Of a DNA stretch of 34,816 nucleotides, positions 1-34,816 are shown piece after piece. Each line of letters starts with the position of its first letter. The first letter of the stretch is position 1. Under the pieces are notes generated by a model, which was not told the origin of the DNA, made no database searches, and saw only the letters and a program-made list of their open reading frames with translations. The position numbers were made by a program, and so were the translations under genes. Where the stretch lies: assembly GCA_022600175.1 (NCBI GenBank), contig JAHZKW010000132.1:1-34816 (forward strand), written 5' to 3'. This stretch comes from Campylobacterota bacterium (GTDB lineage: Bacteria; Campylobacterota; Campylobacteria; Campylobacterales; QNZT01).

Positions 1-1779
1 AAATTTTTTGAAGTACACTATAAATATATCTCCACTGGGATCATATTTTCTGTACTTGCTACACTCTATCTCAATAGTACACAACTTACAACATCAACGT
101 TTATTATGTTACTTGTTCTACTCTTTTCATATATACTCTATTATCTTAAACGTAGACAATACCAATCAACCATTGATTCAGACAACATAAAGATACAAAA
201 CTTGCAAAATCATCAAAAGCATATTGAAAACAGTGGATACTATGCCACCCTCAATGAATCATTTCACATCACTTATGCGAACCGTATTTTTACCAAAGAT
301 TATGCACAAAACAGTAGAAACCTTTTAGGTGCTTATCTTTTTGAAGTTTTGCATATCTCTCCCAAAAGCATTATCCAAGAAGTGCAAAAAAATGGTAGTT
401 TTAAAGGGATCGTTGAGTCCACAAAAGAGAATCAAAAACAGTACCAAAGTATTGTGATACAACCATTATCAGACCTATTATCAAAAGAGTACTTTATCAT
501 CTGTAATAATGTAACAGACTCTATTAAAAGTGACCAAGAGCTCAAAGCACAATTTATGATCGATAAATTTACAGGACTCTCTACAAAGACAAAACTGATT
601 GATGATATTGAAGAATCAAAGTCAAAAACGACACTGCATCTTTATACACTTATTTATGTCAAAATTGATGCGTTCAGTGAAATCAATGAGTTTTTTGGTA
701 TTGACGCAGGCAATAAAATCCTCTCCTATGTTGCAAGTTGGCTATCCAAAGAACTTCCAACAAGAAAAGCGAAACTCTATAAACTTGATTTAGATACTTT
801 TGCAATTTATACAACACAACGATTAGGTATTGATACATTAGAAGATTATCTTAAGAAAATCTCTTCTAATGTAGAAAAAGAGAACTTCTACTTTAAAGAT
901 ACGGCGGTCAATATCTCTTTTACGCTAGGTGCTGCACGTAGTAAAACAGATATGATCAAGTGTGCATACTTAGCACTCAAAGATGCCAGTAATTTAAGAA
1001 AATCCTATAAAATTTATGATAAAAGCTGTGCACATGAAGAGCGTTTTATTAAAAATATTAAGATGAATCAGATGATCAAAGATGCAATAATTGAAAATCG
1101 TGTTGTACCTTTTTTCCAACCAATTTACAATTTAAAAACCAATAAAATTGAAAAATTTGAATCGCTTATACGTATACAAAGTAGAAATAACACTTATCTT
1201 GCACCTGCTGAATTTTTAGAAGTGGCAAAAAAATCAAAGCTCTATCTTGAACTCTCCCGATCAATGATTAAAAGCAGTTTTGATAAACTTGAATCGATCA
1301 ATATTCCGATCACCATCAACATCTCTATGGATGATATACTTGATAAAAAAGTATCCAACTTTATACTTCGTAAACTCACAAATACAGGAAAAGGTAAATT
1401 AATTACTTTTGAGATTGTCGAGAGTCAAGAGATTGAAAGCCATGTCAAAATAGCCAATTTTATTAAAAAAGTCAAAGCATTAGGTTGTAAAGTGGCTATT
1501 GATGATTTTGGCAGTGGTTACTCCAATTTTGAACAACTACTCAAACTTGATATTGATTATCTTAAAATAGATGGTTCCTTGATTAAAGATATTGACACTA
1601 ACAAAGAGAGTGAGATCGTGACAAGATCGATCATCTCATTTGCAAAAGAGCTAGGGATAAAAACTATTGCAGAGTTTGTCAGTACAGAAGCTGTCTTTAA
1701 AAAAGTCAAACGTTTAGGTGTTGACTATGCACAAGGATATCATATCGGAAAACCTAGCAGTTCTCTTAGTTTTCACTAA
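1..1779 (+). CDS. Membrane-anchored GGDEF/EAL cyclic-di-GMP protein (5' end outside window)
   Basis: The reading frame is open from base 1, so the gene begins upstream; the first in-window ATG (106) lies inside a second membrane segment and is not the true start. Order seen: two hydrophobic segments (about 31-75 and 103-150), a PAS-like region (about 230-550), a GGDEF-like domain (about 560-1020) and an EAL domain (about 1080-1770). The GGDEF signature is replaced by LDLDTF (near 784-801), so cyclase activity is unlikely. The EAL domain keeps the residues expected of a phosphodiesterase: ESL at 1159, INIS near 1318, FEIVES near 1408, DDFGSGY at 1501, LKID at 1561, AEF at 1669 and QGYHIGKP near 1732. 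From the family it should hydrolyse c-di-GMP at the inner membrane; the degenerate GGDEF may act as a GTP sensor, which is inference. The next gene, on the opposite strand, ends 3 bases away. Confidence 0.9.
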   Translation, partial: KFFEVHYKYISTGIIFSVLATLYLNSTQLTTSTFIMLLVLLFSYILYYLKRRQYQSTIDSDNIKIQNLQNHQKHIENSGYYATLNESFHITYANRIFTKDYAQNSRNLLGAYLFEVLHISPKSIIQEVQKNGSFKGIVESTKENQKQYQSIVIQPLSDLLSKEYFIICNNVTDSIKSDQELKAQFMIDKFTGLSTKTKLIDDIEESKSKTTLHLYTLIYVKIDAFSEINEFFGIDAGNKILSYVASWLSKELPTRKAKLYKLDLDTFAIYTTQRLGIDTLEDYLKKISSNVEKENFYFKDTAVNISFTLGAARSKTDMIKCAYLALKDASNLRKSYKIYDKSCAHEERFIKNIKMNQMIKDAIIENRVVPFFQPIYNLKTNKIEKFESLIRIQSRNNTYLAPAEFLEVAKKSKLYLELSRSMIKSSFDKLESINIPITINISMDDILDKKVSNFILRKLTNTGKGKLITFEIVESQEIESHVKIANFIKKVKALGCKVAIDDFGSGYSNFEQLLKLDIDYLKIDGSLIKDIDTNKESEIVTRSIISFAKELGIKTIAEFVSTEAVFKKVKRLGVDYAQGYHIGKPSSSLSFH

Positions 1780-1782
1780 TAG

Positions 1783-2049
1783 CTACTTACTCATCTGCGC
1801 TTTCTTTTCACTCTTCATAAGCCACACAAACACTTCAGCGACTGCCTTATAAAGATTAGGTGGAATTTGTTCATCAAGATCAAGATTTAAAAGGCTCTCT
1901 GCTAATGCTTTATTTTGAAAAATAGGTACATCAAATTCATCTGCTTTTTGCATAATCTTTTCAGCAATAATCCCCTGTCCTTTAGCAACAACTTTGGGTG
2001 CTGAAGACTCTTGTTCTTGATATTTAAGTGCGACTGCTTTTTTTTCCAC
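1783..2049 (-). CDS. Stand-alone FlhB C-terminal domain protein (FlhX-like)
   Basis: An 88-residue protein matching only the cytoplasmic C-terminal domain of the flagellar export switch FlhB: VALKY, APKVVAKG, a central DVPIFQNKALAESL-type stretch, then EQIPPNLYKAVAEV. It has no membrane region and no NPTH autocleavage motif; it starts almost exactly where the cleaved FlhB-CC fragment would begin. Campylobacterota are known to carry such FlhB2/FlhX proteins, which in Helicobacter can substitute for the FlhB C-terminal fragment, so a role in export substrate switching is likely. The start is GTG inside TAGTG, sharing one base with the pgeF stop, so translational coupling is expected. The C-terminus is Lys-rich. 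No other flagellar gene is in the window. Confidence 0.82.
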   Translation of the reverse strand: MEKKAVALKYQEQESSAPKVVAKGQGIIAEKIMQKADEFDVPIFQNKALAESLLNLDLDEQIPPNLYKAVAEVFVWLMKSEKKAQMSK

Positions 2050-2792
2050 TATTTTAACCTCATAATACCTGCGAACCGACCTGTTACACCCTCTCTTCGA
2101 TATGAAAAGTAGTCTGTATCACAACAACTACAGACTACAGACGATTCAATATTAATCTCTTTAACACCGACAGTAAGTAGTTGATCAATATTCATACGTT
2201 GCAAATCTAAGTACCAACTTTCATTATTATGTCTGAGATATTGTTCACCAAAGTTATCTGTGACAATCGCTGCTATTTCACTGCCTATTTCATAACAACA
2301 CTGATGAATTGATGGTCCTAAGTAAACTAAAAGCTTGGATGCAGATACGTCAAACTGCTCTATCATACACCCAACTGTCTTTTTAGCAATCTCTTGAAAA
2401 GTACCATTACGTCCTGCATGTGCTACACCTATAACATTTTTAACAGGATCATAAAGTAATATCGGTATACAATCTGCAACCATCACCATGAGCGGAATAT
2501 TCTTTTGATTGGTAACAAGCGCATCACAGTTATTAATCTTATTTAACGCACAATGATCAATAACCTCTATACGTGCACCATGTACTTGATCCATGTAGAT
2601 TAAATTCTCTAATAAAAAATCAGATCTCTTAGCCAATAATGTTCTATTTTCTAATACTTTTTGGAGATCATCCCCTACATGAAGTGCGAGATTAAGGCTA
2701 TCATAGGGTATATGGCTCACACCACCATATCTATTGGTAAGATCATACCCTACATAATCAATATAGGGATTAAAAAGTTTAATATCTATCAT
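2049..2792 (-). CDS. pgeF: Laccase-domain protein PgeF/YfiH (peptidoglycan editing factor)
   Basis: A 247-residue YfiH/DUF152 family protein. The predicted metal ligands of this family are visible as His71 (DQVHG), Cys108 (VADCIP) and His125 (AHAGRNG); the conserved LGPSIHQCCYEIG and the C-terminal CCDTDYFSYRREG stretch are also present. Family members oxidise phenols and act on purine nucleosides in vitro, and the E. coli protein prevents misincorporation of L-Ser into peptidoglycan precursors; which activity applies here cannot be read from sequence. The start overlaps the response-regulator stop by 4 bases (ATGA), and the stop overlaps the next GTG by 1 base, so the three genes form one operon. 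Confidence 0.88.
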   Translation of the reverse strand: MIDIKLFNPYIDYVGYDLTNRYGGVSHIPYDSLNLALHVGDDLQKVLENRTLLAKRSDFLLENLIYMDQVHGARIEVIDHCALNKINNCDALVTNQKNIPLMVMVADCIPILLYDPVKNVIGVAHAGRNGTFQEIAKKTVGCMIEQFDVSASKLLVYLGPSIHQCCYEIGSEIAAIVTDNFGEQYLRHNNESWYLDLQRMNIDQLLTVGVKEINIESSVVCSCCDTDYFSYRREGVTGRFAGIMRLK

Positions 2793-3466
2793 GGCGATAT
2801 ATTTAACTTATAGCCTTGGCCCTTCACAACTTCTAAGCATAAATCAGGCATTTTACTCTTTAGCCTATGCAACAACTGCCTTCGACTTGTATCACTTACA
2901 AAATTTCCTTGCCAAATTTCATCATCTAACAATGTATATGGAACAATATTACCTTTAGCATTGATTAACATAAAAAGCAAAATTTTTTCATTACCTGTTA
3001 AACTAATACGTTGATCTTCATAATAGACAGTATGACACTCTGCACGATATTGATATCCATTACATATAGGAGTTAACCCACTAGCTTGAAATGAGTTCTT
3101 CTTAATACAAAGCTTAATTAGTACTTTTAACTCATCTTCTCGAAATGGTTTAACCAAATAACCAATAAAATCAACATCGGATGCACGTTCAAGTGTATTA
3201 TCATCTTGAAAAGCAGTTAAAAAGATAACAGGAATACCGTAACGTTTCTGTAGTTTGGATGCTATCTCTATACCATCTTCTTTCCCACCTAAACGTATAT
3301 CTGAGATTAAAAGATTGATGGTATTATCTGCTATAGCTTGTAAAGCATCTTGATAGTCAGCAACAACAGAGAGTACATCGCATCCACTCTGTTCTACAAT
3401 ACGTACAATATCCATACCGATAATCGTATCATCTTCAACAATGAGAACATTTAATTTTAAACTCAT
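2789..3466 (-). CDS. OmpR-like response regulator (receiver plus winged-helix DNA-binding domain)
   Basis: A 225-residue two-domain regulator. The N-terminal receiver shows the acidic pocket EDD (11-13), the phospho-acceptor Asp56 (ISDIRL), Thr84 (FLTA) and Lys106 (VKPF). Residues about 140-222 form a Trans_Reg_C-type winged helix (SLTGNEKILLFMLI, YTLLDDEIW, RRQLLHRLKSK, VVKGQGYKL). It should be phosphorylated by a histidine kinase and bind DNA, but no kinase gene lies beside it, so partner and targets are unknown. It is the first gene of an operon with pgeF and the flhX-like gene. Upstream lies a TATAAT box on the same strand; no strong ribosome-binding site is visible before the ATG. Confidence 0.88.
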   Translation of the reverse strand: MSLKLNVLIVEDDTIIGMDIVRIVEQSGCDVLSVVADYQDALQAIADNTINLLISDIRLGGKEDGIEIASKLQKRYGIPVIFLTAFQDDNTLERASDVDFIGYLVKPFREDELKVLIKLCIKKNSFQASGLTPICNGYQYRAECHTVYYEDQRISLTGNEKILLFMLINAKGNIVPYTLLDDEIWQGNFVSDTSRRQLLHRLKSKMPDLCLEVVKGQGYKLNISP

Positions 3467-3499
3467 ATGATAATTACTCTAAACTATTGATTTACTATC

Positions 3500-3505
3500 A
3501 TTATA
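3500..3505 (-). promoter_or_regulatory. Putative -10 box for the response regulator-pgeF-flhX operon
   Basis: TATAAT on the minus strand, about 34 bases before the response-regulator ATG, giving a leader of roughly 27 bases. No clear -35 box is seen, which is usual for sigma-70 promoters of this phylum. Confidence 0.42.
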
Positions 3506-3563
3506 CATCATAATAGATAAAGTATTAACGTTATGAAAAGTTTTGTCTGTTCATTAAATCTAC

Positions 3564-3995
3564 TTATTTACTTCGTACACAGCGTACAAATGTTTTAACT
3601 TTTGATTTATTCCCAATATTAGTTCTACCATCAGCAAAATCTACACCCCAAGCAAATGTCTTATCCATCATATAAGTTGTCTGACTCCAATAATAAAACC
3701 CTGCTGCATTGACAAATACTTTAGAGATGGCAGGAGAATCTGTTTCATAATCAACCAATGTTAGTAACTCTTGATTGGTTGGCAATCTCCAATCATCAAA
3801 TCCATCAAGAGATAAATTATCACAATAACGTACTGCTTCATCCCATAGTGCAGTTTTGACAACATCCTTATTATCTGAATAATCATCTTGCCAATCAAGT
3901 TGTGTTGTAAGATCTTGAACATACCCATCTTGACGAATCAATTCAGCATGTAAGAGTGAAAATGTAAATGTTAAAAATAATAAAAAATGTTTCAT
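3564..3995 (-). CDS. Secreted DUF1566 (Lcl C-terminal-like) domain protein
   Basis: A 143-residue protein with a hydrophobic signal peptide (residues 1-17, ending LLHA), so it should be exported to the periplasm or surface. The mature part is a single DUF1566 domain: DLTTQLDWQDD, DDWRLPTNQELLTLVDY, YYWSQTTY and a WGVDFADGR stretch, ending in VRCVR. Two Cys (in YCDNL and in VRCVR) could form a disulphide. The family is related to C-type-lectin-like/FGE-like folds and has no agreed enzymatic role. It reads in the same direction as ribE but is separated by about 93 bases and has its own likely promoter and a GGAG about 12 bases before the ATG, so it is probably a single-gene unit. Confidence 0.8.
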   Translation of the reverse strand: MKHFLLFLTFTFSLLHAELIRQDGYVQDLTTQLDWQDDYSDNKDVVKTALWDEAVRYCDNLSLDGFDDWRLPTNQELLTLVDYETDSPAISKVFVNAAGFYYWSQTTYMMDKTFAWGVDFADGRTNIGNKSKVKTFVRCVRSK

Positions 3996-4020
3996 CGTTG
4001 GCTATACTCCTGATACAAAA

Positions 4021-4026
4021 AGTATA
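4021..4026 (-). promoter_or_regulatory. Putative -10 box for the DUF1566 gene
   Basis: TATACT on the minus strand about 25 bases before the ATG at 3995, with an AGGAG between it and the start. It is the best -10 candidate in the gap between ribE and this gene. Confidence 0.35.
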
Positions 4027-4088
4027 ACGATGCAACGTTACATTGAGTGTTACATATGAAAAATGTACTATTATTTTTTACTTATTGT

Positions 4089-4697
4089 CTAATATCGTGC
4101 CATAATATTATCAATAGTTTCCCAACTCAATGTTTTATCCTTAGAAAACATATGATAGAGGTATCGTGCAAACATATCTGTTTCAATATTCACACGTGTT
4201 CCCACTTGATAACTTTCAAAAAGTGTATTTTTCATGGTATGAGGTATTACAGTTAAACGAAAAATCTGTTTTTCAATACTATTAACTGTCAAACTCACAC
4301 CATCAATAGTAATACTCCCTTTAGGAATAATGTACTTTATAAACTTTTCATCTACGTGAATAAAGAAGTCATATGCTTTTTCTTGTTTATTAATCTGATC
4401 AATTGTACCAACCGTATCTATGTGCCCTTGTACAATATGCCCTTCAAGACGATCACTAACACGCATTGCAGGCTCCATATGGACTTTACCCTTTAGGTTT
4501 TCTAAAGCTAAAATCGACTTGGATTCACTTGAAAGCTCCACCGTAAACTCACCATCACCAAAGCGTACTACTGTCAAACATGCACCATTGATTGCGATTG
4601 AATCCCCAATACCAGGTCTATAGTTAGCTTTTAGTGTTAAAAATCCATCTTCCATCTGCTTGACCGTAGCCAATTCTCTTATCAATCCTGTAAACAT
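4089..4697 (-). CDS. ribE: Riboflavin synthase, alpha chain
   Basis: A 202-residue protein beginning with the near-invariant MFTGLIRE of riboflavin synthase, which dismutates two 6,7-dimethyl-8-ribityllumazine molecules into riboflavin. The two internal lumazine-binding repeats are visible: [11 protein letters not shown] (first) and [12 protein letters not shown] (second), with [13 protein letters not shown] between them. Length is normal for the family. The start is fixed by the conserved N-terminus, yet a TATAAT on the same strand ends only 7 bases before it, so the transcript may have almost no leader. It diverges from mnmG. The other riboflavin gene in the window, ribA, is 24 kb away, so there is no rib operon here, and no FMN riboswitch fits in the short upstream gap. 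Confidence 0.95.
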
Positions 4698-4703
4698 AAG
4701 CTG

Positions 4704-4709
4704 ATTATA
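4704..4709 (-). promoter_or_regulatory. Putative -10 box for ribE
   Basis: TATAAT on the minus strand, 6 bases from the ribE ATG (4697-4695). A start 6-8 bases downstream would fall on or beside the A of the ATG, giving a leaderless or nearly leaderless mRNA. An upstream alternative is TATAAC on the minus strand at 4719-4724. Confidence 0.4.
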
Positions 4710-4720
4710 CCAAAGTTTGT

Positions 4721-4726
4721 TATAAT
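4721..4726 (+). promoter_or_regulatory. Putative -10 box for mnmG
   Basis: TATAAT on the plus strand, 26 bases before the ATG at 4752. Its last two bases overlap an upstream in-frame ATG (4725), which argues that 4725 is promoter rather than start codon. It sits 11 bases from the opposing ribE -10 box. Confidence 0.5.
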
Positions 4727-4751
4727 GCCAAAAAATTTAAAAGTAAATAAA

Positions 4752-6644
4752 ATGGAATTTGATGTAATTGTAATCGGTGGTGGTCATGCAGGAATTGAAG
4801 CCTCTCTGGCAAGTGCTAGAATGGGTAAAAAAACACTGCTTTTGACAATACTTGCTGATCGAATTGGGGCAGTGAGTTGTAATCCCGCTGTTGGAGGTCT
4901 GGCAAAAGGACATCTTGTCAAAGAGATAGATGCCTTAGGCGGTGAAATGGGGCGTTGTACAGATAGAACAGGTATACAGTATCGTATCCTTAATGCTTCA
5001 AAAGGACCAGCTGTAAGAGGTAGCCGTGCACAGATAGATATGGATCGTTATAGTATCTATATGCGAGATATCTGTTTAAACACGGACAATCTCACAGTCA
5101 AACAAGAGATTGCAGAAGAGCTGATTGTAGAAGATCAGACGATCACTGGTGTTGTCACGCACCTTCAAACCCGCTACAATGCAAAAAAAATAATCATCAC
5201 CTCAGGTACCTTTTTAAAGGGGCTTATTCATATCGGTGAATTTAAACAAGAAGCAGGTCGTGCAGGTGAATTTCCTTCAAATAAGCTGAGCGATTCTTTA
5301 CGCACTCTTGGACTTGATCTTGGACGTTTAAAAACTGGTACGTGTCCAAGGATTGATGCAAAAAGCATTGATTTTTCAGTCATGGATGCACAACCAGGAG
5401 ATGACGATCCAATCCCGTTTAGTTTTAGAACCGATCGAGATTCATTCACCCCTACCCAACTGCCATGTTTTATCACCTATACCAATATGAGTACACATGA
5501 TATCATCTCAGGAAACTTTCACAGAGCACCTCTTTTTACAGGGCAAATAGAAGGTGTAGGACCAAGATATTGTCCAAGTATTGAAGATAAGGTCAATCGT
5601 TTTGCAGAAAAAGAGCGTCACCACCTTTTTATCGAACCCCAAACGATAGAAGCGACAGAATACTATATTAATGGACTCACTACATCACTCCCGCCTGATG
5701 TACAACTCAAAATGCTTCACTCAATCAGAGGTCTTGAAAATGCAAAGATTGTACGTTATGGATATGCAATAGAATATGATTATGTCAACCCCACGGAACT
5801 GACACATACACTAGAAACCAAAAAAATTTCAGGACTCTACTGTGCAGGACAAATTAATGGTACAACAGGTTATGAAGAAGCAGGTGCTCAAGGATTGATG
5901 GCAGGTATCAATGCTGTACTTGCATTGGATAAAAAATCACCTCTTATTTTACGGCGTGATGAAGGATATATTGGGGTACTTATTGATGACTTAGTGACTA
6001 AAGGTACGAAAGAACCTTATCGTATGTTTACAAGCCGAGCAGAATACCGCCTACTCTTAAGAGAAGACAATGCAGATTTAAGACTAAGCCATTATGGTCA
6101 TCAAATAGGTCTGCTTAATGACACTTTTTATGAAAAAATATTACAAAAAGAGAAAGATGTCTCTTATGCAAAAATCTACCTTAGTGAACACTTCACTACA
6201 CCATCTAAAGAGAATTCTGCCATTTTAGAATCAATTGATGAAGATAAGGTTACTGATAAAGTAGCACTTAAAAGTGTTGTAGGGAGAAAAAGCTTCACCA
6301 TTGCAAAATTAGATCAACTCATTCCAGAGTTTTCCCATTTTACAAAAGATGCAAAAGAGCAGATTCTTATAGAGTCCAAATATGCTAATTACATTGAAAA
6401 ACAACAAAATCAAATTGATAAAATGAAAAATTTGATTAACATTAAAATCCCTCAAAACTTTCCTTTTGAGAAAGTAGCAGGATTAAGTTCTGAGATTATC
6501 GAAAAATTTAATACTTTTAATCCTCCAACATTACATGCAGCTAGTCAAATTAGCGGTGTTACTCCTGCTGCAATTGATATCTTACATATCTATATAAAAA
6601 TGGATCAAAAAGCTTCAAAAAAGAGTTCTTCACAAAAAATATAA
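4752..6644 (+). CDS. mnmG: tRNA uridine-34 5-carboxymethylaminomethyl modification enzyme MnmG (GidA)
   Basis: A 630-residue FAD protein that, with MnmE, installs the (carboxymethyl)aminomethyl group on wobble uridine 34 of several tRNAs. Visible features: the dinucleotide-binding [11 protein letters not shown] (GGGHAG at residues 9-14), [12 protein letters not shown], the [11 protein letters not shown] stretch, [17 protein letters not shown], and the [18 protein letters not shown] block of the C-terminal part. An in-frame ATG at 4725 would add nine residues but lies in the TATAAT promoter box, and [11 protein letters not shown] matches the family's usual N-terminus, so 4752 is chosen. It is transcribed alone, about 100 bases before petA, which has its own promoter. 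The last residues are Lys/Ser-rich. Confidence 0.96.
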
Positions 6645-6688
6645 AAAAAATCACACCTCTTTTAGATATCTGACTCAAATCAATGGCT

Positions 6689-6711
6689 TATAATCCGATA
6701 TAAGCTATAAT
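6689..6711 (+). promoter_or_regulatory. Two tandem -10 boxes upstream of petABC
   Basis: Two TATAAT hexamers on the plus strand, at 6689-6694 and 6706-6711, 17 bases apart. The nearer one would give a leader of about 24 bases before the petA ATG at 6742. Two start sites are possible; no clear -35 box is seen for either. Confidence 0.45.
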
Positions 6712-6741
6712 GAGTAGTTAAAATTTCTAAAAGGAGTGCGT

Positions 6742-7248
6742 ATGGCTGTTGAAAAAGACAGAAGAAGTTTTCTTGGATTCGCTCTTGGTGGTTTCACTGC
6801 GGTTGGCGGTGTGGCTGCACTAGGTGCGATGAAGGGAAGCTGGGATCCTCTTCCAAGCGTTAAAGCAGCAGGTTTTACAACTGTTGATTTAAGCGGCGCA
6901 GAAGAGAATGTGTTAAATGTTGAAAAGTGGAGAGGGAAACCTATCTTTATTTTGAAAAAAAGTGCGGATATGAAGGCAAACGATAGAGATATCGTTATAG
7001 GTGACGCGAGATACCATGTCTCTATAGGACTTTGTACCCATCTTGGATGTATTCCTGCATATTTTCCAAAAGACCAGCAGTTTGTCTGCGCATGTCATGG
7101 CGGAATGTTTGATGCAAGCGGTGAAGTACTCAAAGCACCACCTCCAAAACCTCTTGTTATTCCACCATTTAAACTTGATGGTACAAAATTGGTTCTTGGT
7201 GAAGAGGGTGAAGAGTACAAAAAAATGAAAACTGCTGGCTTAGTATAA
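6742..7248 (+). CDS. petA: Rieske 2Fe-2S subunit of the cytochrome bc1-type complex
   Basis: A 168-residue Rieske protein. A twin-arginine signal (RRSFLGF, residues 7-13) followed by a hydrophobic Gly/Ala-rich anchor fits Tat export with the helix kept as membrane anchor. Box I is CTHLGC (Cys98, His100, Cys103) and box II CACHGG (Cys116, Cys118, His119): the four cluster ligands and the disulphide pair are present. It accepts electrons from menaquinol at the periplasmic side and passes them to the cytochrome c subunit. The start is set by AAGGAG (6731-6736) five bases before ATG 6742; the GTG at 6736 overlaps this ribosome-binding site and is rejected. It is first in petABC, 10 bases before petB. 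Confidence 0.95.
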   Translation: MAVEKDRRSFLGFALGGFTAVGGVAALGAMKGSWDPLPSVKAAGFTTVDLSGAEENVLNVEKWRGKPIFILKKSADMKANDRDIVIGDARYHVSIGLCTHLGCIPAYFPKDQQFVCACHGGMFDASGEVLKAPPPKPLVIPPFKLDGTKLVLGEEGEEYKKMKTAGLV

Positions 7249-7258
7249 AGGAGGAAAT

Positions 7259-8500
7259 ATGGCACATTTTGATGATAAAGCAAAACCATTTTCCAATAAA
7301 TGGATGGATGAACGTTTAGCGGTCAATACTCTCAATCGTGTACTCGCGACAGAATATTGGATTCCTAAAAATATCAACTTTTTATGGGCAATGGGTATGG
7401 TTTTGGCTGTGACATTTGCACTACTAACAATTTCTGGTATTTTTCTTCTTATGTACTACAAGCCAGATGTTAATCTCGCATTTGATTCTGTAAACTATAC
7501 AATTATGGCTGAAGTTGGTTATGGATGGCTTTGGAGACATATTCACGGGGTAGCTGCATCGGCAGTCTTTTTGATTATCTATATTCATATGTTTACTGGT
7601 ATCTATTATGGTTCTTATAAAAAAGGACGTGAGATGATCTGGATCACAGGTATGCTTCTTTTTGTCACTTTTAGTGCTGAAGCATTTAGTGGATATATGC
7701 TGCCTTGGGGACAGATGAGCTACTGGGCTGGTATGGTTATTACTAACTTATTTGAAGGATTCTCTCCTGATCTTGCTGGCGGTATGTTAAATGCTCCTGG
7801 GCTTGTTGAATGGATTAGAGGTGACTTTGTACCGGGTGATGCATACTTGACGAGATTCTTTATGTTACATGTACTATTACTACCATTAGTGATTATGGCA
7901 CTTATAGGTCTTCACTTTGGTGCACTTAGAATTCCACATGTAAATAACCAAGATGGTGAAGAGATTGATTTTGATGCTGAAAGTAAAAAATACCTAGCTG
8001 GTGACACTCAAGGTTCAAAAGTTATTAGATTCCAATGGGATTTTTTAAGTAAAGATATCTTCGTACTTGGTGTATTCTTGATATTCTTCTTTTATCTTAC
8101 ATTCTACCACTATAGTTTTGCATTAGATCCAGTAAACTTTGATCCTGCAGACGGTCTTAAAACACCTGCGCATATCTATCCTGAATGGTATTTCCTATGG
8201 AGTTATGAAATTCTAAGACCATTCCCTAAAGATCCTGGTCTTGTAGCATTTGCATTTGCACAAGTTGCATTTTTCCTTCTTCCATTCTTAGATAGAAGTC
8301 CAAATGTTGCTCCTGCAAACAGAAGAGGTCTATTTGCAATCTGGTTCTGGGTACTACTAATAGATATGATCGTATTGACAGTTATGGGTAAACTACCTCC
8401 TGAAGGCATTTATAACGTAATTGGTGCAGTTGCTGCTTGGACATTCTTGATTCTTTTTGCATTGCTGCCTATTATCACAATGCTAGAGAAGAAAAAGTAG
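7259..8500 (+). CDS. petB: Cytochrome b subunit of the cytochrome bc1-type complex
   Basis: A 413-residue integral membrane protein with eight or so hydrophobic helices, a full-length fused cytochrome b. It carries two b haems and the quinol sites. First haem-ligand pair: His96 and His110 (13 residues between). Second pair: LHVLLLPLVIMALIGLH, with 14 residues between the histidines, the spacing typical of b6 rather than mitochondrial b. GYMLPWGQMSYWAG and the Qo-site PEWYFL motif (PEWY, the low-potential-quinol type) are present. A strong GGAGG precedes the ATG (about 7251). It is followed by petC after 10 bases. The complex pumps charge during menaquinol oxidation. Confidence 0.96.
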   Translation: MAHFDDKAKPFSNKWMDERLAVNTLNRVLATEYWIPKNINFLWAMGMVLAVTFALLTISGIFLLMYYKPDVNLAFDSVNYTIMAEVGYGWLWRHIHGVAASAVFLIIYIHMFTGIYYGSYKKGREMIWITGMLLFVTFSAEAFSGYMLPWGQMSYWAGMVITNLFEGFSPDLAGGMLNAPGLVEWIRGDFVPGDAYLTRFFMLHVLLLPLVIMALIGLHFGALRIPHVNNQDGEEIDFDAESKKYLAGDTQGSKVIRFQWDFLSKDIFVLGVFLIFFFYLTFYHYSFALDPVNFDPADGLKTPAHIYPEWYFLWSYEILRPFPKDPGLVAFAFAQVAFFLLPFLDRSPNVAPANRRGLFAIWFWVLLIDMIVLTVMGKLPPEGIYNVIGAVAAWTFLILFALLPIITMLEKKK

Positions 8501-8510
8501 GAGGTGCGGA

Positions 8511-9458
8511 ATGAAAGAATTAAAAATTTTAGCAGTAGTTGTATTTTTTACATTAGTTACTTATTGGGGTGTTGAACCATATGCACATGGGCAAATGCAC
8601 AAACATGTAGAGTCAGAGAACTTTGCATATAAAGATCTTCCTGCTATTGATAAGACAGGAGATGCAACAAGAGGTAGTGAGCTTGTCATGGGGGCAGCTG
8701 CTTGTATCGGTTGTCATGGTATCGAATCGCAAGGTATGCCTGCACCTATGGACGCAGTAACTGCCGCAGCAAGTTATGGTGTCAATCCACCAGATCTTAG
8801 TAATATCGGTGCACTTTACGATGATAAATTCTTAGCAGCACTCATCAAAAATCCTGCACATGCTACAAAATCTGAACATGTCTATAGTGATACAAAACCA
8901 CACCCTATGACTTCATTCTATGGTGCTGGTGGAGACATGGATCAAGAGATTGCTGATATGGTTGCATACTTTAAGTCTATTGCTCCAAAAGAGATCTCTA
9001 ACAAGCAAGCGTTCGTAGATGCTTGTGGTAGATGTCACGCAATGCGTTATGATAAATGGACTCAAATTGGATCTGTTCCAAAAACAAAGTCTAATATCAA
9101 AACTGGTCAAGACCTTGAATTACTTGCGTTTAAGACACAAGTCGGTCAATACCAAAATGCACTTGCTGACTATATGGGTAAACTTCCACCTGATCTATCT
9201 ATGACCATCAGAGCAAAAAGCCATGAGTTCCTTGAGACATTTATCGAAAATCCTCAATCTCAGCTTCCTGGTACTGCAATGCCTAGAGTAGGTCTAACAA
9301 AAGAGGGTACAGCAAAAGTTATGGCTTACATGACTGAAGTTGGTGATCCTAGTAAACCTGCACGTGATTCACTTGGATGGAAAGTAATTCTATTCTTTGT
9401 AATATTCACACTACTTGCATACTTCTGGAAAAAATCTGTTTGGAGAAAGTTACACTAA
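8511..9458 (+). CDS. petC: Di-haem cytochrome c subunit of the cytochrome bc1-type complex
   Basis: A 315-residue protein with two c-type haem motifs, CIGCH (65-69) and CGRCH (172-176), in two tandem cytochrome c domains, an N-terminal hydrophobic segment (about 5-20) and a C-terminal membrane helix (VILFFVIFTLLAYFW). This replaces mono-haem cytochrome c1 of mitochondria and alpha-proteobacteria and is the arrangement known for Campylobacterota. Likely axial methionines lie in HPMTSFYG and GTAMPRVG. It should take electrons from the Rieske centre and deliver them to soluble cytochromes or an oxidase. GGAGG lies about 8 bases before the ATG. A perfect 12-bp hairpin follows the stop. Confidence 0.94.
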   Translation: MKELKILAVVVFFTLVTYWGVEPYAHGQMHKHVESENFAYKDLPAIDKTGDATRGSELVMGAAACIGCHGIESQGMPAPMDAVTAAASYGVNPPDLSNIGALYDDKFLAALIKNPAHATKSEHVYSDTKPHPMTSFYGAGGDMDQEIADMVAYFKSIAPKEISNKQAFVDACGRCHAMRYDKWTQIGSVPKTKSNIKTGQDLELLAFKTQVGQYQNALADYMGKLPPDLSMTIRAKSHEFLETFIENPQSQLPGTAMPRVGLTKEGTAKVMAYMTEVGDPSKPARDSLGWKVILFFVIFTLLAYFWKKSVWRKLH

Positions 9459-9468
9459 ATCTCTTATT

Positions 9469-9495
9469 ACTAAAGAGGCATAATGCCTCTTTAGT
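9469..9495 (+). terminator. Strong hairpin after petC
   Basis: A perfect 12-bp inverted repeat with a 3-base loop: ACTAAAGAGGCA, TAA, then its reverse complement. It starts 10 bases after the petC stop. The downstream bases are not a T-run, so it may be a bidirectional terminator or a 3'-end stabiliser. Flanking TTATTACT (9464-9471) and AGTAATAA (9501-9508) are also complementary and could form an alternative outer stem. Confidence 0.65.
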
Positions 9496-9588
9496 CTTCT
9501 AGTAATAAAAATCATCGCTTTTATTAATTTATTGTTCTATCTACTTGGTAGAAATATTAAATATAGTATCTAGAGGTTATTTAGGAAG

Positions 9589-9610
9589 GAAAGAGAATTA
9601 ACTCTCTTTC
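9589..9610 (+). terminator. Possible plus-strand terminator overlapping the accA 3' end
   Basis: GAAAGAGA and TCTCTTTC form an 8-bp stem around a 6-base loop, followed on the plus strand by TCTTTTTTAT. The loop contains the accA stop codon and the T-run comes from its last Lys/Glu codons. It could stop petABC read-through into accA antisense. Confidence 0.35.
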
Positions 9611-10648
9611 TCTTTTTTATCATGGCTTGGTTGAATTTTATCTAGGAAGGTATTGAATTTACTAGCGAGTTCACTTTTGAGTTCATGTTCCTCTTCTTCT
9701 GCATCTGCCAATTCATCAGTGAATGCACCAATTGAAGTAAGTTTTTCATAACGAAGGTTCAATCTTTCCATATCATCGAGTTTTTCTAATGCATCTACAG
9801 AGTCAAGGAAATACTTTTTAAGTGCTAAAATAGCCCCTTTACGGTCTCTATGACCACCTTCAATCGGTTCATCAATCACATCATCGATAAGATTAAGTTC
9901 TTTCAGATCTTCAGCAGTAATTTTCATCGCTTTGGTTGCCTGTTCTTGCTTTTTAGGATCATTCCATAAAATTGCAGCACACCCTTCAGGAGAAATCACA
10001 CTAAACACAGAATATCGCATCATCGCTAACTTATCAGCGACACCAATCGCAAGTGCCCCACCACTACCACCTTCACCAATTACAATTGATACTGTGATAG
10101 TATTTAGGTCACTTAACTCAAAAAGATTTTTTGCAATGGCCTCACTTTGACCTCTCTCTTCTGCACCTATTCCAGGGTACGCACCTGGAGTATCAACAAG
10201 AAATAGGATTGGAAGTTTAAACTTCTCTGCCATTCTAGCAACACGTAATGCTTTACGATACCCATCTGGTTGAGGCATACCAAAATTTCTTTTGATTTTG
10301 TTTTTTGTTCCACGCCCTTTTTGCTCACCGATAACAACCACTTTTCTACCAGAAATAGTTCCGATATAACAGATAATTGCTTGATCATCAGCATATACAC
10401 GATCCCCATGAATCTCATAAGCATCTTCCATCATACCACGAATATAGTCTAAGGCATAAGGACGGCTTGGATGACGTGCAAGTTGTAATTTTTGATAGTC
10501 GCCTAATCCTTTATAGGTTTTAGCAATCTCTTTTTCTAAAATTTTTTTCTAACGTAGCTACTGTTACAAAATCACCTACTGACTTTGCCTCTTGCATTTC
10601 AAAATCAATCTGTTGAATACTTTTTTCAAAGTCAAGGTATGAAACCAT
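9598..10648 (-). CDS. accA: Acetyl-CoA carboxylase carboxyltransferase subunit alpha, interrupted by a 1-base frameshift
   Basis: With AccD this subunit moves carboxyl from carboxybiotin to acetyl-CoA to make malonyl-CoA. The uninterrupted frame (10434-9598) begins internally at [12 protein letters not shown], but the N-terminal part is encoded just upstream in another frame: from ATG 10648, [16 protein letters not shown] through VATLEK, then after the shift [16 protein letters not shown] and [17 protein letters not shown], as expected for AccA. The frames are joined across a run of seven A (minus strand, 10548-10542); six A would make one continuous frame of 349 codons. As written, translation from 10648 stops about 15 codons after the run. 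Core motifs are intact: [55 protein letters not shown] charged C-terminal extension makes it longer than the usual ~315 residues. It lies 9 bases after fabF. A sequencing error or slippage is more likely than gene loss, since AccA is normally essential. Confidence 0.9.
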
Positions 10649-10657
10649 TAAAAACCC

Positions 10658-11875
10658 TTATTGAAACTTTTTGAGGATGATAGAACCATTCGTTCCACCA
10701 AATCCAAATGAATTACTCATGATAGTGTCAATCTCTGCATTTCTAGCAGTATTAGGTACATAATCAAGATCACAATCTTCATCTGCTGTTGTATAGTTGA
10801 TTGTTGGAGGAATAATATTATCTCTCATAGCCATTACTGAGATAATAGCCTCCATTGCCCCTGCAGCACCTAAACAGTGTCCGATCTGCCCTTTAGTAGA
10901 ACTTACAGGTGGACAATTTTCTTTGCTACCAAATAAAAGTTTTAACGCAGCTGTCTCATTTTTATCATTTGCAGGGGTACTAGTACCATGCGCATTGACA
11001 TAATCAATAGAAGGTTTTCCTGCCATCTCATAAGCAGCTTTCATCGCACGATAAGGACCATCAACGACTGGCGAGGTAATATGATTAGCATCACCGCTTT
11101 CACCAAACCCAACAACCTCTGCATAAATGTGTGCACCTCTTTTTTGTGCTGACTCTAACTCTTCTAAAACAAGTGCTCCAGCTCCTTCACCCATGACAAA
11201 ACCATTTCTATCCGCATCAAATGGACGTGATGCAGTTTGAGGATCTTCATTTTTTGTAGAGAGTGCTTTCATTGATGCAAATCCACCAATACCCGCACCA
11301 CAGATTGCTGATTCAGCACCTACAACCAACATACTTTCAGCACCACCTAACATAATTGTTTTAGTAGCATTACTAATAGCATGTGTACCAGCTGCACAGG
11401 CAGTAACGTCCGATAGGTTTGGTCCTTTAAGTCCATGTTCAATAGAGATAAATCCACCTAACATATTGACCAATGCAGAAGGAATAAAAAATGGAGATAT
11501 TCTTCTTGGGCCTCTTGTCTCAGCGATTACTGAGTTTTTCTCAATATTGATCAATCCACCAATTCCAGATGCAGATACAATGCCAAAACGCTCAGCATCA
11601 ATCTCAGTAAATTTAGCATCAGCCATCGCCTCTTGCGCTGCTTTAATACCAAATTGAATAAAACGATCTGCTTTTTTAACTTCTTTTGGATTCATAATGG
11701 TATTAGGGTCAAACTCTTTAACTTCTCCCGCAATAGAAACAGAATAGCTGCTTGTATCAAATAGAGTAATACTGTTAATGCCACACTCTCCAGCAACTAT
11801 GGCTTTAAAAGAACTCTCTTTATCATGACCTACGGAATTTATCATACCCATTCCCGTTATTACAACTCTTTTCAC
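10658..11875 (-). CDS. fabF: Beta-ketoacyl-ACP synthase II
   Basis: A 405-residue thiolase-fold condensing enzyme that elongates acyl-ACP with malonyl-ACP. The catalytic triad is visible: Cys160 (VTACAAGTH), the first His in NAHGTSTPANDKNE and the second in GQIGHCLGAAGAMEA; the C-terminal SFGFGGTNGS loop is typical of KAS I/II. Length and the N-terminal RVVITGMGMI agree with FabF. The start is GTG at 11875 with AAGGAG eight bases upstream on the minus strand. It lies between acpP (89-base gap containing a large hairpin) and accA (9-base gap). Confidence 0.95.
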   Translation of the reverse strand: MKRVVITGMGMINSVGHDKESSFKAIVAGECGINSITLFDTSSYSVSIAGEVKEFDPNTIMNPKEVKKADRFIQFGIKAAQEAMADAKFTEIDAERFGIVSASGIGGLINIEKNSVIAETRGPRRISPFFIPSALVNMLGGFISIEHGLKGPNLSDVTACAAGTHAISNATKTIMLGGAESMLVVGAESAICGAGIGGFASMKALSTKNEDPQTASRPFDADRNGFVMGEGAGALVLEELESAQKRGAHIYAEVVGFGESGDANHITSPVVDGPYRAMKAAYEMAGKPSIDYVNAHGTSTPANDKNETAALKLLFGSKENCPPVSSTKGQIGHCLGAAGAMEAIISVMAMRDNIIPPTINYTTADEDCDLDYVPNTARNAEIDTIMSNSFGFGGTNGSIILKKFQ

Positions 11876-11902
11876 TGCTCTATCTCCTTCGTCTCTTTAC
11901 TT

Positions 11903-11942
11903 ATTTTGCAAAGAGCACCATGATACTGCTCTTTGACAAAAT
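11903..11942 (-). promoter_or_regulatory. Large intercistronic hairpin between acpP and fabF
   Basis: ATTTTG-CAAAGAGCA pairs with TGCTCTTTG-(A)-CAAAAT: a 9-bp perfect inner stem and a 6-bp outer stem separated by one bulged base, with a 9-base loop. No T-run follows on the minus strand, so it is better explained as an attenuator, processing site or 3' stabiliser of acpP mRNA than as a classical terminator. The fabF ribosome-binding site lies about 20 bases further downstream. Confidence 0.55.
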
Positions 11943-11964
11943 ATAATAATCGGTTTATTTAAAA

Positions 11965-12198
11965 TTATGCGTTATTATCTTCGATATATTTAAGGGCATC
12001 GCCAACTGTTGCAATACTCTCTGCATCACTATCAGGGATCTCAATATCAAATTTCTCTTCAAGAGCCATCACAAGCTCAACAACGTCTAATGAGTCCGCA
12101 CCTAAATCTTCAACAAATTTAGAATCTTCTTTTACCTCATCTGCATTACAGTTTAACTGCTCAACTACTACTTCTTTAATGTCATCAATTAATGCCAT
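11965..12198 (-). CDS. acpP: Acyl carrier protein
   Basis: A 77-residue acidic four-helix carrier with the phosphopantetheine attachment Ser36 in [16 protein letters not shown]. It shuttles growing acyl chains between fatty acid synthesis enzymes. The start [10 protein letters not shown] at 12198 is chosen because AAGGAG lies just upstream with normal spacing; the frame is open to 12237, but the extra 13 residues (rich in Tyr and Gln) would cross the ribosome-binding site and match no ACP. Acidic residues dominate, as usual. It sits between fabG (95-base gap) and fabF, and a TATATT box about 20 bases upstream may give it a promoter of its own. Confidence 0.97.
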
Positions 12199-12231
12199 TG
12201 TTTCTCCTTGATAATATAGTACTTGATAGTC

Positions 12232-12257
12232 TACCAAAAAATTACTAAAGTTTGGTA
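12232..12257 (-). repeat. Short inverted repeat between fabG and acpP
   Basis: TACCAAA and TTTGGTA (7 bp) flank a 12-base AT-rich spacer, 34 bases upstream of the acpP start. It may be an operator half-site pair or a weak hairpin between the cistrons. No regulator can be assigned from the sequence. Confidence 0.3.
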
Positions 12258-12293
12258 AACAAAAATTTTTAATACACCAAAAACACGAATCGT

Positions 12294-13037
12294 TTAAACG
12301 TACATACCACCATTGACTTTGAGGATTTCACCTGTAATATAAGCAGATGAATCACTCAATAAAAAAGCTACAGCCTCGGCAACATCATTCGAGCTACCAA
12401 AACGCTTTAACGGGATTTTATCAATATAGCTTTTTTTGATTTCGTCACTTAGCTCATCTGTCATATCTGTAGCGATAAAACCTGGTGTGATAACATTGAA
12501 TCTTATACCTCTTGCAGCACCTTCAAGTGCAAAACTTTTCGTCATTGAGTTCATTGCACCTTTACTAGCTGTATAATTTACCTGACCAATATTTCCTGTT
12601 TCACTCACAATTGATGAAACATTTACAACAGCACCAAAACGCTTTTTGCTCATTGCTTTGAGTGCTTCACGACAACCGATGAAAGAGGAGTTAAGGTTAG
12701 TTTTAATCACACTGTCAAAATCTTCCATCTTCATACGAAGGGCCAGTTTATCATTGGTAATACCTGCATTGTTAACAAGATATGCTAATGCTCCATCACT
12801 CTCTACTATTGTCTTGACACCATCAATAAACCCCGCTTCATCACTTGCATCAAAACAGATAACAGCAGCTTGTCCACCTGCTTTTTCAATCTCCTCTTTC
12901 AATGCATCAGCAAGTTCTGGCTTAGAACGGTAATTAATCCACACTTTAAGCCCATAATTTGCTAAAACTCTGGCTATATCAGCGCCTATACCTTTGCTTG
13001 CACCTGTGATCAGTACGTTTGTTCCAGTAAAATTCAT
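12294..13037 (-). CDS. fabG: 3-oxoacyl-ACP reductase
   Basis: A 247-residue short-chain dehydrogenase reducing beta-ketoacyl-ACP with NADPH in fatty acid elongation. Visible: the cofactor loop TGASKGIG (11-18), NNAG (89-92), the catalytic Ser142, Tyr155 and Lys159 ([14 protein letters not shown]) and the C-terminal [14 protein letters not shown]. Length and its position before acpP and fabF support FabG rather than another family member. It is the first gene of the fabG-acpP-fabF-accA block and diverges from the thioredoxin-fold gene at 13103 across a 65-base gap. Confidence 0.95.
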
Positions 13038-13102
13038 CTTTTATCCTAAATTAAAAACTTTTTATTTATCATATACAAAATTGTATTAAAAAGGCTACAG
13101 CA

Positions 13103-13573
13103 ATGAAGAAGCTTATTCTCCTATTTTCACTCCTTTCTCTTTCTCTCTATGCAGAGAATTTTAGACTTGAAACACTACAACAAAACACAATCCCTATCAG
13201 CAACTATGATGGCAATCTCATGATAGAAGATAAAGCATACAAAGAAAAAAATATTTTACTCTTCTTCTTTGGTACACAATGCCCCTACTGTATCAAAGAG
13301 ATCCCTGATATTAATGAATTAGATTTTGAAAATGACAACCTCAAAGTCATTGGAATTCATGCGCAACATGAGATTTCAGATAATAAATTAAAAGCTTTTG
13401 TCAAAAAGAAAGGATTTGTGTTTGAAGTTTTGGCATTCAAAGATGGTATGAAAATTGTAGAGCATCTTATAGCACGAAAAATGTGGATAGGTGGTGTGCC
13501 ATATCACATTCTTATTGATAAACATGGCAACCTTGAACCTGTGGAGCTTAGTGAAGTTTTACATAAATTATAA
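13103..13573 (+). CDS. Secreted thioredoxin-fold protein with CPYC motif (TlpA-like)
   Basis: A 156-residue protein with a signal peptide (residues 1-17, ending SLYA), so it should work in the periplasm. The redox motif is CPYC (Cys60, Cys63, in FFGTQCPYC) and the cis-proline loop is GGVPYHILID, both normal for the thioredoxin fold; LIDKHGNL is typical of TlpA/ResA-like proteins. CPYC is the glutaredoxin-type dipeptide, suggesting a reductase or disulphide exchange role; the partner is unknown. It stands alone between divergent fabG and convergent gpmI, whose coding region ends 2 bases after its stop. It is only distantly similar to the CPxC triplet at 23463-24761. Confidence 0.82.
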   Translation: MKKLILLFSLLSLSLYAENFRLETLQQNTIPISNYDGNLMIEDKAYKEKNILLFFFGTQCPYCIKEIPDINELDFENDNLKVIGIHAQHEISDNKLKAFVKKKGFVFEVLAFKDGMKIVEHLIARKMWIGGVPYHILIDKHGNLEPVELSEVLHKL

Positions 13574-13575
13574 CA

Positions 13576-15054
13576 CTATATGAGTGGGGTATCCATCTCC
13601 TTAGGGATTTCAAGCCCCATCAGTTCCAAAACTGTTGGGGCAATATTATTTAACCCACCTGATTTTACTTCTGTTACACCATCACTCATAACAAAACAAA
13701 ATACATCAAACGTAGTATGATTTGTCAATGTTTTACCTTCATCAGTTTTCATCTGTTCACAGTTTCCATGGTCACTTGTCAATACCAAACTATACCCTTC
13801 CTCTTTGGCTATATCAATAATTTGACCTAACTCATTATCTACAGCCTCCACAGCTTCAATACCTGCATGATATACACCTGTATGTCCTACCATATCACCA
13901 TTAGCAAAATTCACAACAATAAAATCATACCCCTCTTTCATCGCCACTCTCACATTTTCTCCCACTGCTGCGGCACTCATTTCAGGCTTCATATCATATG
14001 TTTTGACATCTGGACTAGGTACTAAAACCCGACTCTCATTAAAAAATGGCTCTTCTACACCACCATTCAAAAAGAACGTCACATGTGCATATTTTTCAGT
14101 TTCAGAAGTATGCAGCTGGTTTAAACCAGCTGTACTAATCACCTCTGCTAATGTATTTGTAGGCGCTTTCTCTTCAAAAATAACTGGATAAGGAAATGCC
14201 TTATTGTACTGTGTCATCGTTGCAATATGCACATTTACATCTGTACGTTTAAATGCTTCAAATGTATCATTTCCCACAGCATCAACAATCTCCCGCATAC
14301 GGTCACTTCTAAAGTTTGCAAAAATCACACCATCATTTTCCTCAAAACCACGATAGTCACCAAAAGCAACAGGTTCTATAAATTCATCTTTGATATCACC
14401 CTCATGTTGTGCATTCACATAGTCTATCACCGAATGTGCTGTTTTTGGCATCGCTTTAGCAATCGCATCATAACCTCTCTGGACTCTTTCCCAACGGGTA
14501 TCTCGATCCATCGTATAAAATCTTCCACTTATGGTTGCGATGGAGATCTGCTCATCTAAAATTGTTTCAATCTGTTCTATGTATGTCGGTGCTGATGTAG
14601 GACTTACATCACGTCCATCAGTGATAAGATGAAGATATACTTCTTTACCCTTATCTGCTGCAATCTTTGCCATTGCTATAATATGATCAATATGCGAGTG
14701 CACACCACCATCACTGAGTAACCCTACAACATGGATAGCATTACTTTTAGCTAATAACTCTGTCACAACCCTATTCTTAGCCAATGATTCATCATCAACA
14801 GCTTTTGTAATCTTAACAAGGTTTTGATATAAAACTCTTCCACTTCCAATCGTCATGTGCCCTACTTCACTATTACCCATCTGACCTTCAGGAAGCCCAA
14901 CAGATAGTCCCGAAGTTTTGATCAAAGCATAAGGTACATTTTCAAATAGATAATCATATGCAGGTTTTTTTGCATTACAAAATGCATTGTTCTCACATGA
15001 GTCGTTATAACCGATCCCGTCTGTTATAATTAATAAAGCTTTATTGGTTTTCAT
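13576..15054 (-). CDS. gpmI: 2,3-bisphosphoglycerate-independent phosphoglycerate mutase
   Basis: A 492-residue alkaline-phosphatase-superfamily enzyme interconverting 3- and 2-phosphoglycerate. The metal and nucleophile residues are visible: Asp12 (ITDGIG), Ser62 (EGQMGNSEVGHMTIG), the HSHIDH stretch, DGRDVSPTSAP, FRSDRMRE, and TSDHGNCEQM near the C-terminus. Length is near the usual 490-510. It is monocistronic, convergent with the gene at 13103 and divergent from mraY. A perfect 10-bp hairpin ends right at its GGAG ribosome-binding site, which could control translation. Confidence 0.96.
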   Translation of the reverse strand: MKTNKALLIITDGIGYNDSCENNAFCNAKKPAYDYLFENVPYALIKTSGLSVGLPEGQMGNSEVGHMTIGSGRVLYQNLVKITKAVDDESLAKNRVVTELLAKSNAIHVVGLLSDGGVHSHIDHIIAMAKIAADKGKEVYLHLITDGRDVSPTSAPTYIEQIETILDEQISIATISGRFYTMDRDTRWERVQRGYDAIAKAMPKTAHSVIDYVNAQHEGDIKDEFIEPVAFGDYRGFEENDGVIFANFRSDRMREIVDAVGNDTFEAFKRTDVNVHIATMTQYNKAFPYPVIFEEKAPTNTLAEVISTAGLNQLHTSETEKYAHVTFFLNGGVEEPFFNESRVLVPSPDVKTYDMKPEMSAAAVGENVRVAMKEGYDFIVVNFANGDMVGHTGVYHAGIEAVEAVDNELGQIIDIAKEEGYSLVLTSDHGNCEQMKTDEGKTLTNHTTFDVFCFVMSDGVTEVKSGGLNNIAPTVLELMGLEIPKEMDTPLI

Positions 15055-15066
15055 TTTCTCTTCTCC

Positions 15067-15093
15067 TTTTTACTGGATATTTACCAGTAAAAA
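15067..15093 (-). promoter_or_regulatory. Hairpin in the gpmI leader, abutting the ribosome-binding site
   Basis: TTTTTACTGG and CCAGTAAAAA form a perfect 10-bp inverted repeat with a 7-base loop. On the minus strand the GGAG of the gpmI ribosome-binding site follows the stem directly. It could be an RNA stem near the translation start or a palindromic operator. No T-run follows on either strand, so it is not a standard terminator. Confidence 0.5.
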
Positions 15094-15248
15094 TCCCTCT
15101 CGTCTAAAGTATGTCACAAATCTCACCTTATCGAGAAAAATAATTAATTTTTTGTTTTTAGACATTAATTACAATATCTAAAGTTACCCGCTATGCGCTT
15201 AAGATAAATTTTACTAAAATATCACTTTTAATACTTTTAAGGAACTTA

Positions 15249-16310
15249 ATGCTCTATCTGCTTCACCAATTACTAGATATCAACATCTTTCAATACATCA
15301 CAGTCCGTGCTGGTATATCGTTTTTTACAGCGTTTATTTTAACCCTCCTCTTAATTCCTAAATATATTACTTGGGCAAAAGCGAAAAAAGCCAACCAACC
15401 CATCTACAAATATGCACCAGACTCTCACCAAGTAAAATCTACAACACCTACCATGGGTGGTATTGTATTTTTAGCATCAACTCTGCTAGCATCGCTCTTA
15501 ACGATTAAATATAACAACTTCTATGCCATGGGTGCAATTTTAACAATCGTCCTTTTTGCCCTCATCGGTATTAAAGATGATATGTCAAAAATTTTTCATC
15601 AAAAAAATGAAGCAGGATTAAGCTCTAGAGCCAAATTTTTGATGCAGGTAGGGATGAGTTTAATTATAGGTTTATACCTCTATTTTGGTAACTTTATGAC
15701 AGAGCTCTATATCCCTTTTTATAAACATCCACTCTTTGATATGCATATTTTAGCGATTGTTTTTTGGATCATGGTTTTTGTCTCTACCTCAAATGCTGTC
15801 AATCTCACAGATGGACTTGATGGACTTGCTACAGTACCCTCTATATTTTCAATCATGAGCCTTAGTGTATTTGTCTATATTATGGGTCATGCCATCTTGA
15901 GTGACTATCTTTTAGTACCAAATATCAAAGGTATTGGAGAGGTTACTATTGTTGCTACAGCACTTGTAGGTTCGTTGATTGGATTCTTATGGCATAACTG
16001 TCATCCTGCGGAGATATTTATGGGAGATAGTGGAAGTCTAAGTCTTGGAGGATTTATTGCCTATATGGCTATCATTACTAAAAATGAGATTTTACTCTTA
16101 CTCATCGGATTTGTTTTTGTGATGGAAACTGTTTCAGTGATCCTTCAAGTAGGCAGCTATAAAGCACGTAAAAAGCGTGTCTTTCGTATGGCACCAATTC
16201 ATCACCATTTTGAGCTTAAAGGATGGGCAGAAAACAAGATCATTGTACGATTTTGGATTATTGCACTTATTACCAATATCTTAGCACTCATCACACTAAA
16301 GATAAGATAA
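15249..16310 (+). CDS. mraY: Phospho-N-acetylmuramoyl-pentapeptide transferase
   Basis: A 353-residue polytopic membrane enzyme that makes lipid I from UDP-MurNAc-pentapeptide and undecaprenyl phosphate. Family signatures: [12 protein letters not shown] (64-75), GIKDDMSK (Asp110, Asp111), [23 protein letters not shown] and the C-terminal [13 protein letters not shown]. About ten hydrophobic helices are apparent. GGAA lies 6 bases before the ATG. Its TAA stop shares a base with the murD ATG (TAATG), so the two are co-transcribed and probably coupled. The 194-base upstream gap has the gpmI hairpin and an AT-rich stretch with no other feature that I can support. Confidence 0.97.
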
Positions 16311-17512
16311 TGACAATATTTGGCTATGGCAAAACCACAAAAGCAATTGTTGATAAGTTTGGTAACTGTACTGTCTATGATGATAAATTCTCAGCAGTCA
16401 CTATGGATAAAAATGGGAATGAATTTCTACCGCCAGAGATGTTTGATCCATACAAAAGTAATCTTGAAGTAACAAGTCCAGGTATTCCCCCATCAAACCC
16501 TTTGATCCAAAAAGCACAAAACTTGATCAGCGAATATGATCTTTTTGCTAAAGAGATGCCCTACTCTATCTGGATCACAGGCACCAATGGTAAAACGACT
16601 ACCACAAACATGATGCAACACCTTTTAGCAGAGAGAGGCAGTCAAGAGGGAGGAAATGTCGGAAGCCCCTTAGCAAACTTAGATCAAAGTGCCCCAATTT
16701 GGATACTTGAAACAAGCTCTTTTACTCTTCACTATACCAATATCGCTAAACCAAATCTTTACATCATCTTGCCAATCTCGCCAGATCATATCAGTTGGCA
16801 TGGAAGTTTTGAAGCCTATGAAGCAGATAAACTTAAACCACTCACAATGATGCAAGAGGGTGAAGTTGTAATCTTGCCAAAAAAATATGCTGATTATCCA
16901 AGCAATGCTTTCAAAATACCTTATGAAAGTCCTGAAGATTTAGCCACCTATTTTGAAATCGATCTAAACAAGATAAACTTTACTGAACCATTTTTAACAG
17001 ATTCCCTACTTGCTTTAGCAACAACAAAAATCCTTTTTGATGAGCTTGATTATGAAAAGATCAATACATTTCAAATAGGAAGCCATCGAGTTGAAAGATT
17101 TAGAGACAAATATAAGAGACTCTGGATCAATGACTCAAAAGCAACTAATGTAGATGCCACCATAGCAGCACTTAAAAGCTACAAAAAAAATAAAATCAAC
17201 CTGATTTTAGGCGGTGATGACAAAGGTGCAGACCTCACACCACTTTTTGAAGCACTTAAAAGTTATCAGGTACATATCTTCTCCATCGGTATCAATAGCG
17301 ACAAAATAAATACCCTTGCAAACAACTATGATCTTCCTTGCACACCATGCCAAACATTAGAAAATGCTGTTAAGAACATTGATATGCTCTTAGAGAAAGT
17401 AGCATCAAACAGCGTCAATTTACTCTCTCCAGCAGCGGCAAGTTTAGATCAATTTACCTCATATGCACAAAGAGGTGAAGATTTTATGCGTTTTGTACAG
17501 AATTTAAGTTGA
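16310..17512 (+). CDS. murD: UDP-N-acetylmuramoylalanine--D-glutamate ligase
   Basis: A 400-residue Mur ligase adding D-Glu to UDP-MurNAc-L-Ala in the cytoplasm. The ATP-binding loop is ITGTNGKTTTT (about 89-99), ETSSFTLHY follows, HRVERF begins the C-terminal part, WINDSKATN and LILGGDDKGADL are conserved Mur motifs, and LLSPAAASLDQF closes it. The N-terminus is short (FGYGKTT), giving a protein shorter than the ~440 residues of enterobacteria, as is common in Campylobacterota. ATG 16310 overlaps the mraY stop; the longer frame from 16223 would run through the mraY coding region and is rejected. tRNA-Phe follows after about 40 bases. Confidence 0.95.
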   Translation: MTIFGYGKTTKAIVDKFGNCTVYDDKFSAVTMDKNGNEFLPPEMFDPYKSNLEVTSPGIPPSNPLIQKAQNLISEYDLFAKEMPYSIWITGTNGKTTTTNMMQHLLAERGSQEGGNVGSPLANLDQSAPIWILETSSFTLHYTNIAKPNLYIILPISPDHISWHGSFEAYEADKLKPLTMMQEGEVVILPKKYADYPSNAFKIPYESPEDLATYFEIDLNKINFTEPFLTDSLLALATTKILFDELDYEKINTFQIGSHRVERFRDKYKRLWINDSKATNVDATIAALKSYKKNKINLILGGDDKGADLTPLFEALKSYQVHIFSIGINSDKINTLANNYDLPCTPCQTLENAVKNIDMLLEKVASNSVNLLSPAAASLDQFTSYAQRGEDFMRFVQNLS

Positions 17513-17529
17513 ATTTCAAAAATAGTAGC

Positions 17530-17535
17530 TATAAT
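17530..17535 (+). promoter_or_regulatory. Putative -10 box for tRNA-Phe
   Basis: TATAAT 16 bases before the first base of the tRNA; TTGAAT at 17509-17514 may be a -35 box but the 15-base spacer is short and it overlaps the murD stop. Confidence 0.5.
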
Positions 17536-17551
17536 ATCATTTCCTTTTTAA

Positions 17552-17627
17552 GGCTGGATAGCTCAGTCGGTAGAGCAGGTGACTGAAAATCACCGTGTCG
17601 GCGGTTCGATTCCGTCTCCCGCCACCA
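17552..17627 (+). tRNA. tRNA-Phe (anticodon GAA)
   Basis: A 76-base cloverleaf with encoded CCA. D stem GCTC/GAGC, anticodon stem GGTGA/TCACC with loop CTGAAAA (anticodon GAA), T stem GGCGG/CCGTC (one G-U pair) with loop TTCGATT, discriminator A. The acceptor arms are GGCTGGA and TCCCGCC: six pairs form, but position 4 (T) faces position 69 (C), a mismatch. All other conserved positions look normal. It is read with its own -10 box between murD and thiD. Confidence 0.95.
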
Positions 17628-17789
17628 CTTAAAAAGGAACTTTTCCTCATTTATCTAAATTTCATATCTATTTCAACTCAGTTAACACTATTTCACTACA
17701 AAAATACAAAAAGTCAATATATAATAAACATATTATTTATACGTTATATAGATAAACTATCTTGACAAAGAATGCCTAAAGGAATAATT

Positions 17790-18596
17790 ATGAAGAGTAA
17801 AAAAGTTGTACTTACCATTGCAGGGTCAGACAGTAGTGGCGGTGCTGGTATACAAGCTGATCTCAAAACATTTGAAGCATTTAATCTCTTTGGCACCAGT
17901 GCTATTACAGTATTAACTGCACAAAATACAACAGGGGTTACAGCTATAGAACCTCTAAATGTCTCTTTTATCCAAGCACAAATCAAAGCGGTATTTGATG
18001 ACTTCGATGTCGCCGCAGTGAAAGTAGGTATGCTCTTTGACACACCTATTATTAAAGCAGTTGAAGAGGTTATTAAAAACTTACAAATACCTATTGTAAT
18101 TGATCCCGTCTTTATCTCTAAAGCGGGTTCACTTCTACTAAAAGATGAAGCCATTTTGGCACTTAAATCACTCTGCACATATGCCACTGTTATTACACCT
18201 AATAACTATGAAGCCCATGGACTCTTTGGCTATAAATTTGCGGACAATGATACAATGACAGAAATTTATGACTTTCCCACACCAATATTGATCAAAAACC
18301 ATACATTGCAAAAAGAGGATACAACTTACAGCATAGACCAACTCTTTTTTGGACGTACAAAAAAAGTTTTTACTTCACAAAAAGTAGAAACCAGCAACTT
18401 ACATGGTACAGGATGTTCATTCTCTAGTGCTATTACTGCAAATCTTGCACTTGGCCACTCCCTCGAAACGGCTATTGAGATTGCAAAAGTATTTATCTAT
18501 CAAAGTCTTCTTACTGCACCTAAAATTGGTCATGGTAATGGACCATTAAACCATAAAGCAGGTGGTGAATATATTGCCAAAAAATATAAAAGTTAA
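17790..18596 (+). CDS. thiD: Bifunctional hydroxymethylpyrimidine kinase/phosphomethylpyrimidine kinase
   Basis: A 268-residue ribokinase-fold enzyme that phosphorylates HMP and HMP-P for thiamine synthesis. Seen: [18 protein letters not shown] (the substrate/phosphate loop), [23 protein letters not shown] and the ATP-binding/catalytic [17 protein letters not shown] (GTGCS). AAAGG at 17778-17782 has a 7-base spacing to ATG 17790, so that start is preferred to the in-frame ATG at 17772, which precedes the ribosome-binding site. A TATAAT at 17720-17725 gives a leader of about 60 bases. I looked for a TPP riboswitch in the upstream gap and see no THI-box features. No other thiamine gene is nearby. 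Confidence 0.95.
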
Positions 18597-18658
18597 CCCA
18601 TTTTGTACAAAAATAGATCACAATTTATGTTACACTTATTAAAACTTCAGGAGAAGAT

Positions 18659-19906
18659 GTGAAAAGTATTCAAACACACTTTTATAAAGCAATCTTTATC
18701 TCCTTTTTTGCTGTGATCTTAAACTTTGGTCTCAAAATTTATCTTTCAAAACTAATTGAAAAAGAGACATTAGCACTTTTTTATACGGCTATTGATATCT
18801 TTTCGTTTTCACTATTAATTCTGATCGGATTTCGTTCATCTATGGTGGTTGCTTACACAAAAACTAAAGATGATGAAAAAATTCTCAATATCTTTCGATA
18901 CTTCATCTTAATCCTTATGGTCATTGCGTGGGGTGCGGTCATTCCCTATATCAAACATAAAATGAATCTTGACATACACTACTGGTATCTTGTATTTACC
19001 ATACTCTCAATGAGCCTCTATGCCTATTTAAGTAATCAACTTGCAATGTATCGACTCTTCTCTCTTATCAATCGCAGTAGCTTTTTAGAGCCTCTTTTTT
19101 CAATCGCTTGGTTTCTTATTGCTTATTATCTTGCAAAAACGGAAGGTATCCATGCACTCTTTATCATGACAGTCATGAGTTCTTTAAGTCTTTCTCTCTA
19201 TATCTGGATTGCAAAGTATCAAAAACAAAAAGAACCGTTCTTTAAACCTGTTATTTTAGATAAAGAGATGAAACTCTTTTTAAAAAATGCACTCATCTCT
19301 ACAGTCGAGTTTGGCTCAGGTATCATGATGATCTATCTCGCAGTCTTTTTTATGATGCGCTACTATTCAGTAGATGAATTAGGAGATTTTCAAGTCGTAA
19401 CAAAACCAATATTGATGTACATGATCACGCTCTTTGTCTTTCCTGTTTTTCGATTTTTATTACCAGAATTAAACAAACTCATACATGATAAAGCTTATGA
19501 TGAAATTTTTGCACTAAAAAGATGGTTCTACAAATTCTCATTTATCGTCAGTGCACTCTTTGTCATCTTCATACTTTTATGGGGCTTTGAAGGTATAAGC
19601 TTTTTATTTCCAGCCACTTATCAAGGTGCTTATCTCTACTTAACGCATCTGAGTTTCTTTTTTGTTTTTATCATGTTAAATGCCTACCAAATCTCTTTTA
19701 TCAAAGCCAGTGGCGCTTTTACTACGGCACTATTGATTCGATTAAGCGGTATCGGGTTTTTTATCATAGCATTTTATATCACACGTCTTTTTTCTGAAAA
19801 CTCTGTATCGGTAGTATTTGGACTAGCTATCGCTTATATGGGGATGTTTCTTAGCTCTTGGATCTGGGAAAGAGCTATTTTAAAAAAGCTACTAAAGCAA
19901 GTGTAA
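18659..19906 (+). CDS. Polysaccharide flippase-like membrane protein (Wzx/MATE-like)
   Basis: A 415-residue, very hydrophobic protein with about 12 predicted membrane segments and few soluble loops, resembling the MOP flippase superfamily (Wzx-type polysaccharide exporters). Typical traits are the N-terminal helix followed by the conserved-type YLSKLIEKETLALFY stretch and repeated helix pairs joined by short basic loops. I cannot name its substrate. The start is GTG (18659) preceded by AGGAGA. It faces the gene at 19927-21522, which encodes a probable glycan enzyme, and the two share a terminator, so a role in moving a lipid-linked glycan is a reasonable inference. Identification rests on topology and general resemblance only. 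Confidence 0.7.
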   Translation: MKSIQTHFYKAIFISFFAVILNFGLKIYLSKLIEKETLALFYTAIDIFSFSLLILIGFRSSMVVAYTKTKDDEKILNIFRYFILILMVIAWGAVIPYIKHKMNLDIHYWYLVFTILSMSLYAYLSNQLAMYRLFSLINRSSFLEPLFSIAWFLIAYYLAKTEGIHALFIMTVMSSLSLSLYIWIAKYQKQKEPFFKPVILDKEMKLFLKNALISTVEFGSGIMMIYLAVFFMMRYYSVDELGDFQVVTKPILMYMITLFVFPVFRFLLPELNKLIHDKAYDEIFALKRWFYKFSFIVSALFVIFILLWGFEGISFLFPATYQGAYLYLTHLSFFFVFIMLNAYQISFIKASGAFTTALLIRLSGIGFFIIAFYITRLFSENSVSVVFGLAIAYMGMFLSSWIWERAILKKLLKQV

Positions 19907-19929
19907 TAAAGGGTTTTTAACCTTTATTA
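19904..19929. terminator. Bidirectional terminator between the convergent flippase and GINT1-like genes
   Basis: TAATAAAGG and CCTTTATTA form a perfect 9-bp stem with an 8-base loop. The plus-strand gene's stop is the first three bases of one arm and the minus-strand gene's stop is in the other arm. Loop and flanks are T/A-rich on both strands. Confidence 0.65.
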
Positions 19930-21522
19930 TCTACTTTTAATTGCATCAATCACTGTTAATGTATCTGAACTATTCAAAGTATGTACCGCAACTAAATCTT
20001 TGGAGAATTCTGCTGTAATTTCACCTTTAACAGACTCTTTATAGACATTTTCATTAAGTACTTCAACTTCATTGATCACTATTTTCCGCCCATAAATACC
20101 ACTACAATCTTGTGCTGGACGATACAGTTTTCCCTCTTTTTCAATTAAATTACCCGCTGGTCTAGCAGTCAAAGCATCTGCAACAACTGGATTTTGTGTA
20201 TGTGGGATCCAGTCATCGGTTAAGAAATCGCTACAATAATAGAGATAGAGTTCATCATTCATAGAGAAGTCCTCTTTGGGTGCTTGGGCTACAAACATCC
20301 ACCATTTTCCCTCATAAAAATAAAGTGTTGCATCCACCGCAGAGACATCGCTCAATAGTGTTTTCTTCTTCTCCCATTTTGTTGGAAACTCTACAGCTTC
20401 AAAAAGATCCACACTCCCATTTTCATAAGACTCTGGAATCATATAGTAGACATCTTTATGTTTAAAAACATTAGGATATGAGAGATGGTAAGGTTGCTCC
20501 ATCACCATCTTTGGCTCTTTAAACTTACCACTACGTGCATCATATTCACATACTTTAAGATACCCTTTTGCAGTCGCATAATCAAGCTCTTCAAAAAAGA
20601 GATAACTTTTCTCTCCCTCATCAACCACAAAGGGGTCAGCAATAAAATAATTTTCACTTGGCGCATAAAGTCTTTTGTACTCATCAAGATTTGAATTGAT
20701 CTCACCCTCTTTAGTCTCACTATAGAGAATCAACCAACGATCCATTGGGAAAAATTTACGCAGACTAAATTGAGTATATTTCTTAAGCAGTTGACATCCT
20801 GCAACAAGCATTTGACCATTTGTCGGTGGTGTTAACAAGGCATCATCACTAAACCCAAACTGTAAATCAAAGAATTTTTTGCGCTCACTACTCTTAGTAT
20901 GATCAAAAGCAACCATTGATTTTTTATCTTCAAAATAGAGATCTCCTAAAGTGGCTAATTTTTTAAGATTTCTCACCATCATCATGTGTGATCGCCAAGA
21001 GACCAAATCTCTATTCTTCACCATTGATTTTCTCTCTGTCATCGTTCTAAAAGTATCTAACATATACCCTTTATCAAATCCATACCCACGTTGTTGAAGG
21101 GAAACTTCCGTATAGGGGTCATTATTGATCACTTCCCAATACCCCTCAGGAAGTGTTTTATAGCAATACTCCCAAAGGCCATATTTTGCTGTAGAAACAT
21201 AACTAGTACGTGAAGTGGTCAAGTTTAAAATAACATCGAGTTCATCTTCTAAGATCTCGCTATCAACGCTATTGACCATCTCTTCTATCGACTCTAACCC
21301 AAGATACTTAGTCCCTCGACCAAAAAGCTTCGCATCTACTTTATTAAAAAGCCGATATAAAAAATATTGGCTCTCATGATTTTGCGCTTCATCAATCTTG
21401 TCACACATAATAAATTTAGAAATCGCACAAAAATCTGATTTTTGCAACTCATGTAAAATCTCTACTTTAAACTTCTCTAACCTCGTATCATCGATGAGTA
21501 TACCAATCTTTAATTGTTTCAT
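19927..21522 (-). CDS. GINT1-like (glucosamine inositolphosphorylceramide transferase family) glycan protein
   Basis: A 531-residue protein with two parts. Residues 1-250 begin KIGILIDDTRLEKFKVEIL and recall formyltransferase-like/Rossmann N-terminal domains found fused in this family. Residues about 280-515 look like a five-bladed beta-propeller: ENYFIADPFVVDEGEKSYLF, YPNVFKHKDVYYMIPES, AVDATLYFYEGKWWMF, LYYCSDFLTDDWIPH and RPAGNLIEKEGKLYRPAQD. This propeller is what databases call the GINT1 N-terminal domain, common in bacterial surface-polysaccharide loci and related in fold to glycoside hydrolases 43/62. Its reaction in bacteria is not established, so I do not assign one. It converges on the flippase-like gene, and a 59-base gap separates it from recQ upstream. 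Confidence 0.72.
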   Translation of the reverse strand: MKQLKIGILIDDTRLEKFKVEILHELQKSDFCAISKFIMCDKIDEAQNHESQYFLYRLFNKVDAKLFGRGTKYLGLESIEEMVNSVDSEILEDELDVILNLTTSRTSYVSTAKYGLWEYCYKTLPEGYWEVINNDPYTEVSLQQRGYGFDKGYMLDTFRTMTERKSMVKNRDLVSWRSHMMMVRNLKKLATLGDLYFEDKKSMVAFDHTKSSERKKFFDLQFGFSDDALLTPPTNGQMLVAGCQLLKKYTQFSLRKFFPMDRWLILYSETKEGEINSNLDEYKRLYAPSENYFIADPFVVDEGEKSYLFFEELDYATAKGYLKVCEYDARSGKFKEPKMVMEQPYHLSYPNVFKHKDVYYMIPESYENGSVDLFEAVEFPTKWEKKKTLLSDVSAVDATLYFYEGKWWMFVAQAPKEDFSMNDELYLYYCSDFLTDDWIPHTQNPVVADALTARPAGNLIEKEGKLYRPAQDCSGIYGRKIVINEVEVLNENVYKESVKGEITAEFSKDLVAVHTLNSSDTLTVIDAIKSR

Positions 21523-21581
21523 GTAGTATTATTCCTATTAGCTTTTGATCAATATCGTCATGATTGTACATCTGTTTATCT

Positions 21582-23366
21582 TTATTTACTTTGGCTAAGC
21601 TCCTTTGAACGCTCTAAAAATGCTTCACCATAACGTTCATACTTCACCTCACCAATACCATGTACTTCAAGCATCTCTTCCTTATCTTGGGGTAATCTCT
21701 GAGATAACTCTAGCAAAGTCTTATCGCTAAAGACCATATATGCAGGTATCTGATGCTCTGTTGCAATCTCAATCCTTAATGTACGAAATGCCTCAAACAT
21801 TGCATCTTTAGGTGTATCATCATGAAGATAAGTTGATTTAACCATTTTCCCTATCTTATCTTCATCAATCCACACTTCTAACCCACCTGTTAAAACTTCT
21901 TTCGATTTTTCCAGTAACCGTACCGTACGATGATCACCCAGACCAATCATCTCAAGCTCAAACAGACGATCAAAAATCATCTCCCACTCTGCTTTTCCAC
22001 GCCCTTTTCCAATTCCATGTACAGAGAGCTTATGATGTTCAAATGTATGTACTTTTTCAGCCTCACTACCACGCAACACATCAATTACATGGTTTTGACC
22101 AAACTTCTGCTCCATCCGGTAGATAGCTGAGATCAACTGTTGTGCCTCTTTGGTAATCTCAATCTGTTCAACAGGGGGTTTCAGACAACTGATACAATGA
22201 TCTTCACAATCTTTCACCACATCACCAAAATAGACCCCTAAAAGTTTATGTTTACAGACACTGCTCAAAGCAAAATTGTACATTTTCTGTAATTTTTCAT
22301 AAAGCACCTCTTTGTAGGTATCACTCTCTACACTCTGCACAAGTTCACGTTTTTGCATCTCATCACTTTTGGTAAACAAAAGTAACGTTTCACTCTCTAA
22401 TCCATCACGTCCTGCACGACCAATCTCTTGATAATAGTTCTCTATTGTCTTTGGCAAAGAGGTATGCACCACAAAACGGATATTACTTTTATCAATCCCC
22501 ATACCAAAGGCAATCGTTGCGACCACAATATCGATCTTTTCGTATAAAAAGTCATGGTAAACCCGCTCTTTCTCATCAGCATCAATTCTGGCATGATAGG
22601 CTTTGGCTGAAAAATTTTTAGATTGTAAAAATGTCGCCACTTGCTCCGCTTCTTTACGTGTAAAGGTATAGACAATACCACTCTCTCCTTTATAAGCATT
22701 GAGAAAATTTACCAATTGTGCTCTACCATTGGAGATACGTTTTTCACTATTTATTTTAAGATTTTGACGAAATACACTACCACGCAAAGAGACAGGATCT
22801 TTTAACTGCAATGCTTTATGGATATCATCCGCTACTTTAGGAGTGGCAGTTGCTGTAAATGCAGCGATAGGAACTTGTGGAAAGTGGGCTTTTAAGAGGT
22901 GTAGTTTTCGATAATCAGCCCTAAACTCATGCCCCCACTCACTCACACAATGTGCCTCATCAATCACAAAAAAGTTGATCTTTAAAGTATTTAAAAATGT
23001 TAAAAAGTTAGGACTTACTAAGCGTTCAGGACTCACATAAAGCAGTTTTACACTACCTGACTTTAACTCTTGAAAAACTTTTACACGCTCTTCTTGTGTC
23101 ATATCAGAGTGAATCGTTCTGGCTTCTATACCATTTTCACTCAACCCTCTAACCTGATCTTGCATCAATGCAATCAGTGGAGAAACAACAATACTCACCC
23201 CATCCATCATAAGTGCAGGTAATTGATAACAAAGAGATTTTCCACCACCCGTAGGGAGGATCATCAAAAGGTCTTGGCCTGAAACTATCGCATCTACTGC
23301 TTCTTCTTGAAATTGACGAAACGCGCTATGTCCAAAAATTTTTTCTAATATTTCATGTTTTTTCAT
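21582..23366 (-). CDS. recQ: ATP-dependent DNA helicase RecQ
   Basis: A 594-residue 3'-5' helicase of recombination and repair. Walker A is TGGGKS (39-44), Walker B DEAH (136-139) within VIDEAHCVSEWGHEFR, the RecQ-specific aromatic-rich loop. VATIAFGMGIDKSNIRFVVH and YYQEIGRAGRDG are the second helicase lobe. Four Cys follow (in CKHKLLG, KDCEDHC and ISC), the RQC zinc site, then a winged helix (VHGIGKGRGKAEWEMIF) and an HRDC domain (about 515-590, ending EEMLEVHGIGEVKYERYG). Domain order and length are standard. It is transcribed alone and diverges from the thioredoxin-fold operon at 23463. Confidence 0.96.
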   Translation of the reverse strand: MKKHEILEKIFGHSAFRQFQEEAVDAIVSGQDLLMILPTGGGKSLCYQLPALMMDGVSIVVSPLIALMQDQVRGLSENGIEARTIHSDMTQEERVKVFQELKSGSVKLLYVSPERLVSPNFLTFLNTLKINFFVIDEAHCVSEWGHEFRADYRKLHLLKAHFPQVPIAAFTATATPKVADDIHKALQLKDPVSLRGSVFRQNLKINSEKRISNGRAQLVNFLNAYKGESGIVYTFTRKEAEQVATFLQSKNFSAKAYHARIDADEKERVYHDFLYEKIDIVVATIAFGMGIDKSNIRFVVHTSLPKTIENYYQEIGRAGRDGLESETLLLFTKSDEMQKRELVQSVESDTYKEVLYEKLQKMYNFALSSVCKHKLLGVYFGDVVKDCEDHCISCLKPPVEQIEITKEAQQLISAIYRMEQKFGQNHVIDVLRGSEAEKVHTFEHHKLSVHGIGKGRGKAEWEMIFDRLFELEMIGLGDHRTVRLLEKSKEVLTGGLEVWIDEDKIGKMVKSTYLHDDTPKDAMFEAFRTLRIEIATEHQIPAYMVFSDKTLLELSQRLPQDKEEMLEVHGIGEVKYERYGEAFLERSKELSQSK

Positions 23367-23435
23367 TAAACCATCATAACAAAAAAGGTGTAAAAGGTTA
23401 AATTATATTTCATTCTGAAATTTACAAAGATCTGG

Positions 23436-23441
23436 TATAAT
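23436..23441 (+). promoter_or_regulatory. Putative -10 box for the thioredoxin-fold/rhodanese operon
   Basis: TATAAT on the plus strand 21 bases before ATG 23463; an AAAGGA ribosome-binding site lies between. No other promoter-like site is apparent before the following three tightly packed genes. Confidence 0.5.
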
Positions 23442-23462
23442 ATTTTCTTATAAAGGATTATC

Positions 23463-23930
23463 ATGCGTCTATTTTTATTTGTCACACTTTTAATGGGTTC
23501 TCTTTATGCAAACCATGTACGTTATACCACAAACTATGACTTAGCACTTAAACATGGTATCAACAAAGATAAGATCGTCATAGTGATGATCGCACTTAGA
23601 GGATGTCCTGTCTGTGAATTTATGACCGATCGTGTATTTGAAAATAAAGAGATTGTAAACTACCTTCATACGCACTACATCACTGTTATCAAATATCTCC
23701 ATAGAGATAAAATCCCTAAACGATTTAAAACTGAACATACTCCAACATTTTTCTTTATCGATCCACATACCCAAAAACCGATACGAAAAAGAAAATTTGG
23801 AGGATCAACAGAAGAGAAATTTCTTGAAGTAATTCAAGATGTAAAAGAGCTTTATGATTCACAAAGATTACACAATCAATTAGATACAATAGACGCGCAA
23901 GAAATCAATAGTACAAAAGGAACTCTATGA
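23463..23930 (+). CDS. Secreted thioredoxin-fold protein 1 of a tandem triplet (CPVC)
   Basis: A 155-residue protein with a signal peptide (about 1-16, ending SLYA) and a thioredoxin_7/DUF255-like fold. The redox motif is CPVC (Cys48, Cys51) followed by EFM, the cis-proline loop is HTPTFFFIDPHTQK and the C-terminal helix region starts FGGSTEEKFLEV. It belongs to the same family as the next two proteins: all share NY-x2-AL near the N-terminus, CPxC-x2-M, PTF-x-FIDP-x-T and a GG loop before a FLE/FLA-type helix. It has a longer, polar C-terminal tail than the others. Probable periplasmic thiol-disulphide or sulphur-handling role, by inference. Its stop overlaps the next start by 4 bases (ATGA). 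Confidence 0.82.
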   Translation: MRLFLFVTLLMGSLYANHVRYTTNYDLALKHGINKDKIVIVMIALRGCPVCEFMTDRVFENKEIVNYLHTHYITVIKYLHRDKIPKRFKTEHTPTFFFIDPHTQKPIRKRKFGGSTEEKFLEVIQDVKELYDSQRLHNQLDTIDAQEINSTKGTL

Positions 23931-24367
23931 AAAAAGCGCTTTTATGTCTAGTACTTATCAGCACATTTTTAACGGCCAACACACTAAAGACTAATCACAA
24001 CTATAAAGAAGCCCTGACACTGGCAAAAGAAGAGAATAAACTCATTCTTTTTATGGCAAGTATTGAAAGTTGTCCTGTCTGCGATTATATGAAAGATATC
24101 GTATTAGAGCGTGAACAAATCATCAGTTATCTCAACCAAAACTATATTGTTGTAATCAAAGATATTGAAAAAGAACACTACCCTATACGTTTTGTAACTA
24201 TTGATGTACCTACTTTCTCTTTTATAGATCCACATACACACAAAGAGGTACATACTAAAAAAATAGGCGGTGCAAAACCTGAAAAGTTTTTAGAAATTCT
24301 TACCCTTGCTAAAGAGGGTGAAAATAATCAGACCATTACCTCTATCAAGGAAACCCATGTTCAATAA
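23927..24367 (+). CDS. Secreted thioredoxin-fold protein 2 of a tandem triplet (CPVC)
   Basis: A 146-residue paralogue of its two neighbours, with a signal peptide (about 1-17, ending FLTA). CPVC is Cys49-Cys52 (ESCPVCDYM); the cis-Pro loop is DVPTFSFIDPHTHK, and IGGAKPEKFLE is nearly identical to the equivalent stretch of the third copy. It starts within the stop of copy 1 and ends 11 bases after the start of copy 3, so the three are certainly co-transcribed and probably translationally coupled. Redox substrate unknown. The acidic residue after CPVC and the Met two residues later resemble SoxW/thioredoxin-like proteins of sulphur oxidisers, which is suggestive only. Confidence 0.82.
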   Translation: MKKALLCLVLISTFLTANTLKTNHNYKEALTLAKEENKLILFMASIESCPVCDYMKDIVLEREQIISYLNQNYIVVIKDIEKEHYPIRFVTIDVPTFSFIDPHTHKEVHTKKIGGAKPEKFLEILTLAKEGENNQTITSIKETHVQ

Positions 24368-24761
24368 ATTTATTATCACACTTAGCATTTTTACTAGCAC
24401 ACTTTTTGCGGTAGATTTTGACTTTTTTACTGATTATGAAAAAGCACTGACAAAATCACAAACTGATCAAAAGATAGTAATGCTTATGATCTCCTCAAAC
24501 GAGTGCCCTATGTGTAATTATATGAAAAACACAGTCTTTGAAGCAGAGTCTGTTGTCAACTATATTGAAGCTAATTATCACTTAGTTGAAATGCAAATAG
24601 AGGAAAAGAGATATCCCGAACAATTCAAAGCATTTGCAACACCTACATTTTATTTTATCGATCCTAAAACAGAAAAGAAGATAGGACGGCAATTTATCGG
24701 TGGTGCAAAACCAAGTGAATTTTTGGCAAAATTAAAAGAGATAAAAAAGAAAAGGAAATAG
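24357..24761 (+). CDS. Secreted thioredoxin-fold protein 3 of a tandem triplet (CPMC)
   Basis: A 134-residue paralogue with a signal peptide (about 1-18, ending TLFA). Motif CPMC is Cys50-Cys53 (NECPMCNYM); cis-Pro loop ATPTFYFIDPKTEK; then FIGGAKPSEFLAKL and a short Lys-rich tail. The start at 24357 is chosen because it begins the signal peptide and has AAGGA 5 bases upstream; the in-frame ATG at 24306 would add 17 residues lying in the coding region of copy 2 and would spoil the signal. It overlaps copy 2 by 11 bases. The rhodanese gene begins 2 bases after its stop. Confidence 0.82.
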   Translation: MFNKFIITLSIFTSTLFAVDFDFFTDYEKALTKSQTDQKIVMLMISSNECPMCNYMKNTVFEAESVVNYIEANYHLVEMQIEEKRYPEQFKAFATPTFYFIDPKTEKKIGRQFIGGAKPSEFLAKLKEIKKKRK

Positions 24762-24763
24762 TA

Positions 24764-25168
24764 ATGATCAAAAAAGTTCTATTGACCCTGATAGCTTTGC
24801 AAGCATTTTTATTTGCAGAATTTCAGACAATTAGCACCAATGATATGTTAGAGCTTCAAAAAGAAGGGGCTGCAATAGTTGATATCCGAACCCCTGGAGA
24901 GTGGGAACAGACAGGAGTGATACCAGGTACAACCAAAATCATGTTCTTTGATGATCGTGGGAGTTACAATATCGAAAAATTTATGGCTGAATTTACTAAA
25001 GTAGTTAAAGATAAAAATCAGCCATTTGTACTTGTGTGTAGAACAGCAAGTAGAACAAAAGTAGTCGGTCACTTTTTAACAAATGATATGGGATATACCA
25101 AAGCAAGAGAACTAGGTGGTGGTATCATGTTTGGCTGGCTCAATGAGAATAGAAAAACTGTCAAATAG
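24764..25168 (+). CDS. Secreted single-domain rhodanese
   Basis: A 134-residue rhodanese with a signal peptide (about 1-18, ending FLFA). Domain signs: AAIVDIRTPGEWEQTGVIPG at residues 36-55 and the active-site loop CRTASRT with Cys92, which would carry a persulphide. The six-residue loop after Cys is the usual size for sulphurtransferases. Periplasmic location, with three CPxC thioredoxin-fold genes directly upstream (2-base gap), suggests that persulphide made here is reduced or passed on by them; this is inference. It is the last gene of the operon, and the gene at 25179 converges on it. Confidence 0.88.
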   Translation: MIKKVLLTLIALQAFLFAEFQTISTNDMLELQKEGAAIVDIRTPGEWEQTGVIPGTTKIMFFDDRGSYNIEKFMAEFTKVVKDKNQPFVLVCRTASRTKVVGHFLTNDMGYTKARELGGGIMFGWLNENRKTVK

Positions 25169-25178
25169 AGCTATAAAA

Positions 25179-26219
25179 CTAGAGTAAAAAAACTAAAGCG
25201 ACCAATCCCAATAACCAAAAAAAGGTATCTGGGATTTGCTTTAAAAACGTCACAATATTTTTATCAAAAACCTTAACCATTCGAGAAACTTTAACAGGTT
25301 TTATCAACGATTTTAAAAACCCCTTTTCACCTAACTTCATCAGCCGATTTACACCCTGTTTTCCATAACTTGCTGCATATAAAAGTATCTCTTTATCTAT
25401 ATTTTGGGGAGTAGCTTTTAAAACTTCTTTACCACCAACCTGCAAAAAAACCGCACTCTTTTTTTCATATCTTTTTGAAAAATCAACGGCTTTTTGAAAA
25501 GATTTTAGGTCAGTAGTATGACTCAAGAGCGTCAAACTACCATTAACTCCACTCTTTTGTACCATAGTGTAAGTTTCTTGCATAAATCCTGTTAAAGGCT
25601 GTAGATCTTTAGTCTTTTGAACCTCTTTAGACGATTTTATGAGATATTTACCAAGCCATGAAGGCATCTTGCCACTCTTTTTCGCAAACTTTAAAAATGA
25701 GAGTGAACCTTTCACAGGTGCTGTCGTACCAGCACTTATCCATGTCACACCTGTTGCAACTACACCTATTGTAGAGAGTGCCACTAAAACTTTATCCACC
25801 TCTTGGTCATTGACATGATGATACCCCTCTATCATCAAATCTCTGATATCACCAAACAGGAAAAGATCACTCACTCCCGCAGCAATTTGTCCTTCAAACT
25901 CATCACTTTTACCGTAAATCACACCATTAACAACTTTTAAAGTTTTATAACCTGTCTCTGCTCGTTTAGATTGGATTTCTGCTAGTAGTGTTTGGGCTTT
26001 GAGATTATTTTTTATGTAGTCATGTTGATTAAAAAAAGAGAGGTATGCTTCAGCCTCTTGCCATCTCTCTTCAGCAATAAGCGTTTTGGTGTGGGGTAGA
26101 GGATCTATCTGTTGCAGTGCTTCAAACACCACAGGTTGACGCATATCATAACGATCATAGAGGATAAAAAAAGATAACAACAAAACAAAAAATGCTGTTA
26201 TCTTTAAAACTATACCCAT
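25179..26219 (-). CDS. Unrecognised membrane protein of 346 residues
   Basis: I do not recognise a family. Visible: an N-terminal membrane helix (about residues 5-22), a soluble part with a helical, TPR-like feel (about 35-95, EERWQEAEAYLSFF), a central hydrophobic, Gly/Ala/Thr-rich segment (about 145-170, STIGVVATGVTWISAGTTA), a long basic helical region and a C-terminal membrane helix (FFWLLGLVALVFLL) that ends the protein. It lies 15 bases after htpX on the same strand, so it may belong to the same membrane-quality-control operon. No catalytic motif or Cys pair is evident. Codon use resembles that of its neighbours. Confidence 0.75.
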   Translation of the reverse strand: MGIVLKITAFFVLLLSFFILYDRYDMRQPVVFEALQQIDPLPHTKTLIAEERWQEAEAYLSFFNQHDYIKNNLKAQTLLAEIQSKRAETGYKTLKVVNGVIYGKSDEFEGQIAAGVSDLFLFGDIRDLMIEGYHHVNDQEVDKVLVALSTIGVVATGVTWISAGTTAPVKGSLSFLKFAKKSGKMPSWLGKYLIKSSKEVQKTKDLQPLTGFMQETYTMVQKSGVNGSLTLLSHTTDLKSFQKAVDFSKRYEKKSAVFLQVGGKEVLKATPQNIDKEILLYAASYGKQGVNRLMKLGEKGFLKSLIKPVKVSRMVKVFDKNIVTFLKQIPDTFFWLLGLVALVFLL

Positions 26220-26234
26220 CTGTATAAAAGACGA

Positions 26235-27080
26235 TTAAATCACCGCCTTTAACTCCTCAAGTCTTGCAATCCTATCTTCTGTTTTTGGATGTGTTGAGAA
26301 GAGTGATTTAAACGAGATATCTTTCCCACTGAAAGGATTGATGATAAACATGTGTGCTGTTGCAGGTGTCGCTTCATCCATAACCTGATGTCCTCTGCTA
26401 TAGTTATCTAACTTGGCTAAAGCAGATTGTAACCACTCTGGATGTCCTGTTAATCTCGCAGCACCCTCATCTGCCATAAATTCACGGTTTCGACTCACCG
26501 CCATCTGGACAATACTCGCAGCCATAGGCGCTAAAAACATCAACGCTATCATGATAATTGGATTGGGTCTATTTTCACTACTTCCTCCACCAAACATCAT
26601 CCCAAAATTAGCAATCATTGCAATCGCACCTGCAATAGTTGCTGCAACTGTACCTACTAAAATATCATAATGCTTCACATGACTCATCTCATGTGCCAAT
26701 ACACCTTCAACTTCGTTATCATTTAAAATCTCTAATAACCCTTCCGTCACAGCAACTGCTGCATTTGAGTGGTTTCGTCCTGTTGCAAAAGCGTTAGGCA
26801 CATGATCTGGTATGATATAGACTTTTGGCATTGGTGTACCTGCCTTATCAGCCAATCGTCTCACCATATCATACAAACCTGCAGCTTGTTGTTCATTAAC
26901 TTCGACTGCATTGTAATGCTTTAAGACCAATTTATCAGAGTTATAATAACTAAAAAAATTCATCCCAATCGCAACAATAAAAGCAATCAACATCCCTGTC
27001 TGTCCACCCAGCATACCACCTATCCAAATAAAGAGTAGGGTTAAAGCTGTTAATAAAAATGCTGTTTTAGCAACTTCCAT
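26235..27080 (-). CDS. htpX: Membrane zinc metalloprotease HtpX
   Basis: A 281-residue M48-family protease that degrades damaged inner-membrane proteins. Zinc motif HEMSH at 130-134 ([16 protein letters not shown]) with the downstream Glu of [13 protein letters not shown] as third ligand. Four hydrophobic segments: two at the N-terminus (about 5-22 and 28-45) and two after the zinc motif (about 140-190). [10 protein letters not shown] and [17 protein letters not shown] are typical. The start overlaps the end of the preceding 130-residue gene by 14 bases and has AAGGAA upstream. Heat or envelope stress regulation is usual for the family but no such signal is seen here. Confidence 0.95.
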
Positions 27081-27459
27081 AGTCTATTCCTTTTTCAAAT
27101 ATAATTCCATCAATTCCAAGCTCAGAAGCCCATTCAAGGTCAGCTTCTTCACCACTATAAAGTAAAACTTTGGCATCAAACATATACTCATCTGCCAACT
27201 TCTGCACCTTAGGTGCCAATGCCTTATCACATAAGAGATAATCTGCCTCCAAAGCATTCGCAAAGAGCGACGCTTTCACACTATCAGCGATTAAAGCAAA
27301 TGCAATACCATTCTCTTTGCAATGCGTACACAGCGTAAGGTTCTCTTCCACAAACTCAAACAGTACGAGACTATTTGAAGGTGTATTGTCAATATCTTCT
27401 ATCTTTTTAATAAAATAAAATGGTTCACTTTTGATATAGTTATGTCCCAAAATTATCAT
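27067..27459 (-). CDS. Unrecognised 130-residue protein
   Basis: Not recognised. It begins [19 protein letters not shown] and has a CTHC pair in the middle ([18 protein letters not shown]), a third Cys in ADYLLCDK and a fourth as the last residue. A segment [18 protein letters not shown] resembles alpha/beta repeats; the whole reads like a small Rossmann-like domain. The initial ILGHNY and the later ADS only superficially recall quinolinate synthase, with too little similarity for assignment. No signal peptide, so it is cytoplasmic. Its stop overlaps htpX by 14 bases and it starts immediately after the PP0621 stop, so all are one transcript. Confidence 0.72.
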
Positions 27460-27672
27460 CTACTTTAGTCTCGTACACTCATTTGAACAATACTGTTTTC
27501 CGTCTTTGATTATTGCTTCTTTAGCACTAATATAGACACCGCACTCGCTACACTCAACCACGGTTTCACTATCATCAAACTTCTCTTTTGCTTTTAACAT
27601 ATCTGGCTTTTTAAAAAAGATTAAGTAGACACCATAAAGTACCACTGCCAATATAATCAGTTTTATAATCAT
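27460..27672 (-). CDS. PP0621 family small membrane zinc-ribbon protein
   Basis: A 70-residue protein with one N-terminal membrane helix (LIILAVVLYGVYLIFF) followed by a charged linker and a Cys4 zinc-ribbon-like tail: CSECGVYI ... YCSNEC (four Cys, spacing C-x2-C and C-x3-C). This layout is what databases call PP0621; its function is unknown. The ATG overlaps the rsmG stop (ATGA) by 4 bases, and the next gene starts right after its stop, indicating translational coupling. The helix places the Cys domain probably on the cytoplasmic side. Confidence 0.85.
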   Translation of the reverse strand: MIIKLIILAVVLYGVYLIFFKKPDMLKAKEKFDDSETVVECSECGVYISAKEAIIKDGKQYCSNECTRLK

Positions 27673-28202
27673 TTAATTCCTTTTATCCATAGATAATTAC
27701 GCTTTGCTCTACTAATAATCTCATACTCTCTATCCTCTGGTAACTCATCATAAACACCCTCACCTTTATAGAAGAGAAAGGTGGTCTTTTCACCAATAAA
27801 ATCACGAGAAAGATCAAGTAAAAAGTCTGTTTTAGTTACCGCCCGTGAAGTAATGAGATCTGCTTCAAAAGCTTCAATATTCTCTATACGATCACTTATT
27901 ATATCTACATTTTGTAAACCATAAGTAGATTTTACTAAATGTAAAAAAGCGGTACGTTTCATAAGCGGTTCTACCAGTGTAAAATGTACCTCAGGTAGCG
28001 CAATCGCCAATACCATACCTGGAAACCCAGCACCTGTACCTATATCAACCACTTTTTGAATCTTATCAAAAGTGATAAATTCCATAGGGTAGAGTGAGTC
28101 TTTGATATTATTCTCTACCTCTTGGAAATTTTTTGTACCTGAAAGCCGATGTACACGATTATACTTTAAAAGTAGTTCACTAAATATTTTATATTTTTCC
28201 AT
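27669..28202 (-). CDS. rsmG: 16S rRNA (guanine-527-N7)-methyltransferase RsmG (GidB)
   Basis: A 177-residue SAM-dependent enzyme methylating G527 of 16S rRNA. The SAM loop is VDIGTGAGFPGMVLAIALP (52-70) and FTLVEPLMKRTAFL contains the acidic ribose ligand; SRAV and the C-terminal KRNYLWIKG are typical. It is about 30 residues shorter than the E. coli protein, mainly at the N-terminus. Loss of this enzyme in other bacteria gives low-level streptomycin resistance. It reads with the PP0621, 130-residue and htpX genes, and lies 44 bases after ribA. Confidence 0.93.
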   Translation of the reverse strand: MEKYKIFSELLLKYNRVHRLSGTKNFQEVENNIKDSLYPMEFITFDKIQKVVDIGTGAGFPGMVLAIALPEVHFTLVEPLMKRTAFLHLVKSTYGLQNVDIISDRIENIEAFEADLITSRAVTKTDFLLDLSRDFIGEKTTFLFYKGEGVYDELPEDREYEIISRAKRNYLWIKGIK

Positions 28203-28246
28203 GATACTCTGATTATAGCTAAAAAAAAGTGTTAACTTTTATCAGA

Positions 28247-28810
28247 CTAATACAAATGTCCCATTTTCGCTTTTTTAATCTTTAAGTAGTCTTCATTATG
28301 TTCATTTGAGAGCGTAACTATCGGCAATCTTTCTACAATCTCAATGCCCTCAAGACTTTCAATCTTTTTGGGATTGTTTGTTAATAGTTTAATTTTTTTG
28401 ATATTAAAGTGATTTAAGATGTGCTCAACAACTTCATAAGTACGTTCATCTGCATCAAATCCAAGTTGATGATTTGCCTCAACAGTATCTAATCCTTCAT
28501 CTTGTAAGGAGTAAGCATTGACTTTATTTAAAAGCCCAATGTTACGTCCTTCTTGACGCAAATAGATAACCATGCCATGATGCTTTTCTATCGCACTAAG
28601 GGCATACTCTAACTGATCACGACAATCACATTTTAGACTTCCTATGGCATCACCAGTCAAACACTCACTATGGACTCTAACAACTGGAATATCTGCTAAT
28701 GGCTCTTTATAAATTGCTAGATGCTCTTTATGCCCTTCTTTAAATGCTTGTATCTTAAATGTCCCAAAGCGACTCGGTAACTGGGCTATCTGTGAAGTCT
28801 CTATCTTCAT
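28247..28810 (-). CDS. ribA: GTP cyclohydrolase II
   Basis: A 187-residue enzyme opening GTP to the first riboflavin intermediate. Zinc ligands are Cys50, Cys61 and Cys63 (HSECLTGDAIGSLKCDCRDQ at 47-66). YLRQEGRNIGL carries the catalytic Arg, LGFDADERTYEV and LLTNNPKKIESL follow. It is a stand-alone GCHII, without the fused DHBP synthase seen in many bacteria. It diverges from hemB through a shared palindromic -10 region and is followed after 44 bases by rsmG. Confidence 0.95.
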   Translation of the reverse strand: MKIETSQIAQLPSRFGTFKIQAFKEGHKEHLAIYKEPLADIPVVRVHSECLTGDAIGSLKCDCRDQLEYALSAIEKHHGMVIYLRQEGRNIGLLNKVNAYSLQDEGLDTVEANHQLGFDADERTYEVVEHILNHFNIKKIKLLTNNPKKIESLEGIEIVERLPIVTLSNEHNEDYLKIKKAKMGHLY

Positions 28811-28852
28811 ATGTTTCTCTATCCTAAATTATGGTATAATAACTGCTTTTCT

Positions 28853-28860
28853 ATTATAAT
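28853..28860. promoter_or_regulatory. Palindromic -10 element shared by divergent ribA and hemB
   Basis: ATTATAAT reads as TATAAT on both strands (28855-28860 plus, 28853-28858 minus). It lies 42 bases before the hemB ATG and about 43 before the ribA ATG. A second plus-strand TATAAT at 28835-28840 is 20 bases upstream of the hemB copy. If both directions use the palindrome, polymerases would exclude one another. Confidence 0.42.
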
Positions 28861-28902
28861 ATCTAATATATAAGAATATTTTATCACATAACAGGATAAA
28901 GA

Positions 28903-29886
28903 ATGTTTAAAAGATTCAGAAGAGTACGCCTCAATGATAAACTCAGAGGATTGTTAACACAAACAAAACTCAGTACAGATGATTTTATCTACCCACTTTT
29001 TATCAAAGAGGGAGAGAAAATCAAAACAGAAGTAGCCTCTATGCCAGGTGTCTATCAAATGAGTATTGATGAAATTCTCAAAGAGTGCGAAACACTCAAA
29101 ACACTAGGCCTATACAGTATAATCCTCTTTGGAATTCCAGAAACAAAAGATAGCGTAGGAAGTGATGCACTGTGTGAACATGGCATCATTGCAAAGGCAA
29201 TTCGCACAATCAAAGAGCATCATCCAGAGATGTTTGTGACCACCGATCTCTGTTTTTGTGAATATACAGACCATGGACATTGTGGAGTACTTGATCTTGA
29301 AAATGAGACAGTCAATAATGATGCAACACTCAAGATATTAGGAGAACAAGCAGTGATACATGCCAAATCAGGCGTAGATATGATTGCACCTAGTGGTATG
29401 ATGGATGGAATGATCACAGCAATTAGAACGGCACTTGATGATGCTGGATTTGTGAATCTTCCTATCATGAGCTACTCTACAAAATTTGCTTCAGCCTATT
29501 ATGGACCATTTCGAGATGTAGCAGAGAGTAGTCCAAGCTTTGGTGATCGAAGAAGCTATCAGATGAACCCTGCAAATCGGGATGAAGCACTCAATGAATC
29601 TATCGAAGATGAAAAAGAGGGTGCAGATATTTTGATGGTCAAACCTGCTTTAGCCTATCTTGATATTGTTAGAGAGATTAAAAACAATACCCTGCTCCCA
29701 CTTGCTGTCTATAACGTCAGCGGAGAGTATGCAATGCTTAAAAATGCAGGCAGTACAGGATTGATAGATTATGATAAAGTGATGATGGAAACTTTGATTG
29801 GATTTAAGCGTGCAGGCGCTGATATTATCATCACTTACCATGCAAAAGAGGCAGCAGAAATTTTGCTTGCTGCAAAGGAGAAGTAA
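28903..29886 (+). CDS. hemB: Delta-aminolevulinic acid dehydratase (porphobilinogen synthase)
   Basis: A 327-residue TIM-barrel enzyme condensing two ALA into porphobilinogen. The two Schiff-base lysines are Lys194 ([14 protein letters not shown]) and Lys247 (LMVKPA). A Cys-rich zinc site is seen as Cys117, Cys119 and Cys127 ([13 protein letters not shown]), so this is the zinc-dependent type. Length and the N-terminal RFRR[10 protein letters not shown] are as expected. argF starts 3 bases after its stop. It begins a five-gene same-strand run ending at 33999 that also includes hemN, so early and late haem steps are linked. Confidence 0.96.
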
Positions 29887-29889
29887 AAA

Positions 29890-30813
29890 ATGAGACATTT
29901 TTTAACACTTAAAGATTATACAAAAGAAGAGATATTAGAGATCATTGATCTCGCTTTTAAGATTAAAAAAGAGCTAAAGTCAGATACGCCCAAAACATAC
30001 CTTAATAATCAAACCTTAGGGATGATTTTTGAAAAGTCCAGTACAAGAACACGTGTAAGCTTTGAAGTTGGTATGTATCAGCTTGGCGGTTCTGCTCTCT
30101 TTTTATCCAGTAATGACATTCAACTAGGACGAGGAGAACCTATGAAAGACACTGCCCGTGTCCTTTCACGTATGCTTGATATGGTTATGATCCGTACATT
30201 TTCACAAGAAGGTTTAGAAGAGTTTGCAGCACATGCAACTGTTCCTGTGATCAATGGATTGACAGATGCTTACCATCCTGTACAACTCATAGCAGACTAC
30301 ATGACAATGATCGAACATGGCAAAACAAAAGACCCTATTATTGCTTATGTGGGAGATGGAAATAATATCGCCCACTCATGGCTGATGCTTGCCGCTAAAC
30401 TAGGATTTGAACTACGTATAGCTAGTCCTAGAGACTATGAGTGTGATGGACGTATTATAGACCATGCGATGCGTCTTGCTGAGACTTCAGGTGCACACAT
30501 ACGTTTTTATCACGATCCTAAGTTAGCAGTCAAAGATGCAGATGTAATCACCACAGATACGTGGATCTCTATGGGACAAGAAGAGGAGAAAGCAAAACGC
30601 GTGAAAGACTTTAAAGGTTTTATGGTCGACAGTGCTATGATGGCACTCGCGAAAAAAGATGCTATCTTTCTACACTGTCTTCCAGCATATAGAGAGTATG
30701 AAGTAAGCGAAGAAGTTTTAGAAGGACCACAAAGCGTTATCTTTGATGAAGCTGAAAATAGGCTTCATGCACAAAAAGGTATAATGGTCTGGTTAGATCA
30801 AAAAAGGAAATAG
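29890..30813 (+). CDS. argF: Ornithine carbamoyltransferase
   Basis: A 307-residue transferase making citrulline from ornithine and carbamoyl phosphate. Motifs: carbamoyl-phosphate loop [12 protein letters not shown] (STRTR, 51-55), HPVQ (in [10 protein letters not shown]), the ornithine loop [11 protein letters not shown] and the catalytic HCLPA near the C-terminus ([13 protein letters not shown]). It is a catabolic/anabolic single-copy-type length. A GGAG lies shortly upstream in the last codons of hemB, to which it is coupled by a 3-base gap. No ARG box was identified. Confidence 0.95.
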
Positions 30814-30834
30814 TTCAACAAGGGGAATAAAAAT

Positions 30835-31341
30835 ATGGATCATAAAAATGAAAAATATAATGCTGAACTGTTAAAAAAAATTGATTCACTCTCTAAACGT
30901 CTTGGGTTTCAAAAAAATGATAAGACACTTTTAGAGATCAAAAAAACAGATGATGTAAATATCAAAGAGCTTCATCTTAAAAATGGTAGCTGGGAGTCAA
31001 ATGACCCTTGGTTTGCGGTGGATGCTGATGATGAAAAAAAGGCATATGCCTTTATCCCAGCAGATGCTTTTGCACAGATGATTGATACTTTGCGTATTTC
31101 ACAACAAGAGAACTTCAACCTCAAACTGGAAAAAACAATCTGGCAAAATGTACCGTTAGATTTTGAAGATGTCTGGGTGGTAGCGATGGAAGAGATCAGA
31201 ACACATGCGCGAAAAGAAGATCCTAAAAAACCAGTATCCATAGATCTTGATAAACTAATCATTAAAATCAAAAAAGAGCATCCAAATCTCTTTATCGATC
31301 TTAAAGAGTTCATACCAGAACAACTAAATAATCACAAATAG
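30835..31341 (+). CDS. DUF2603 (UPF0763) protein
   Basis: A 168-residue cytoplasmic protein of a family that I know only from Campylobacterota, of unknown function. It is charged, without signal or membrane segment. The central block DPWFAVDADDEKKAYAFIP and the following AFAQMIDTLRISQQENFNLKLE stretch are the conserved core; the C-terminal half (DFEDVWVVAMEEIRTHAR, IIKIKKEHPNLFIDLKE) is helical. It is 21 bases after argF and 7 bases before hemN, so it is part of the haem/arginine run, which is the only clue to function. Confidence 0.85.
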   Translation: MDHKNEKYNAELLKKIDSLSKRLGFQKNDKTLLEIKKTDDVNIKELHLKNGSWESNDPWFAVDADDEKKAYAFIPADAFAQMIDTLRISQQENFNLKLEKTIWQNVPLDFEDVWVVAMEEIRTHARKEDPKKPVSIDLDKLIIKIKKEHPNLFIDLKEFIPEQLNNHK

Positions 31342-31348
31342 GTAAATA

Positions 31349-32716
31349 ATGATAGATTTTAATAAATTCACAAAATACTCAAAACCTGGTCCCAGATATA
31401 CCAGTTACCCAACGGCTTTAGAGTTCCATGAAGGTTTTGATGTAAAGACCTTTGACAATGAACTAACAAACCAAGATAGCAGTAGACCTCTCTCATTATA
31501 CTTTCACCTGCCATTTTGTAGAAGTGCCTGTTACTTCTGTGGCTGTAATGTAGTCTACACCTCTAAAGAAGACAAAAAAGATCGCTATATTGACTATTTA
31601 GAGAGAGAGTTAGAACTTTTAACAGCTAAGCTTGATACGTCTCGTAAGGTTACCCAGCTACACTTTGGTGGTGGTACACCAACTTTTTTTAACAAAGCAC
31701 AACTCGGACATGTTATCACTCTAATCAAAAAACATTTTCAAAACTTCTCTAAAGATGCAGAAGTCAGTTGTGAAATAGACCCACGATACTTTACCACTGA
31801 TCATATGGAAGTACTTAAAAGCGGTGGATTTAACCGTATCAGCTTTGGTGTTCAAGACTTTGATCCTAAAGTACAAGAAGCAGTACACCGTATACAGCCT
31901 TATGATGTGACCAAAGGGGCAATTGATATCGCAAGAGAGGCTGGTATCAAGTCTGTCAATGTCGATCTTATCTACGGTTTACCATTTCAAACATTTGAGA
32001 CTTTTAAAAAGACCCTTGATTTAGCATTGCAACTTGATGCTGATAGGTTTGCTGTCTTTAACTATGCCCATGTACCATGGATGAAAAAGACTATGCGAAA
32101 GATTGATGAAACTACCCTTCCCCACCCTTCAGTCAAACTCGAAATCTTAAAATATACCATCGAATTTTTTGAAAACAACGGTTATAAAATGGTAGGTATG
32201 GATCACTTTGCGAAACCAGAAGATGAACTTTTCCAAGCAATTGAAAAAGGGGAACTTCATAGAAATTTCCAAGGTTACACAACCAAGGGTGGTGCTGATC
32301 TTGTAGGTGTAGGACTTACGAGTATTGGTGAAGGTAAAGACTATTATGTACAAAACATCAAAGATATGAAAGAGTATGAAGCAGCCATCGATGCAGGGAA
32401 ACTGCCCGTACATCGAGGCATCAAACTCACAGAAGATGATGTAGTTCGAAACTTTGTCATCATGGAACTTATGAGTAACTTTAAACTCAATATCCAAAGA
32501 GTTGAAAAAGAGTTTGGAATCAATTTTAAAGCCTATTTTGAGGATGGTATCACACAGCTACAAGAGTTTGTAGATGCTGAACTGATCACAATTACAGACA
32601 AAGAGATCACTGTCAGTACCACTGGTACAATGCTGATTCGTAATATTGCGATGGCATTTGATGCATACATGAAAAAAGGCGCAGATAACAAGAAAAGGTT
32701 TAGTAAAACTATATGA
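31349..32716 (+). CDS. hemN: Oxygen-independent coproporphyrinogen III oxidase
   Basis: A 455-residue radical-SAM enzyme decarboxylating coproporphyrinogen III to protoporphyrinogen IX. The 4Fe-4S motif is CRSACYFC (Cys57, Cys61, Cys64, with Cys66 next) within YFHLPFCRSACYFCGC. HFGGGTPTFF, SCEIDPRY, SFGVQDFDPKVQEAVHRIQP and NVDLIYGLPFQT are HemN-type. The C-terminal YYVQNIKDMKEYEAAID and following match true HemN rather than the HemW/HutW group. It starts 7 bases after the DUF2603 gene and overlaps the Fe-S gene by 4 bases. Confidence 0.95.
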   Translation: MIDFNKFTKYSKPGPRYTSYPTALEFHEGFDVKTFDNELTNQDSSRPLSLYFHLPFCRSACYFCGCNVVYTSKEDKKDRYIDYLERELELLTAKLDTSRKVTQLHFGGGTPTFFNKAQLGHVITLIKKHFQNFSKDAEVSCEIDPRYFTTDHMEVLKSGGFNRISFGVQDFDPKVQEAVHRIQPYDVTKGAIDIAREAGIKSVNVDLIYGLPFQTFETFKKTLDLALQLDADRFAVFNYAHVPWMKKTMRKIDETTLPHPSVKLEILKYTIEFFENNGYKMVGMDHFAKPEDELFQAIEKGELHRNFQGYTTKGGADLVGVGLTSIGEGKDYYVQNIKDMKEYEAAIDAGKLPVHRGIKLTEDDVVRNFVIMELMSNFKLNIQRVEKEFGINFKAYFEDGITQLQEFVDAELITITDKEITVSTTGTMLIRNIAMAFDAYMKKGADNKKRFSKTI

Positions 32717-33999
32717 GTATAAAAAAAGAGGAGATATTTAATTTTACTGAAATTTCTGATGATTGTATCAAATGCGGGAAGTGTATTCCTGTTTGTACTA
32801 TTCATGATGTCAACGCTGATGAAGTCACTTCACCTAGGGGATTTATCGATCTATTAGGTGCCTATAAAAGAGGTGATTTAGAGTTAGACAAAACAGCAAA
32901 AGATATCTTTGAAAGCTGTTTTTTATGTACCAATTGTGTTGAAGTCTGTCCTAATGATTTACCAACAGATATGATTATTGAACAAGTGAGAAATGACATA
33001 CGTAAGAAATATGGCTTAGCATGGTATAAAAAACTCTTTTTCTTTCTCCTAAGAAATCGAAAAATTATGGACGTTTTAGCACGGCTAGGGTATGTGTTTC
33101 AAACATGTGGATTTAAGATCAAAGAGAAACAAAGTGCAATGGAGCCACGTTTTTCACTGCCTATTATTAAAAAAGATCGACTACTGCCAAGTGCAGCGCA
33201 AAAAAGCTTTTTAAATAGCTATGATGATGTGATCATCAATGGTGGCAAAGGCAAAGTGGGAATCTTTATCGGCTGTCTTGCAAACTATACTTATACCAAT
33301 ATTGGTAAATCACTTTTAGAGATTTTAGAAGCGTTAGAAATCGATGTATATCTCATCAAAAAACAGCTCTGTTGTGGCGCACCTGCGTACTTTACAGGTG
33401 ATTTTGACACGGTAGATTATCTTGCCAAACACAATATAGAGTATTTCGAGTCTTTCAAAGATGACTTAGATGCGATTATCATTCCAGAAGCGACATGTTC
33501 AGCGATGATCAAGATCGACTATGCACACTTCTTCCATGACCAAAAAGAGTGGAAAGATCGCGCAAATGTAGTAAATGAAAAAGTTTATATGGCAACAGAG
33601 TGGCTACATAACAGCACCAAACTAAAAGAACTACTGGCATCTCGTGGACAAACTTCTGAGGAACTCATAACATACCATGACCCTTGCCATGCAAAGAAGA
33701 TGCAAGGTATTCATCAAGAACCGAGAGAGTTGATCAAACAAAACTATAAATTTACAGAGATGAGTGACTCAAACCGATGCTGTGGCTTTGGCGGTGTGAC
33801 GATGCAGACTGAAAAATTTCACTTTGCTCAAGCAGCTGGTCGTCCAAAAGCAGCGATGATAGAAGATACAAAAGCTGAAATTGTGAGTGCAGAGTGTAGT
33901 GCATGTCGTATGCAAATCACAAATTCACTTTATGAGGCAAAAGTTGATACTGTATTTAAAAACCCAATTGAGCTAATTGCAGAGGCGTTGAAAAAGTAA
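32713..33999 (+). CDS. GlcF/HdrD-like (Fe-S)-binding protein with two CCG domains
   Basis: A 428-residue protein with two ferredoxin motifs at the N-terminus, CIKCGKCIPVC (Cys18, 21, 24, 28) and CFLCTNCVEVCP (Cys69, 72, 75, 79), then two CCG domains (KKQLCCGAPAYFTGD and DSNRCCGFGGVTMQTEK). This order is that of glycolate oxidase subunit GlcF and heterodisulphide-reductase subunit D-type proteins, which pass electrons from a flavin dehydrogenase to quinones or disulphides. No GlcD/LldD partner is adjacent, so the substrate is not known. Its ATG overlaps the hemN stop (ATGA). A hydrophobic stretch near KKLFFFLLRNRK suggests membrane association. Confidence 0.85.
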   Translation: MSIKKEEIFNFTEISDDCIKCGKCIPVCTIHDVNADEVTSPRGFIDLLGAYKRGDLELDKTAKDIFESCFLCTNCVEVCPNDLPTDMIIEQVRNDIRKKYGLAWYKKLFFFLLRNRKIMDVLARLGYVFQTCGFKIKEKQSAMEPRFSLPIIKKDRLLPSAAQKSFLNSYDDVIINGGKGKVGIFIGCLANYTYTNIGKSLLEILEALEIDVYLIKKQLCCGAPAYFTGDFDTVDYLAKHNIEYFESFKDDLDAIIIPEATCSAMIKIDYAHFFHDQKEWKDRANVVNEKVYMATEWLHNSTKLKELLASRGQTSEELITYHDPCHAKKMQGIHQEPRELIKQNYKFTEMSDSNRCCGFGGVTMQTEKFHFAQAAGRPKAAMIEDTKAEIVSAECSACRMQITNSLYEAKVDTVFKNPIELIAEALKK

Positions 34000-34176
34000 T
34001 CAAACGCCTTTGAAAAGCTTCATTCCATATAAGATACTCTTAGCAATGACTTTACCTAAAAGTAAAAACCCACAAAGAAATACGATAAGTAACAACCCTT
34101 CAAACCAGCCGACTTTAAGCTCTTGCTTAAAGGTTTTACAACTGTTCTCAGCAAAATAATTCAATATATCTATCAT
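34000..34176 (-). CDS. Small single-pass membrane protein, 58 residues
   Basis: An ORF below 60 residues: begins MIDILNYFAENSCKTF, then WFEGLLLIVFLCGFLLLG (one membrane helix) and a basic tail ending FKGV. Positive residues after the helix suggest an outside-to-inside orientation with the C-terminus in the cytoplasm. The stop abuts the stop of the Fe-S gene on the opposite strand, and the start is 10 bases from the end of the beta-propeller gene upstream. No strong ribosome-binding site is visible. Coding looks real because the gap is filled exactly and the hydrophobic profile is coherent; no homologue is recognised. Confidence 0.55.
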   Translation of the reverse strand: MIDILNYFAENSCKTFKQELKVGWFEGLLLIVFLCGFLLLGKVIAKSILYGMKLFKGV

Positions 34177-34186
34177 AAATTAGATT

Positions 34187-34816
34187 TTACTTTAATCTGC
34201 TTATATCATACACAAAAAGATCACTACTGCTAAAAGCAAACAATCTTCTGCCATCTTGGGATAAAACAATCTTTTTTATTTTATCGATATCGGGCTGCAC
34301 TATCGCACTATATTGGTATCCAAAATAGTCGTCTTTGCTATGTAGCGTATCTCTACCAACCATATCTTTTGGCAACAAAAGCGCAGCTCTTTTAAAAGAA
34401 ATAGTATTATTATTTGCTATAAATGCCACATATTTACCATTTTTAGTAAACTGCATATTTCGTACCCACTTATAAAATGTATGCCAAGCCCCTTCAGTAT
34501 TAAAGCGGTTTAGTTGGCTGACCTTGCCATCTCTATCTTCAAAAACTAACACATCCGTATTTCTGTGAGTAAGAATATAGTTTTCAAAATGGGATACATT
34601 TCTTGTTCCCATTATGAAACCATCGACAACTGGTGGCCATGCTGCTTCACTAATGGGCATATCTGTCTTCTCTTTTGGATGATATGGATCAGAAATATCT
34701 ATGATAGCGAGTTTTTGGTTGTGGTGATGTTTTCCAATATACAACTTATCCTCATTTGAAGATAAAGCCATCCCTCGATAATACTCAGTAGTAAAGATAC
34801 TTCCTTGTTTTTTAGG
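34187..34816 (-). CDS. Beta-propeller (LVIVD-repeat-like) protein, cut by the window end
   Basis: The frame is open to the last base; a Met at 34771 lies inside the sequence (preceded by TTEYYRG) and is not the true start. The 3' 210 codons hold blades of a propeller: LAIIDISDPYHPKEK, DVLVFEDRDGKVSQ, NMQFTKNGKYVAFIANN and KKIVLSQDGRRLFAFSSS, then DLFVYDISRLK at the end. This matches LVIVD/YVTN-type repeats of secreted bacterial propellers, often in periplasm or on the surface; the signal peptide would be beyond the window. Function unknown. It is followed after 10 bases by the 58-residue membrane protein. Confidence 0.75.
   Translation of the reverse strand, partial: PKKQGSIFTTEYYRGMALSSNEDKLYIGKHHHNQKLAIIDISDPYHPKEKTDMPISEAAWPPVVDGFIMGTRNVSHFENYILTHRNTDVLVFEDRDGKVSQLNRFNTEGAWHTFYKWVRNMQFTKNGKYVAFIANNNTISFKRAALLLPKDMVGRDTLHSKDDYFGYQYSAIVQPDIDKIKKIVLSQDGRRLFAFSSSDLFVYDISRLK

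Follow-up and report, generated by a model that had tools for sequence, protein, structure and literature searches.

The operon examined here, encoding three putatively secreted thioredoxin-fold proteins (T1–T3) directly ahead of a putatively secreted single-domain rhodanese (RHO), is real and is made of known protein families in an arrangement for which we found no name, with a conserved two-gene core. Judged from sequence comparison, the lasting unit within the Campylobacterota family of the host genome is one thioredoxin (T2) plus RHO, with the triplet a local expansion. We consider it about an even chance (roughly 0.5) that the operon is a periplasmic sulfane-sulfur module, in which a thioredoxin fed by the membrane reductase DsbD would reduce or relay sulfur held on Cys92 of RHO.

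Organisation of the locus

The window, the whole 34,816-nucleotide stretch of DNA analysed, contains the four genes on the forward strand (Table 1). A sequence-only reading had described this arrangement, and the open reading frames confirm it: T1 and T2 overlap by 4 bases (23927–23930), T2 and T3 by 11 (24357–24367), and 2 bases separate T3 from RHO, with the CPVC, CPVC and CPMC motifs and the RHO Cys92 in place. The T3 open reading frame has an alternative earlier start (TTG at 24306) in the ORF listing. Signal peptides had been proposed for the three thioredoxins and secretion for RHO; inspected by eye, all four N-termini look signal-like, with a charged n-region, a hydrophobic core and an xxA ending. 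An extended −10 match (TGGTATAAT) lies 21 bases upstream of the first ATG, that of T1, and no internal gap exceeds 2 bases, hence a single promoter for T1–T3 and RHO, as previously suggested, is plausible. A generic promoter scan was uninformative, as it returned 9 sites where 7.9 were expected. Between RHO and HtpX lies a gene on the reverse strand (25179–26219) for a 346-aa membrane-type protein without a Pfam match, which is absent from the other RHO–HtpX loci compared.

Table 1. Features of the thioredoxin–rhodanese operon, with positions in the window.
Feature	Position	Strand	Description
Candidate extended −10 promoter element TGGTATAAT	23433–23441	+	Consensus match only, usage putative
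T1	23463–23930	+	155 aa; putatively secreted thioredoxin-fold protein, CPVC, T-cisPro; 'a' clade
T1 CPVC codons, Cys48/Cys51	23604–23615	+	Sequence
T2	23927–24367	+	146 aa; putatively secreted thioredoxin-fold protein, CPVC, V-cisPro
T2 CPVC codons, Cys49/Cys52	24071–24082	+	Sequence
T3	24357–24761	+	134 aa; ATG start; putatively secreted thioredoxin-fold protein, CPMC, T-cisPro; 'b' clade
T3 CPMC codons, Cys50/Cys53	24504–24515	+	Sequence
RHO	24764–25168	+	134 aa; putatively secreted single-domain rhodanese, active-site loop CRTASR, Sud-like
RHO catalytic Cys92 codon	25037–25039	+	Cys92 invariant 15/15

Conservation of the thioredoxin–rhodanese pair

Among 22 genomes from the family of the window genome, a T gene adjoins RHO on the same strand in 15, and in a sixteenth (G008) the contig ends inside a second T. 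These 16 loci comprise 11 with a single thioredoxin, four with two (all genus g4) and one with three, the window genome itself. The triplet was therefore rejected as a conserved module. Recurrence of the four-gene unit in relatives had been named as a check; what recurs is the pairing of a thioredoxin with RHO (15/22), and three thioredoxins beside RHO occur in the window genome only. A single-protein search of genome contigs, with a reach of close relatives only, found one locus, and an independent MAG contig (L009) carries one T and RHO beside RecQ.

T and RHO overlap by as much as 56 bases at one extreme and lie 122 bases apart at the other. RecQ and/or HtpX flank the pair in several genomes; in G014 RecQ is on a separate contig from the pair, and in G005 (genus g4) the surroundings are quite different genes, neither RecQ nor HtpX. 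The pair stays joined while its neighbours change. It is absent from 6 of the 22 genomes, three of which are 99–100% complete (G001, G011 and G016), and G016 possesses RHO without T.

Elsewhere in the phylum, RHO homologues (E up to 1e-15) were detected in at least 183 of 397 genomes and T homologues (E up to 1e-10) in at least 167 of 397. None of the best 27 RHO loci outside the family had a T within about 1.5 kb; among these loci RHO is solitary, and the two homologues are common but separate. The sequence-only reading had asked whether triplet plus rhodanese is conserved across Campylobacterota; even for the pair, such conservation was rejected on these 27 loci, a sample in which rare cases could be missed. 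As RHO occurs without T in most of the phylum and in G016, T is not required for RHO as such. Outside the family, RHO homologues are frequently preceded by two genes resembling those for ribosomal proteins, rplM/rpsI by eye (L052, L053, L054, L060, L073–L076).

Relationships of the three thioredoxins

Pfam searches matched T1–T3 to Thioredoxin_2, Thioredoxin_7 and Thioredox_DsbH, with T1 and T2 near the cut-offs and T3 well above. The Thioredoxin_2 cut-off was passed by T1 and T3, with T2 below it (23.8 vs 27) but passing that of Thioredox_DsbH (27.8 vs 27). T1 and T3 are each 37% identical to T2, which upholds the view that the three are true paralogues. Eleven alignment columns, including C-P-x-C and P-T-F, are invariant in 19 T proteins of the family. 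Apart from a single CPxC pair in each, T1–T3 without their signal-like sequences contain no cysteine; the extra cysteine of T2 (C7) falls inside the putative signal peptide. The RHO-paired thioredoxin of g4 and G020 (L011, L012, L018, L020, L021, L022, L023, L032) has an extra C-x5-C near its C-terminus, which T1–T3 lack.

In the tree, T1 and T2 fall within the clade of the RHO-paired single thioredoxin (support 100/98), with T1 on a long branch (length 0.99). The residue preceding cis-Pro is variable in this clade (V, M, S, T, A, G), whereas the T3 type always has CPMC and T-cisPro. T3 groups with the second thioredoxin of some g4 genomes (support 91/93). On this phylogeny T2 is the orthologue of the single thioredoxin paired with RHO across the family, and its position, together with the predominance of single-T loci, is the reason for regarding T2–RHO as the lasting unit. 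T1 would be a fast-changing third copy, and T3 an older second one.

The T proteins resemble DsbH, AGR2-type and DsbD gamma domains by profile match, and by a fold match from a weak model. They share a secreted thioredoxin fold with CxxC with DsbH, DsbD gamma and Thioredoxin_7 (2ju5, 2fwe, 2lst), but fall far below the cut-off of the DsbH equivalog (NF043050; T2 19.6 and T3 29.6 vs 190 bits), are unfused to a DsbD membrane domain and are paired with a rhodanese. Predicted structures of T2 (pLDDT 58.6) and RHO (pLDDT 68.1), both weak models built from few input sequences, gave matches that agree with thioredoxin and rhodanese folds and carry little weight.

RHO resembles the polysulfide carrier Sud

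RHO matches the Pfam rhodanese family (PF00581, 2.5e-12), and Cys92 is its only cysteine. C92 and R97 are invariant in 15/15 family sequences, as is A18 in an N-terminus that is signal-like by eye. The RHO profile matches Sud of Wolinella succinogenes (1qxn; 1.6e-7, residues 17–129), a distant relation, and also GlpE and other sulfurtransferases; by these profile matches Sud is the nearest characterised relative of RHO in its phylum. Both are single rhodanese domains with the active-site cysteine in a C-x4-R loop, Sud being periplasmic and RHO predicted to be so. They differ in that they are distant in sequence, and in that the RHO operon has thioredoxins rather than a polysulfide reductase partner; Sud is a periplasmic carrier offering polysulfide sulfur to polysulfide reductase (PMC2628731). 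In Sulfurovum indicum, two rhodanese-like genes go up when the organism oxidises sulfur (PMC10045233).

The thioredoxin family is linked to DsbD, rhodanese and sox genes

A DsbD_TM protein is present in the window genome (1.6e-91) and in 22/22 family genomes, two of them weakly. In another family, f8, T homologues directly follow full DsbD genes in the six loci examined, with a 4-base overlap in L147, L149, L151 and L152 and gaps of 8 (L153) and 4 bases (L154). In L147, L148, L151 and L154 the f8 gene order is DsrE, secreted rhodanese, DsrE, (DsbD), T and OprD-type porin, with members missing in some of these. L148, L154 and, by eye, L147 have an ArsR-type gene next to the cluster. These loci were chosen after one had been seen, hence they are examples rather than a rate. 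The cluster resembles the T–RHO operon in pairing the same thioredoxin family with a secreted rhodanese, but it has DsrE and DsbD alongside, with the ArsR-type gene in the three loci named, and its rhodanese belongs to a different clade, scoring 27–31 bits to the RHO profile. As this rhodanese is only distantly related to RHO, there are two separate arrangements in which a member of this thioredoxin family accompanies a secreted rhodanese. We found no published name for the f8 cluster, which has the appearance of an independent periplasmic sulfane-sulfur system.

The f8 ArsR-type regulator and rhodanese weakly match the NCBIfam models TsoR and TsoB, respectively, and 14 of 19 T proteins weakly match the C-terminal part of TsoB. 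TsoB (NF045694; PMC13188914) is a rhodanese/DsbD fusion-like selenoprotein, uniting in one chain a rhodanese, a DsbD-like part and a thioredoxin-like end, whereas the operon proteins are separate, small and use cysteine, not selenocysteine, without the UxxxxU motif; their scores (T2 19.1, T3 23.6 bits) are far below the TsoB cut-off of 805.

Co-occurrence of the operon with sox or sqr genes had been proposed as a check, and at genome level we rejected it. SoxY was not found in the window genome, of which ~6% is missing, nor in G019 and G020 (99% complete), both of which carry the T–RHO operon. Operon and SoxY showed no association over the 22 family genomes (2×2 table 12, 4, 3, 3; Fisher p = 0.33), and an SQR-like probe protein, itself only weakly matched by the NCBIfam SQR model, occurred in 21/22 with or without the operon. 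Despite this, the T family itself is tied to periplasmic sulfur genes elsewhere: T homologues lie within 6 kb of soxY in 11 of 24 cases against 0.5 expected (p about 8e-13). These are of two kinds. One is a CPEC protein of 130 aa located near soxCDYZ; the other, located near soxXYZAB, is a fusion of a c-type cytochrome domain to a T-type thioredoxin (L144 1609–2370, L145 3868–4644). A CPEC-type thioredoxin of the T family also adjoins a secreted pentapeptide-repeat protein, a pair which is widespread in the phylum (L143, L146, L108, L109, L148 and 12 of L081–L107) and sits by soxCD in g4 genomes.

A possible sulfane-sulfur module and its alternatives

Rhodanese-type sulfurtransferases can draw their reducing power from thioredoxins. 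Work on a plant sulfurtransferase points the same way (PMC7995614). In the proposed module, RHO would take sulfur from polysulfide, thiosulfate or a similar donor to form a persulfide on Cys92, which the CPxC pair of a secreted thioredoxin would attack, releasing HS- or passing the sulfur on; DsbD would then re-reduce the oxidised thioredoxin. T2 would be the core partner of RHO, with T1 and T3 as extra paralogues with altered active-site surroundings. We infer the periplasmic location, the electron flow from DsbD, direct contact between T and RHO, what donates and what accepts the sulfur, and any specialisation among T1–T3. What we observed is the set of genes with their overlaps, the intactness of the active-site residues, the conserved pairing, the presence of DsbD in the genome, and the repeated synteny of the thioredoxin family with DsbD, rhodanese, DsrE and sox genes. 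We counted in favour of the module the T–RHO adjacency, the genomic DsbD, the Sud match, f8 synteny, soxY proximity, the TsoB fusion and, in the window genome, mature proteins without cysteines beyond those of the active sites. Counted against it were the occurrence of RHO without T in most of the phylum and in G016, the distance of the f8 rhodanese from RHO, the TsoB match far below cut-off, and G007, where the operon is present and the DsbD_TM match weak. A persulfide/disulfide relay, as suggested in the sequence-only reading, is the interpretation with most backing from synteny (DsbD, and the rhodanese/DsrE clusters, in f8).

An unlikely but not negligible alternative is that the thioredoxins are general periplasmic disulfide reductases, DsbH-like and serving cytochrome c maturation or protein repair, and that RHO is a co-transcribed neighbour with another task such as cyanide or thiosulfate detoxification. 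Their resemblance to DsbH, AGR2-type and DsbD gamma domains would suit this, as would the solitary RHO in the best 27 loci outside the family and in G016; the persistence of the pair across changing neighbourhoods argues against it, as does f8, where T homologues accompany a different secreted rhodanese together with DsrE and DsbD. We are more doubtful that T merely maintains RHO by reducing an over-oxidised or mixed-disulfide Cys92, as a repair partner rather than sulfur acceptor, while RHO keeps supplying another acceptor such as polysulfide reductase (Sud–Psr type). RHO is indeed Sud-like and the window genome has one NrfD-family membrane subunit, a generic family that includes the Psr membrane subunit, but NrfD was not found in the operon-bearing G019, G020 and G014, hence a Psr partner is not general, and we rejected NrfD/Psr as the rule for RHO on this patchy occurrence.

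Membership of Sox sulfur oxidation, with T as a SoxW/SoxS-type reductant of SoxYZ, seems very improbable. In Thermus, the first of the sox genes encodes the SoxW thioredoxin TTHA1422 (PMC10318464), which shares the broad thioredoxin family with T, homologues of which lie in sox clusters of sister genomes. The operon in the window, however, is outside any sox cluster, the T–RHO pairing occurs in genomes where SoxY was not found, including the window genome, and the sox-linked thioredoxins are separate forms (CPEC and cytochrome-fused). Within the preferred sulfane-sulfur module, a more specific version is speculative and, in our view, rather unlikely: a DsbD-fed periplasmic desulfurase, independent of Sox and Psr, whose three thioredoxins would each have taken on a step of their own, for example persulfide reduction, sulfur hand-over or rhodanese repair, with differing active-site surroundings (CPVC/T-cisPro in T1, CPVC/V-cisPro in T2, CPMC/T-cisPro in T3).

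Significance

Our search of open-licence literature found no publication that brings together rhodanese, DsbD, a periplasmic thioredoxin and an operon. Periplasmic handling of zero-valent sulfur by Campylobacterota that oxidise or reduce sulfur is understood only in part (PMC10045233). The conserved T–RHO pair, with the ties of its thioredoxin family to DsbD, DsrE, rhodanese and sox genes, offers a testable candidate, whose role may be a Sox-independent supply of electrons to periplasmic sulfane sulfur.
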